Below the pieces are notes generated by a model that was given only the letters and a program-made list of their open reading frames with translations, was not told where the DNA came from and searched no databases. Below are positions 1 to 64,000 of a stretch of DNA of 64,000 bases, piece after piece; within the stretch, counting starts at the first letter, position 1; every line of letters starts with the position of its first letter. Both the position numbers and the translations under genes were made by a program. The stretch is from Anaspis maculata (taxonomy: Eukaryota > Arthropoda > Insecta > Coleoptera > Scraptiidae), in NCBI GenBank assembly GCA_949128115.1, contig OX421966.1:37341042-37405041 (forward strand). Reading direction: 5' to 3'.

Positions 1-2137
1 TTGAGGAAGTGACGTTATTTTTCGTGAAATGTGAGTTTTTGCAGTGACCACATGCAGCTTTCCCAAATTTGGCGAAAATGCATAATTTGCAGTGGCAAAC
101 CGTCACATTGAGAAATTTGACTTCCCCGACCCCTAATAGTGTACCTCCTGGTTATCGCCTAGACCTCTTTGACGTCGGCCGTAGCGGGGTAGGTAACGGC
201 GATACATATCACATTTACTAACACAGGGTGACTCAAGTAATGCATCAGTAACCATCTCTTGCATCACAAGTTCCATAGTTGCCATGGCAACAATCCCATT
301 CTCGTTGTTCTTCTATGGGAATAATTCAAAAAATTCACAAGGCGATATCTCGAAAACGAAATGAGGTAGGATCAAACAGTTTTGTTGAATAATAATAGGT
401 TTGTTTTGGCAGCGATACACAACCGTTTCCAACCGTTTGGATTCTGCGCGCTTCCGTTAAGCCGTTCGGGCAGTGTAAACTTCGAGTTGCCAACTGTTGG
501 TAAGCTGTTTGGGCAGGTGCCCCCAACGGTTCGAAAACAGTTTGTGGACGGTCAGAGGAGTTTGAGAATTAAAAAGAAACTGGTGATCAGACGCATGCGT
601 ACGCCTTTCTTCGCAATCGGGCGATCTTTGATTGATGGCGTGGCGCCTAATGTGACAGTGTGACAGTAAAGGTAAATAAAGACGCATTTTCGAGGTTAAT
701 TTAAAATAGTTTTACCTGCTGAAAGTTACATATTTACATTAATTCGGTAAATTTATTAAGGGGTTTCTGATGCGACTAACAAAGTTGTTGACGGGAATCG
801 GTTTTATTTTTTTTTTCGTCAAGAAGAAACTCCTCCAAAAAGAAAATGTACGGGTATTGCTATCATATTTTGAAAAATCTTAATTTTGATTTTTGAAAAT
901 TCAAAAACTAGATAGCATCGACAATGTATCTTTCCTCAAGAAAGTCGCATGCCAAATATGAACTTTTTATTTTCAAAAAAAAGGCACCAAAAATGATTTC
1001 TCGTAGACATGAAAAAGTGAATTAGTAGAAGTCATTTTTGGTACCTTTTTTTTGAAAATAGAAAGTTCAAATTGCATGCGACTTTCTTGAGGAAAGATAC
1101 ATTGTCGATGCTATCTAGTTCTTGAATTTTCAAAAATCAAATTCAAATATTTTCAAAATATTTTGGAAATTTTTCAAAATTTGATAGCAATGTCTGTACA
1201 TTTTTTTTTTGATGAGTTTGTACTTGACGAAAAAAATAAAATAAAACCGATTTCCGTCGACAACTTTTTTAGTCGCATCAGAAACCCCTTAAATAAGACC
1301 TCGGCTTGGCGGGGAAAACTTGACAAGTTGTTGTGTCCCTAGTTTCAACTGGAACCGCTCGCTACGCGTTCTTGCAGCAAAAACTTTCCAACCACTTGAA
1401 AACTGGTTGGAGTCGAGTATGCGCGCTGAATCACAGTTAGCAAACCGTCCGCAACTCGCTGCCAAAACAAACCTAATATGACACATTTTGCACATTTTAG
1501 TACAGTGTCAATATTTTTTCACAAAAACCCTGATTGGAAGTTGAGGGCGGGCATGTCATTTTATACAAGATGAATTTTTTTTATGGAAATCTTGGTCAGT
1601 CAATATCAGTGGTTAACTGTCATTTTACATCCACAATAAGAAAGATTACCGCGATTTCCAAAAATCATTTTGTATAAAATGACATGCCCACCATCAACTT
1701 CCAATCAGGGTTATTGTGAAAAAATATTGACACTGTACTGAAATGTGCAAAATGTGTCGAATTTAAGGGAACAAAACTTTTTGATCTTACCTCATTCCGT
1801 TTTCGAGATATCGCCTTGTGAATTTGCCGAATTATTTCCGTAGAGGAACAACAGAAATGGGATTGTTGTCATGGCAACTATGGAACTTGTGATACAAGGG
1901 ATGGTTACTAACGCATCACTTGAGTCACCCTGTGTTAGTAAATGTGATTTGTATCACCGTTACCTACCCCGTTACGGCCGACCTCAAAGAGGTCTAGGCC
2001 ATAACCAGGAGGTAGCACCATTAAGGTTGTTACTGCAAATCATGCATTTTCGCCAAATTTGGGCAAGCTGCATGGTCCCAGAGAGAAACGACATAAAAAA
2101 ACTCACATTTCACGAAAAATCACGTCACTTCCTCAAA
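1..2137. mobile_element. Large foldback (palindromic) element
   Basis: The first bases of the window are the reverse complement of the bases ending near 2137. The outer arms run about 1-430 and 1453-2137, and a second very well matched pair runs about 757-1002 and 1031-1290, leaving a loop of only about 28 bases near 1003-1030. The stretch between the outer and inner arms is only weakly matched. The right arm is interrupted by a smaller element (1480-1758). I see no convincing protein: the short reading frames here do not resemble any family. The form suggests a non-autonomous foldback or long-TIR DNA transposon. The left end may lie beyond the window start, so the true terminus and target duplication cannot be judged. 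Confidence 0.75.
1480..1758. mobile_element. Small inverted-repeat element nested in the right foldback arm
   Basis: The ends are GACACATTTTGCACATTT and its reverse complement. The arms continue inward for about 90 bases on each side (1480-1575 and 1660-1758) around a short unmatched centre. It interrupts sequence that is otherwise mirrored by the left arm at about 390-410, so it inserted after the larger palindrome formed. No coding capacity is seen. It is MITE-like, superfamily not assigned. Confidence 0.65.
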
Positions 2138-2177
2138 AATCAAAATGTCAATAAAAATCAAAAACCGTTTCGAGATA

Positions 2178-5100
2178 TTAGTTGCATTGGTACGTGAAAA
2201 GACGTTTCATTTTTGTATACAGCAATGCCGCTTTGCATGATGATAGTTTATGCCCATTCACGTGATTTGACCCGAGGGGCCACTTTTTTCTAACATTAGG
2301 ATCGAAGATGGCGGTCTCTTTTCCAAGATGGCATTCAAATTTCAACTCTGTTTCCAGTAACACTACAGAAACAAGATGGTAGTCGTTTTTGACTAATTTT
2401 GAGTCGTAGGAATCGATAATCTCATTATTTCTAAGATTTTGTGCCGTGGAGAGCAGTAGACTAGGACCAAATTTCATAAATCGCTCTCCGAACGATGCAA
2501 GAAGCATTTCATGTAACAGTTGGGTAACAAGACTTGTTGGGGTATTTTGACCTCGTTGATTCCGAGAATAATTGTTGCCACCTCAAAATTTGGACCGTTG
2601 GGCCCCCAGGACCCCATTTTTGACTTTTCCGGACATTCAGATAGCCTCTGTTCTCCAAGTTCAACCGTTCATATCTTGAAGACCGTAATAGATGAAGTGA
2701 AAATTCTTTCACCGTTGCCTCACCTGATAATTACTGAAAGCCTCCCATGCGATTTTTTCTTCTTTGTTTCCGATCATCACCTTTGCAGATCCTGAAGATC
2801 AAAAGAGGTGCAAAACGAACACAAAAACATTGACCCATGGTAATCTATGTGAATAGTTCAAAATAAGCCCACACTTATGCGAGACTATGTAGAGAAAACT
2901 TCGAAAAAGTTTTTGACAAAATAGCATCTCAGTAGGCGCTTTGGTCCAGGAGTAATGATTTTTTAAAAATAGGAGAAGCGCGCGCTGTATCAATTGTAGC
3001 CCATAGTCCGGTCTTCAGTCGTTTCAACCTTGCAAATGCCACTTGGCGAAATTATTCTATGGACTATTACCTTCATTTTGAGATTCTTTGCCATGATGGC
3101 GGCGATGCAAACGCCGTATACAGGCTGATATCAAAAATGCAAAAATTCAAACTCATAAATCAAAGCAGTTGGAGTCATGAAAATCACCAAGTAGATTCAC
3201 AATTTATTGCCTATCAAGACAAAACAAACCGCATGTGAATATCTTCAGTCGTTTCTAAAAGATCCTGAAAGTATGTAGTCGTCGATTTCATGACGCTCCG
3301 TTGAGTACTTGATCTTGCACGTGTAGAATAATGCGTCCATCCGCCTCATCATCCATAGTAAGAATGGGTGATCCTGCTAGTCCTGTTTGTATGCCTGAAA
3401 ATACAATCTCATGGCCAACGTTGGTTACCACAAGAACTGTTGGGAAAGTGGTGATGATCAGTCGATCCAGAAACGTGAATGCGAGTGCTTTCCACTAGCC
3501 CCAAGTTTGGTACATCTGCCATTTACGCATGTGCGGGTGCCAAACGGTGCTTTCTATCTACGTGTTCTTACTTGGCTCTGTGCCGTTCATTGGATCACTT
3601 AAAATTTTGTGCCAAACTATAGAACATGTGCCGTCTGGTGGTATTTATGCCGTCTAGGTGGAAAGCGCCCAATAGTTCCTCTTTATTACTCAAGTTTCGC
3701 AGGAAGTCCGGCCAGTTTTCCGGCAACAAACCTGCGGCAAGAACGCTGGAGAAATACTCTGGTAAGGTGCGTGATAGCCTTGGTGATGGATGTTTGTGTC
3801 CCCGTGTTGCCCCGTTGTGGATGATAGTCACAGGAATCAGGGATTGAGCTGATAGGAACTGTATCTTCTAGAAGTTTCACTAGTACGTTCTTTGTGCCAG
3901 GTCTAATAAGTCATAATATGGTTGTTCAGAGCTAGGGATGGAAGGCATTGTTGGTTTTCGTGAGAGAAAAAGGTGTACAGGGCCAGTTTACGGGACATCG
4001 CCACCATAAAAAGACGCTGATAGTTATATGTCTCTCTTGAGGTCATGGACGACTTTGTGATCTCTCTTTTGAGTGATGGCAAAGATGACAGTGCGACTTT
4101 TAGGAATAGGATCATACAAAGATTCTGTCCGTTCTATGAATCTCCCATTCACGAAAGAAGAATACTGTTTCACATCATTTTCTTTAGATTTTACTAAAGC
4201 ATCTACTCCCGATGGCTGCACAATAAGCTAAGTGTCCAAAGCAATGAGATCTGGTGTGCGTTCCATGAACGAGTTCCTGGAGTATTCAAAAGTATGTGCT
4301 TCACAAATAAGCACCTAGTCTGGAATTTTTTCTGGTGAGCCAAATATTATTCGTGATGGGAGTTTTTTCTTTCGCTCGCGTCTTCAGGTCTCAGATCCTA
4401 CGAACTCATCCAGAAGCCTACAAAGTTCTGGGCCCGCGAAACAACATCTTCGCAAACCAGCTGAATCTTGAGTAAATCCAATGGCCCCACCGTAATCTTC
4501 AACATCTCTATTGCTCCGTTAGTGAGCTTGATCAATTGCGAGAGCTGAGAAAGGGCGCGTAGTCTTGCCAACGACAAAACTTCTTTTGCTGAACTACTCA
4601 TGAGCCCCAGGAACTTCAAGAAACCAGATCGAGGTCCGTTAAAAAAATATTTTGCACTAGTTATCACATCTTCGGTTTTGTTTTCCAAAGGAAGAAATGA
4701 GTCTTCCTTTCCAATAAGAGAATGTCAGAAGAAGGAACATGAGAAGAACCGACGACGATTTTGGAACAAAGTGATTCGTGACAGAGGATCTTGAGCCCTG
4801 ATTAAAACTACCTACTTGATCATCAGAAAGCATACCCAACATTATAGCAGTGTGAAATATTCAACAACATAAAAAAATACGTCATTTATTTTCATAAATT
4901 GACCACGCTCTTCTTTTGCGCAGCATGAAATCGTGAAAATGATAACTTTTTTGATTTCTACGACCCAAAATTAGTCAAAAATGACTACCAACTTCTTGCT
5001 GTAGCGTTGCTGGATTGAAAAGATGAATTTGGAACGCCATCTTGATAAAAAAGACCGCCATCTTTGATCCTAATGAGAGAATAAAGTGGCCCCTCGGGTC

Positions 5101-5202
5101 AAATCACTTGAATGGTCATACACTATCACCATGTAAAGCGGCATTGCTGTATACAGAATTGCCATATGGTTCTGATTTTTCACGTGTACCACTGCAACTA
5201 TA
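2178..5202. mobile_element. Decayed DNA transposon with ~225-250 bp terminal inverted repeats
   Basis: Sequence 2178-2412 is repeated in inverted orientation at about 4955-5202, with shared landmarks such as the ATACAGCAATGCCGCTTT block and the CCCGAGGGGCCAC block. The arms differ by scattered substitutions and small indels, so the element is old. The interior (2413-4954) holds a broken minus-strand coding region, described separately. Such long terminal repeats around a decayed coding core are typical of DNA transposons. The superfamily is not assigned because no transposase motif can be read. Confidence 0.6.
3330..4690 (-). pseudogene. Decayed coding remnant of a repetitive transposon-associated protein
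   Basis: Several minus-strand fragments appear in order and read like one protein broken by stops and frameshifts: 4688-4398, 4221-4024, 3880-3686 and 3831-3595. The 4221-4024 piece contains SFVNGRFIERTESLYDPIP followed by HDLKRDI, and the 3831-3595 piece contains LPENWPDFLRN. From memory these resemble a widespread uncharacterised protein family found in many copies in arthropod, cnidarian and fish genomes, with blocks of the type SLYDPIPK and IPxNWQxFLR. The family's function is unknown to me. Its place inside the 2178-5202 inverted repeats suggests that it was the cargo or transposase-associated protein of that element. Confidence 0.45.
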
Positions 5203-6310
5203 TTGATGCCGGCTTCCCAAAAATGACTATAGAAAAAAACTGGATTTTTTTGCAAAAGTTGACCATGGTTGAAAAGTGATCATTTAGACACACCTTCCAT
5301 TGTCACCCTGTATTATACAGTATCCAGTCATCATCATCAATAATTACCCGGCCTGACATAGCGCCCTATAGCCAAATAAATGCCCTTTTAGAGATGATCT
5401 AGTTTTTCAAAACCGGTTCCATTTGTTCCGAGATACACCCAGTCAAAGTGAGACGAAATTTTGGGGTGGACCACTTCTTCTGTTGATGTGTTTACCTACT
5501 AGTCCAACTGCAGGAGCTCTAGAAAAGAACAGTGGATTGTGACGAATCCGGTAAGCTCTACAACAGAGTCCTCCACAGAGTCTTCAGAATTTGGCGCTAT
5601 TTCTGATTATATTTTATAGAGGTTAACGGCAAGATGCAGCTTTTCAAAGCTGACAAAAAAGTGTTATTTTAGGAAAATCCTATGAATACTATTTAATTAA
5701 GTATGGAATCACATGGCAGCAGTGAGACTGATATTGACAGTAAGGAATACACTCCCCATGCGGCGAGAGAGGCGGCGCAATCGAGTGCGAAAAATTTAGC
5801 CCAGAGAAATCTCTCTAACGTCAATGTGCACGAGTCGGAGAGGGAAAAGAGGCGAGTCGAAGAAAAAGTGGTGTTCACAACTCGATAAGTCGCAAGAAAG
5901 TGTCTTTCTTGCATTCGTGTGATTACTGCATTCGGTGACGCTCGTGCGTAATTTTTCACACTCATGAGAAAACTACGACTCTAGTTGCTTGTTACGTGAT
6001 ATGTATACTGTATTAATAAGTATAGCAATTATACGAGTACTAGTGCTAAGTACGAGAAATTAACGACCCCAACCATATTGTCATGTCACATTCACAACAG
6101 CTGTGGGAATGTTTCCTATTACAAATTACTAAAAATACAACAGCCCCAGACTGGTGGGTAGTAAATTCAAATTAGTACATTTCGAGTTTGGAGTTTAGCA
6201 GCGAGAGAAGTTACGCTTGTTCGTTTCTCTTGTCCCTCTTAACCCTCCCCCACACGCACACATTTCGCCCTCTAATGCGTTACAACCCCCGCATGTCTTA
6301 TTCATGCCAT
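5203..6310. other. Intergenic stretch, one unassigned short ORF
   Basis: No recognised gene. A single CACCCTGTATTATACA terminus-like motif occurs near 5299, without a partner close by. A 61-codon plus-strand frame at 5703-5888 has a hydrophilic, Ser/Glu/Arg-rich composition and no recognisable domain. It could be chance or a fossil of a repeat. Confidence 0.4.
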
Positions 6311-6311
6311 T

Positions 6312-6462
6312 CCTTCCACCTCCCATGGATGGGTCCTTCTTCCAGGTCTGCTCCCCGCCGACCCAAGACTTGAACGAATCGATCCCATGCTGTCGGTCGG
6401 CATATCCTCCCAGGACGTACATCACGGCGTCGCCGTCGACGACGTTGATAATGAAGCGCACG
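6312..6462 (-). CDS. Possible Kelch-repeat exon (fragment)
   Basis: The minus strand reads a peptide with GDAVMYVLGGYADR near the start, followed by QTWKKDPSMGGGRNGM. This follows the Kelch blade pattern of a hydrophobic strand plus Gly-Gly, then a Trp, then a Met and an Arg-Gly-like turn. The stretch is also more GC-rich than its surroundings. I could not find a convincing splice acceptor, and the donor is uncertain. It could be one exon of a beta-propeller protein, a pseudogene fragment or coincidence. Confidence 0.3.
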
Positions 6463-6489
6463 GTACAAAGTACAAAGGAATATCCATAG

Positions 6490-7980
6490 CTCCGATTTAT
6501 GGAACATCGTCCCGTGCATGTTTGCCGGTTTCCCTTGTATTATTATTATTAATGGGTCGCAATGCACGCACTATAGCCGGCAACGATCGGACAAGAAGTT
6601 CGCATCAGGTCCGCAGGGAACTTTGGTCTGCTAATCTCGGTATAACTTATCAACTCCGGTAATCTGCGGGATTAGGTTTCTCCGGTGAGCGGGCAAGGAA
6701 CTGAGAAAAAGCGAAAAAAGAACCAGCACCGTCGCAACATCCCTAATAGATTACGGATTGGGGGTTGCACACCACCACCACCCACGTCGAAAACACTTTC
6801 TGAATTTATCGTGAGAGGGCGGCGGCGTGACATCTCCGGTCAGAATCAATTGGCTTTCGTCATAACGAAAAAGTTCGCGCCGGTTGCAAGAGACATCCAT
6901 CAAGCTTTTGAAATTGTTGCGTGCACAAGGATGGGGGCTGTTGGCTGTTGTGATGATTAAGTTTTCGGAGAGAAAGAATGCCTGCATTAAGCTGTCACCG
7001 GGGACGCTACTCCATTCATTCCCGTTTTGTTTGTGAGCCGAGGAAAATCGTTTGTGTTGATGAAAATTATGGAATGTCCCGCATTTAGCATTGCTGAATG
7101 AACCGGCTGTGCCAGATCTAGAGCTTCTTCAGTACAAATTCCTCGATTTGGAATTCTTGCACTGAGCGCGTCGCAAGAAATGTAACAAAACAAGAACTGC
7201 ACAAGGATGTAATTCAACCCATTGATGTTTAATGGTTTTCGGAGAGATTTTTTCTCATATACTGTCCATCCACTCCATCCAGTCAATGAGTCAATCAAGT
7301 AATGACTGAGATGCCTCCATTCGTGACCATCAGTGATAGCAGTTTTGAACTAAACAAACCTTTCCTAACTTTACCGAAATTTAACAGTGAATAAACTGAA
7401 CCTAGCTTATTTTAAATTAATGCTAAAATCTTCCTTCTATCGAAATCTAGCTTAATGATCATTCGCACTTGCAAATGCCAGAAGTATGTATAAACGAGCA
7501 GTATGGGTGAAGCAATTCATGTGTAAGTTATTAAAAGCAACGCCATAGTGGTGAGATGTAGGTAACCATAATCGTAACCATATCAAAATCGTGCGTATGT
7601 CTTGTCTAAAGGCGGCGATTCCAATAGATTTCACTTACCTGGGACACTGCATAAGTTCGACAGTCATATTTAGAAATTAAAAACGGCTAAGAAAATACGT
7701 TCTCACATAAAAGCCCCATACAAACTTCAATTTAAAAAAAGTCCGAAGTTTATTCAAGTGACTACAAAATTTATGAAGACCTTCTCCAATGGGGTTCATC
7801 CTTCAGATTGTTTGAAAAGAACACTCGCTACCACTTTAAAAAAACAGATTGCAAGTGGAATTTTGCAAAAATCAGCTACCACACGGTGAAATTTATAGCT
7901 CCTGACCTTTAACCCCTTCGCCCCCACCCCACCCTACTTCAAAATTTCAAAAAGCATTGCCAACATTGTGATGGAGGGGT
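6490..7980. other. No recognisable gene or repeat
   Basis: I see no coding region, RNA gene or clear repeat here. The reading frames are short and have no recognisable composition or motifs. Confidence 0.5.
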
Positions 7981-8012
7981 TGATTTCCCCGGAAATCAGT
8001 GTACATTTCATT

Positions 8013-8455
8013 CCGGAATTCCCGGAAATCTTTTGGAAATCACCGGAATTCCCGGAAGTCTTTCGGAAATCTGTCGGGAATCACCAGAATTCTTTTGAAA
8101 ATCACTGAAATTCCCGGAGATCTCTCGGAAATCACAGCACCGGAATTCCCGAAAGTCTTTCGGAAATCACCGAAATTTCCGTAAATCTTTCGGAAGTTAT
8201 CAGACTCCTCGGAATTCTTTCGGAAATCACTGGAATTTCCGGAAGTCTTTCGGAAATTACCGGAATTTCCGGAAGTCTTTCGGAAATCACAAGAATTCTT
8301 TTGGAAATCATCGGAATTCCCGAAAGTCTCTCGGAAATCACTAGAATTCTTTTGGAAATCATCGGAATTCCCGGAATTCTTTCGGAAATCACAAGAATTC
8401 TTTTGGAAATCATCGGAATTCCCGGAGGTCACCTGAAATCCTCGTAACTCCGGAA
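8013..8455. repeat. Minisatellite, ~30-bp monomer
   Basis: About 14-15 imperfect tandem copies of a unit of about 29-31 bases, built on GGAATTCCCGGAAGTCTTTC followed by GGAAATCACC. Variants alternate GTCTTTCGG with ATTCTTTTGG, hinting at a 60-base higher-order unit in the 3' half. The array is flanked by partly inverted sequences (a GTTGATTTCC block near 7979 and a GGAAAATCAACCCC block near 8485). Frames translate to GNSGDFRK-type repeats on the minus strand, but nothing suggests a real gene. Confidence 0.85.
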
Positions 8456-8489
8456 GTCGGAATTCTTGTGTACATTTTTTTCTTGGAAA

Positions 8490-9475
8490 ATCAACCCCTC
8501 GTTGTGATGCATCAAATTGAAGACAATAAAATTACTTTTCCGTCAAACATATTTTCAATATTTTCAATCCACCCCTCAACACTTGTGAAAATTCTCTCTT
8601 TGTTGATGAAAGGAAAATGTTTCCTCTATTAACTTCCGATTGTCGAGAAATAGACTTTCCAGCAAAAATAGGTCGATTTTTATTTTTAGGGGGTCATCTA
8701 AGACACGTATGGCCAAATTTTCATCTTCAACCCCTTTGCCCCCACCCTGCCCTACTTTAAAATTTCAAATACCATTACTTATCTTGTGATTCATTAAATT
8801 GAAGGCAATAAAAGTTCTCTTTCCGTGAAACATTTTTCTAATTTTTTTAAACCACCCCGCTGAAGTAGGTGGGAGCGAAGGGGTTGAAGATGAAAACCTG
8901 GCCATACGTGTCTCAGATGACCCCATTGAAATAAAAATTGACCTGTTTTTGCTGAAAAGTCTATTTCTCAAGAATCGGGAGTTTATAGGGTAAAAATTTC
9001 CTTTTCATCAATAAAAAGAGGATTTTCACAAGGGTTGAGGGGTGGTTTGAAAAAATTGAAAATATTTTTGACGAAAAGAGAATTTTATTGCCTTTAATTT
9101 GATGTATTACAACAGTGACGTAGCCAGGATTTTCATTTGGAGGGGGGGGGGGGGCAAGTCAAGAGAATGCAAAAAAGTGTGAGCTAAGCGACCAAAATAG
9201 TACCGTAGACGAGAAACTTTTCTAAAGGGAGCGTGGCTATGATATTTCGGGAGGGGTGAGGAAACCCCGCCCCTCCCCCACCCCCCCTTTCGCTACGTAA
9301 CTGTATCACAAGATAGGTAATGCTAGTTGAAATTTTTAAGTAGGGTGGGGTGGGAGCGAAGAGGTGTAAGATAAAGATTTGGCAATATGTGCCTTAGATG
9401 TCCCCCTCAAAACAAAAATTGACCTTTTCGGCGTTTTCCTGTACATTTTTTTGACGGAGAGAAATCAGGGGTGAC
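8490..9475. repeat. Dispersed repeat family, inverted pair
   Basis: Two halves in opposite orientation meet near 8850. Each contains the blocks ATCTTCAACCCCTTTGCCCC, TCAAATTGAAGGCAATAAAA-like and GAGAAATAGACTTTCCAGC. The same blocks recur at 18720-19470, 29390-29740, 37290-37415 and 46080-46200. No protein is encoded. This is a high-copy non-autonomous repeat that tends to occur as head-to-head palindromes. Confidence 0.6.
9113..9303. mobile_element. hAT-like MITE (CAGTGACGTAGCCAGG end) with 8-bp target duplication
   Basis: The left end is CAGTGACGTAGCCAGG and the right end is GCTACGTAACTG, the inverted counterpart with one mismatch over 12 bases. It is flanked by TATTACAA (9105-9112) and TATCACAA (9304-9311), an 8-bp duplication with one difference, interrupting the dispersed repeat at its conserved GATGTATCACAA block. 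The CAGNG-CGTAGCCAGG terminus and 8-bp duplication are characteristic of non-autonomous hAT elements. The interior has a G-run on the left and C-runs on the right that extend the inverted repeat. Confidence 0.75.
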
Positions 9476-9871
9476 AACTTTTCAAATGAACAGCCTGTAT
9501 AAGTTAACAATAGGTAGGTATACAAAAAAATCACAAATGTTGTAGGGACATTCGCTGAAAGTGAACAAGGCTCTGCCATTTGTTCATAATTTGTTTGCAC
9601 AATCCTCAGCACACCCGAATTATACCAGCACCATCAGCAAGCTCAAATTGCGCCTGGAAGACAACAGGAAAATGGCATCACTGTCAAAGATGACTAGAAC
9701 AGTGTTGTCATTTTTTGTGCTGTCTTCCATCCTGTATCCCATTCATGTATCATAACTACAGCTATAGCGCTCAGATGTGTGGATGGGTTTTGAACTCTCG
9801 GTTTTTTTTTCTTCAAAACGTGACAACAAACTCGAACAACCCAAAAGTAAAGACTCGAGGGGTTAACCACT

Positions 9872-10115
9872 GTGGAGGTTTTCTGTCCCTTGCCTTGGAG
9901 ATCCGTGGAGGTTTGGTGGAGATCCGTGGGGATCCGTGGGGATCCGTGGAGATCCGTGGAGGTTTGGTGGAGATCCGTGGGGATCCGTGGGGATCCGTGG
10001 GGATCCGTGGAGGTTTGGTGGAGATCCGTGGGGATCCGTGGGGATCCGTGGGGATCCGTGGAGATCCGTGGAGGTTTTATGGAGATCCGTGGAGATTTCG
10101 TGGAGATTTCTTCTC
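9872..10115. repeat. Minisatellite, 10-bp monomer GATCCGTGG(G/A)
   Basis: Tandem 10-bp units GATCCGTGGG and GATCCGTGGA are arranged in higher-order blocks, each ended by an 11-base variant GGTTTGGTGGA. All three plus frames remain open through most of the array because the unit contains no stop, which explains the overlapping repetitive frames. It is not a gene. The same monomer forms the array at 12967-13115. Confidence 0.9.
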
Positions 10116-10119
10116 AATT

Positions 10120-10828
10120 TGGACACTTTTCTGATATTTGAAGTCATATGATGTCTTTGGATCAATGTTTTAATATCTAAGCTTGATTTGTTGGCCAGCT
10201 CTAGTTGAAAATAGTAAGGAAATACTTCGTATTGATAGATCGGCAAATTTTTGATATCGTTAAAGCAGAATTCTGTATTATCCCATTCAAGACGACCTGT
10301 AATGGATGTCACCCCTGTTTTCCCTTTCTTGTTTTGCGAATCGTTGCGAATGAAAAAATCAGGGTGAGTGCTCGAGTGAAGGCCAGTTTGACGAAAGCGA
10401 AATAGCACTTTTCGGGAATAGATCCTGGAGTAAACTGCACGCCGGCGAAAGTTTAACCCAGGAGGTTATACCAAGTAAAAAGTAGGTGACCGTGTCATAA
10501 AGGGGACCCGAAGCCGTACATTTCACAGTAACAATTTTACCATTATTCCCTTCCTCATGCAATAATTTTGAGTAGATCTAGGTACGGAAGAATGCGATTT
10601 ACTAACGTGAACTATTCAATTTTTGCACTTGAACAATGTCCACTTTTCTTGCTGGTCGCCATGGTAACCACACTCTCTTCTCGCTGTTCTTTTCTGACAA
10701 TTGACGTTTCAAGGAGCTATGCGAAAAATGTGAAGATGTATGTGCTTCACATAGCGCAGTATGTTATTGGCATTAATAAAAACAGCAATATGATTCGAAA
10801 GGCAAATAGAGAAATTACACGCGTCAAC
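10120..10828. other. No recognisable gene
   Basis: Moderately AT-rich DNA with no supported gene or obvious repeat. The plus frame at 10568-10861 runs into the next mobile element and has no recognisable domain. Confidence 0.45.
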
Positions 10829-12102
10829 TACCCACTCAGCATAGCATGTCATGTTTCATAAATGAGATGATCTCAATCATGTCACAAAATAACATCACAA
10901 TGAACGTTACTTCCACATTTCTGTGATGTTCATCCGCGATGTTATACGATGTAATGTCTGAGAGATGTTTCGAAATAAACTTAAATTGAACATCACACAT
11001 GAGACATCTACCGTACATCACATTGTTACTGCTTTCAACTTGTCGAAGTGTAACATCTCACTGACGTCAATGAGATGTAGTCACTGAGAGATTTTTCAAA
11101 TTTCGCGGGCTGTCATCGTTAAGCTCTGTGTGTCGAAAAATATTTAATAAATAGTTCTGTCCTATTTCCATGTGTGTGATGCCAGAACAGCCTTATGTCT
11201 TCATGTTTGGTGTGAGGCCCTGCGGGCCCTCTTATGTCTTCAAGTGTCGTTTGGAACAACTTTTGTGTCTTCTTGTGCTTGTGACTTTCGGAACTAGTGT
11301 GCCCCATTTGTGTCTCCTTGTGTTCTTCGAAAGCCTACTGGGCCTTCTTGCATTTTGTCGTGACTTTCGCCTTTAGTGAACCCTTGTGTCTGCTTTTGCG
11401 TTATTCGGAACCCCAAAATGGACCCCTTTTTGTTTTATTGTGCTTTCGAATACTTTGATGACTCCCGTTCATGTCTTACCTATTGTAATGTCCGGGGCCC
11501 CAACGGAGTCCCTTGTGCCTTGCTGTAACGTTTCGAGCCCCAGCGAGGCTTTTTGGGCTCGGTGTATCGTTTGGAGTCCTAATGAAATATTCCGAGAAAC
11601 ATCCCTGAACATCAAGTGCGCTGTTTAAATATACTGTAGTAGACAAGTTGGTAGCTCAGACGAATCGGCAGCAGTGCCTCTAACCATCACCTGTGGGGAT
11701 CCAGGTTCGAATCCTGCGGAGGACGCCATAGAAGAAGAACTTTTCTTAGGGGAAAAACGTGCTGTATAGATTGTAAAAATTAGTAAAAATAGATGCGGAA
11801 CCTCCTGCGACATGAAACTATGTTGAAAAGTGGTGAAAAATTAATTTTTATTTAAAAATACACATTTAAAATGCGACGTATCATGTACGTCAAAAAGTGA
11901 TATCTACGAGATGTGGAATAGCGATGTAGATAGTATGTCACATTTGGACATCTTTGAGATATCTCATTCATGTTCTAATTACCCGAACATAAGAAGTAAC
12001 AGAGATGTCCACTTAACATCGCAGAGACTTTTTTTGTTAACATCGCAGTTGTGCTTGAACATCTAAGTGATGTCACAGAGATGTTTTCTTGCTGAGTGGG
12101 TA
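10829..12102. mobile_element. Non-autonomous DNA element with perfect 13-bp TIRs
   Basis: The ends are TACCCACTCAGCA (10829-10841) and TGCTGAGTGGGTA (12090-12102), exact inverted copies. If the outermost TA is the target duplication, the repeat itself is CCCACTCAGCA. Subterminal regions on both sides carry many scattered short motifs of the type GAGATGT, GATGTTA and CATCTC, as expected of transposase-binding repeats. The middle (about 11160-11630) is of different composition, with many TTGTGTCT-like steps, and a tRNA-like segment lies at 11645-11730. No transposase is encoded. Confidence 0.65.
11645..11730 (+). other. tRNA-like segment (SINE-head-like)
   Basis: It contains an A-box-like TAGCTCAGACGAATCGG and a perfect B box GGTTCGAATCC about 45 bases downstream. 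The flanking sequences do not pair into an acceptor stem, no variable-loop or anticodon-stem geometry fits well, and there is no T-run just after it. It is therefore more likely a tRNA-derived SINE fragment or decayed tRNA than a working tRNA gene. Confidence 0.4.
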
Positions 12103-12860
12103 CCTATTTTTTGCGACTTTTTTTTCCCGTTTTTCGTGTTTTATTCCTTCTTTTTAAACGTACTTTTTATGCTTTTGCGGGATATACTTTCCATGCGTTG
12201 TTATCCTTTTTTGGGCTCTTCCGTTTTTTCCTTGCACTCCATTCCTTCCTTACACGCGTCGACTGCCTTATCTTGCGACTTTCTTCCCGTTTCGTGTGAT
12301 TTATTCTTACTTGTCAATGTTTTCTTTTACGATTGTTAGCGATTTTCAGCTCTGTTTCTTGTTTTATGACGCGTTCTTTTTAGTCTCTTCCCGCCCAACA
12401 GTCCAATTTCACCCCTTGGTCCCGTTGGTGTCTTTTGGTAGCGTATTGCCACAAAACCAATGTTTTTCACTGATTTTCTTACAATTACTTGCGATTTTTC
12501 ACCCCGTTCTTATAGTTTTATGATACGTTCTTCCCAGCTTCTCCTCGCCCAACACTCCTATTTTGCTCCATGGTCCCGTTTGTGTCTTTTGGTAGCATAT
12601 TGTCACAAAAACAACGTCTTCCTGGTTTTCTCCCGATTTCTTGCCATTTTCTGCCCTGTTTCGTTTTACGACGCGTTATTCCGCCCGGCGCAAAAATACA
12701 CTGCGTAGTTTCCTTCCTTTCATTTTTTTTCTCGAAAATCTGTGTATCTTCCGCAAAATTTCTTTTAAAAACTTTCTGGGCCACCGTTTGTAGTCTATTC
12801 CTACTTTTGGACAGATCGAAATCGGGATCGGGATCCCCTTTATGACACGGTCACAAGACA
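12103..12860. repeat. T/C-rich region with imperfect ~150-bp tandem repeat
   Basis: A strongly pyrimidine-rich plus strand. A unit of about 150 bases is repeated about 2.5 times between 12330 and 12700, marked by GACGCGTTCTTTTTAG at about 12367, GATACGTTCTTCCCAG at about 12521 and GACGCGTTATTCCGCC at about 12669, each followed (the last only partly) by GCCCAAC and GTGTCTTTTGGTAGC blocks. The open frames reflect base composition; no protein is recognised. Confidence 0.6.
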
Positions 12861-12966
12861 ATTGGTCACTTCATCAGAAGACAATAATTGATTTTGATCC
12901 TCACTTGGGATAACCCTATGCAGTTTGTGTGTACGTATGTACGTGAACACTGCGCATGCGCTAGAC

Positions 12967-13115
12967 TGTGGAGATCCATGGAGGTTTCGTGGAGATCCGT
13001 GGAGGTCTTGTGGAGATCCGTGGGGATCCGTGGGGATCCGTGGAGATCTGTGGGGATCCGTGGAGATCCGTGGGGATCCGTGGAGATATGTGGAGGTATG
13101 GTGGAGATATTGGAG
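12967..13115. repeat. Second minisatellite of the GATCCGTGG family
   Basis: The same 10-bp monomer as at 9872-10115 (GATCCGTGGG/A), with GGTTTCGTG and GGTCTTGTG interruptions in place of GGTTTGGTG. Both arrays are entered through an ACTGTGGAG block and decay into GGAGATATTGG or GGAGATTTCG on the right, so they probably derive from one source sequence rather than arising independently. Confidence 0.85.
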
Positions 13116-13230
13116 GTTTCATTCTATTTGGAGGTTTTTTGTACCAGATTTTTGGTCGTGGTCGACCCCTCGTAAAGACTAATCGCAAACGAATCGTCCA
13201 GTGGATCAGTCATTGGCAATATTAGCATAC

Positions 13231-13692
13231 TGTTACGAGTTGCGAAACTCTAGGGCATTCGAAAGCATATGTGATTGTTTGGACCGTTTGATTTACATGG
13301 AGATATCCACAGACGGGTAAAATACATCTGCCCAATTGGCGGAGGCGCCACTCCAGAACACACTGGTAATGCACATGAAACGTGTTGGATTGTTCGAGAG
13401 TCGCTAAATCCAAGGCGACAACGAGCGAATAGAACAGCGAGTAGGTAGTAATCGGCGATAAACCAAAGCGCGAGTAATGATTCAAGTTTATTCAAGTTTC
13501 ATACTCTACAGAGACCGTTTGCGAGGTGTTTTATATCTTTTGAGTGTTCACATTTTGTAAGAAATTTTGACAGCTGCATGACTCTGCACCTGATGACCGG
13601 TGACGTGAAGTGTAGTATGTAGTACGAATAATAAACTGTCTATTTAAATGTCGTCTCAATCACCAAAGAACGCAAACGCGAATTCCGTAACA
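13231..13692. mobile_element. Probable solo LTR (gypsy-type ends)
   Basis: It starts TGTTACGAG and ends CGTAACA, so the first and last seven bases are inverted copies and carry the standard TG...CA termini. An AATAAA lies at 13630-13635, shortly before the end. The start TGTTACGA matches the 5' LTR of the Ty3/gypsy element at 56802. The flanks do not show an exact 4-6 bp duplication, so the call rests on terminal form, length (462 bp) and the polyadenylation signal. The minus-strand open frame inside it is not a gene. Confidence 0.45.
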
Positions 13693-13699
13693 ATATACT

Positions 13700-16600
13700 T
13701 ATAACCAGATATCCAAAAATCATGTACTCATGTCTCGAAGGTTTATTAGCGAGTTTATTTTCCTAACGGACGCGCCTAAGGACGTTTCAGCAAGATCCAT
13801 TTGTCATGTCCTTCTAGCTCTTTACTCGTGGTATCACGTTTCACTATGCATATTTCCCACTTAGGTACTAAAATGGTCTATCTCCATAACTTGTTGGTTC
13901 ATCTTCAAACTTCACAATAGAGAAAACACTCCACCCCGAGGAAGTCCTTTTTACGGCCTGATACGGGACATTTCCCTCGCAAACATCCAGGTCTTTTCAT
14001 TGAAGCAAACAATATTGAAGAGCGGTGAGTGCAGAGAGTATTCCCCCGCGCTGATTGCAGACGGTGCTGCAGGTCCCCCGCGAATTCAACTTCGCCTCGT
14101 ACGTTCTGCTCTTTCTCAACTCGAATGCGGAAAAGAACAGAAATTTTTCAGCGCCGGTATATTTAGTCGCTGTACACACACTAACAAAAAACAAAATAGA
14201 ATCCGGATTCCGTTCGAAGTTCTCCAGGCGAGTTTCTCCCGTGGGAGCCACGGGGAAGCAGAACTTTCCATCGGCCACCCTGTAATGAATATCGGGCAGC
14301 ACATACGTATGTGGAATTGGCAATGGGGTGAGAGGCATCAGTGGGCCGATATAGTCGATGGAGGGAATTTTATCGCACGCCAATTCCAAAGGAAAATGCG
14401 CGAGAACAGCAGTAATACGTTTTTCTGGATCTGTGTTTGTCGAGCCGTTCTCGGGATTTTTACGTCGCCGTTAGACCGAAATGTCGCTCCGCCGTCGATT
14501 TATGGTGGATCGCCTGTTCTGGCATGGTGTCGTCGCCTTGTCGGAGATGTATGAATTTCATTATATCAAGCTTGACACGTTTTTGGAAACGACACGACAA
14601 AAAACCAAGCGTTTATTTGCGTCAACACCACCTCTTGGGCAAGTTCCAAATTTCCAATTAGTTTGTCACTCGGGGCGGCATGTCGGTTTTTCCCCCATGT
14701 CTCCAAAACCGCACACGCTATTGTTGTGGTCGATAAATTGTGCGGTGGATGGGTTGCGGCCGACGGGTGATCTCCTTAGCTGCTCTACACAAGGGATGAA
14801 ACCCCGTTTTCCATTCCGGATGCATTGCCGGGAGTTTTCTTTTCTTAACGGTGAAATCACCATATACTAAATCCTTAATCTACCTTGAAGAATTTGCATC
14901 CAGCACTGGCGAAGACGTGAGGAAACTTCAACGCAGCTACGAGAGATCCAATTTGAAGAAAGCAGACACAAAGCAAAGCCGAATTTTATATAAAGTTTTA
15001 TCGTTGCCTGGGATTAATGGTGGTGAATAGGAATTGACAACAAATTCTAGACTTCTAGAGGGTTGATCTTTGATACGGTTCAAGACAATCTCATCAAAGT
15101 TCCCCTCAATTATCTTGCGAATAAAACATGTCTCTTACACAAGTTCGAGAGGCATTCAATTAAAGCATATGAAGAAAAACTCGTCAAGTTTCTGAGAGTC
15201 ATCACCATCACCGCGAATGAAATCCTTTTCGTTTATATAATTGCCCGCAACTCTAGCGCCGCGAAGAGGAGAGTCGAGCGTGCTCTCAAAGCAAGAGATG
15301 CACGCGGAGCTCGCGTCCTTTTATGCGAATGTCAACATAAAAATTCAATTACGCCCATGGATTTCACGAAAATTCCCCGAATAATGTGACGACTTGGCCG
15401 TAAACTCGAGACAATATTTACTTCCGCTGTAACAACAACTTCGTTATCCCCATTTCGCTTCCATCCTCACGCCGTTGTTATTGCACAAAATAAAAGCTCT
15501 TCCCCGAACTTGGTTCTTCTGCCCGGGATGTGTGAACGCAAAATTTGCCTTCCGAAATTTACCGAAATTAAACTCATCCACTCCGTGATCGTTTTATTTT
15601 TAAACTTCGACACATCGCGCGCTTTTTTGCACATCCCTTCCAGCTCTCTGATTAACAATACAGGAAAGCTTGTTCCTGCTTTATTTATAAAACCCTTGCG
15701 CGGAATATGACATGAACATGGAAAAGGAGGACGACGGGGAACCGTCAGCACAGGGGGCGAAATTAAATTTTTTTCCTTCGAACAAAAGTGGATGACTCGG
15801 TATCCTGATGCGGGTGATATTCGCATGTGTGCCGGGAGTTTCTGAATGCTACCGGGATGTAACGCAGGAGTCTGCGAATGCGAATGTGCTCTTCTAATGG
15901 CGTGGAATTTTGTCGTACATACATCACTTCTGGTATTAGTGAGGCACAACAGCGCATTCTCTTGTCGCGGAAGGAATTTCATTACACTTACATGCACTGT
16001 GTATGAGCCGACGGGGTGTGATCGGGCTGCCGCAAGGCGCAGATTTGAGATCACGCTTCTTGCTGCCCCTTGTTTACTAAGCCCCGTTGACCGGTCGGTC
16101 AGCAAACGCATTCTAAGAAAATATTGACATTTTGACAGCGATATAAAGTTTAACTGAGTGAGGTTTCGTCTAAGAAAGGCCTCACCTCTGATTAGAACAG
16201 TTTCGTTGCTTCTATAGGATTGCCGTCGTCGTCAGTAGACGGGTCATGCAGGAGGGAATTGTCTCCTAGTTTTCGAAAGGCGTTACGTCCCATCGCGATG
16301 TGAAACTGACTAAGCCAATTTGATCGACGCTTATCTACTAAGAAGTTGCAGCTCGTTACCAGGACATTATTGTAGTTGTGTATCGTAATTTACGCAAGTT
16401 TTTTTTGCCAATTTGACATTCGAATAAAATAAGCTAGGTATCGATTAGACATTTAAACCAGATCGATGGTTATTTTTCCTGGGGAGAGGTGATTGGCGTT
16501 GCGGACGGACAGAAAAAAGGCAGCTAAAAGCCTTATTCCCTTTGAAGAAAACGCGCTGAAAATTGCTTTGTTTGTACAGGAAATCTTCGAGGAAAACCTA

Positions 16601-16800
16601 CCGTGGAAGCGGTTCAAACACCTGGTGAATAAAACAAACCACAACCACACAACCTGGTCTCTATTAGTGAATAATGTTGGGAAACCACGCTTTTTTAGTG
16701 TCCCGTTTTATTATCCAGCGCGTCCAAAAACTGCGCGTATTAAAGAGCGTTTGGATACAAAGGATGTCCCGAAATTAGACCGCAATATTTGACCAGCTTA
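13700..16800. other. Long non-coding stretch, nothing recognised
   Basis: The frames at 14000-14554 (plus), 13997-14389 (minus) and 15467-16111 (minus) are fairly long, but they overlap one another in different frames, have no domain or signal I recognise, and lack repeated or biased codon use. I treat them as chance. No transposon termini were seen. Confidence 0.45.
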
Positions 16801-17603
16801 TTCTAAATCAGAAAATAGGAGGAAAAGTTCCGATAAACATCGGTCGAATAATACCCCCTAAGGGAGCTAGTACCTCCGAAGCTTGGCAAGATAAAATGAC
16901 GAAATTTGGTTTGACCTCTACATGGGTTACAAGCTTAAGATAATGATGTGAACAAGATTTCCACATTTTCATCAGGGACGTCTAACTAAAGGGGAACGTG
17001 GGATAGATTTGGCAGTTTTTTTTTTGTTCGTGACTTTTTCTGAATTTCAATGAGGAAATCTAAAAATCAGAGTTTTTAATTAAAAAAAAAGGTACTCTTG
17101 TACCATTTCGATCCGACGCACCGTTGTCGAGATAAATCACTCAAAAACACACAGAAAAAACTTCACTTGAGATTCTCCCAAGATTTTCAAATCCCAAAAA
17201 CAGATATCAGAGCAATAACACCAACCGTGTTTTTTTGGACTAAAAACAGGAAGAAACGTTCAAATAAAGGTGAATTGGAAAATGCATCTTGAAGGACCTA
17301 GAGCCCCTTGGAAGAGGGACTTGGTGCTGCTCTTGTCTCCGAAACTTCCCGGGACAAAATGACGAAGTTTGATATGACGTCTTCATGTTGGAATAGAATG
17401 ACAAGCTGATGCTGTGAAAACATGTCCAAATTTCTATCAGGGACGTCTCAAAGGAAGGGGGTGGGAGCAAGTAAATTTGGAATAAGTGTTTTTGGCTAAT
17501 CATGTGAAAACGTAATTTATAAAAAGATTTTTTTGCAGAGACTACAACAAGTGCTCAAACAAGTCCCCGTTTTCTTGGATGCACAGTATCGATCGACGCT
17601 AAT

Positions 17604-17891
17604 GTCAGGAATTGGCTTGATGACCGTTTTCCTGGCAGTTGGATAAGAAGAGGTGGTTCCATACCGTGGCCACCTCGATCAACCGATCTAAGTCCTCCAG
17701 ATTTTTACTTTTTGGGACGGATGAAAGATATTGTGTATTTCGTTGAGATTGATTCCCGAGAAGTTTTGCAGCAACGGATGAGTCTAGCTGTAAACGAAAT
17801 TCAACAGCAGCCACTCGAGAGTTTGCATTCTTCCGGGGCAGTTACGCGTCGATCAGTCTGCGTGCATCCAAGAAAACGGGCATTTGTTTGA
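17604..17891 (+). pseudogene. Tc1/mariner-superfamily (DDE) transposase C-terminal fragment
   Basis: The frame contains FPGSWIRRGGSIPWPPRSTD followed by LSPPDFYFLGRMKDIVY. This is the signature of arthropod IS630/Tc1/mariner-like transposases around the third catalytic acidic residue (pattern WPPRSPDLTPxDFFLWGxLK), followed by the family's helical tail up to a stop at 17889-17891. The N-terminal DNA-binding domain and first catalytic Asp are absent, so it cannot be active. The fragment is bracketed by short inverted sequences containing the CCGTTTTCTTGGATGCA block (about 17548-17584 and 17862-17900). Confidence 0.7.
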
Positions 17892-18091
17892 GCACCTTTG
17901 TAATCTTTGCATTTGTTTGAGCACCTTTGTAATCTTAGCAAAGAAATCTTTTCATTAACTACGTTTGCACATGATTTACCAAGAAACACTAGCTCCAAAT
18001 TTACTAAGCCCCCCCCCTCTACTTAAGGATGTCCCTGATGAAAATTTAGACATGTTTTCACAGCATCAGCTTGTCATTCTAACATGAAGAC

Positions 18092-19958
18092 TAGGGTGGG
18101 CCGCTGCTATAGGTGTGTTTTTTTTGTTTTCATAATACGGACTTCTAATAGCGCGGAAAAGTTGCAGTTTCATATACTTTTCAAATGTCTAGAAGCTTTT
18201 TGTCCCAAGTTTTTGTCTTCAGCCTCCGCAAGACGTGTCTTTCAGAAATATTTCAACATTCAGTTTTTGCAAGATAACGAATTGAGTTATGAAGAAAACT
18301 GTTGAAATAAGAAATACCTTAGTGAAAAAATAGATAAAACTCTTTATTCGACAGAAATGAAGTGATGAGACTTCAATTATCAATATTTTATCGATATTTT
18401 TTGTTTTATCTCACTCTGGGTTAAAAATTTTCTGACCTACCAATATGGGCATCAGTTTCCTAGATTCATTCTTGCTGTAAATAGAGCCATATCTTGATTC
18501 AGCTCCACAAACTGCTGATGCTGCTTCTGAAACTGTTTTCAAAAATCGCTCTACTGATTGGGTATAACAGGGGAAACGTGGAAATTCTGATTAAGGAATT
18601 ATATCGTTAACATTCAGTAAATCTTTTAGTTCATCATCCGACATACGGGGTGGTTTTTTGAAAAGGACTCACCTCCAATTTCTCGCTGCACAATTTTTTT
18701 CTGAGAAAAAGCTGACAAGTCGATCTTCTTCTTGAGGGGGACATCTAGGACCCGTATTGTCAAATTCTTATCTTCAATCCCTTTGCCCCCACCCCCTACC
18801 CTAGTTTAAAATTCCAAATTGCATCACTTATCTTGTGATACACCAAATTGAAGGCAATAACATTGTTTCCGTTGAACATACTCTGAAATCTTCAAACAAT
18901 CCTCTTATCCTCTTAACCCTTTTGAAAATTCTTCCATTGTTGATTAAAGGAATGATTTTCTGTTAACTGCAGATTCTTGAGGAATAGATTTCCCAGCAAA
19001 AACAGGGCGATTTTTATTTCGAGGGGAACATCTGAACATGTGTTGCCAAATTTTCATCTTCATTGCATTATCTCCCTAATTAGGACCATTTTTGAAAAGG
19101 ATTAGAGGGTGATTTAGGCAATTTGAAATTATTTTTGCATGAAGGAGATTTTCATACTTTCAATTTGATGTATCACAAGGTAGATAATTTATTCCTATTA
19201 GAATTGAAGTAGGCTAGGATGAGGCCGAAAGGATTGAAAATAAAACTGTGACAACATCGAAATAAGAACCGACCTGTTTTCGTTCAGAAATATTTTTTTC
19301 AAGAATCGGGATAGTTGATAGGATCGAGAAAAGCTTTTCTTTGATTAAAGATGAGAGAATTTTTGCAAGGGTTGGGAGGTGACTTGAAAAATTCAAAATT
19401 TGTTTGTCAGAAGAGAATTCTATTATCTTCAGTTTGATGTGTCACAACTAAGGTAATGCTATTTGACATTTTAAAGTTTTTTTTTTATTTGGGTGGTCTT
19501 TTTCACCAATTTCAATAACGTTTTGATTGATGTATGATATTATCTCATCATTGCTAAAACTCTTGTATGACAAAACAGTTGAAAATGAAGTTTTCGCCCA
19601 AAGTTGCTCAATTTCTAATGTGACTATTTCTGCAACTTCAAGGCAACCGAGCTTTTTCGGTGAATTCAATTTCATTTGTTTTTTTGTGTTGAAAAAACAA
19701 TACTGGAACACGGGTTTTTTGTGCCTGACTGTTTAATTCCATATTTTTTTATTGTAAATATATTTTTAAACATTTTCTGGCCTAATAAAAATTTGCGATT
19801 TTTTTTCCAAATATAGAAATTTCAACGTCATTGCGGACCCTGAAGTGATGATTTTTTTTCAAAAACGCTGTAACAATTCTTTTTTGTAATCTGACTATGC
19901 ATCTTTTCCGCACTATTAGAATAAAAAAATCGAAAATATGATTTTTCGGCCCACCCTA
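18092..19958. mobile_element. hAT-like element with exact 12-bp TIRs and 8-bp TSD
   Basis: The termini TAGGGTGGGCCG (18092-18103) and CGGCCCACCCTA (19947-19958) are perfect inverted copies. Flanking target duplications ATGAAGAC at 18084-18091 and 19959-19966 are identical, the 8-bp length typical of the hAT superfamily. The element interrupts the right arm of an older palindrome, which rejoins exactly when it is removed. No transposase is recognisable. The middle (about 18720-19470) is a copy of the dispersed ATCTTCAA/CCCCTTTGCCCC repeat, presumably a nested insertion, so the original element was shorter. Confidence 0.8.
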
Positions 19959-20141
19959 ATGAAGACGTCACATCAAATTTCGTCTATTAATCTCGGCAAG
20001 TTTCGGAGATAAGAGCAGCGCCAAGTAGGTCCTTCAAGATGCATTTTTCAATCCACCTTTATTTGAACGTTTCTTCCTGATTTTAGTCCAAAATAACACA
20101 GTTGGGGTTGTTTATTGCTCTGATTGGGGCTATTGGGGAGT

Positions 20142-20415
20142 TGGCGTGCACACGTCCGTACGACGTAACGTAACTTTCAACGTGAAAATCGACGAGTTTG
20201 TTATTTGGAATTCCTTAGTTACAGGGAAATTTTCACGTTCTACGTTACGTTGCGTCGTACGCTGCGTGAAATCGCAATTTGCGTGCACACGTACGTGAGA
20301 CGTGCGTAACTTTCAACGTGAAAATTGGCGAGTTTGTTATCCGCAATTCATTAGTTACAGGGGAATTTTCACGGTCTAAGTTGCGTTACGTCGTACGTTC
20401 AATGAAATCGCAAAC
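20142..20415. repeat. Tandem pair of ~137-bp palindromic units
   Basis: Two direct copies (about 20142-20280 and 20281-20415) each contain GCGTGCACACGT, AACTTTCAACGTGAAAAT, GTTAGT-like TTAGTTACAGGG and the mirrored ATTTTCACGTTCTACG-type block. Each unit can therefore fold on itself. They look like a tandemly duplicated MITE. No gene. Confidence 0.65.
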
Positions 20416-20739
20416 TCCATATTATTTTCTGGGATACGTACGTAACATATTTTTAGTATTAGTAACGGAGCCTGCTAGGCTAGGGTTTGAACCATGAGAA
20501 TGGAGGGCTCAGTTTTTTTTTACAATCTCCTGAATTAAGGAGTAAGTGTGCGTCATTCTCAGGGAAGTCCTCAATGGGAAAAAAACTATCTAGACTCGGT
20601 CCGGTTTTGAACCCGCGACCCGCGACCCCAACAACGGAAGATGAATAGACTATATAGTTTACTGCTGGGCGCAGAATCACGGCGATGATTCGGATCTAGA
20701 GCATGCTTCAAGCACAACAACACAGGTCCACCAACTGAC

Positions 20740-21319
20740 CTGTGGCGTATCCCGGCTCGGAGCTGGAGTCGTCGTCCGAAAACGACGGCTGCTTGTGGTG
20801 GTACTCGACGTAGGTGGCGTGGTGGTGGTACAAGTGGTGCGGCACTGCATACTCCACCGCCGTGTGCCTGCTGCCCACCCTCGTCAGCGTGTTGCCTGCC
20901 GACAGCGTGCCGCCGCGACCGTCCCCCTGCTTGCTGCTATGCGCCGCGCAGAGGATGCCCGCCAGGGCGCCCTGCGGCCCCACCATGCTCAGGTCCAGGG
21001 AGGGCCGTCGCGAAAACTCCGCCGTCACCTCTTCGAACTCGCCGCCGCTGCTGCCGCTGCCCCCACCCCCGATGCTGCCGGCCAGCGAGGCGGCGGCGGT
21101 GGCGGCATTGTTGTTGGAATTGACGCCGACGGCGGCGTACGTCTGCGAGGCCGAGGGAGCGCGGTCGTCGATGGTCACCGCCGGCGCCGCGGCCTGGTGA
21201 TGATGGTGGTGGTTGGAGGAGGCGGTGGTGGCGGCGGCGGCGGTGGTGCCGTTCTGGTTGCGACGCGGGCTGCGACCCCTGTCCGACACGGTCGTGGCGC
21301 TCCAATAACCCCAGGCCAT
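20740..21319 (-). CDS. First coding exon of an unidentified gene (GC-rich, His/Ala/Gly/Ser-rich)
   Basis: A minus-strand ATG at 21319 opens 193 codons plus one base, ending at a good donor (ACAG then GTCAGT, intron starting at 20739). The protein begins MAWGYWSATTVSDRGRSPRR, then has His, Ala, Asn and Gly/Ser runs (HHHHH near residue 36, SIGGGGSGSSGG near 82), and ends with an acidic Ser stretch SFSDDDSSSEPGYA just before the splice site. Low-complexity composition of this kind is typical of the disordered N-terminus of a signalling or scaffold protein. GC content is far above the surrounding DNA, which supports real coding selection. I do not recognise the family. Downstream exons must lie below 20740 or outside the window, and I did not find one. 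Confidence 0.6.
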
Positions 21320-21862
21320 GACCTTCGTCTATTTTCTAGCTCTAAAGCAATTTGGCCGAATATTACGAATACTGTTAGTTGGAGGTGGGGGAGGAATGGG
21401 GGAAGTTGTCGCTTATCTAGTTAGTCATCTTGAAGGGTCTCATCTGGAAAGAGACGTGAAACACTGAAGTCTTTACACATCTTCAAGTACTCAGGTATTT
21501 ATTGATAATACACGAAATCTTGTATAGAGCCCTCTTACTTTGAGTTGTGCGCCTGTACGTGCCGACACACGACACCTCTTTGTGACACAACACCACTTTA
21601 TAGTTGAAGTTTAAAGCAGTTACAACTATGCCTTGCTCAAAGACAGAACAGAGTACCTACCTACATACCCACGTACTGATCACACTCCACATGCCCAACT
21701 AGAGTATTTTAAATTTCAGGTCTTTTTCAGCATTCAAATGAAATTTTCACGAAGTCAATTAACGGCTGTTGTTTGTGAGACAAAAAAAAAAGCATCATGA
21801 AAGTTACCATACGTGCCCGTCATCCAAGCCAATGAAGTAGTGGCCGCGGTATACTCTAGTAC
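21320..21862. promoter_or_regulatory. Putative upstream/5'UTR region of the minus-strand exon
   Basis: Non-coding DNA upstream of the start codon at 21319. I see no convincing TATA box or other specific site; the assignment is by position only. Confidence 0.25.
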
Positions 21863-21979
21863 CGTATGATTAAAAACTTTCCCCCTCTAAGCAGGCTGTG
21901 GTCTGGTCATTGGCAGGCAAACGAGGCTGATTTTGGCCAGGCCACAGCCGCCTAGAGGAGAAAAGTTTTTGATCATACG
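21863..21979. mobile_element. 117-bp palindromic MITE-like element
   Basis: CGTATGATTAAAAACTTT at the left and its inverted counterpart AAAGTTTTTGATCATACG at the right. The match continues inward through CCTCTAAGCAGGCTGTGG and its mirror to a small loop near 21920. Confidence 0.65.
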
Positions 21980-22089
21980 TTATTTGGGAGAATACGGCAT
22001 TTGATGAAGAAGCAATTACCTTCGGCAGGATTGCTCTTCAGGGTTCTTAAAGTCGATCCATTCGGAGCACCAAAAAAATAGTTCGTGTA

Positions 22090-22432
22090 CAACAATGGAG
22101 TATTATACTAAACATTTTTTTTGATTGAAATGGAAACTACATTGAAAAATAATTGACCCGTGTTTTTTATTCAGTCAAAAACCGTACCGTTTGGGCGCAA
22201 TAAATAAATAACATCAACTAGTTCTGACGTCACAGCGAGTCACCGCCTATACTGCCTGTGTAAATGACGTCAGAAATAGGCAGAATATAGAAATTTCGTT
22301 TATTTATTGCGGCCAAACGATACGAATTTTGGCTGAATAAAAAAATACGGGTCAGTTATTTTTTAATATAACTACCTAGTTTCTGATTTCATCGATTTTT
22401 TTTTCTTCAAAAGTATAATACTCTATTTTTTG
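22090..22432. mobile_element. Palindromic MITE, family GGAGTATTATACT, copy 1
   Basis: About 340 bases with long inverted arms. The ends are ATGGAGTATTATACT and AGTATAATACTCTAT. Internal landmarks are CGTTTGGGCGCAATAAATAA with its mirror and a central block containing two TGACGTCA-like motifs. A second, closely similar copy lies in the opposite orientation at 32998-33325, so the family was active fairly recently. No coding capacity. Confidence 0.75.
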
Positions 22433-22439
22433 TACAATT

Positions 22440-23785
22440 TTTGGAACAATCTGTCAATTGAACAATCAAGTTCATTGTTTTTCGACACTATTCTGTAGCA
22501 TAATACAGCGATGTTGATGTGTCGATGATTATTTTCCAGACCAACCACTCAACGAGAAGAGGAAGTATTGTGAACGCGCTAATTTTTTTTTTAGAGATGA
22601 AGACGGTTATATCTATTCTGGTCTGTCTGTCTGTCTGTGTGTCTGTAATATGCTACGATAATACTCGCAACAAGTTGGTAGGATACTTTTTCATGATAAA
22701 ATAAATGATCTGATGATACGATTCATACAGTCATCTGTCGTTTTTTCGACTACTATACCAAAATATGATGGCGAAGCTGGTAGAAAGAGTTGACTATCGT
22801 GTTCTTCAAAATAGTAGGTGAAGAAGTTTTCACCACTCATGATTATATCTCTAACATAACAAAAAAATTTCAAGATATCTTTGAAAGGTTAAATATCTTG
22901 TCAACGGTTTGTTAAGCCTTTTCTTTGGTTCGAAATGACAAGCACGTACCACTTTTCATTTTGTTCATGATCTGACATTTTTTATCACTCCAACACATTC
23001 TGCTGCCTCTCCCGCTGCCCCTTTGCGGGTCTTAGATGTCTAATATCGCGATTCTTGTTCATCATAATCTAATAACCGAACAGTTTGACGCCAACCACTA
23101 TACCCTATTTTCAAGTTGCACACAGGATAATGCGATAAGCAATCCCACGCGAATCAGTGAACAAAACTGTCGGTGGGTGAGTTAGCATGTTGCTTGAAGT
23201 GAAGTCGGTAACTTGCTGTTGGTGAATAATTCTCTCGGTGATTCGGTGAATTGCCGGATCAGTAAGTTGTTTTTTGGTGAAGCAACCTGTTGGGTAGTCA
23301 AATTAATGCAAAATAGTGAAGCTTTTTAAAGTGAAAAAGCAGAAGTCAGGCCAGCAAGTTAAGTTTTTGTAAGTGGTCAAGTAAGTGCCCTGCTTGGTAT
23401 ATGCTCCAGGACGTCCCCAATAGGAGAGAAACCGATGTAGGCGAAGAAATAAAATATGTACCCTACAACTTGGTTACTTCAAAGTGTTTGCATGTACTGA
23501 GTACAAAGGCATACTATACAAGATTTCCTATATTACACTCTGAAGCCTGCCTTTTTCACCATAATGAGCGTCCCTGATCCTAAAAATAAAGCGCACGCTA
23601 TATTCAAAAACTAATTAAATTTGTTCCATACAACGTCGCAAAACTCACTCGAATTCATCTTTATTAAAACGCGATCACCTGTGAGCCGATTTAAATGAGG
23701 TCTTTTGTAGCTCGATACACCCTATCAGAGCTCAAGCTACAGGTGGCAATAATACTCGTTGAGCACTATACATATACCTGTACAG
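22440..23785. other. Intergenic, repeat fragments only
   Basis: No gene seen. A fragment with GAACGCGCTAA at 22540-22600 matches the loop of the palindrome near 54245. A CTGTCTGT simple repeat lies at 22622-22640. Confidence 0.4.
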
Positions 23786-24352
23786 TACAGGGTGATTCAA
23801 AAATGGCGCATTTCTTTTCGGGCACGTTATAATGGACGTTGACAGAGCATGGGAAAAATAATAAAAAAAATTAATCGGCTTCGATTTGCAAGTTATTAAC
23901 AAAAACAAATCTGTCCAATCTGGCAGCATCGCATTAGTACCTACCTGGCACCTTTAGATCAAAGAGGTACATCACAATAGCATTATTGTATTGTAAGGAT
24001 TGTTACCCTGGAAACTCTGTAGAACCTGCCAGACCATACCAAACACACTTGCCAAATGTATTTTCACGGCACTTTTGAGGTGAAAGACGAATTTTGAAAT
24101 ATGAAAATACGACTCAAATCTCAGTTGCAATAGAAATTTTCAATCGGGAACTACTAACGACATGTGACTCTTCGCAAGTAACAATGCTTTGCTTTGAAAT
24201 CATGCAAATTGAAGAAGTTAAATTCTCAACTTCACCTCTTCATAATTCGAAAGATAAATGAGCAAATTTTTTTTAACTATTTTTTCCGTGCTCCCTTAAT
24301 GTCTCCCACAAAGTACACGGGAGGAAATGCGCCATTTTTGAATCACCCTGTA
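23786..24352. mobile_element. Inverted-repeat element with TACAGGGTG/CACCCTGTA ends
   Basis: The first 29 bases, starting TACAGGGTGATTC, are exactly repeated in inverse at 24324-24352, ending CACCCTGTA. If TA is the target site, the repeat begins CAGGGTG. The right half (24043-24352) is shared with 48888-49203 as a direct copy, so this is a dispersed family. Non-coding. Confidence 0.7.
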
Positions 24353-27242
24353 TACACCACACACACAAGTGTATCTTTCTTACTATTCCTACTGCTGTGC
24401 AGCAGCAGCTCCGCGATATCTTTGATTGGCTAAAATGATAGATGTCTCTGTAACCCGCGACGAGCTTTCTTTGTGATTAAATTTCCGGCTGAGACTGGCT
24501 CCACCTGAATACCCTCGGCGGACAGAAAATGGCTTTCAAGATTTAATAAAATCATTCGCGGATCGTGGATGCATAAACTCCTGACCACTGAGGCATGTGA
24601 AGTAATTCTCGCGACGAGAAAAAGGCGAACACACACAGCCTGATTCCAAGTCTCGTTCACATCCAATTAACGTTACACAAAATTACGTTTTCAGTATACC
24701 TAATTGATGAAAGACAAAGAACTTCGTATGCGTTCACGATTACGTCGTGCTATTTTACAATCAGTACCCGTCCCACTCCGTATGACACCGCATCGTGTCG
24801 ATATGGTATCATCCGTTCACGTCTCCTAAGCCTGGTAGCCCGTCGTCAGGTTACAGATTATTTTTGACCCGAAAGCTGTTTTTCTCTCGCAAAGCTCATA
24901 GCTTATTGAGAAAAATGTGTTTCAATTTGTTCTGAGATATTTTTGATATGAAAATAAAAAGGTTATAGGCCTTTTTACCGAGACAAGTTTATAGTATACC
25001 TAGTTTAGTTTACAGTTTTTGACGAGTAGCAAAACGACAGTTTTGACAGTGCTGAATTATTAGCACTGATGCTAAATCAATAAGGTCATTGTCGAATGAC
25101 CCACATAGACACAGTAAATACTGGGTGACCACAGGTCTCGCATCGCGATTTACTAGTGCAGTAGTCGTCTCTCTGCAGGTATAGGTACTAGAATAAGGAG
25201 ATCCTATCTAATGTGACCGATAAAGGGCGATTATCCCTTGTACATCAGCTAAAGCAATTAACCGAGCTGGGCACATTGCAATTAGATTTGCAGAGGTTGT
25301 GTGAGACCGGATCTGGCCGGCGACCGGTGCCCGCCCTCGCGAAAATTAGCTCGGCAACATGCCCCCCCGCCTCTCGGCCAGACGTGATTGGAATCGCAGA
25401 TCCACTAAAACTGTGGACACGGTTCGAATTTCGAAAATATTTCGGTCCATTATTAAAACACCCTCTGAATGACGTTCGGAATAGAATGCGAGATCATGGG
25501 AGCAGCCAGCAGTCGTGTTTCCTCTGAAATACACGTGGGACTATTACACGGGACCCCGTGTGAGTTCAGTACAGTACAATCCATTGTTTCTGGGCGAACC
25601 CATGTGGACGGACAGATGGCTCCGTACGCAATTCGAATCACAATGAAGGTTATCATGCATATTGATTTCGTGGGCAGAAGGTGGTGAAGATACAAAAGCT
25701 GTGGTGGAATGTAAAATGTATTGAAGCGTTCGTTCACAATTCGGAAACCTCAAGTGAATCGGAAATTTATTTTTCCCAGTTGCAGCCGCGCTGGGTATGT
25801 GAAAAACTGGGAACATACCTAAAGTCGAATGTTTTTGTCGTTTATCAAGTATCTACCTAATGACTAATGAGTGATAGGTTTTCAAAGAATTATCAACACT
25901 CGATCAAATTGCGCTCCCGGCGCTGAAGCGCGACAATTTTTTTTTACGAAATTACGGAGGTATATGGGCAAGAGATGGCTATTAGATGAATCTAGAATAA
26001 TGTTCTTCCGAGTATAACAATAATCGCCAACAATGGTGCCTTGAAGTTTTATTGACTTGAACAGTGATTTCATTACGATAACCGATTAGTTCAAACTTCA
26101 AGGTAACGATTGCCAATGTAGAAAATGGAAAATAAATCAGCTCAGCTAACATGGCAATACCAGCTCTCAGCAGCGTCGCAGCCGGGTAATTTCATACAAG
26201 ACGATGTGCTTCAGACTCCATTATTCGGGCGGGACGACTCGGAACAGATCAGATCAGAAATGGAAAGAAAAAACAATATTTTTCCCCGTTTCCGCATTTT
26301 CAGCGAAGATCAAATGTTGTTTTATTCATTCATTTTTCGATTGTGTTTGCTTTCGGTAAAGTAAGAGTCCGCCGGAAGTGTCGTTCGATATTCATTCGAT
26401 TTTTAATTGCCACTCATGGGACTACTTCAGCATCACAGCCGCCGACAGAATCGGAAAATATAAAGGAACATCGAACGGATGTCTGCAAAAATATATTTAC
26501 GCCAGCATTGCACTCGTTTAATTATTAGCATTATACATACCAAGACGGAAAACACTTTGTTACAGGTGAGGGCAAAGAAAGCGCCACGACAACTACAACC
26601 CGAAGCAGGAATGAACCTCTCCGCCGAGATACGTATACTATTTTATTCACAATCAAAGAATTACAGAGGGCACTTGTTGCAAAAATAGTGCGGTGACGCA
26701 TTCCTGCTGAAGTGGCATCAATACTACTTTGAAGTACATTCAGTACGATTCCCCAAGAAACTACAGGGCCATCACTTCGACATAAACTTTGAATTAACAT
26801 CAACAACACCTCCATTTTCGGAATTGGCTGATCGTAGTAGTAGCTGGCGTTCACTGCATTATTGAACAGTTGAACACCATCAGTGATCTGTGGAGGATAG
26901 AAAGGTCTCGGCAAATTTACGATTGATGGCGACGAGCCTAAAATGTAATGCACAAGAATGACCGATCCCATAAATTTCCAAAACGTTCTTTCAGTTAATG
27001 TATTGTGGACGTATACGTTTAATGAAATGGACTTTTCGACGATTTATTTAGCACTGAGGAGTTTTGCAATCAATGCCGTTGTCGGTGTAAATTTTAAATG
27101 GGCACTTCATTTTATGGTTCTCTCAATCAGAGGCGCCAAGTCCCTTGGGATGAATCGTGAAAATTCGCGTTCCTTAAATCTGATTACAATCATCGCTGCA
27201 TTGGCAGGTATAGAGGGGGGGGGGATATCTCGAAAATCGTTA
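24353..27242. other. No recognisable gene
   Basis: The frames at 25213-25527 (plus), 25453-25737 (minus) and 26531-26971 (minus) have no recognisable domains and overlap one another. I see no RNA gene and no clear transposon termini. Confidence 0.45.
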
Positions 27243-27857
27243 TACAGGGTGTTTCAATGACCTTGCATAATACTTCGGGAGGTGATTCCTCTCAGAAAAA
27301 TAAGTCGAAAAGTAGGAGTGAAATTTTTTCCTCAAGTGCTCCCTGAGGGAGTTACAGCCCCTCAAAGGTGCAAAGTGCAACAAAGTTTTCAATTATTTGC
27401 TCAAGAACTGTCAAAGGTACGAGCTTCAAACTTAATATTTTCGATAGACTCGTTCAATCCAAAACTTTTATTCCTCTTGCAATTTTTCTGTAGAATGGTT
27501 TCGACTCGGAAGTGAAAGACTTGTTCTGAAGTAAAAGTGTAAAAACACGAACGTGCCTAGAACAATTTTCAACATAATCCCAATCTGCTCTAATTTCACT
27601 ACCACTGGTTAGATTTATTTAAAACTTTGCATGTACATTTGCACTGTTGAGAAACTTCACTAGACTTAATTTGAAGTTCCTACTTTTGACGGTTTTACAG
27701 CAAATAATTGAAAACTTTGTTTTACTGCGTATCTTTGAGGGGCTGTAACTTCCTCAGGAATCACTTTAAGAAAAAATGTTAGCCCTACTTTTCGACTTAT
27801 TTTTTTGAGAGGAATCACTTCTCGAAGTATTATGCAAGGTCACCGGGACAGCCTGTA
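27243..27857. mobile_element. Palindromic element, TACAGGGTG family
   Basis: The left end TACAGGGTGTTTCAATGACC is mirrored at the right by GGTCACCGGGACAGCCTGTA. Arms of about 160-170 bases contain AGGGAGTTACAGCCCCTCAA and its mirror. The terminal motif on the right is mutated. Confidence 0.7.
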
Positions 27858-27949
27858 TAAGACAGGCTTTCTTGGGTCCGGTAGCTCAATGCAAGTTCAA
27901 CTTTGAACTTAGTACTGCTAGGTGGTCCATTTTGATTTTCTGTCCATGC

Positions 27950-28430
27950 AGAACCGATTACGACAAATTTGGTATATTTTCCGACTGAATTCAAAATTCA
28001 ATCATCTGAACTCGAATCCGATGTGTAGATTTGAATGAAAACAAGTTCGAACAAGTTGACTTGGAAAAACTTGTTTTTCTTTGACTTTTTTTTCCTGTTA
28101 GAGGTGTTCATTTTTTAAAATATTTCAGGGGCCATTAAATTGAAGTGTATTCTTCACGAAACTCATCCACTCGATGTATAATTTTGTTTCTCAAGTTTTA
28201 AAAATTGATTTGAACCTGAGCCGGCCCAACACGGCGTCTACAAATGACCAGAACACTACAGCATGCACCTTTAAATGAAAGTAGCTCAAACTTTTGAAAA
28301 AATAATAACTCATCTTTGGAAATTCGAGGATCTGTGCAGAACCGAATCCCCTATGTTGGACCGGCTCAGGTTCAAATCGATTTTTAAAACTTGAGAAACA
28401 AGTTTAACAAGAAGAAACAATAGTATTTTA
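27950..28430. repeat. Repeat with internal inverted pair
   Basis: GTTTCTCAAGTTTTAAAAAT and GAACCTGAGCCGGCCCAACA at 28185-28235 are mirrored at 28350-28403. The upstream part (28030-28190) is related to 55625-55960, sharing a run of AACTTGTTTTT and a GAAGTGTATTCTT block. Non-coding. Confidence 0.55.
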
Positions 28431-28678
28431 TGTAACAAGCATACAAAATGAATCTTTAGCGGACGAATTCGCTTGCTTAGGGACGAGGCGGAAGCCGAGT
28501 CCCTAAGGGCGGATGAGTCCGCTTGAGCATTTTGCGTACGTGTTGCATACAACGTTTTTTGGTATGAGCTCTCCAGACCCTCTTCAACTCCTTCAAGCAG
28601 TACCTTATTAGCTGTTGGAGTTCAAGCAGGAATTTACATGAAATTTACTCATAGTCACGCTGGCTGAATTCGTGTGTT

Positions 28679-28906
28679 ATGGCAACCCATTTTATTATGA
28701 CTAGTTTTCAAATCGAACAAAAAAATATGAACGACGTTCTAATAGATATTTCGGAAAAAGCGAAGAACATTGTCCTCGACTTTTTTCCAGCTAAGTCTTG
28801 CACGCAATATGAGCGGGAATATGATTCATTCATCAATTGGAAAAAGAAAAATAGTGTGAATATTGTGGATGAAGATGTTGAATGGCATAGTCCAATAAAC
28901 AAATAA
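28679..28906 (+). CDS. Short protein resembling the N-terminal core-binding part of a tyrosine recombinase
   Basis: 75 residues from ATG to TAA. The middle reads KAKNIVLDFFPAKSCTQYER and then YDSFINWKKKN. From memory this matches the N-terminal helical (SAM-like) domain of Crypton-type or phage-integrase-like proteins that are abundant in insect and cnidarian genomes (pattern LLPxKSxxxYExxYxxFxxWxxxN). The catalytic domain with the Arg-His-Arg-Tyr residues is absent and a stop follows soon after, so the product cannot recombine DNA by itself. It could be a truncated fossil or a small DNA-binding protein of the element. Moderate to low confidence in the family. Confidence 0.4.
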   Translation: MATHFIMTSFQIEQKNMNDVLIDISEKAKNIVLDFFPAKSCTQYEREYDSFINWKKKNSVNIVDEDVEWHSPINK

Positions 28907-28911
28907 TTCTA

Positions 28912-28943
28912 GTAACTAGGCAATCAAAGTGTTGCCTAGTTAC
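28912..28943 (+). other. Perfect 12-bp hairpin just after the recombinase-like ORF
   Basis: GTAACTAGGCAA (28912-28923) and TTGCCTAGTTAC (28932-28943) pair perfectly around an 8-base loop, starting 5 bases after the TAA. It could be a structural part of the element end or a transcript-end hairpin. No T-run follows. Confidence 0.6.
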
Positions 28944-29020
28944 CTTTAAAGGACTAGTCCGCTAAAGACGAATTTTGCGGACTCAAAACAATTCGCAAAA
29001 TGACCATTTTGTAGAGCGTA

Positions 29021-29350
29021 TACCAAAAAATACTATTGAATAACGTTTCCATAATATTGAAAAATTCCATCCTCCAATCCTAGATGTTTCCTAGCCGATC
29101 CGAACATTGCGAGAGAAGTTACGCGAAACGTCTGGGTAGCTATTCTTGAAAGTGTGCGAGAAACTCCCTGGGAGTAAAATACATTTCGCAGTACACTGAT
29201 GCAGCAAATTATGCCTAAAATCGTGTTCTTTAGGCAACTAGGATGGATTTGATCTTAGAACATATTGTAACTCATCATATAGGTGAAATCCGAACGACAG
29301 ACAGACAAACCGACCACAACTGAGCACTTTCTTCGACAATGCGTTAAACA
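29021..29350. other. Intergenic; dispersed-repeat fragment
   Basis: 29240-29345 shares GATCTTAGAAC, GACAGACAGACAAACCG and GAGCACTTTCTTC blocks with 35800-35935, marking a dispersed repeat. No gene. Confidence 0.5.
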
Positions 29351-29763
29351 TACAGGGTGGCCCAACGAAAACACAGCAGAGGGGGTTTTGGGCATTTCAT
29401 GTTTTTGAAAAAAGCTCGGACAGGTCGATGTTTATATCGAGGGGGACATCTGAAACATACATTGGCAAATTCATATCTTCAGCCCCCTTGACTCCACCCA
29501 CCCCATTTTCGAACAAAATGTTTTTTTCAGAAAGAGGATTTGATTCTCTTAGATTTGATGTATCGCAAAGTAGATGGTGCCATCTGAAATTTCAAAGTTA
29601 GGGTGGGTGAGAGTGAGGGGGCTAAAGATAGAAATTCGCCAATGTATGTTTCAGATGTTCCCCTCGATACAAAAATTGATCTGTCCAAGCTTCTTTGAAA
29701 AACATGCGGTGAAATGCCTGAAAACAAAAACCCCCTATTATGCTTTCGATGGGCCACCCTGTA
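29351..29763. mobile_element. Palindromic element, TACAGGGTGG ends
   Basis: The left end TACAGGGTGGCCCA is mirrored by GGGCCACCCTGTA at the right. Inside are two opposed copies of the ATCTTCAGCCCCCTTG-type dispersed repeat meeting near 29540. Non-coding. Confidence 0.7.
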
Positions 29764-31736
29764 TAAAGGGTTCATAGTTTTTCTGGGCTGTGTCCCATAG
29801 GCCCTTTGAGATATTTTAAGACACCTGTATATGTGATAGTTTTCTTAATCAGAACCACAAGGGGGATATTTTCTTCAAGTATCGTAGGTTCGAGCGTAGG
29901 TTAAAACTGAATCACCCTGTATACCAATCACATCTTTCAACACTATGAAAGCTCTCAAGAAGTGATGGGTCCAGCGACTGTCACAACGGGATTCTCAAAG
30001 TATCACAGAGTACATAATTATTATCTGCATCCGAGGCGCTCAGAACTTTTGTTCACAGACTATAATATCTTTACCCAGTTTTTATTTTCAAGTAGGTAGT
30101 CAAGTGCGTATACTTTACCATAATCCGAGACACTATGGAGACTCACCGAGCTGGAAACTTTGAATTATTCAAACAAACGCAAATTTATAATCTGCCTATT
30201 CGAGGGATTTTTGGCCACTTTCCCTTTCTCCATTCAAACGTATTCAGAGCGGAGTATCAAAACAGGACGATCGGAGAACAGAAGCAGAATTACAGGACCA
30301 GTTTCCACAAAACGCTTTCTGTATTTAAATCGAAAGGGTGCGACAAGCTCAAATTCGAGGGCTCAAATGTGACCCTGTTGGTGTTTTCTATTCACATATC
30401 TACTGAAGAATCAAAACTTGTGATTTTCACAGAAACTTCTAATAAACAGGACGCTCATTATGGTTCATTAACAGCAGGTTATCAATAGTAAAAATATTTT
30501 TCTGCAGGCCCCGGGGAACTTACCAATTTTATTGCGCACCTCTATTTGGCTTTGAAAAAATATAATAAAATTGGGCACCGTGGTGTCGGCCCTAAAAAGA
30601 AAATTCCCAGGATGTCTTCACCGCACAACAGCTGACGAAGTCCACGACAACGTAGGGAAAAATAAATGGCAGCGCGAACAGGCGAGTGAATTATCGTGCG
30701 AACGGTTCATCCGAATGCTACTGAAAAAATACCGATGAGATGAGGACTACACTGATAAAGGGGGTTTCAGGTGGTGTATTTTCAGGCTGGTGGTTACAGT
30801 GAAGCGGACAGGTAGTACTGAAAACTAACGGGGACGAGCGGCATTGCGTGCGACGTTGCCACCATGCGTTCGGGGACGGCGGCGGAGGCGGCGCAAGGCA
30901 AATAAAGTTACTTCAAAAGCATACAGCGAACTTTTTAGAAATCTAAAACTATGCCCATTCGACCTAACCATACTTGAAGTTTAAACGAAAAGAGTTTTGT
31001 TTTTCTTCGGCGAAGCAAATTATTGATCTGTGATTGAACTCCAAAAGTCGAAAGTCCGTTGAAAGTTGACAAACTTCAGGAAAGTATCGTGAAAATAAGT
31101 AGACATAAAATACAGGTTCAGATGTGATAAAGTATGACCTATTTGGACGATTCAACTTAGCAAGAAGGCTTTGCAAGTTTCAATTTGAATTTTCCGTTCG
31201 GCGGAAGTTATCTGGAAACGGGAAACTCCCAGTGACTTGGCAACGACGCGTCGGAAGGCCGGGCTGCGAGAAACAGTGGCGCCCTCAAATCGATATCCAC
31301 CCGAAAATTTGAAGGGAAACACGGGCACACACAGAACTCTCCGGCTGTTATTCCAATTGATTTTCCAACGGTTCAAAGCTCAAATTAAAAAAAAAACGAC
31401 TCGAAATCATACAACTATAAGATCTTCAAAACAATGACTGGTCTTTTTTCGAACATGATTAATCGTGTTGTGAACATTGCTAATTTCCAAGTATGAGCAC
31501 GCGACTTCTTGTATGGGTATCCCATTGGGGAGTTTTAAATTGTTGTAAACCTGTTTCGGTTACACCTAATTGCTCATATCTCTGAGGGTTTCGGGGAGAT
31601 TTTTATTGGATCAATCGCTTCGAGTTAAACGGGGTGAATGCGGGCTCTAAGGGAGAAGCTGAGAGTTTCATCAAATTTTTAGAGAGGAATATTTAAGCAC
31701 CTCAGATTCGATATGCGCCCGAAGAACAGAACTGGG
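29764..31736. other. No recognisable gene
   Basis: A lone CACCCTGTATAC terminus occurs near 29912. The plus frame at 30135-30488 (117 codons) has no recognisable domain. A short GC-rich GGCGGCGGAGGCGGCG stretch lies at about 30878. Nothing else is supported. Confidence 0.4.
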
Positions 31737-31955
31737 AATAGGTCGTTTCGTTTGGGATTTTTCTGAGTGCGCATGTGTGGTGCGAATTTTATAATTTCGT
31801 ACACCGATTATGAAAATTCGCACTAGAATAGTATTTTAGTACACCCAAACGTTGCCAAATTTTAGTGCACGTTGCCATTTGAATTTACTGGTGTACGAAT
31901 TTTTTCAAATTTGGCGCTCTCACGCATGCTGAAGAGAAATAGCCTATTTTTCTAC
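31737..31955. mobile_element. MITE, TCGTTTCGTTTGGG family, copy 1 (decayed)
   Basis: It begins ATAGGTCGTTTCGTTTGGG, with GCGCATGTGTGG inside, and ends in a diverged counterpart near AATAGCCTATT. It shares landmarks (GGTGTACGAA, ACACCCAAA, GTGCAC) with the better preserved copy at 35441-35695. Confidence 0.5.
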
Positions 31956-31984
31956 TTGTGATCTTGTGAAAACGCACGAGCTCT

Positions 31985-32715
31985 CATATATGTAAGCCGC
32001 CATATTGGAAAACGACCGCCATTTTGGACGAGGTCATAATTTTGATTGGCACCTCGGACAGAATTGTTTCAAACAGTTCCTCACAGGAATGTGACGAGTT
32101 TCATACCTCTAACATGAGGTGTAGTGTATCTCCTGGCTGCCTAGAATACAGTCTTTGCAAGTGAGATTAATTCATTTTTTTGAGGTTATTTGAAGAGAAA
32201 CTCATAACTGTTAAGCAATACTGTAATCAGCATAGAAAGCTACATAGATTACAATAGTTATATAAAGGTGTGTCGCAAAAATTGTGATTTTTTTTCCAAC
32301 ACCCTGTATATTATGAGTTAAACAAATATATGATGGGCATATTCGAGAGCTACGGGAAAAATTATGGAGGACTAGTTTTTGTTTTTCGAAATAACTCCAA
32401 GGGGAACCGTTTGGTGGAGAGGAGGGTTTCACCTCGCGCGTACACCTGTAACTATACAGAAAATTGAGCATCTGTCACGATTATTATGGTAACCGTCAGT
32501 TTAAGAAGAGCTAGTATGGAAATCGACATCCTGCGGTATACAATGGGGCGAATATGACATTTTCACGTATCAAAGTCGCCATTTTGGAAAACGGCCGCCA
32601 TTTTGGATGCAGCGATAATTTTCATGGGCACCTCGGACAGAATCGTTCCAAACAATTCCCTGAAGAAGTGTACCAAATTTCATGGCTCTAACATGAAGTG
32701 CAGTAAATTTTCACG
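31985..32715. repeat. Direct repeat pair, CCGCCATTTTGG family
   Basis: About 140 bases at 31985-32130 and again at 32573-32715 share CGCCAT-TTGGAAAACG, CCGCCATTTTGGA, GGCACCTCGGACAGAAT and CTCTAACATGA blocks, both in the same orientation. The sequence between them has a lone CACCCTGTATATTA terminus near 32302. No gene. Confidence 0.65.
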
Positions 32716-32997
32716 TAGCGGTCCTACCAGTAGGACTCCTCTCCGCCTCAACTCTTCTTTGAACTTCCACTTTCCGTACATCTCTCTAAGGCTATGTACG
32801 ATAACTGTCAAGATTGTCAATATGAGTGCATGAGACACGTAGCCCTCTACAATGCGTTTTGCCTATAGTTCCCCATTCATCAGATAAAGGGAAAAAATTG
32901 CCCGTGATAAATTTTGTACTGATATTTCGAGAATCAAATAGGTGAAAAAGTTTACCTTTTTGATCCGTTATCCCGCATGACCAAGACGGTATTTACA

Positions 32998-33325
32998 ATA
33001 GAGTATTATACTTAAAAAAAAAATTTTTTTTCGATGGAATCAGAAACTATATTGAAAAATAACTGACCCGTATTTTTTTATTCAGCCAAAAATCGTATCG
33101 TTTGGGCGCAATAAATAAACGAAATTCCTATATTCTGCCTATTTCTGACGTCATTTACACAGGCGGTATAGGCGGTGACCCGCTGTGACGTCAGAACTAG
33201 TTGATGTTATTTATTTATTGCGCCCAAACGATACGGTTTTTGACTGAATAAAAAAAACACGGGTCATTTATTTTTCAATGTAGTTTTCATTTCAATCAAA
33301 AAAAAAATTAGTATAATACTCCATT
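32998..33325. mobile_element. Palindromic MITE, family GGAGTATTATACT, copy 2 (opposite orientation)
   Basis: Highly similar to the reverse complement of 22090-22432, including CGTTTGGGCGCAATAAATAA and the TGACGTCA-like centre. The ends are AATAGAGTATTATACT and AGTATAATACTCCATT. Confidence 0.75.
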
Positions 33326-33477
33326 GTGATTATGCATCACAGGACATTTTTTTCAAAACACAGCATTGGTTCATTTTGTATGGATATGATATTCCGGTTG
33401 GCCTGTTATACTTTCATATGAGCATGAGCAAAGTAATCTCTGCAAATAACGAATTTAGGGTCAAAATGAATGTGAAC

Positions 33478-34147
33478 TAGTCGTCAATTGAAGTGGGACC
33501 GCAAAAAAATCCATATTATTCTCGCCGTCCATTCTTCGTGTAAGAGGTCATCCAACCTCGCCATGGTCCTTGCAGGAGGTCCCATACTGGTTCAATGAGG
33601 TCCATGTCAGGCGATATGGCCGGCCATAACATGTGCAAAAGTTCCTTTCAAAACAAATTGTTCACTATCGCGTCTTCGTGCAGTCGAGCGTTATCATCCA
33701 TGAATAATAATTGCCAGCTAAATTTGCTAGGCTGATGGTAGAATCATAAGACTCCAATCCCTTATCTAAGTAAAGCAGGGCTGACAAATCACCATACAGT
33801 ATACACCCTGTCATTATGCCAAGATTGGAAACAGTTAGAGCAAAACATTAAGGAGCTTGTAGCTGCAACACGAGTATGTTTCCATAAGACAGGAGATACA
33901 AAATAATTACAGGGTTATCACAGAGGTAGAGCATGCGAACCAAAGTTGAACCAAAAAAACACGTGTTACTATATCGCTCTGTACAGAGTGAAATAAGTTA
34001 CCAGGTAAAATAGTAATTTGACAAGTGTAGGTATTATCAAAGAATGGGGAAAGCATTTCTTGAATCGGTCACCCAGATCATAAATTACAAGGCTCCCAAA
34101 GTTGGTGAATATTGTTGTCGTTGTCGTCCCACTTCAATTGATGACTG
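33478..34147 (-). mobile_element. Decayed Tc1/mariner element
   Basis: Inverted ends AGTCGTCAATTGAAGTGG and its mirror CCACTTCAATTGATGACT (one mismatch in 21) enclose a minus-strand transposase fragment. The left flank keeps a TA, the right does not. The 670-bp length is about half of a full Tc1/mariner element, so internal sequence has been lost. Confidence 0.6.
33525..33722 (-). pseudogene. Tc1/mariner DD34E transposase fragment
   Basis: The minus strand reads a WQLLFMDDNARLHED block followed by LLHMLWPAISPDMDLIEPVW and then GWMTS. This matches the second catalytic Asp region (FMDDNARxH) and the third catalytic Glu region (WPAxSPDxNxIExxWD) of Tc1-type transposases. Stops and small gaps break the frame, and the N-terminal DNA-binding domain is absent. 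It is an inactive relic. Confidence 0.8.
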
Positions 34148-34149
34148 GG

Positions 34150-35440
34150 TTAGGTCTTCAACGTAAATTTGTCATAGTTCGACAAATTAGGACAAAGATT
34201 TTCAGACAATGTTTTTTGACTCTACGATGACTCCCCTGCAACGTACAAGAGCTTATGCGCGATTCTTATTTTATCACACTGCATTGTAGTATCTCTAAAA
34301 CATAGTTTTATTTTTCATAACATCTTCATAATAAGAATTCGGAATTTGAAATAGTCTTGGAGATAATCAAATTAATGATAAAATACTGTAACAGTTATTT
34401 CAGCACAGCGGCATCGTAGTAGAATTTAGTAGGTAATAAGTTCTTTTTGTCGAAGCTTCATTGTTACCTGCGAGGTGACGAATGATCCTTTGGTTTTCGC
34501 AGATTTTACACATTTATAATAAGGTGTCAGTGAATGAGTGTAACTGATTTTGAGGTCAAAGAATATTCGAAATCAATATCCATCGGCAGATTCTGCCACA
34601 AGTCGTCAAAGAAATCAAAGCGACTCCTGAACCTGTATTCCACGTAATTATTTTTGTTTAAAGTAGCTACGCTGCACTTTTCAATAGACGCAAACTTCCC
34701 ACTCTGTTGCCGTGGTGTGCATACTACTCTTTTGGTTCCTGTACCTACCTACGTTTTCGACAAGTCACTTTTTTCTTAAAATCGCAAAAAATCCAAAGGG
34801 ACCGAACCAAGTGACACAATATCATTCTCACTCAATTAAATTTAAAATAAAAAACTTCACTAAAATATGACCATTACGGAAATCCAATTCATAGATTCTG
34901 TGTTCATAGCGTCCTCGATGGCAAATAGATATTATCCGCCTGCTACAGGTGAGTAAACACTGGGGAACATGTTTGCTTGCATAATATCGAGCATAATATA
35001 GATTCAACAACAAAATAATAAAAATCAGTCGCATGCTCGTAAATAATAATAATAAGTGAAGGATAATAATCATATAAAAAGAATAACTCTCTTAGCATAT
35101 CAAGTACAGATGTGTATAATTTTGCCGTTGTCGTAATTATTGTAAAAGCCAGGTTTTAGAAATTAGGTGACCTTGAAGCTTCAAGTCGGATATGGAATTG
35201 AGACCTAAGGATTTGATTTGGACAAAATTCAGGCGAATACAGGACTAAAAAGTGCAATACGCCCATCAATAGCCCTCGTGGGCGTGAGGCTCGGTAGCAA
35301 TTTTTCTTTCGAGTGGATCCGCATAGTGGGTTATGCATGAAAACAATCGTATTTATACAAGTATATCATGTTCCAAATTTCATCAAAATTGGTCAGTAAA
35401 TACGAAAATCCAACATGGCGAATCAAGATGGCGTCACAAT
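34150..35440. other. No recognisable gene or repeat
   Basis: AT-rich DNA with short frames only. I see no transposon ends, RNA gene or coding signal. Confidence 0.45.
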
Positions 35441-35695
35441 AGACCATTTCGTTTGGGCAGGTGGGCATGCGTAAAGGCGCAAAATTTTGAAAACTTTCGT
35501 AGACCTGTCAGTTGAATAGCAACGCTGCATGCTCTGACCCAGCTACTGGTTCCTGGCTGTCACTTTTACACACACCCAAATTATTTGTGGAATTTTAGGT
35601 GCACTATAAGATTTTCTAGTGTTAATTTTCAATATCGGTGTACGAAACTATGAAATTCGCGCCACATATGCGCACCCAAACGAAGCGACCTATTG
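35441..35695. mobile_element. MITE, TCGTTTCGTTTGGG family, copy 2
   Basis: It starts ATAGACCATTTCGTTTGGG and ends CCCAAACGAAGCGACCTAT, with the inverted match continuing inward through GTGGGCATGCG and CGCATATGTGGC-type blocks. Length is about 255 bases, non-coding. Related to 31737-31955. Confidence 0.65.
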
Positions 35696-36727
35696 AAAAA
35701 CAATGACCAATGTCCACCCTTGTGGCCATGAGCTATTATAAAACGTTGCACGGCTTCAACTTTATTCCTAGAGGAAGAGTTCAACAGCAAAAAACTTCAC
35801 ACAGACAGACAGACCTGATCTTAGAACTCATAATTGATCATCCAGGTGAAACCTCTAGTAAAAATACGCTCAAATAGACCTTGGAACCGACAGACAAACC
35901 GGCCATAATATAATAGAGCACTTTCTTCAAAGATCCGATAAAAATAAAATATGAGTAATTTGACTGATCTACGCTATCTACCTACTTAAAGGACAAAGGA
36001 CCGTAGTAAGCGACATTCAAGTCTTTGCGCAAATATTTACCTACGAGAAAAATCTCGGACATTCTTGTTTAATTTATCGTTGAAAAAAGTTCCTCCACCG
36101 GTAAACGAACGTCACTACCATCCATTTTCGAGAGAGCCATTAGTAACAATTCAGAACTAGGTATAGCGTTTAGCAAAACGCTGGGACACAATGTGCATAA
36201 ATCTCAATGCATATAATCCGGATGATATACGACCCTGGTGGCGGCCGGGGATACGAGAATTCTGTTAACAACACTGCGTCCATACTTTTGAGTTCAAGTC
36301 CGAAACATTCTAAATATGAAAAACACAACAGATATTTCCATGAATTTGAATATTTGTAGCGTTTCGTGCCGCACATACTATGAAAATGTATAATAATCGT
36401 AATCTACGGCTCACATATTAAAAGTCGGGACTTTTAACGCTAACTTGTGGTGTTGGAAATTTTATGAATTGTGGAAGCGGGTTGGATTCTGGATTTAAGG
36501 GGGAAGTTGATGGAACATAGTTGCATGGTTCCATCCGGCAAGTAGGGCTCACTTTTGGGCCTACTGTACCACCTCCCTAGATCAGCCTGACCCACCGAGC
36601 CGCAATGTGATGCCTGGATGTTTGATAGAAGTGCCACCAATATAGGATAGATAAAATTTGCAATCTACAATAAACATTGTAGAGAACGTCAGCAAAGCTT
36701 AAGGATCCAATGGGTGTGAAATATATG
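35696..36727. other. Intergenic; dispersed-repeat fragment
   Basis: 35800-35935 matches 29240-29345 (GACAGACAGAC, GAGCACTTTCTTC). Otherwise nothing recognised. Confidence 0.45.
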
Positions 36728-37290
36728 TACACAGGGTGTTTGCAAACTTGAGATAGAAAATTGAACCGCAGTTAGAGGAATGTTTGAAAAGTATCAGAAA
36801 AATGTTGAAAAAAATGTAGGATCTTTACTTTTGGAAATATGACCAAAAGGTAGTCCTTCGACCCCCTCTATTTTCGTTATTTTGAAAGATTACAGTGAAC
36901 TCTTTCCAACAGACCAAAAAGCAATGTTTTTCAACCTTCGAATGTGTTTTGTAATTTTATTTACTATACAGGGTGAGTCGTAAATCCCGAGGTAAATCCT
37001 GAAAATTTAGTTTTCTCTAAAAATGAACGCAGAAAATTTGATATGAGAACTATTAGTGTTATTTGTTGCTCTACATCAGCTTTATAACTTCTAGAACCTT
37101 TCACGGGCATTTTAGAGAAAAAATATATTTTTAGGATTTATGACTCACTCTGTACACTAAGTAAAATTATAAAACACATTGAACAGTTCAAAACATCGGT
37201 TGATCTGATGAAACGAGTTTACTGAAATCTTTCAGATTAACGAAAATAGAAGGGGTCGAAGGACCATCTTTTGAGCCTCCTGAAATTTTT
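36728..37290. mobile_element. Nested palindromes: a TACAGGGTG element inside another
   Basis: The inner element 36967-37154 has ends TACAGGGTGAGTCGTAAAT and mirrored ATGACTCACTCTGTA. It interrupts an outer inverted repeat whose arms (about 36836-36966 and 37155-37270) share TTCGACCCCCTCTATTTTCG and its mirror. The outer element starts with ACAGGGTGTTTGC near 36731 and appears cut off on the right by a dispersed-repeat fragment. Confidence 0.6.
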
Positions 37291-37415
37291 GAAAATATTT
37301 TATCAGAAAGAGAATGAATTCATTTCTCTTCAATTTGATGTATCGCAAGGTGGGTGGTGTCATTTGAAATTTCCAAGTTGGGGTGAGTGGAGGCGAGGGG
37401 GCTGAAGATATATAA
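37290..37415. repeat. Fragment of the dispersed CAATTTGATGTATCGCAAG repeat
   Basis: It carries the TTCAATTTGATGTATCGCAA, GAAATTTCCAAGTTGGGGTG and GAGGGGGCTGAAGATA blocks seen at 29540-29640, in the same orientation. Confidence 0.65.
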
Positions 37416-38855
37416 AATCAATATAACGCACCACAACAGTATCTATGAATAAACAATACACAAATTACGCGTTAAAATCGGCATGGTTTCGTTTATTCTG
37501 TCCTTCTCCTAGGCTGACGGTTATCCTCTACAGATTGCCGTACTGCCAGTTGCAGGCGTGATACTCGGAGAGGCTTGCGCCCAAGGTCATTCGATGAGGG
37601 ATTTATCAGCCTGTTCAGAAATGGGTCAGTATGGAAGCAGGTTTAAAGTGATGAAGTTGTGTTGAAAAAGTAACCAAACCTAGTTGCTTTTATGTTTGAT
37701 ATGGTTACTTAAGCTCTTGACATTGAAGCTGTATGTCCCTGTAGTTTCTAGCGCTTGACTTCAGTAGCAAAATAATGTAGTTCTAGCGAATTTCGCTATT
37801 ATTTATAAGCAAACAGAGGCGATTGAAAAATAAATCATCATCCAAACTTGCTGGTCTATCAAGTAGGACCAATTTTTGTTTTGATTTCATTTACCATTTC
37901 CTAGCTTTATTTTCAGACATTTTTAAAAAAGAAAATAAGGTTTTTTGTTCTTTGATGAACAATGCAGTCAGAACATGTTTACACGGATTCCTTAGCCTAA
38001 ACCAAGACCACACCCATGTGAAACTAATGAAACTGTGCGATTTCAAACCAAATAATGGGAAAACGGCTTAAGCTAAATATGACTTTGACTGTTTTCAATT
38101 AATTCAAATTTTTCAAAAAAAAATCCAGAAGGAATGATCGTTTTTAGAATTTGTGATGGTCTCAAATAAAATGGCAAACGCGGAATGCGAAATCACTCGC
38201 GTTTTTTCTCTAAAAACTAGAAAAACCGCCCACGTAGCCTTCGCGACATTTAATCACAGTTAACAATGGCGTGCATTATGACACTGTCCACCATCATGAA
38301 GAAGCTAAATTATTAGTTATTACACAGTAGCAAGCTTCAAGGCAAGAAATTTTACAATCATGTTAAGGTACCAAATGCCAAACTGCTGGTTCCTGTCCTG
38401 TAGTTTCAAGTTACTGAAGGAATTTTTCAAGTCCTTAGGTTTTCATCAAATCCACCTTTCCTATTTACACGCCCCCTCTGACGTCATAGAAAGATGCGTA
38501 CGCGCACGTTGCACCGTGCCCTGTCTGTGTGTTGTGTTTTGACATATGTTTTTAAGGTTATGCCAAATCAGAAAGAGATTTGCTTAGAAAAGCAATTTGC
38601 TCTTCAATCCCACACTGCAGAAGGACCTTGCATGGTAATTTCATGCTCTAATCGTCTTAACAAGCCCGACTGGAAAACAAATTTTCGACACATCTACTGT
38701 TCCAAATGTTCGCATCAATATTGAGTAGGAGTCAAACAGTAGTCAAAGTTGAAGCTCGTAATAGAAAATATTGGCAATATTTTTGTACTTTTTAGGAGCG
38801 GCACATATTAGCATTTTGCTAGGTAATCTGCAGTTACCATTACGAGGCAACTACA
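37416..38855. other. No recognisable gene
   Basis: The frames at 37823-38071 and 38494-38724 lack recognisable domains. No RNA gene or transposon end was identified. Confidence 0.4.
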
Positions 38856-40587
38856 TACAGGGTGGTGAAAATTTCGATGCTCACCATTGGTATCTTGGAA
38901 ACGGTAAGAGATACGAGGTCGGTTAAATTAGAAAAAAGTTGCGTATTTTTGTGGCGATTGAGAATCTGAAAAGAAACTTTGAATATTTTGATTGGTTTAC
39001 GATTTATCACGAAAAAACAGAAAATTTTGATTTCAGAAATTATTTTTTATCTTCCCAACCATTCAAGCTATTCCAATCAAACTTGGTAGTTTCATGTTTT
39101 TGATTACTCCGAGTCGATCAACGTTGGCAGAAATTTTCCAGGCTTTCTAGTTGTCAAATTATGATAGTCAACTTTTGTTTTTCTTATGGCCGCCATATTG
39201 GATTTTTGCACAAGTAGATAGAGAAAAAAATTAGCTTTCCGAATTAGTAACCAACATGTTATTTTTATGACATTTCAAGCGTCAAATTTTGAAATTCTCG
39301 TAAATTATTGACAAAATCGGGAATGCTTTGAAAAACAATTGAAATATTATCAATAGCAACAACAAAAAAGTGACAGATGGTGTGCAATTGACGTATGTCT
39401 AGAAGGTCTGAAGGCCTTCTAGATGTCAGATTATGATAGTCAACTTTTGTTTTTCTTATGGCCGCCATATTGGATTTTTGCACTAATGAATAGAGAAAAA
39501 ATCAGCTTTACAAATTAGTAACCAACATGTTCTTTTTATGACATTTTTTGCGTCAAATTTTGAAATTTTCGTAAATTATTGACAAAATCGAGAATGCTTT
39601 GAAAAACAATTGAAATATTATCAATAGCAGCAACAGAAAAAAACAGATTGTGTTCAATTGACGTATCTAAGGGCCCGATACCAAGTTGCTGGCGCGAAGT
39701 TTGTGACGGCGTAACTCGCCAAATACAGCGCGGTCTGATTAGTTGGTATCCGCCGTTGCTATGGTAACGGCACTTACGGCGGTCTCAGCCCCAACTTGGT
39801 ATCGAGCCGTAACTTCTTAATCGTGTTTTGTGCTTGTTTGTACCGAAAGCTCATGAATTAAATGAGTCAAGGGTGCCTGTGAATTTAAAAACGTCTGTCG
39901 AAACTAGGGTAATCCTTACCCCTTTTCTAATAAATTTGTCAAACTTTAACAGTTCCGACAGACGTTTTTGAACTCACAGACACCCTTGACCAATTCAATT
40001 TATAAACTACCGGTACAAACAAGCACAAAACACGATTAAGAAGTTCGATACGTCAATTGCACACCATCTGTCATTTTTTTGTTGTTGCTATTGATAATAT
40101 TTCAAATGTTTTTCAAAGCATTCCCGATTTTGTCAATAATTAAAGAGAATTTCAAAATTTGACGCTTAAAATGTATAAAAATAACATGTTGGTTACCAAT
40201 TCGGAAAGCTAATTTTTTTCTCTATCTATTTGTGCAAAAATCCAATATGGCGGCCATAAGAAAAACAAAAGTTGACTTCCATAATTTGACATCTAGAAGG
40301 CCTGGAAAATTTCTGCCAACGTTGATCGACTCGGAGTGATCAAAAACATAAAACTACCAAGTTTGATTGAAATAGCTTGAATGGTTGGAAAGATAAAAAA
40401 TAATTTCTGAAATCAAAATTTTCAGTTTTTTCGTGATAAATCGTAAACCAATCAAAATATTCAAAGTTTCTTCTCAGATTCTCAATCGCCACAAAAATGC
40501 GCAACTTTTTTCTAATTTAACCGACCTCGTATCTCTTACCGTTTCCAAGATACCAATGGTGAGCATCGAAATTTTCACCACCCTGTA
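38856..40587. mobile_element. 1.7-kb foldback element with TACAGGGTGG ends
   Basis: The left end TACAGGGTGGTGAAAATTTC is mirrored exactly by GAAATTTTCACCACCCTGTA. Arms of several hundred bases mirror one another (GGTAAGAGATACGAGGTCGG at the left, inverse at the right). The left arm also contains an internal direct duplication of about 230 bases (39170-39410 and 39450-39670, each with TATGGCCGCCATATTGGA). The centre holds a separate 137-bp element (39672-39808) and a mirrored pair around 39819-40044. No protein is encoded. Confidence 0.75.
39672..39808. mobile_element. 137-bp MITE nested in the foldback element
   Basis: The ends are GGCCCGATACCAAGTTG and CAACTTGGTATCGAGCC, inverted with one mismatch. 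GC-rich compared with its AT-rich host element. No coding capacity. Confidence 0.65.
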
Positions 40588-43110
40588 TACCCAGGGTAGA
40601 GCAATCCTCCCATTTTTCAATTCAGAGTGTTGTGAGTGTTCATATCATACCGCAGGGGAGGGAAGGAAGATGCAGCAGCCAGACGACAACATTATGTTAT
40701 AGCCAGCAGAACAGAGCTATGTAGCCAACATAATGTTGTAACAACATAATCTTATGACGAAATTACAGAATCACCCCAGCCAGAAGTGAAGTGAAAGTGA
40801 CATTTATTGAACATAACCTTGAATTTCGTGCATCAGCAGCATGGCAAACTGGTAAAATTGAAACGGAAATAAGTCCTAAATGTTGCATACGTTCTTGCCG
40901 TAAGAAAACACAGACGGGCCAACAGAATTTTGTCTCTTGTTTGGGTCTTTTGAGAGAAAAAAAGCGGAGAGGCGGCTGACGACGGTGCAGTATGCGCGCG
41001 CTTGCTGTAGGCATTTCTTTCCATCTCATCGAAAGTGAGCATAGGACCCTTTCACTCTAGCAAATAGAATAGGTGAATTGAGCAGCTTTTTCGTAATTTC
41101 GACCGATTTTGAGTCTTTTACGGTTTCCATAATCCCGGCAGTGCAAATCCAAATTCACACAAGAAGGGCAACCTGCATACTTGATTCTAGCTAGTAATTT
41201 TATTGCAATGTGTGTTTGTTCTTTGTTGTTCAGTTTATTGGACCCTGAAGTCTCTTTAGATAGTTTTATGATACCTGAGACAGAGCCGGTTCAGTACCGA
41301 AACGGGTAATATTACCGGTGTACCTATTACTGCAATAGTGTCTGAGGGCATGACCATTACTGCAATGCAATAATTTTCTTTGGCATAATAAAAGAACGTA
41401 CAAGAATAGAAAACGAAAAGTGAACTGTTGAGCATTAAAAACGTGAAACTGAATCCTCGCATAATCAATGTGCTTGTGTTCATACAGGCTATCCCAGAAT
41501 TCGCGGTTCAGAGTCAAAGGCAGTTGAGGAAAATGCTTCAAAGTGCCAGAAAAATGTACTAAATCTTGACTAAAAAAAATATTAGGGTATTTATTTTACC
41601 GAACCGGCTGTCACTTATGACTTCTTTTTTGCAATTATCAGCAAAATATCACTCGTGCTTGAAATTCTCCCAGATAATTTTGGCCAAGCGTTTCCCTCAG
41701 GCTGGTTGTCCTTAGATGAACGCCCTCCTCCTATGGAATCTGGCATTTATCGTTACAACCCAACCAGCACTCATGATCGCTTGGTCAAAATTATCGTGAA
41801 AATCTAAGCAAAGTACTAGTGATATTACTGTTGACTATAATGAATTATATTGTTTTCAAATTAGTTTTCCTATAATTCCTGATCTAATTGTTCATATTGT
41901 GAAACAAATGCTTATATTTTTCGCTGGTTTTCTAAAAAAATGTTACTTTAAATCTTCACTCGGTCAACCAGGCGCAAACCAAAAGTGACATGCTTTAAAG
42001 GATTTTCATGCCTGTAATTTCAAATCACTTTTGAAGTGTAATTCCTGACTTCGAATCAAGTTCCATTGCATCTGATCGACAGGACTTTGCTATTGGTTAA
42101 CGTTTTTTCAAGAACCATTAAATTTCAAGGGCTTACACTGCAGTGTCAACATCTTAAGGCGAGTTTCAAGGCATGCACTGAAATGTTAAAATCGATTTTA
42201 CTAAAAAAAAAAACGGTGCATTCCGAGGTGCGTTCTATGGAGGTTGGAGAAAAGTACCTTTTTTGTAAGAAGATTTTTTATGATTTCAAAATTCCGTGTC
42301 AAAATTGAGTTAATTTTTATTCACCCCCAGGTTTTATCCACCCCACTGCCCACTCCTGAGATTTCAAAATGATTTTTAGCTTGTCTTTTTGAGTATGAAA
42401 AGGTCAGTGGCTTGGTCAGTGGATATAGTAAATTTCATCATCTAACCTTCAACAGTTTGGCAGATATTAAATAAAAATCATCCTCAGGGACCCAACCTGA
42501 GCTCTGCCAAAAAAAAAGTTCAGACTCATGTCCATAACAATTCATGTCCTCAATAATTTAGGTAGGTACATGTATGTGCAACCAATAACTGCTGATGTTT
42601 CACTGTTCCACCAAGTGGCTTCTGTTTCAAAATAATATTACAACCATCAGCTAAATTACTAGCCTTGCAAAATTACTTTTTATTGAAATCAAATTAAAAT
42701 TTGAATTGCACAAAAATGACTATAATTTGTTGTTGTTTAATAAGCATGTGCTATGCTCAAGGAAAAAGCATGAAGGTTTCACTGAGTTTTACCAATATTA
42801 AGGCTGTTTTTCTGAAGAGGAAAACTAATTGGGGTTTTTAAACATCATTTCCAGCATCATTTATAAAACATAAAATCAATGCCTGACTTGAGCAAAAAAC
42901 AAACGGCCTCAAATCTTGCAATGGCCATATAATTTATGCAAGGGATTTTCGATTGTCGGGATCCTTCATCATCCTCAATTTAAATTATTAATGATGCACT
43001 CAGTCAAGTCCAAATGGATATAATAATCCTGTCCACCCACACAGAGCGATTCAGCTGAATGCACAAGTGAGCACCAGCCACCAGGCCCTGTAATTATCAC
43101 AAAATCATCA
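40588..43110. other. Intergenic, downstream/intronic part of aPKC locus
   Basis: No exon recognised. On the minus strand this lies downstream of the first aPKC exon, so it is probably the start of a long intron. A short inverted repeat around AACATAATGTTG lies at 40685-40740. Frames such as 42066-42308 have no recognisable domain. Confidence 0.4.
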
Positions 43111-43118
43111 AGACTTAC

Positions 43119-43395
43119 CATGAATGGTGATCTCGTTATCGCGGTTGATCTCGTACAGGCGCAGGGCCTCGTCCAGCTCCATCTGGGTGGATATGATACA
43201 GGGGTCTCCCTCTTCGTCCACCCACTTCATAGTAAAGAGTTGGTTGGCCACAAAACGGCATGTGATGTGGATTTCTTGCAGCAGTTCATCGTAGGTGATG
43301 TTCTGATCGATGTATGTTATGAAAATTTCGCCGTTGTAGGCGATCTTGGCTCTGATCTCTTTTGTATTGTCATTGTGTATTTGTTGCATTGGCAT
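43119..43395 (-). CDS. aPKC: Atypical protein kinase C, first coding exon (PB1 domain)
   Basis: The minus-strand ATG at 43395 opens 92 codons plus one base, ending at a consensus donor (CATG then GTAAGT, intron from 43118). The peptide is a PB1 domain: AKIAYNGEIFITYIDQNI near residues 16-33, then FTMKWVDEEGDPC near 54-66 and ELDEALRLYEINRD near 74-87. This matches the N-terminus of insect aPKC and human PKC iota/zeta, whose PB1 domain binds Par6 in the Par polarity complex at the apical cortex. The FTxKWxDEExDPC block is the OPCA acidic motif. The split codon (G plus two bases from the next exon) fits the IHVF that follows in the family. The C1 and kinase exons are not in the window. Confidence 0.92.
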
Positions 43396-43585
43396 TGTGA
43401 AGAGTTTCAGTTACTGCTTCGGTTCGGTTGTTGAGGTTCTTTACTACCTGTACGCAACAATTAACGATTACAGTCACGCACAAAATATGTGTGCTATTAA
43501 GCTTATTAGTCATGAGCTGATTGTTCTTCAGCGCCCAGCAAGAGCACGAGAGCCAGTCGGAAGTTCTGAATGATACTTACCAAGG
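43396..43585 (-). promoter_or_regulatory. aPKC: Probable 5'UTR of aPKC with a UTR intron
   Basis: On the minus strand a consensus donor (CCTTG then GTAAGTATC) lies at about 43573-43583, upstream of the start codon. Acceptor-like AG sites occur between it and the ATG (for example TTGCGTACAG near 43450). This suggests a non-coding first exon ending at about 43583, with transcription starting upstream of it. Inferred from splice signals only. Confidence 0.4.
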
Positions 43586-44222
43586 GCGAGTGATTGGAAC
43601 AATAAACGAAACTAAAACCAAAGCAAACGCCTAAGTACAAAACTACATTTGTTATTAACACAAGAAAAAAAAATCGGAGAGCACCAGCCTATAACCTAAA
43701 TGAGACGCTCATGTCAAAGTCAAACGTCATAACGTCAAACGGTTGAACGAGACGTCATCGACGTCTAGTGTATTTTGGAGCTAGCTTGGCTGCATTGATC
43801 GTCAAAATTTTCAATTATCAAGAACAATAAAATTATTTTGACAATAAAACTCAACTTGAAATCTCCCAAATAACGTCACAATTTGTTTTGAATCCCACAA
43901 AATTAAAAGACAAGGCTACACATTTCTCTATTCAGAATTACTGAAAAAAAAAGCCAGCAGCAAGCTCGATGTTGGTGGCATTGACTGTCATGTCATCTCT
44001 GACGTTGACGTTGCTGTCATCTATCAATCTGACTGTTGATAGTTCACTTCATAGGTTCACTTGATGGGATGTTCTCCAGAAAAGAGTGAAAACCGCAAAA
44101 TTTCACACTTTCCGGTCGAAGGTAAATCAAAATACTCAATCTAATCTTTTTGGGGGGATTTTAAGTATTTCCTTATTTATTCCATTAGTTGCGGCACAAA
44201 CTCGTTTGGTATCGCCGCCAAA
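43586..44222. promoter_or_regulatory. Head-to-head promoter region between aPKC and DDX42
   Basis: The two genes are divergent, with start codons at 43395 (minus) and 44223 (plus). No gene lies between them. A plausible 67-nt intron in the DDX42 5'UTR (GTAAAT at 44122, TTAG ending 44188) would place the DDX42 transcription start before about 44120. No TATA box is evident on either side. Confidence 0.45.
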
Positions 44223-44401
44223 ATGAGCGGGTTCAACTATTCCGGCTTCCAAATGAACAATAAGCGCCAGCACAATGCTGTGCCCCCGCCGAATGTTGTC
44301 GGAGTCAGCAAACAAGGCTACAGCACCATGAACGCCATCAGCCAGAACGCTTTGTCGGCAGCCTGGGGTGGCAGCCGAAAGCGAGCTGCCACAGAAGACG
44401 A
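44223..44401 (+). CDS. DDX42: DDX42 exon 1 (coding)
   Basis: The start context is CCAAAATGAGC. It encodes 59 residues plus two bases; MSGFNYSGFQM opens the protein and AAWGGSRKRAATEDE ends it. Donor GTATGT at 44402. The 49-nt intron that follows ends CTTTTTACAG at 44450. Reading through it would give a false stop at 44433-44435. Confidence 0.93.
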
Positions 44402-47400
44402 GTATGTCACCGATCATAGGTCAAGAGCGGGTTGAATGTGCTTTTTACAGGTACTTTGAGGATGACGAAGAAGAAGCCGTGCCGGATCTCGCCTACATTC
44501 CGGCCCCTGACAGCCCTACGAGACTCGCCATGGACAAAAAGCAACAGCCGCAAAGCGAAGACGACGATGACCCTCTCGACGCTTATATGGCAGGAATTGA
44601 AAAACAGGTTTGTGCTCATGGCACGGCAATCACCTCAGCTAATCGCACGAGTTGCAGATGCAAACGGAAAAGCAGGGTTCGTCTTCTCAACAGACCGGCA
44701 TCCGTGGAGATTTGGAGGAAGAAGACATTGAAGAATCGTACTATCGCTACATGGAAGAGAATCCAAATGCCGGTGTCATCCCTGTGGCTCAGGATGATCA
44801 CCCTGATCTCGAATATGATGAAGATGGCAATCCGATTCCTCCCGATAAGAAGAGGATCATCGATCCACTTCCTCCCATCGATCACTCTCTCATCGAGTAT
44901 CAACCGTTTCAGAAGAACTTTTACAATGAGCACGAGGAAATATCAAGTTTGACCAATAAGATGGTTGGCGAGCTGCGTAAGACGTTTGATTTGACTGTGT
45001 CCGGATCAAATCCACCAAAGCCGGTGTCTTCCTTTGCCCACTTCAGTTTTGATGAGAAGCTGTTGAAGGCCATCATCAAGGCGGAATACAGTTCGCCTAC
45101 ACCCATTCAGGTAATTGTTTTGTTCTAGCCAAGCCAAAGCCAGAATATTGTAATGTGATTACTAACTTCGGAACATGAAGGTTCTGTTTCTGTCTTAATT
45201 TGAGAACAAAATTTAATTCAGCCTCCAGTCAATGAAGTCAAAAGTGCGATTTATAACTCGATTTTAATTTTAGTCGCAATTTTAATCGCAATTTTAACGA
45301 AGTTCAAAGATACGATTTCCTCTATACCTTTTATAACCCGATTTTAATCGCAAGCCGCAATCGCAACGATTTTAAGGATTTTAAGAAGTTGACCAATATC
45401 CAACTCTTGCGATCCGATCCTTACGATCGACCAATGAAATTCAAGATAATATCAAGATTAGCGAAAATGAACACAGTAGTCTTCTTGATTAGCAGTGTTG
45501 TTAAGGTGCGTTCAGTCAGCTCAAGGTCGTTCAGTCAGCTTATTTAGCCGCAAGTTTTAATTTTAGTCGTAAGCGCTGCATCGCTTATTGGCTGTTCTGA
45601 GGAGGCTGGCTCATAAGAGCCAATGGGCGTCGCTGCGCTTGCGACTAAAATTAAAACTCGCGGCTAAATAAGCTGACTGAACGCACCTTTAGTGGATTTT
45701 CTGGGGACTTTTAGCGACGAGCTGACGGGTGAGCAGTAGCGCAACTAAGGGGAGGTCAGCCGGGTACCCGCACCCACCTGTACAAATATTTGACCGCAAC
45801 GGTGCCTTTTCAACGTTTACAATTCACACGAACATACATTGATTATGCTCATTTTCCCGAAAAATGTTCACTTGCGGCGCCTTCTTGGTCTGTATAGGTG
45901 CCTGTTTGTTCAAATGAGCTAGTTACGCCACTGCACTGCACCCTAGGTTTCCTCCCTCCGTCAGCCTTGCTTCCGATCGATGCGAATATGCTTACGATCG
46001 ATCCGACTAATATTGCGATTAAAATTGCGACTAAAATTGAAATCGAGTTATAAATCGCACTAAATAGTCAAAACGTTTTTGCTCTCACCCAGCCCAACTT
46101 TGAAACTTCAAATGACACTACTGCTTTGTGATACATCAAATTGAAGGGATTTCAGTTCTCTTTCTGAAAAAAATATGTTTATAATTTTGAGCGCCCACCT
46201 CCTTTTTCACTAAAATTCTCGACTGTCCTCGAATTGACTGACTCGAATTTTTAGCGCATTTTCTAAAACCACAAATCCTTTATTTACTGATTAATCAATG
46301 ATCGCCAATTTAATTTAGTGAACCTTAATTACTTCATTTGAATTAATTATTCATTACATGTTCTCATGTTGTGCTGCCTCCAGCTTACAATAAGGAATTA
46401 GTTAATTCAATTTACATTCGGTTTCCAAAATTGAAATAAATTTTAATTACCTGCGAAAACTCCGCCTTATTGATTAATCAGACTCTCAATTAAATTCCCG
46501 TTTCTGTATTCCTACTAATTCAAAGGAGAAACCTAGATGAGTAAAGTTCCATAACACACTTGAGTTTTGATTCATTGATAAAATAATTAATACCTCGTTG
46601 ATTTTACTTTCAACCCTTCCCTAATTTGAATCAACCCTTTGCTTCGCCTAGTCCATATTTATCTGTACTCAGAGAAATATCGATAATTCAGTTGTACTTG
46701 GAGAGAGATTATTATTGATATTATTAACCCCTTATTGAGTATGGTCTTCGTATTTCGAAAATTATCGCCATTATTTTAATTACCGATCAAATAATAATTT
46801 ACATAAAAGTTGAGTGTTTTCGTTTAATCAATTTACATCCAGCTGGTGCTGTAATTTCAACTTACAGTCTTGTCACTCAGCTCTGTATCACGTTGTGTTA
46901 CATAACTTCCCTCAGATGTGCAATAAGGTGTGAGCCTTGAATTAATTAACCTGGAAAATTATATCATCTTTCGATATCTTGTAGATTTTTTAGCGACACT
47001 GAATCTCTAAAGCATGTTAAGGCGGTTCTCTTTTTAGGAACTCTACTTTGAATACTTGTGAAACCCTTTGTCGTTGCGAAGGAGTTAAATGTCTTATATT
47101 CCATGGGGAAAGATTATCGAGATATCGCAATTAGCCCAGGTGTTGAATATATGTTTCTAGCGCTTTGTTCTCAGCAGAAAGGACCTACAATCACCTGGCA
47201 GAGGCTAGTTTTGGTTGATGTTGATGTGTTACCGTGGTGACTTTACCTAATGCTTTCCAATTCCAAGATAACTGGAATACTGGAAAACAATCTAGTTGGA
47301 AGCTCACAGCTATTTGCTGAATATCTACTTGGTTTAACAATGCCTTTAGTCTTTGGCTATTATCGAAATACCCAGAACAATTCACTGAAGTTTATAAACA

Positions 47401-50400
47401 ATTACTTTCTCCCCGTTGAACAATTATTATTTGATTACATGGAAGGTAGACTTGCCTTGATATTTTCTTATCTTGTTACTGATGCACTACAATTGTTGAT
47501 AAGTAGCTAGCTCGGCACTCTTGTTAATTGATACTTCACGACAAATAATGTTCCCCAGCCAAACACATCCGTTCGTGCCGAACGCAACGGCGCCAGTCCC
47601 GCTACCTAACACCCGTTTTCTTGGACCGATTCTTTTTCCACCCCTCTCAAGTGTGACAAACCCCTGGCCTACCTACAACCTACAACCCCACTTTTTACTA
47701 ATTACACACAACCTTACTAATTTATTCCGAAATTTCAATTCCCCTTTATGATTTTAAGCTGGCCATCACAGTACCTATACAGGGTGTTTCAAATTTAAAT
47801 CGCGTCCTCTCAGGAAATGATGGCAAACTTCAAAAAAAGTAGACTTTTTCGAAAAAATATATGCCAGAAACGAATAATGGAGATATAGGCGTTCAAAGTT
47901 GAACTTTAAAAATCGATTTTTCGTCATAGGTTTGGAACTTCTCAACCGATTTAGTTCAAATTTGGACTGGAGCTTACTGAAGTAAGTCTGTATCGAACAA
48001 TAACAACGCGTTCCGTCAAAAAATTTCAGGGGTGTGGATAATGGGGGGTGCCTTCGCTTTTTTACCCCTATTTTTCAATCCCTTAGGTAATTTGGTAAAT
48101 TGTTCATATTTTTTAATTCTACGTTCGGTTTGGAAGAAAAACTTAATCCAGCAAAATTTTGATTAGAGGCTTCGTTCTCGAGATTTTTGAGGTTGAAACT
48201 TCGGAAAACATCTCGAAAACACAACTTTCAAAGGCCTAAAAATCAAAATCCAAGCTAACTAGTGATTCCTTTATTGAAATAGGTTTCCCAGGTGTTTTAA
48301 GTTGCTAAACCATGAGTTCTTCTAAGAAACGAGAAGTTTTCAAGAAAAACATTTTTTTGGCTCTTGAAAGTGGATATTTGAATGTGTTTTCTGAAGTTTC
48401 AGACCCAAATATCTTGGAAACGAAGCCTCTAATCAAAATTTTGCAAGGGTAACTTTTTCTTTGAAATTGAACGTAGAATTCAAAAATGTGAACAATCTAC
48501 AAAATTATTCCAAGGGGTAAATAATAGGGGTAAAAAAGCGGAGGCATCCCCCATTATTCCCGCCCCTGAAAAAGTTCAATGGACCGCATTATTATCGTTA
48601 GATACCGACTTATTTAAGTAAGCTTCGGTTCTAATTTGAAGAAAATCGGTTGAGGAGTTGCAAAGTTATGACGAAAAATCGATTTTTGAAGTTCAACTTT
48701 GAACGCCTATATCTCCGTTATTATTCGTTTCTGACATATATTTTGTCAAAAAAGTCTACTTCTTTTGACGTTTTTCATCGTTTCGTGAAAGGACGCGATT
48801 TAAATCTGAAACACCCTGTATATAGCAACTGTCAAGAAATTAATTACATTTCAATAATTTTACACATTGTTTGAGAAAAAGTGAAACATACTTGCCAAAT
48901 GTATTTTCATTGCACCTTTGAGGTGAAAAATGAACTTTGAAATACAAAAATACGACTCAAATCTCAATTGCAAGAGGAATTTTCATTCTGGAGCTACTAA
49001 CGACATGTGATTTTTCGCAAGTAACAATGCTTTGCTTCAAAATCATGGAAATTGAAGAAGTTGAATTCTCAACTTCACCTCTTCATAACTTGAAGAATAA
49101 ACGACTCAATTTTTTTTTACAATTTTTCCCGTGCTCCGTCTACGTCTCCCACAACGTACACGGGAGGAAATCCGCCATTTTTTAATTGTTCAACCACTCT
49201 GTATACAGGTGTCCCGAAAATAGACCGACAACGTTCTAGGGCAGCTTCCTCTCACCAAAACAAGAAAAAAAGTTCCTATGAACATGGGTCCGAAAACGCT
49301 TCCTAAGGGAGCTACAAGCCCCTAAAGGTGGGACCCTGAAGATGGCATATCAATATCTCCGAAACCGTCCAAGAAAAATCAATCAAACTTGACACATCCA
49401 CTAACTTTTTTGTGCCCAACAAAATGAGGCAATATTATTTCCAAAATAATTGACCAGGGGTGAGTCAGGCTGAGTTGTGGGCGTAAAAATAACCCTAACT
49501 TTTATGAATATAAATTGTTTTCAAATCTAATAAGAAATTATGGAATATTGGAGTTTTCTACCAAAAAAAGGTTTCACTGTTCAACCTCGATGGACGCACC
49601 GTTTACGAGATATTTGAGTTTGAATGTATGAAAACGTGTTCAGTAATGCTGATTATTCAATTACGATATTCAAGGTGAAAGAAAAACTATTTCAAAGCAA
49701 CTTCATTTTTGTTAGGCATTCAAATTTTGTTGGGCATGGGGAGGTCATTGAATGTGTCAAGTTTGATTGATTTCCCTTGAACGGTTTCGAAAATATAAAA
49801 TAAACAACCCACCTTCAGGGTCCCACCTTTAGGGTCCTGTAGCTCCCTTAGGAAGCGTTTCCGGACCCATGTTTATGGGAACCATTCTTCTTGTTTTGAT
49901 GAGAGGAAGCTGCCCTAGAACGTTGTCGGTGTGTTTTCGGGACACCTGTATAGTACGCTACTGATTCAACCCGCTTCCTATTGTTGAAATTCGACCCGTC
50001 TGAAAATTTTTTGTGTACTTGACATTTGACGTTAACATTTCATCATAAACTCAACACAATAACAAAAACAGAGTTGAAATATCTGAGACTGATTATTATT
50101 ATATCGTGTCATCCAAACCATTCCGAATTGGGATGGATCACGTGCCCTGACGTGCCCTGACGAAAAGCAGCTCTACAGCCCGGAATTTGACCATGTCATA
50201 GCCTACCCCAATTTGGAATGGTTTAGATCAGACGGTACTTGAAAGCACTACAGAACATTGGAAATTTTTGGCAACGTACGAAACTCAGCTCAGGCAACTT
50301 CAAAATGGTCGAGCTGTCACAATCCCAGTTCAACCGCCCGACCGGCGCAGCGGGGAATTGCATTATTGGTCGGGGACGGTGACGTCACAAATGGCGCTCG

Positions 50401-52907
50401 AACTTGGCGTTTTCAACTTATCGGCTGATTGTAACATTTTTAATTTTTTTTCAAGTTTTGTAGAGCAAAACAAAAGAATATATCATTACGGACAAAAAAA
50501 AGTGGGACAGAGCCTGACAGGGAGTGTACCAAATTTGGCCTTGTGTCACACTGACACCAGGAGAAATCAGTACACTCCGTGTCAGTCTCTGTCCTACTTT
50601 TTTTTTTGCCCGTTATAGTATTTAGACGAATATTCATTATTTGGTTTGTATATTTAAGTGACACAATGAAATGGCAAATTTAAAGTACGCTGTACAGGCC
50701 AATTCTAGACACCCTGTATAGACAAACGACCACGAAAACGAAAACAGCATAATGCTACCCACGATGGGCGAAAAACAAACGAGCGACTAAGGTCCCTTTA
50801 CGCGAAGGATCTGGTAGAGAGGGGCGAGAAAGATTATATCATTTACAATAGGTATTTGCAACGGAACTCAATAGCAATAAATAAAAAAATGTGATTTCCA
50901 GGCCCAAGCAGTGCCTTGCGCCTTGCTCGGCCGAGACGTCCTCGGCATCGCACAAACCGGCAGCGGCAAGACGGCCGCCTTCTTGTGGCCGCTCCTCAAG
51001 CACGTCTCTGCCCAGCCGCCCGCGGCCGAGGGCGAAGGCCCCGTCGCCCTGATCCTGGCTCCCACCCGCGAACTTGCCATCCAGATCTACAACGAAGCCA
51101 AGAAGTTCGCCCGCATCTACGATCTGCGCGTGGTATGCGCCTACGGCGGCGGCTCCAAGTGGGAGCAGAGCTTGGCGCTGAAGGAGGGCGCCGACGTCGT
51201 GGTGGCCACTCCGGGCCGCATCATCGACCACGTGAAGGGCGGCGCCACCAACCTACAGCGCGTCACCTTCCTTGTGCTCGACGAGGCCGATCGCATGTTC
51301 GAGCTGGGCTTCGAGCCGCAGGTCAGGTCGGTGTGCAACCACGTCCGGCCCGACAGGCAGACGTTGCTGTTCAGCGCCACGTTCCGGAAGCGCATCGAGA
51401 AGCTGGCCAAGGATGCGCTGCACGATCCCGTGCGGATATCCCAGGGGATCACGGGACAGGCCAACGAGGACGTGACGCAACGGGTGCTGCTGATGATCAA
51501 CCAGCAGGCCAAGCGGGAGTGGCTGTTCCGGATGCTGGTGGAGCTGATGTCGGCCGGGTCTATTTTGGTGTTCGTCACGAAAAAATTGGACGCAGAGCAG
51601 GTACGTGCTTATTCTAGTAAATTCATTAGTTCAGCGCAGTGACTCATCGCTGATGCCAATACACACGAGTGGGAGGCCCGACCCCTGCCCGAACTGTCGT
51701 CCCGTATTATTTATTGCAGATCGTGACTCTGACATTTTGTCATAAATTGGGTAACCTGGACCCCGTTTCATAAAAACAACAAGTTTGATTCTACAGCAGC
51801 CCAAGAGGTTCTCTTTCATGGCTAGGTAAATTTCTATGAGAAGATAAGTTCACAATCGGCCAGAATATGGAAAATACGATCGACAAGTAATATCAAATGT
51901 TTTCATTTATGAGTCCACTAGTGTACATTTGACTTTCCGGTCGTTTTCTACCGGGCCGCAGTTTCTGCGGGCGAATCTGCAATAAATTATATGGGGACGG
52001 TAGTTCTGGCAGGGGTTGGGTCATGCTTATGTTCCATTCGTGTATATTGGCATCAGGGATGAGTCACTGCCCCGAATTAACGAACTCAACTATAGCTTGA
52101 ACGAATAAATTTGATGGTTTTACTATGGATTTTCAGCTGGCGAACGATCTTAAAGTCAAAGAATTCGATTGCCTTCTGCTGCATGGCGACATGGAACAAG
52201 CCGAAAGAAACAAAGTTCTGGTAGCTTTCAAGAAAAAGGAATGCGGCCTTTTGGTAAGTACATATTGACGAATCGTTAAAACTTGAAACAGGATGTAAAA
52301 TTCACGCGTCTTTTGTCAGGTTGCCACGGACGTCGCCGCCAGAGGTCTGGACATTCCGCACATCCGGACGGTCATCAACTTTGACATAGCACGTGACATC
52401 GACACCCACACCCACAGGATCGGCCGCACGGGCCGAGCCGGAACTCAGGGTACGGCGTACACGCTGATCACCGAAAAAGACAAGGAATTCGTCGGTCACA
52501 TCGTGAAAAACCTCGAGGCGGCGCATCAAGAAGTCCCGCAAGAGGTCCTCGACTTGGCCCTGCAGAGCTCGTGGTACAGGAAGCAGAGGTACAAGAAGAA
52601 GGACCAGAATCCGAACATTGGCGGAATGGGACTCGGGTTTAAGGAGAAAGTTGGTATAGGGGGACCGCCGCGCGGTTTTGTTGCCGCCAGCTCTTCTTCC
52701 TCGTCTGCGACGTCGTCCGTTTCCCAACCACAACAACAACAACTACCACCACCACCACCACCGGCCAAGGGACCGGCTACAGATCGCCTGTCAGCCATGA
52801 AGGCGGCTTTCAAATCGCAGTACCAGAATCAATTCACTGCTAGCTCAGATCCCACTGCTCCTGGGCAGCACTCGCAGGGCGGAAGAAAAAAGAGCAGGTG
52901 GCAGTGA
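44223..52907 (+). CDS. DDX42: DEAD-box ATP-dependent RNA helicase DDX42 (six coding exons)
   Basis: Exons 44223-44401, 44451-44607, 44658-45110, 50902-51600, 52137-52253 and 52320-52907 join in frame to about 730 residues. All introns are GT-AG. Helicase motifs in order: SPTPIQ Q motif (258-263), AQTGSGKT Walker A (280-287), DEAD (390-393), SAT (421-423), HRIGRTGRAG motif VI (567-576). The pre-core LEYDEDGNPIPPDKKRIIDP block and the HGDMEQAERNKV block are diagnostic of DDX42 rather than DDX46 or DDX5. DDX42 (SF3b125) is a nuclear helicase linked to the SF3b part of the U2 snRNP. The C-terminal tail is short (about 730 against 938 residues in human) and ends KKSRWQ, like the human end. Introns 1 and 2 are only about 50 nt, whereas intron 3 is 5.8 kb and full of mobile elements. 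Confidence 0.95.
44451..44607 (+). CDS. DDX42: DDX42 exon 2
   Basis: Begins with the last base of the split Glu codon, then YFEDDEEEAVPDLAYIPAPD, the conserved acidic segment. Ends AAACAG before donor GTTTGT. The following intron is 50 nt (44608-44657) with acceptor GTTGCAG. Confidence 0.92.
44658..45110 (+). CDS. DDX42: DDX42 exon 3
   Basis: 151 codons in phase 0. Contains LEYDEDGNPIPPDKK, KNFYNEHEEISSLT and the FAHFSFDEKLL isolated-aromatic region, and ends with the Q motif TPIQ directly at the donor GTAATT (45111). Confidence 0.95.
45243..46061. mobile_element. Inverted-repeat element with ~50-bp TIRs
   Basis: The left end AGTGCGATTTATAACTCG continues as a match of about 50 bases mirrored at 46012-46061, ending CGAGTTATAAATCGCACT. 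The arms contain repeated ATTTTAATCGCAATTTTA steps. It holds a younger element at 45504-45688. Target duplication not clear. Confidence 0.7.
45504..45688. mobile_element. PIF/Harbinger-like MITE with TTA target duplication
   Basis: The ends AGGTGCGTTCAGTCAGCT and AGCTGACTGAACGCACCT are perfect inverted copies, flanked by TTA at 45501-45503 and TTA at 45689-45691. The TWA 3-bp duplication is characteristic of PIF/Harbinger. The arms extend inward through TTATTTAGCCGC and its mirror. Non-coding, 185 bp. Confidence 0.75.
46062..47777. other. AT-rich intronic stretch
   Basis: 46080-46200 is a fragment of the dispersed repeat (TTTGTGATACATCAAATTGA). The rest is AT-rich with many TTAATTA and GATTAATCA steps. 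The frames at 47250-47510 and 47521-47751 show no recognisable domain. Confidence 0.45.
47778..48820. mobile_element. 1.04-kb foldback element, TACAGGGTG ends
   Basis: Left TACAGGGTGTTTCAAATTTA, right mirrored AAATCTGAAACACCCTGTA. The arms mirror one another over most of the length (for example GGCGTTCAAAGTTGAACTTT near the left, inverse near the right) with a short centre near 48300. Non-coding. Confidence 0.8.
48888..49203. repeat. Direct copy of the right half of the 23786-24352 element
   Basis: It shares ACTTGCCAAATGTATTTTCA, CTACTAACGACATGTGA, CAACTTCACCTCTTCATAA and ACACGGGAGGAAAT with 24043-24340. It ends in a diverged CCACTCTGTATA terminus that abuts the next element. Confidence 0.75.
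49204..49950. mobile_element. Foldback element with TACAGGTGTCCC ends
   Basis: Left TACAGGTGTCCCGAAAA, right mirrored TTTTCGGGACACCTGTA. The arms share GACAACGTTCTAGGGCAGCT and its mirror, and the GGGAGCTACA/TGTAGCTCCC blocks. 747 bp, non-coding. Confidence 0.75.
50486..50617. mobile_element. Small palindromic element
   Basis: Starts near TACGGACAAAAAAAAGT and ends in the mirrored AAAAAAAATGCCCG-type sequence, with GGGACAGAGCCTGACA and TGTCAGTCTCTGTCC as inner arms. Confidence 0.55.
50902..51600 (+). CDS. DDX42: DDX42 exon 4 (RecA domain 1 and start of domain 2)
   Basis: The acceptor TGATTTCCAG ends at 50901. 233 codons in phase 0 with Walker A, PTRELA, TPGR, DEAD and SAT motifs, to the donor GTACGT at 51601. 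Very GC-rich compared with the intron DNA on either side. Confidence 0.96.
52137..52253 (+). CDS. DDX42: DDX42 exon 5
   Basis: 39 codons with LLLHGDMEQAERNKVL, the motif IVa region. Acceptor GATTTTCAG ends at 52136, donor GTAAGT starts at 52254. The 66-nt intron 5 follows. Confidence 0.95.
52320..52907 (+). CDS. DDX42: DDX42 exon 6 (motifs V and VI, C-terminal tail)
   Basis: 195 codons plus TGA. Opens with VATDVAARGLDIP (motif V), then the RIGRTGRAG motif VI, then a low-complexity tail with Ser, Gln and Pro runs (QQQQLPPPPPP) and the conserved DRLSAMKAAFKSQYQ block. Ends KKSRWQ. Confidence 0.95.
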   Translation, partial: VATDVAARGLDIPHIRTVINFDIARDIDTHTHRIGRTGRAGTQGTAYTLITEKDKEFVGHIVKNLEAAHQEVPQEVLDLALQSSWYRKQRYKKKDQNPNIGGMGLGFKEKVGIGGPPRGFVAASSSSSSATSSVSQPQQQQLPPPPPPAKGPATDRLSAMKAAFKSQYQNQFTASSDPTAPGQHSQGGRKKSRWQ

Positions 52908-53320
52908 AGGCTGTGTGCAGTATTTTTGTTGCATGTACAATTCAGTTTTATTTTGTGACATACATTTAAGTTGTTCGTTTTTACTGATAATCATCATGCC
53001 ATTTAGTACCCAATCGCATGTAATTTGATGTATGGCTAGACAGAGCAAGCTATCAGCCAACCAAGATCAAATACCACCTACACCTACTTACACCCTGGAC
53101 GACTTTGAAATCACGGGCTCACTGTACTGATGATTTGTAATTAAGCTTTGTTAAAAAAAGTAAAAGTATAGACATCCAATGTTGGGATGTATAATAATTA
53201 GCTTGACGTAATAATTACTCTTGTTGTGATTTTAATTCCTAACTTTTGATTTATTCCTTTGAGATTTTTATATAATTTGCATTCTTGAAAAGTTGAAATA
53301 AACTATTTGACTTCACATTG
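52908..53320 (+). other. DDX42: DDX42 3'UTR with polyadenylation signal
   Basis: Non-coding AT-rich sequence after the TGA, with AATAAA at 53297-53302. No earlier canonical signal was noticed. Confidence 0.6.
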
Positions 53321-53364
53321 ATTTTTACTTGTCGCATTTGTCATAGCACCGCAGAATCTCAAAA

Positions 53365-53583
53365 ATGGTCGTCTGTCTCTGCGTTCGCGTTCCCAGGTTA
53401 AGCTGGCGAGCCAGCGATCGAAGATATTGGAAAAAAATTGTGTTGACTATGCCTGTGCAAGACACTGAAGACTTCCTTTTGGGCATCTGTGCTTTTGGGT
53501 TAATTATACAAGTTGCTCGGTCCATTCCGCAATTCTTTCGTAACATATTTGCCGTTTCAAATATGAAAGAAATACCAGTCTAG
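53365..53583 (+). CDS. Short unassigned ORF with a hydrophobic segment
   Basis: 72 codons; an internal ATG at 53449 would give 44 codons with a possible membrane helix (FLLGICAFGLIIQVA) and a basic end. No family recognised. It may be chance, or a small protein or exon 3' of DDX42. Confidence 0.2.
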   Translation: MVVCLCVRVPRLSWRASDRRYWKKIVLTMPVQDTEDFLLGICAFGLIIQVARSIPQFFRNIFAVSNMKEIPV

Positions 53584-53874
53584 GTTATATTGTTTTAAAA
53601 TACAACAAAATGTTATTTTCCGCTATGCCCCATTTTGACTAGGGAATCATAATGGGTTTTTTAAATGGGCATTTGACTTTATTTCCTTTTAGTTTTCCAA
53701 ACTCTTATTATCAGTGTATTTTGGGTTTTCAGCCTCGTCATACGGTAGAGACTTTTTCAGCCGCATTTTATTGTTTTCGTGGTTTTTCTTTTTTCTCTCG
53801 GCACTTAAATCTCCGTATCTTCCAAATAATGTAGTTCCACATATCGAGTTTTTTGCGCCTATCGAATTGTAACT

Positions 53875-55008
53875 AAACTGCTCAACAACTGGAGTGACGG
53901 TATCGAAAATTTTGCCCTTTTTCAAAATGACGTAACTATGGATTGACACAACCGATTTTGAATTTGTTTTCACAGTTTTTCAGATTCATCTTTCAGCAAT
54001 CCATCCCATTGACGAGATTCTGTTTTAAATTTCAATTACTTTTTTTACAGAGTGGATTGTAAAACGTTGCAAAATTGTGCTAAGTTTCACCGATCTCCGT
54101 TTCTGTAATTTTTTTTTTCGAATTCTAATAAATTATTCATGAAGCCTGATGTGTAATCTCGAAACGGTTTTTGAATTTTCCAGATCAGAAGTCCAACAAT
54201 GACGATATGATTTTTTTTCACTTTCCCGACCCATCACTTAACGGGGAGGGGAAGTATTTTGAACGCGCTAAAAATTGTTCTCGAGATTTCGACGGATATA
54301 TTCATTTTGAGGTCTTCTACGACAATTGAGACCATTTCAAAAGTGTAGACCCATTTTCAAAATCGACACGGTTTAGGTTTCCTGACGGTAATTTTTTCAA
54401 AATGAAATTTGCACATTCCGTGAATTTGAGAAAACTGCATGTAGTGCAAACTTCGACATGCGATGAGCTCCACGAAATATTAATTTTAGGTGCAGACATG
54501 CTGAAAATAAAAGTTGGAGAAAAGATTGAATCAATTTTTAGAGGAAAAATTTCCGAAATCGGACCCACAGTTCTCGAGTTTTCCCTCTCTGGAAAAACTG
54601 CAAATTTTCCAGCTTTTTATCCCGTGAACAGATTTTGCTGGGTCGGGAAAGTAAAAAAAATCATATCGTCATTGTTGGACTTCTGATCTGGAAAATTCCA
54701 AAACCGTTTCGAGATTAGACATCAGGCTTCGTGAATAATTAATTGGAGTTCGAAAAATAAAATTTTCACAGAAACGGGGATCGGTAGAACTTAGCACAAT
54801 TTTGCAATGTTTCATATTCCACCCTGTAAAAGAAATAATTGAAATTTAAGGCAAAATCTCGTCATTGGGATGGGTTGCCTGAAAATTGATCTAAAAAACT
54901 GTGAAAACAAAGTCAAAATCGGTTGTGTCGATCCAGAGTTAGGTACGTAATTTTGAAAAAGGGCAAAATTTTCGATACAGTCATTTCAGTTGTTGAGCAG
55001 TTTATTTC
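53875..55008. mobile_element. 1.1-kb foldback element with a ~400-bp central loop
   Basis: Arms 53875-54235 and 54635-55008 mirror one another (CTGCTCAAC and GTTGAGCAG at the outside, TCAGAAGTCCAACAATGACG and its mirror near the centre). The unpaired middle contains GAGGGGAAGTATTTTGAACG, also present at 22545. The frame 54402-54686 spans loop and arm and has no recognisable domain. Confidence 0.75.
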
Positions 55009-56801
55009 AGCTCGACGATATGTCGCACTTGAGTACGGGAGAGCTCTAAAAGTTATAGTCCTCTAGTAGATTTGCTAATGAATCTGGTGGTAAGCTGTCG
55101 GACGGCTCCTCCGCCAATTGTACGGGTTTGTGGCTTGCCCCAAAGTTGGAGTTTCCAGCGAATTGGGGAACACTTTTGCATATCTTCCAAACGGCTAAAC
55201 ATATTTAGTTCTGTTTTTTTCTAATCGAATCCTATCTATTTTGACTCATAAGTTACTTATTAGCGGTCGTAGGCAAATAAAGACTAATAATTAATTCCAA
55301 AGTCCAAGACTTCATGAGCTCACCTACTTTGACGTCGACTTCATTTGAACGCTTGTACAAGAGTCTATACACAAGAATCCTAGAACATACCTTTTTAAAC
55401 ACACTACGAGGTGGGGTGGGGAGATGGAGTGGTTCTCAGTTTGTTGCAAAATGCTACTGACTAAAAATAAAAAATTGAAAACTTCAGCGTTTATGCAGGT
55501 TTACTAGGAAAAATCGTATAGTGACTTTGGTTTTTTGGGATTAATATTTAAAATTCGGCATGATAATAAGAGGTGAATACATTTCAACTTGATATTCAAA
55601 AGTTGAGTTTTTGAACACTGGAAACAAGTTTGAGCAAGTTCACTTTAAAAAACTTGTTTTTAAAATTATTTTTCTACATTTTTTTTTTTTTTATACTTGA
55701 AAACTTCATGTTTATTGAAAATCGAGGTAAAAATCGTGAAGTGCCAAGAATTGAGGCAGCATTGCCACGTTGAACTGCTAGGCTTATTCTTTGTGTCAAG
55801 TATGCGGTTGATTTAGCTTCATTTTTTTCTACATTGTTTTTTCACTGTTTACAATTTACTGTTAAAAGTATCTGCAAAAATATTTCATAGACCATTTGAA
55901 TGAAGTGTATTCTTTATACAAATTACCCACTTGGTGCATCGCATCATTTTCTCTTGCGAGGTCAAAAAAATTGCAAGAGCTCAGCTGGCGTTTATTTATA
56001 ATCGGAAAAGTGAGGCATATGCAATCAGAAGCAGAAATATGTTTTAGGTAGGTACCTCTCGACTAACTGAAGAAATAACGATTCACTTCTGAGAGTTCGA
56101 GGATCGGTTTAGCATAATGAAACCCGAACAACATATCCGCAATCGCACTGTTTTTGAGTTGTTTGAGAAAGGTAACGCAAAAAAGCTTTTGCATCAACTT
56201 TTTGACTGTGCAAAAAAAAATTATACAATGAAGGGGTGATTTTCACGGAGAATATACTTCAGTCTACTGGCCTATGAAATATTTCCAACTACAAAATATC
56301 TCCAACAGTGAAAAATGAGATGGAGAAAACAAAATATGTTTAGCTATAGTTTGTTCAAACTTGTTTCTATTGAAATTGCAACAATGAATTTCAATTCAGC
56401 TGATCAAATTCAGCCAGAAACGATACCAAACTTATTATGTTATCGGTCTCCTAACCAAACTCTCTTCCCCACGACCCCCTTTCAACAATGATCGACACTT
56501 TTTGTGCCCAAATACCTACCTATAAGATAAGGTGCGTCGGATTACGATGTATTTGCATCCAACATGCAACACGCCATTTGCATGAACAAAAAATTGCACT
56601 TTTTATCTCCCATTCCACATAACTGAAAACAGAATATGAAATTTCCAGGACTTCCACTCGGATTTCCATATTTTGTTAAAAATTGAAAACTATTTTGCTT
56701 GTACTCACTACTAGGTACCTACCTAGTAGGTATATGTATTTGATTCTACGACTTGAAGTATATAGTGACAAATACCTAGTTTCGGTGCGGTGTGGGTCTG
56801 T
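55009..56801. repeat. Intergenic; inverted copies of the AACTTGTTTTT repeat
   Basis: 55625-55960 (related to 28030-28190) has an inverted counterpart at 56230-56390 (GGCCTATGAAATATTT, CAAACTTGTTTC). Otherwise AT-rich with TAGGTACCTACC steps near 56710. No gene. Confidence 0.5.
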
Positions 56802-57031
56802 TGTTACGACCCCGTCATGAATAAGATTAGTTTTGCTTACTTAGCACCTGCTGTTTATATATACGACTTCATGCAGTTAGCGCATATCACAATTCTTTGT
56901 ATCATGACCGAGTGCACGTCGCACGCATAAATTGTCGATCCGTTATTACGTTCTAAAACTTGTACGAATTAAATTATTTCACAGTTTAATAAAGTTAATA
57001 TTTTTTAAAAAGGCTTTTTCAAAAACAAACA
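56802..57031 (+). mobile_element. 5' LTR of an errantivirus-type Ty3/gypsy element
   Basis: Starts TGTTACGACCCC and ends ACA eight bases before the primer site. TATATATA at 56856-56863 can serve as promoter and AATAAA at 56988-56993 as polyadenylation signal, so the R region lies between them. The exact ends are inferred, because the 3' LTR is beyond the window. The length (about 230 bp) is short but within the range of the group. Confidence 0.65.
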
Positions 57032-57039
57032 CGTAAAAA

Positions 57040-57057
57040 TGGCGCAGTCGGTAGGAT
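57040..57057 (+). other. Primer binding site, tRNA-Ser type
   Basis: TGGCGCAGTCGGTAGGAT is complementary to the 3' end of insect tRNA-Ser including CCA, as used by the 17.6/297 group of errantiviruses (from memory of the tRNA sequence). Confidence 0.8.
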
Positions 57058-57345
57058 ACTAGGCCCATTTGGCACAAATAATTTTTGAAAATTTTATACG
57101 TAAAAAAGTGTTAAGTGGTGTGCTCCAGCACTTCAGCCTAGCAGCCTACATCTGTAATCAAACCAAGGAAGCTCCAGCGGAACCTGTCCTGAAGTTCTCC
57201 GACGGCAACGATTTCCATCAAGTAGTAAGTCTACTTATTTTTATAATCATCATTGTTTGTTTCGGGGTATTCCCCTTTCCATTTTATATCCTTTTTATCT
57301 TGTTTAGTGTATTGATATTATATTATTTACCTGTGATAATTCGAA
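57058..57345 (+). other. Leader with candidate env splice donor
   Basis: Non-coding leader between primer site and gag. A strong donor GTAAGT lies at 57225-57230. It could be joined to the acceptor TTGTTACAG ending at 63414 to make a subgenomic env messenger, as in gypsy-type errantiviruses. The open frame at 57069-57353 overlaps gag and is probably chance. Confidence 0.5.
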
Positions 57346-58311
57346 ATGGCTGAAGGTGATAACGAAATTCAACTCTCTTTGAGAGATCTTAAAGATTTAA
57401 TTCCCTCATTCGATGGCGAACAAGCCTTACTGAATGATTTTATAGAAGCATGTAATTTTGCAACGGAAAACATCGAAGAAGGACAAGAAAATGTCCTTGT
57501 TTTCCTAATTAAATCCAAACTAACTGGAAAAGCTAAAACTTTCATATCCTCGAGGAATCTAACAACCTGGGAAGCAATAAGGCCCCTTTTAATAGGCCAC
57601 TTTGGCGATTGTAGGGATACCGAAGCTCTCGTCAGAGACCTCACAAATTCTTTCCAAAAAACGACTGAAACAGCGCGAAGCTTCGTAACAAAAATAGAAA
57701 ATTTATTAACAAAATTAAGGTCGAGTGTTCGACTCGACGACGAAATTGACCCATTACATAAAAACACTTTAATCGAGTCACACGAAAAGATCGGACTGAA
57801 AACTTTATTAGCCGGATTAAATGACCCCTTAGGTCAATTAATAAGAGCACAAAAACCATTATCCATTAGCGAAGCCGCCCAACTAATACTTGAGGAAGAA
57901 AATATTGCATACCTAAGATCAACGCGCAGCAGTCAAAACAATACGAAAACATTTAAAAGCTTTCCACGACAAAATTACCATAACCAACATGTTTCACCTC
58001 AAGCAGGACCGAGCAATTATGCTCATAATCCAAATCCACGACCAGACGCGAAATTCTGCAATTACTGCAAAAAACCTGGTCATTTAATAGTAAATTGCTT
58101 CAGAAGAATAAATAATTCGAGTCACAATAATGCAAATCCTCAAAATAGAAATTTTTCAGGTCAAAGTAATTTTCAAAATCGACCAAACAATAATTTCTCA
58201 AACAATCCCGCTCCTCGCGTAAATTATTTAAAAAACGAAGATGCGGAGCTGGATTCCCCGGACGTCCAGTCTCCTATAACCCAGACGCACGTGAGCGAGT
58301 CCGAAATGTAA
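57346..58311 (+). CDS. gag: Gag (capsid-nucleocapsid) of the retroelement
   Basis: 321 residues. The N-terminal two thirds (LRDLKDLIPSFDGEQALLND at the start, then helical segments) resemble Ty3/gypsy capsid. A CCHC zinc knuckle, CNYCKKPGHLIVNC, lies at residues 238-251, followed by an Asn-rich tail. Role: particle assembly and RNA packaging. The reading frame is intact. The pol frame is reached by -1 frameshifting at 58230-58236, 25 codons before the gag stop. Confidence 0.9.
   Translation: MAEGDNEIQLSLRDLKDLIPSFDGEQALLNDFIEACNFATENIEEGQENVLVFLIKSKLTGKAKTFISSRNLTTWEAIRPLLIGHFGDCRDTEALVRDLTNSFQKTTETARSFVTKIENLLTKLRSSVRLDDEIDPLHKNTLIESHEKIGLKTLLAGLNDPLGQLIRAQKPLSISEAAQLILEEENIAYLRSTRSSQNNTKTFKSFPRQNYHNQHVSPQAGPSNYAHNPNPRPDAKFCNYCKKPGHLIVNCFRRINNSSHNNANPQNRNFSGQSNFQNRPNNNFSNNPAPRVNYLKNEDAELDSPDVQSPITQTHVSESEM
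58230..58274 (+). promoter_or_regulatory. Programmed -1 frameshift signal (gag to pol)
   Basis: The heptamer A AAA AAC (58230-58236) sits in the gag frame exactly as X XXY YYZ. After an 8-nt spacer comes a hairpin: GGAG-CTGGA (58245-58253) pairs with TCCAG-T-CTCC (58265-58274) with one bulged base and an 11-nt loop. The -1 frame is then open without a stop into the protease. Heptamer, spacing and stem all match known retroviral signals. Confidence 0.85.
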
Positions 58312-58346
58312 TTTTAAATGCAAAGTCCCATGATAGCCAACACAAA

Positions 58347-59582
58347 ATGTTTTATATTCTAGACACAAAAAATAATTTTAAACTTCTTTTAGACAGTGGT
58401 GCCTCTATCAGTTTGATTCACCCAAATATTATTTCACCCGAAAGTAAAATCCAAAGCAAAGATATTCATATAACCGGGATTGAAAATATTCCCGTACTTT
58501 CCAGTCATGTTTACGAATACCAAGTCGGTAAATTCAATTCGCACACAATGCATGTTGCACCTATCGACTTTGGATTATTCGACGGAATTTTGGGTATGGA
58601 TTTTATTTTAAATTTCAATTGTGTTATCGATTTTCCTAAAAGAAAACTATTTTGTTCAATTCAAGACTATCCTGAAATTCAATTATTTTCCTATGCAAGG
58701 AACGGTGATACTTCTCTCACTACTTTGAATCATTGTGAATCCATTAATAAAAATAATACAAGAAACCCGGTACATAAACCGCGTATAATCAACGAAGAAA
58801 ATCGACAATTTCATACTCCCTCTGTGGATCTTAGAATTGCTAAAAAAGCAATAGAACCAAAGTGTTCAATCCAAGTCGATACTAATTCATTTAAAAAATC
58901 AAATACTTCCTTCGGGAACCATTCGAGCTCCGCCGTGAGTCTCTCTAATAATAATAATCCTATAAATGGATCTTCTAATAAAAATACTTCTCTCAAAGTA
59001 GAGAATCAAAGAATAAATATTTCCGAGGCAAATAATAGCCTTAGGGTCGATTCAGATAAGAATCATTTAAATACTTCCTTCGGGAATTCTTCGAGCTCCG
59101 CCGTGAGTCTCTCTAATAATAATAATAATCCTATAAATGGATCTTCTAATAAAAATACTTCTCTCAAAGTAGAGAATCAAAGAATAAATATTTCCGAGGC
59201 AAATAATAGCCTTAGGGTCGATTCAGATAAGAATCATTTAAATACTTCCTTCGGGAATTCTTCGAGCTCCGCCGTGAGTCTCTCTAATAATAATAATCCA
59301 ATAAATGGATTTTCTAATCAATTTTCAATCGAATTCATAAGAGGTGACATTTTAGATGCACCCAATAACATTCCAATTGGGCACGCAGTGTCTCAAGATT
59401 TTAAAATGGGCCAAGGCTTAGCAAGAAAAATTGCAATAAAATATCCACACAATACCGACGAGCTGCTAGCTCAGCAAAAGATAGTAGGACAAGTTGCTTA
59501 TTCCTTTTTCTCGAGCGTAAATGAAACGCGAGAAATTTTTCACCTTATCACGAAGGAACGCTTTCAAGATAAGCCCACGTAA
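58347..59582 (+). CDS. pol: Pol part 1: protease, tandem repeats and first half of a macro domain
   Basis: Given from its first ATG, although the real entry is by frameshift from gag. Aspartic protease: LLLDSGASISLIHP (Asp-Ser-Gly at residues 16-18) and GILGMDFILNFN near residues 76-90. Residues about 186-325 are Asn/Ser-rich tandem repeats. From about residue 326 a macro domain begins: IEFIRGDILDAP, then GHAVSQDFKMGQGLARK, then LITKERFQDKPT, with Lys403 at the position of the catalytic Lys of TARG1/OARD1. The frame ends in TAA at 59580-59582, within the domain. The remainder continues in the next frame. Confidence 0.85.
   Translation: MFYILDTKNNFKLLLDSGASISLIHPNIISPESKIQSKDIHITGIENIPVLSSHVYEYQVGKFNSHTMHVAPIDFGLFDGILGMDFILNFNCVIDFPKRKLFCSIQDYPEIQLFSYARNGDTSLTTLNHCESINKNNTRNPVHKPRIINEENRQFHTPSVDLRIAKKAIEPKCSIQVDTNSFKKSNTSFGNHSSSAVSLSNNNNPINGSSNKNTSLKVENQRINISEANNSLRVDSDKNHLNTSFGNSSSSAVSLSNNNNNPINGSSNKNTSLKVENQRINISEANNSLRVDSDKNHLNTSFGNSSSSAVSLSNNNNPINGFSNQFSIEFIRGDILDAPNNIPIGHAVSQDFKMGQGLARKIAIKYPHNTDELLAQQKIVGQVAYSFFSSVNETREIFHLITKERFQDKPT
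58902..59318 (+). repeat. In-frame tandem repeat (168/171-bp units) inside pol
   Basis: Unit 1 is 58902-59069, unit 2 is 59070-59240 (one extra AAT codon), and unit 3 is partial, 59241 to about 59318. Each encodes a repeat beginning NTSFGN and containing SSSAVSLSNNNNPINGSSN. Units are nearly identical, so the expansion is recent and keeps the frame. Confidence 0.9.
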
Positions 59583-59772
59583 CGTACAATTCTATCAACA
59601 CAGCATTAATGAACTTGCGGGTTATATGCGAAGAAAATCAAATCGCTGAATTAGCACTGCCAAAGCTCGGATGCGGTCTTGATAACTTGAACTGGAAGCA
59701 CGTTCTTTCTATGATAAAAGGAATTTTTAATAATAGTCGGATTAAAATTTATATCTATGAGTTCGAAGAGCC
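59322..59772 (+). other. TARG1/OARD1-like macro domain embedded in Pol (frame broken)
   Basis: The domain spans both pol frames. Seen: GDIL (adenine-binding Asp at 59346-59348), GHAVSQDFKMGQGLA, LITKE with the catalytic-type Lys (59553-59555), and LPKLGCGLDNLNW with the catalytic-type Asp (59681-59683). From memory of human TARG1 (Lys84, Asp125) the order and spacing agree, and the two halves align without gaps once the break is discounted. Members of this family bind ADP-ribose and remove it from glutamates or hydrolyse O-acetyl-ADP-ribose. Position between protease and RT is unusual. The role in the element is inferred only. Confidence 0.8.
59577..59586 (+). other. 5-bp tandem duplication breaking the macro domain frame
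   Basis: ACGTA occurs twice in a row (59577-59581 and 59582-59586). The junction creates the TAA at 59580-59582 and shifts the downstream frame. No slippery heptamer is present here, so this is more likely a mutation of this copy, or an assembly error, than programmed recoding. Confidence 0.75.
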
Positions 59773-62700
59773 AAATACTACTTTGAAGAAAATTTTTCAT
59801 ATATCGCCTAGAACGATCGAGGTAGTTCAACTACCAGTAAAAATGAATTCATTCTCAAACAATAATGCTGATTCAACCTTTATATGTCCTAAACTAGAGA
59901 TCAATGGAGTAAAGATTCCTAATTCCATCGTAAAGATAAATGATAACCAAATTATTACTACAATGTTGAACTCAAGCAATGAAACCAAGGAAGTTGAACT
60001 TCCTGAAATAATTCTTGAACCTTTCGAAACCTTTAACGTGAATAACTACAACGTCACTACTAATCACTCAAATAATATCGATCGAGAACAAAATATTTTA
60101 AACCAATTAAGGCTCGATCATCTTAATTTAGAAGAAAAAGAGAACATCGAAGACTTGTGTTTAAATTTCAAAGATATTTTTCACCTAGAAGGTGATAAAC
60201 TATCCTTTACTAATCAGATCAAACATGAAATCAATACAAACGGGGCTAAGCCATCGTTTACCAAAACATATCGGTACCCTCAAATACATAAAGAGGAAGT
60301 CAAAAGTCAACTAAATCAGATGCTTCAGCAAAATATCATTCAACCTTCGGTGAGCCCTTGGAGTAGCCCGGTCTGGGTTGTTCCGAAAAAATTAGATGCT
60401 TCTGGAAAACAGAAGTGGAGGGTCGTGATAGATTTTCGGAAACTTAATGATGTCACTGTTGGTGACAAATATCCTTTGCCAAACATAGAGAACGTTCTAG
60501 ATCAACTCGGTAAGTCTAAATATTTCACAACCCTCGACCTTGCTTCCGGTTTCCACCAAATTGAAGTTAACAAAGCAGACATCCCCAAAACCGCCTTTTC
60601 AGTTGAAAACGGCCATTTTGAGTTCTTGCGCATGCCTTTCGGGCTTCGAAACGCCCCAAGTACGTTCCAGCGTGTGATGGACAATATAATGGTCGGACTG
60701 CAAGGTGAGCTTTGCATGGTATATATGGATGATATAATAATCCACTCTGAAACATTAGAAACTCATATACAAAACGTTTCAAAAGTATTTGAACGTTTGC
60801 GGAAGTACAACTTCAAGATACAGCCCGACAAATGTGAATTCTTGAGACGAGAAGTTGCGTACTTAGGACACATTGTGACAGACGAAGGTCTCAAACCAAA
60901 TCCCGAGAAAATCAAAGCTGTCCTAAATTTTCCACAACCAAGAAGTGTAAAAGACATCCAGTCATTTTTAGGCCTTACGGGGTACTACAGACGTTTTATA
61001 AAGGACTATTCAAAGGTCACTAAACCTTTAACCAAACTCTTGAAAAAGAACAAGTCATTCGAGTTTAATGAAACATGCCAGTCGGCATTCAGTCAATTAA
61101 AACATTTACTAACTTCAACTCCTATTTTACAATATCCAAATTTTGAAAAGGAGTTTATCCTCACCACGGACGCTAGTGATTTCGCAATTGGCTCAGTGCT
61201 CTCGCAAGGCAAAATAGGAAAAGATCTTCCAATCGCATACGCATCTAGAACATTGAATCCAGCTGAAACCAGATATTCGACAATTGAAAAAGAATTATTG
61301 TCAATCGTTTGGAGTTGTAAACATTTCAGACCTTATCTTTTCGGTCGTAGTTTCAAAATTGTCACTGACCATAAGCCCCTTTTGTGGCTCTTTTCCATCA
61401 AAGACCCAGGTTCACGCCTTTCAAGATGGCGCCTGAAATTAGAAGAGTATACATATGAGATCATTCACAAAGCTGGGAAATTAAATAAAAATGCTGATGC
61501 ACTTTCGCGTATCAGAATAAATCCAATCACAGCAAATCCATCTTCATCTCCAGATGAAGAAGACGAGTCAATAATCAATCGTAACGAGACACCAGACTTA
61601 ATTGATTTTGATGCAAATCCAGACTACGAATTCGAAATCGAATATAACAGATTTATTAACGAACAACCTTCAATAAATTTTGATTTAATAAAAGAGACAA
61701 ACGACTATGTGACACTTGCTTACCACAAAAATATAATAGCATTCATTCCCAATAATGAAAATGAGGATACACCCCATATTGCAACCTATGTCGCGGATAC
61801 ATGTACTACAGAAAGAAATTTGAATCTAACTGAAACATTGACTATCAAAAACAGCTTAAAGGTCACTAATCGAAAATACTATTTCATCAAATTGCCCGTA
61901 GACAATTCATCAAGACTTTCTCAAAAAGATTTATTCAGACTTCTCTACGAGATCAAAGAAAATTTAGAACCTAAAGAATATCATTTGAACAAGGTCAATC
62001 ACCTACCATTGAAAAGAATTTTGAGTCATTTATTCAACGCTGATACTTTCAAATTCCATATTTGCCATGATATAATCAAATTGCAAAAAGACCTAACGCC
62101 TGAAGAAAAGAACGAGATAATGTCGAAATGGCATTCCTCAAAGAATAACTTACATAAAGGTATCAATGAAACATTTCGAAGAATACGTGAACAACATTTA
62201 TGGCCCAATATGAAAACAGATATAGAAGAATTTGTAAAACGGTGTCAGACTTGTAATCAATCGAAGATTAATAGGCAAAACACAGATTTTCCCCTCGTAA
62301 TTACAAAAACACCAGAACGACCATTTCAACACATAAACATGGACACACTAGACGTACATCCCCAGTTACATCTTCTGACAATTGTTGATAACTTTTCAAA
62401 ATATGCACAGGCTTATCCAATTCCTAACAAACAAGCAAGAAGCGTTACTGATAAATTATTATTGTACTTCCAACACTACCCTGTACCACAACGAATTCAT
62501 GTAGATGCCGGAAGCGAATTTATGAACCAATCGTTCAAAAATCTAATCGAATTGTACGACATTAGACTAACTGTCAGTCCCACTGATCATCCCCAATCTA
62601 ATGGGCAAGTGGAACGTTTTCACGCCACATTGATGGATTCTATTAGAAGTTTCCACATCGATTATCCTCATAAACCTGTAGTTGACGCACTACCTTTCGC

Positions 62701-63163
62701 TATAAAAACATATAACCTTAGCAAGTCAGCTTCAACCAAATTCACCCCTCAGGAAATTGTTTTTGGACATATTGATCCATCTAGAGATAATATTTTTACC
62801 AATGAAGCAGAACTTCAAGATGATTACCAGAGACTCATGAGAAATTACGCACAATATGTTAACAAAAAAGTCATTTCCAATATCGATAGTTCCAAACAAA
62901 AATCAAAGGAACGTTTTGACAAACATGTAAAAGAAAATAGACCTCAGTACAAACTTGGTCAATCAGTGTTTTTAAGAAAACCATCAAGACAATCCAAATT
63001 GTCCCCCACATATCTTGGTCCCTACAAAATAACCAGACTCTTACCTCCGAATTGCGTAGAGCTACTAACTTCCAATAATAAATATATGACTGTCAACTTT
63101 GACCGGATAAAACCGTCAAATATAGAATTAGACGAAGACCAAGACCCAAATACCTCAGACTAG
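59609..63163 (+). CDS. pol: Pol part 2: end of macro domain, reverse transcriptase, RNase H, integrase
   Basis: Listed from the first ATG after the break; the frame is open from 59573. Residues 1-55 complete the macro domain (Asp25). Residues about 70-150 are the spacer typical of errantivirus Pol. RT has SPWSSPVWVVPKK near 248 and YMDD at 372-375. RNase H begins near 515 (TDASDFAIGS, Asp521) with TDHKPLLWL and NADALS following. Integrase has the HHCC zinc site (His842, His849, Cys879, Cys882), catalytic Asp912, Asp966 and Glu1002 (35 residues between the last two), and LGPYK of the GPY/F module at 1136-1140. No chromodomain. 1184 residues without a stop, so apart from the upstream break the enzyme region looks intact. 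Confidence 0.93.
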   Translation: MNLRVICEENQIAELALPKLGCGLDNLNWKHVLSMIKGIFNNSRIKIYIYEFEEPNTTLKKIFHISPRTIEVVQLPVKMNSFSNNNADSTFICPKLEINGVKIPNSIVKINDNQIITTMLNSSNETKEVELPEIILEPFETFNVNNYNVTTNHSNNIDREQNILNQLRLDHLNLEEKENIEDLCLNFKDIFHLEGDKLSFTNQIKHEINTNGAKPSFTKTYRYPQIHKEEVKSQLNQMLQQNIIQPSVSPWSSPVWVVPKKLDASGKQKWRVVIDFRKLNDVTVGDKYPLPNIENVLDQLGKSKYFTTLDLASGFHQIEVNKADIPKTAFSVENGHFEFLRMPFGLRNAPSTFQRVMDNIMVGLQGELCMVYMDDIIIHSETLETHIQNVSKVFERLRKYNFKIQPDKCEFLRREVAYLGHIVTDEGLKPNPEKIKAVLNFPQPRSVKDIQSFLGLTGYYRRFIKDYSKVTKPLTKLLKKNKSFEFNETCQSAFSQLKHLLTSTPILQYPNFEKEFILTTDASDFAIGSVLSQGKIGKDLPIAYASRTLNPAETRYSTIEKELLSIVWSCKHFRPYLFGRSFKIVTDHKPLLWLFSIKDPGSRLSRWRLKLEEYTYEIIHKAGKLNKNADALSRIRINPITANPSSSPDEEDESIINRNETPDLIDFDANPDYEFEIEYNRFINEQPSINFDLIKETNDYVTLAYHKNIIAFIPNNENEDTPHIATYVADTCTTERNLNLTETLTIKNSLKVTNRKYYFIKLPVDNSSRLSQKDLFRLLYEIKENLEPKEYHLNKVNHLPLKRILSHLFNADTFKFHICHDIIKLQKDLTPEEKNEIMSKWHSSKNNLHKGINETFRRIREQHLWPNMKTDIEEFVKRCQTCNQSKINRQNTDFPLVITKTPERPFQHINMDTLDVHPQLHLLTIVDNFSKYAQAYPIPNKQARSVTDKLLLYFQHYPVPQRIHVDAGSEFMNQSFKNLIELYDIRLTVSPTDHPQSNGQVERFHATLMDSIRSFHIDYPHKPVVDALPFAIKTYNLSKSASTKFTPQEIVFGHIDPSRDNIFTNEAELQDDYQRLMRNYAQYVNKKVISNIDSSKQKSKERFDKHVKENRPQYKLGQSVFLRKPSRQSKLSPTYLGPYKITRLLPPNCVELLTSNNKYMTVNFDRIKPSNIELDEDQDPNTSD

Positions 63164-63421
63164 GTATTTAACAAAAAATCCCTGCTGTTTTGGGACCTTT
63201 AAGAATAAAGCAGACGTAAATCCAAATGCGTGTCGTAAAAGGCGACTAAATAGGACTTAATACAAGAATTTTTGAAAAACTCTGACGACGTTTGGCAGAC
63301 GTCAACCATTATGTTCAAAGAACACCTTTTTCCCCATAATTATGATTATATACACATAATTCTATTCCCTGTAATTGTTTTATCTAGTCATCTGTGAACA
63401 AATAATTGTTACAGATCAACC
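63164..63421 (+). other. pol-env spacer with env splice acceptor
   Basis: AT-rich, non-coding. An acceptor-like AATAATTGTTACAG ends at 63414, seven bases before the env start codon, fitting production of env from a spliced messenger. Confidence 0.5.
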
Positions 63422-64000
63422 ATGGACAAGACTCCATCTAAAATCTTTATTTTCCTATTCCTTATTAATTTTTCTTATTCCAATATCCAAATCAAAGACC
63501 TAAACAATACCATAGGACTATTTTACGAAAAAGAGAGAGAAATAAAAATAACTTCAGATATTTGGAAACTAGTAGTGTATAAAGACATTAATCACTTACA
63601 AGAAACGTACGAACATAATTTGCAAATTTTAAATACCCTAACAACTGTACTTTTGAAAGATGAACACGATGAAAATGTAAGATTTCGAACTTTTTCCCTT
63701 ACGATAAAACCCCATCCTGATATTCTAAAAGCGATTTCAAATAAAATCGATAATATGTTAACAGAAATTAAATTCGAAACAATCCGAGTAAGACGAGGAC
63801 TTGCAAACGGTGTTGGAACCGTATGGAAATTTATAACAGGAAATCTAGATGCCTCCGACGGAGAATATTTTAGCAAATGTATAGACAAATTAGAAAGAGA
63901 CGATTTAGAAATTCAAAACTTGATTAAAGACCAAATTAAAGTCACAACAAGTACCATTCGAAATTTTAACGAAACGATTAGAAAATTACAAATTGACGAA
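63422..64000 (+). CDS. env: Env glycoprotein (partial, runs off the window)
   Basis: The ATG at 63422 opens 193 codons to the window end without a stop. It starts with a hydrophobic signal peptide (KIFIFLFLINFS). A furin-type site RVRR lies at residues 122-125, followed at once by a Gly/Ala-rich, fusion-peptide-like segment beginning GLANGVGTVWKF and then a helical region. This is the arrangement of errantivirus Env and the related baculovirus F-type fusion proteins. Presence of env suggests a lineage that was or is infectious between cells. The transmembrane end and 3' LTR are beyond the window. Confidence 0.85.
   Translation, partial: MDKTPSKIFIFLFLINFSYSNIQIKDLNNTIGLFYEKEREIKITSDIWKLVVYKDINHLQETYEHNLQILNTLTTVLLKDEHDENVRFRTFSLTIKPHPDILKAISNKIDNMLTEIKFETIRVRRGLANGVGTVWKFITGNLDASDGEYFSKCIDKLERDDLEIQNLIKDQIKVTTSTIRNFNETIRKLQIDE

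What the first reader, a model, noticed from the sequence alone, without database searches (positions are those of the whole stretch)
59322..59772. A TARG1-like macro domain inside the Pol of an errantivirus-type element
Between the protease and the RT there is a domain with all main TARG1/OARD1 motifs: GDIL, GHAVSxDxxMGxGLA, LITKE with the catalytic-type Lys, and LPKLGCGLDxLxW with the catalytic-type Asp. Macro domains are well known in positive-strand RNA viruses, where they remove antiviral ADP-ribosylation. Some retroviruses carry a dUTPase at this same Pol position, so capture of an accessory enzyme here has precedent. I am not aware of a standard description of a macro domain in errantivirus Pol. 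A role in reversing host ADP-ribosylation, or handling ADP-ribose products, is an inference.
Basis: partly seen in the sequence, partly recalled or inferred. Interest (0 to 1): 0.93.

Follow-up and report, generated by a model that had tools for sequence, protein, structure and literature searches.

The report
Tag-stripping enzyme domain in retroelements
A virus-like jumping element in an unnamed, probably insect, genome carries inside its polymerase protein a domain related to the enzyme TARG1, which strips ADP-ribose tags, and other elements in the same genome carry such domains too, which may hint at a contest with a host tagging system.

Summary
ORF stretches 59325-59579 and 59573-59770 are the N and C halves of a TARG1/OARD1-type macro domain between protease and RT of an env-bearing errantivirus-type Ty3/gypsy element. 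Each half alone matches human TARG1 first in the PDB (E 1.2e-8, 1.2e-10). The frame break belongs to this copy: of 67 siblings fetched, 61 have both halves complete, all 61 in one frame. The catalytic-type Lys is kept in 64 of 64 rows and Asp in 64 of 65; pN/pS is 0.30 and 0.46.

Enzyme activity and PARP antagonism are inferred; origin is unresolved. Macro ORFs are reported in fish ERVs; nine searches gave no report in Ty3/gypsy Pol.

The parts
57340..58311 (+). gag ORF
   Evidence: Pfam Retrotrans_gag E 0.0025 and Ty3_capsid 0.012, both below cut-off
58371..58607 (+). aspartic protease
   Evidence: Pfam gag-asp_proteas E 0.00088, below cut-off, residues 60-138 of the ORF at 58194; DSGAS motif by eye
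58901..59318 (+). 171-bp tandem repeat, 2.5 units, coding the Asn/Ser-rich linker before the macro domain
   Evidence: TRF
59325..59579 (+). TARG1-type macro domain, N half (GDIL, GHAVS, LITKE with the catalytic-type Lys)
   Evidence: PDB phmmer E 1.2e-8 to TARG1; TARG1 HMM 51 bits
59573..59770 (+). TARG1-type macro domain, C half (LPKLGCGLD with the catalytic-type Asp), in another frame in this copy
   Evidence: PDB phmmer E 1.2e-10 to TARG1; TARG1 HMM 73 bits
60383..60877 (+). reverse transcriptase core
   Evidence: Pfam RVT_1 E 8.4e-40
61139..61450 (+). RNase H
   Evidence: Pfam RT_RNaseH E 2.1e-39
61616..62098 (+). second, degenerate (cryptic) macro fold in the RNase H-integrase spacer
62099..62593 (+). 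integrase zinc-binding (H2C2) and core domains
   Evidence: Pfam Integrase_H2C2 E 1.8e-15, rve 1.9e-13
63398..64000 (+). env (baculovirus F type), runs off the window
   Evidence: Pfam Baculo_F E 4.9e-11

Best explanation
The window holds one copy of a multicopy, env-bearing errantivirus-type Ty3/gypsy family whose Pol reads PRO - TARG1-type macro - RT - RNase H - degenerate macro - IN. SHOWN by computation: the first macro domain, its kept Lys/Asp pair and its constraint across copies; a predicted second macro fold; TARG1-type domains in other element families of this genome. INFERRED: the PRO/RT macro domain is an active ADP-ribosyl hydrolase that travels with Pol and removes ADP-ribose from element proteins or nucleic acid (TARG1, from general knowledge, acts on glutamate-linked and on some nucleic-acid-linked ADP-ribose), and so counters PARP-type ADP-ribosylation by the host during reverse transcription or integration. 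The RNase H/IN fold has lost the catalytic motifs and is most likely a structural or binding spacer left from an older enzyme-like version. In the window copy the first domain is broken, so this copy probably does not make it whole.
For: Sequence. Lys kept in 64 of 64 and Asp in 64 of 65 rows (window row included); both halves in one frame in 61 of 61 siblings with both complete, of 67 fetched. pN/pS: macro N 0.30 (bootstrap 0.22-0.40, 64 rows), macro C 0.46 (0.34-0.64, 65 rows), RT 0.18 (29), RNase H 0.19 (34), second macro fold 0.44 (50). A derivative class without RT and RNase H, 15 copies: 12 of 14 that reach the integrase core have the frame open from macro to it; macro N and C pN/pS 0.18 and 0.29. 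Second macro fold. Recurrence: 218 distinct places (68, 150, no overlap); RT-RNase H-macro-IN in L026-L029, L034, L037 and L105; Gag-macro-PRO-RT in L030. Graded decay of the RNase H/IN domain in public relatives.
Against: No activity was tested. Pfam Macro does not pass its cut-off. pN/pS in the macro halves is higher than in RT, and siblings were found by the C half, which may bias it. In the derivative class of 6 copies the macro halves show no synonymous and some nonsynonymous differences (pN 0.013 and 0.004), too few to judge. By profile the window's spacer cluster does not match TARG1 directly (0.7%); the link rests on the predicted fold and on an intermediate group (94.7%), and a negative control in the same call, that cluster against RNase H, also gave 88% over 48 columns. 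Constraint on the frame could serve the polyprotein as a whole. No host ADP-ribosylation acting on such elements was shown.
Confidence: 0.6

Rival explanations
1. The PRO/RT macro domain is a reader or a structural spacer: it binds ADP-ribose or nothing, and helps to place or process Pol, as the degenerate RNase H/IN macro fold presumably does.
For: The same Pol already has a predicted macro fold without catalytic motifs; constraint is weaker than in RT.
Against: The catalytic-type Lys and Asp are kept in 64 of 64 and 64 of 65 rows, window row included, which a plain spacer would not need.
Confidence: 0.25
2. The domain acts in nucleotide or NAD metabolism, or on ADP-ribosylated nucleic-acid ends made during reverse transcription, and not against a host defence.
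For: Some retroviruses carry a dUTPase in Pol (recalled); TARG1 can act on nucleic-acid-linked ADP-ribose (recalled).
Against: No direct evidence either way; derivatives without RT and RNase H keep the macro frame, though they could use RT in trans.
Confidence: 0.2
3. The macro sequence is a host OARD1 fragment caught by this single copy, or chance.
For: None found.
Against: 68 places of the same family, one frame in 61 of 61 complete siblings, E 1.2e-8 and 1.2e-10 for each half.
Confidence: 0.01
4. The frame break is a programmed frameshift that makes two proteins.
For: The gag and pro ORFs do overlap in different frames.
Against: In 61 of 61 siblings with both halves complete the two halves are in the same frame.
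Confidence: 0.02

Closest known systems
TARG1/OARD1 (C6orf130), terminal ADP-ribose glycohydrolase of animals
   Same: First PDB match of both halves with the catalytic-type Lys and Asp; best structural match of the second domain
   Different: Embedded in a retroelement polyprotein between protease and RT; activity untested; the second domain lacks the catalytic motifs
Macro domain ORFs of fish epsilon-like endogenous retroviruses (Basta et al. 2009, as cited in PMC4977317; passage seen)
   Same: Macro domain proteins coded by a reverse-transcribing element
   Different: There additional ORFs in vertebrate retroviruses; here in frame inside Pol of Ty3/gypsy elements, at three positions, plus a degenerate second copy. 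The macro type of the fish ORFs was not seen; Basta et al. was not opened
AlkB-type RNA demethylase in orchid Ty3/gypsy elements (PMC9289625; abstract and one results section read)
   Same: An enzyme that reverses a chemical mark, carried by a Ty3/gypsy lineage
   Different: Another enzyme and mark, in an additional ORF, in plants
Macro domains of alphaviruses
   Same: Viral macro domains; alphavirus nsP3 domains are among the structural matches of the second domain
   Different: The first domain's sequence is nearest TARG1; other class of virus
dUTPase in Pol of some retroviruses (recalled, no call)
   Same: Accessory enzyme at a Pol junction
   Different: Unrelated enzyme

Membership tests
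TARG1/OARD1 macro domains | Closest to TARG1 among solved macro domains by sequence | tested here: met
   Both halves: TARG1 first, E 1.2e-8 and 1.2e-10; next different proteins 0.51 and 0.023
TARG1/OARD1 macro domains | Catalytic Lys (K84) and Asp (D125) | tested here: met
   Aligned; kept in 64 of 64 and 64 of 65 rows, window row included. That these are the catalytic residues, and their numbers, is recalled
TARG1/OARD1 macro domains | ADP-ribose glycohydrolase activity | not testable with these tools
   Needs a bench assay
TARG1/OARD1 macro domains (second domain, 61616-62098) | Macro fold nearest TARG1 | tested here: met
TARG1/OARD1 macro domains (second domain, 61616-62098) | Catalytic Lys and GCGLD motif | tested here: not met
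   Neither motif in any of 37 spacers of the window's cluster
Errantivirus-type Metaviridae | gag, pol (PRO-RT-RNase H-IN) and an F-type env in that order | tested here: met
   gag and PRO matches are below Pfam cut-offs
Errantivirus-type Metaviridae | Flanking LTRs | not tested
Errantivirus-type Metaviridae | RT phylogeny within the errantivirus clade | not tested
   Only similarity: the 34 best hits are 55-66% identical over linker and RT; two of the 120 listed rows name an organism, a weevil and a butterfly

The most novel reading that the evidence does not exclude
A TARG1-type macro domain is an old, recurrent part of invertebrate Ty3/gypsy Pol. It sat (and in some families still sits) between RNase H and integrase, has decayed there into a non-catalytic macro fold in many errantivirus-type lineages, and catalytic-type versions have been kept, regained or exchanged at three Pol positions in several families, as the element side of a contest with host ADP-ribosylation.
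Probability: 0.4. Interest if true: 0.93.

Novelty: new variant of a known kind. Interest (0 to 1): 0.86.

Why it matters
If catalytic, these domains would point to ADP-ribosylation as an antiviral or anti-transposon mark in invertebrates, as macro domains of RNA viruses did in vertebrates (recalled). Catalytic-type and decayed versions side by side in one genome give a ready comparison. The predicted macro fold between RNase H and integrase would also put a name to a Pol region in which Pfam finds nothing.

Tried and rejected
Protein search with the C half inside the pol ORF: 16 candidates, none at E 1e-3; the search needs shared 5-mers. IMG/VR and phage searches with the C half gave 4 loci and 7 records, all on phage or IMG/VR contigs.

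Single-copy artefact, chance and programmed frameshift were rejected (see rivals). One or several captures: a tree of 36 rows put 11 retroelement macro domains on one side of a branch (93/91, not strong); without four long rows the 9 left were together in only 50% of bootstrap trees. AU tests: window family held with the host TARG1 rows, p 0.056; errantivirus-type rows held apart from the other clade, p 0.41. So origin is unresolved. The 16 host rows are vertebrates, a mollusc, an amphioxus and unnamed ones; no named insect.

A host TARG1 gene was not identified: one search scored the best 150 of 475 candidates, and by my count 144 of the 150 lie in open frames of 300 aa or more; the follow-up search did not complete. 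LTR dating was dropped. No call names the host species; 'insect' is inferred.

Earlier groupings of the spacers mixed kinds and were replaced. One search had a strand error, replaced. One search stopped with an error before its last class and was redone; for the class of 6 it counted 4 open, one search counts 3. In one search the integrase zinc marker was translated in a wrong frame and is not used.

Literature. None showed a macro domain in Ty3/gypsy Pol, but listings were capped (20 of 57, 20 of 61, 12 of 260) and the five reviews were not opened. Term look-ups in PMC12440569, PMC13172572, PMC8672886, PMC4299795 and PMC12992720 found no macro domain. The library lacks most subscription journals.

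Full report
WHAT IS THERE. The window is mostly host chromosome (two exon-like ORFs of a DDX42-type helicase lie at 50881-52904) and ends inside an env-bearing Ty3/gypsy provirus: gag 57340-58311, a pro ORF 58194-59582, a pol ORF 59573-63163 and an F-type env from 63398. The end of the pro ORF and the start of the pol ORF code the two halves of one macro domain. Searched apart, each half has TARG1/OARD1 as its first PDB match (E 1.2e-8 and 1.2e-10), and an HMM of 120 standalone TARG1-type proteins gives 51 and 73 bits. The alignment used to collect those proteins held two retroelement rows; the 120 themselves include none of these two, but unnamed rows cannot be excluded. The Lys and Asp that are catalytic in TARG1 (recalled) are present. 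Pfam Macro scores the C half below its cut-off and does not list the N half.

THE BREAK IS LOCAL. The window is a piece of a 758-Mb assembly, G000. A search with the C half scored 150 of 343 candidates: 68 places, the window included, at 86-100% identity, and 82 at 38-47%. I fetched 2.85 kb of each of the 67 siblings. Both halves are complete in 61 of 67, and in all 61 they share one frame, unlike the window copy. Over all rows in which a half could be read without gaps, the window row included, Lys is kept in 64 of 64 and Asp in 64 of 65; 2 of 64 N rows and 3 of 65 C rows hold a stop. So intact copies exist and the split is not a programmed feature of the family.

SELECTION. Pooled pairwise pN/pS among copies is 0.30 for the N half (64 rows), 0.46 for the C half (65), 0.18 for RT (29), 0.19 for RNase H (34) and 0.44 for the second macro fold (50). 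Siblings were found by the C half, which may bias that half. The macro domain is constrained, but less than RT.

DERIVATIVES WITHOUT RT. Of the 68 sequences, 31 (window included) have full-length spacing between the two macro domains, 15 have nearly the same shorter spacing (12 of them exactly) with no RT or RNase H match, 6 share another, 11 have other deletions, and 5 lack a marker. In the class of 15, 12 frames are open from the first to the second macro domain, and 12 of the 14 that reach the integrase core are open to it; in the full class 12 of 31, in the class of 6 three, and among the 11 others two are open to the second domain. Within the class of 15, pN/pS is 0.18 for the N half and 0.29 for the C half; in the full class 0.39 and 0.53; the class of 6 has no synonymous differences in the macro halves and pN 0.013 and 0.004, too few to judge. 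So a form that lost its RT has multiplied and mostly kept the macro frame; numbers are small.

OTHER FAMILIES. Among the 120 listed public pol proteins (of 4329 hits by linker and RT), P0069 and P0115 carry clear TARG1-type macro domains between RNase H and IN. In G000 a TARG1 query scored 150 of 475 candidates, all at E 1.3e-28 or better; none overlaps the 68 places of the window's family, so 218 distinct places is a lower bound. Representatives: RT-RNase H-macro-IN in L026, L027, L034, L037 and in L028, L029 and in L105; Gag-macro-PRO-RT in L030, whose RT is 32% identical to the window's; macro before a protease in L106 (protease by motif, RT not in the stretch). L031-L033, L035 and L036 are fragments or broken copies. 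Six families is my grouping from these representatives, not a census.

ORIGIN. Trees do not settle one or several captures, and no named insect TARG1 is in them.

WHAT IT WORKS LIKE. The kept Lys/Asp pair, the constraint and the recurrence fit an ADP-ribosyl hydrolase that comes with Pol and removes ADP-ribose from element proteins or nucleic acid, countering host PARPs; activity, target and opponent are inference. The second fold fits a non-catalytic scaffold or reader.

KNOWN OR NEW. Macro domain ORFs have been noted in fish epsilon-like ERVs (PMC4977317, passage seen), and another mark-reversing enzyme in orchid Ty3/gypsy elements (PMC9289625, abstract and one section). Nine literature searches named in Tried and rejected gave no report of a macro domain in Ty3/gypsy Pol. 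I rate it a new variant of a known kind.

Noticed in passing
58901-59318: A 171-bp tandem repeat, 2.5 units, codes an Asn/Ser-rich linker just before the macro domain; the open frame upstream of the macro domain is about 58 codons longer in L007 than in L008 and others, as if repeat number varies.
   Followed up: partly
L038-L104 (siblings of the window's element): Derivatives without RT and RNase H, in two repeated classes of 15 and 6 copies, keep both macro domains; integrase core is seen in 14 of 15 and 5 of 6.
   Followed up: partly
L030 and L106: Another Ty3/gypsy-like clade (RT of L030 32% identical to the window's) has a TARG1-type macro domain between Gag and protease.
   Followed up: partly
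P0069 residues 850-1000; L105: A third kind of RNase H/IN spacer follows the macro domain there; the model of a relative resembles macro-type folds only weakly.
   Followed up: partly
L005, H1-H7: TARG1-like genes in Fusobacterium phages and other macro-like genes in further phage records.
   Followed up: no
57040-57065: TGGCGCAGTCGGTAGGAT looks like a primer binding site for a serine tRNA, just 3' of the presumed 5' LTR (recalled pattern, not tested).
   Followed up: no
50881-52904: Two exon-like ORFs of a DDX42-type helicase on the same strand; gag of the provirus starts about 4.4 kb further on.
   Followed up: partly
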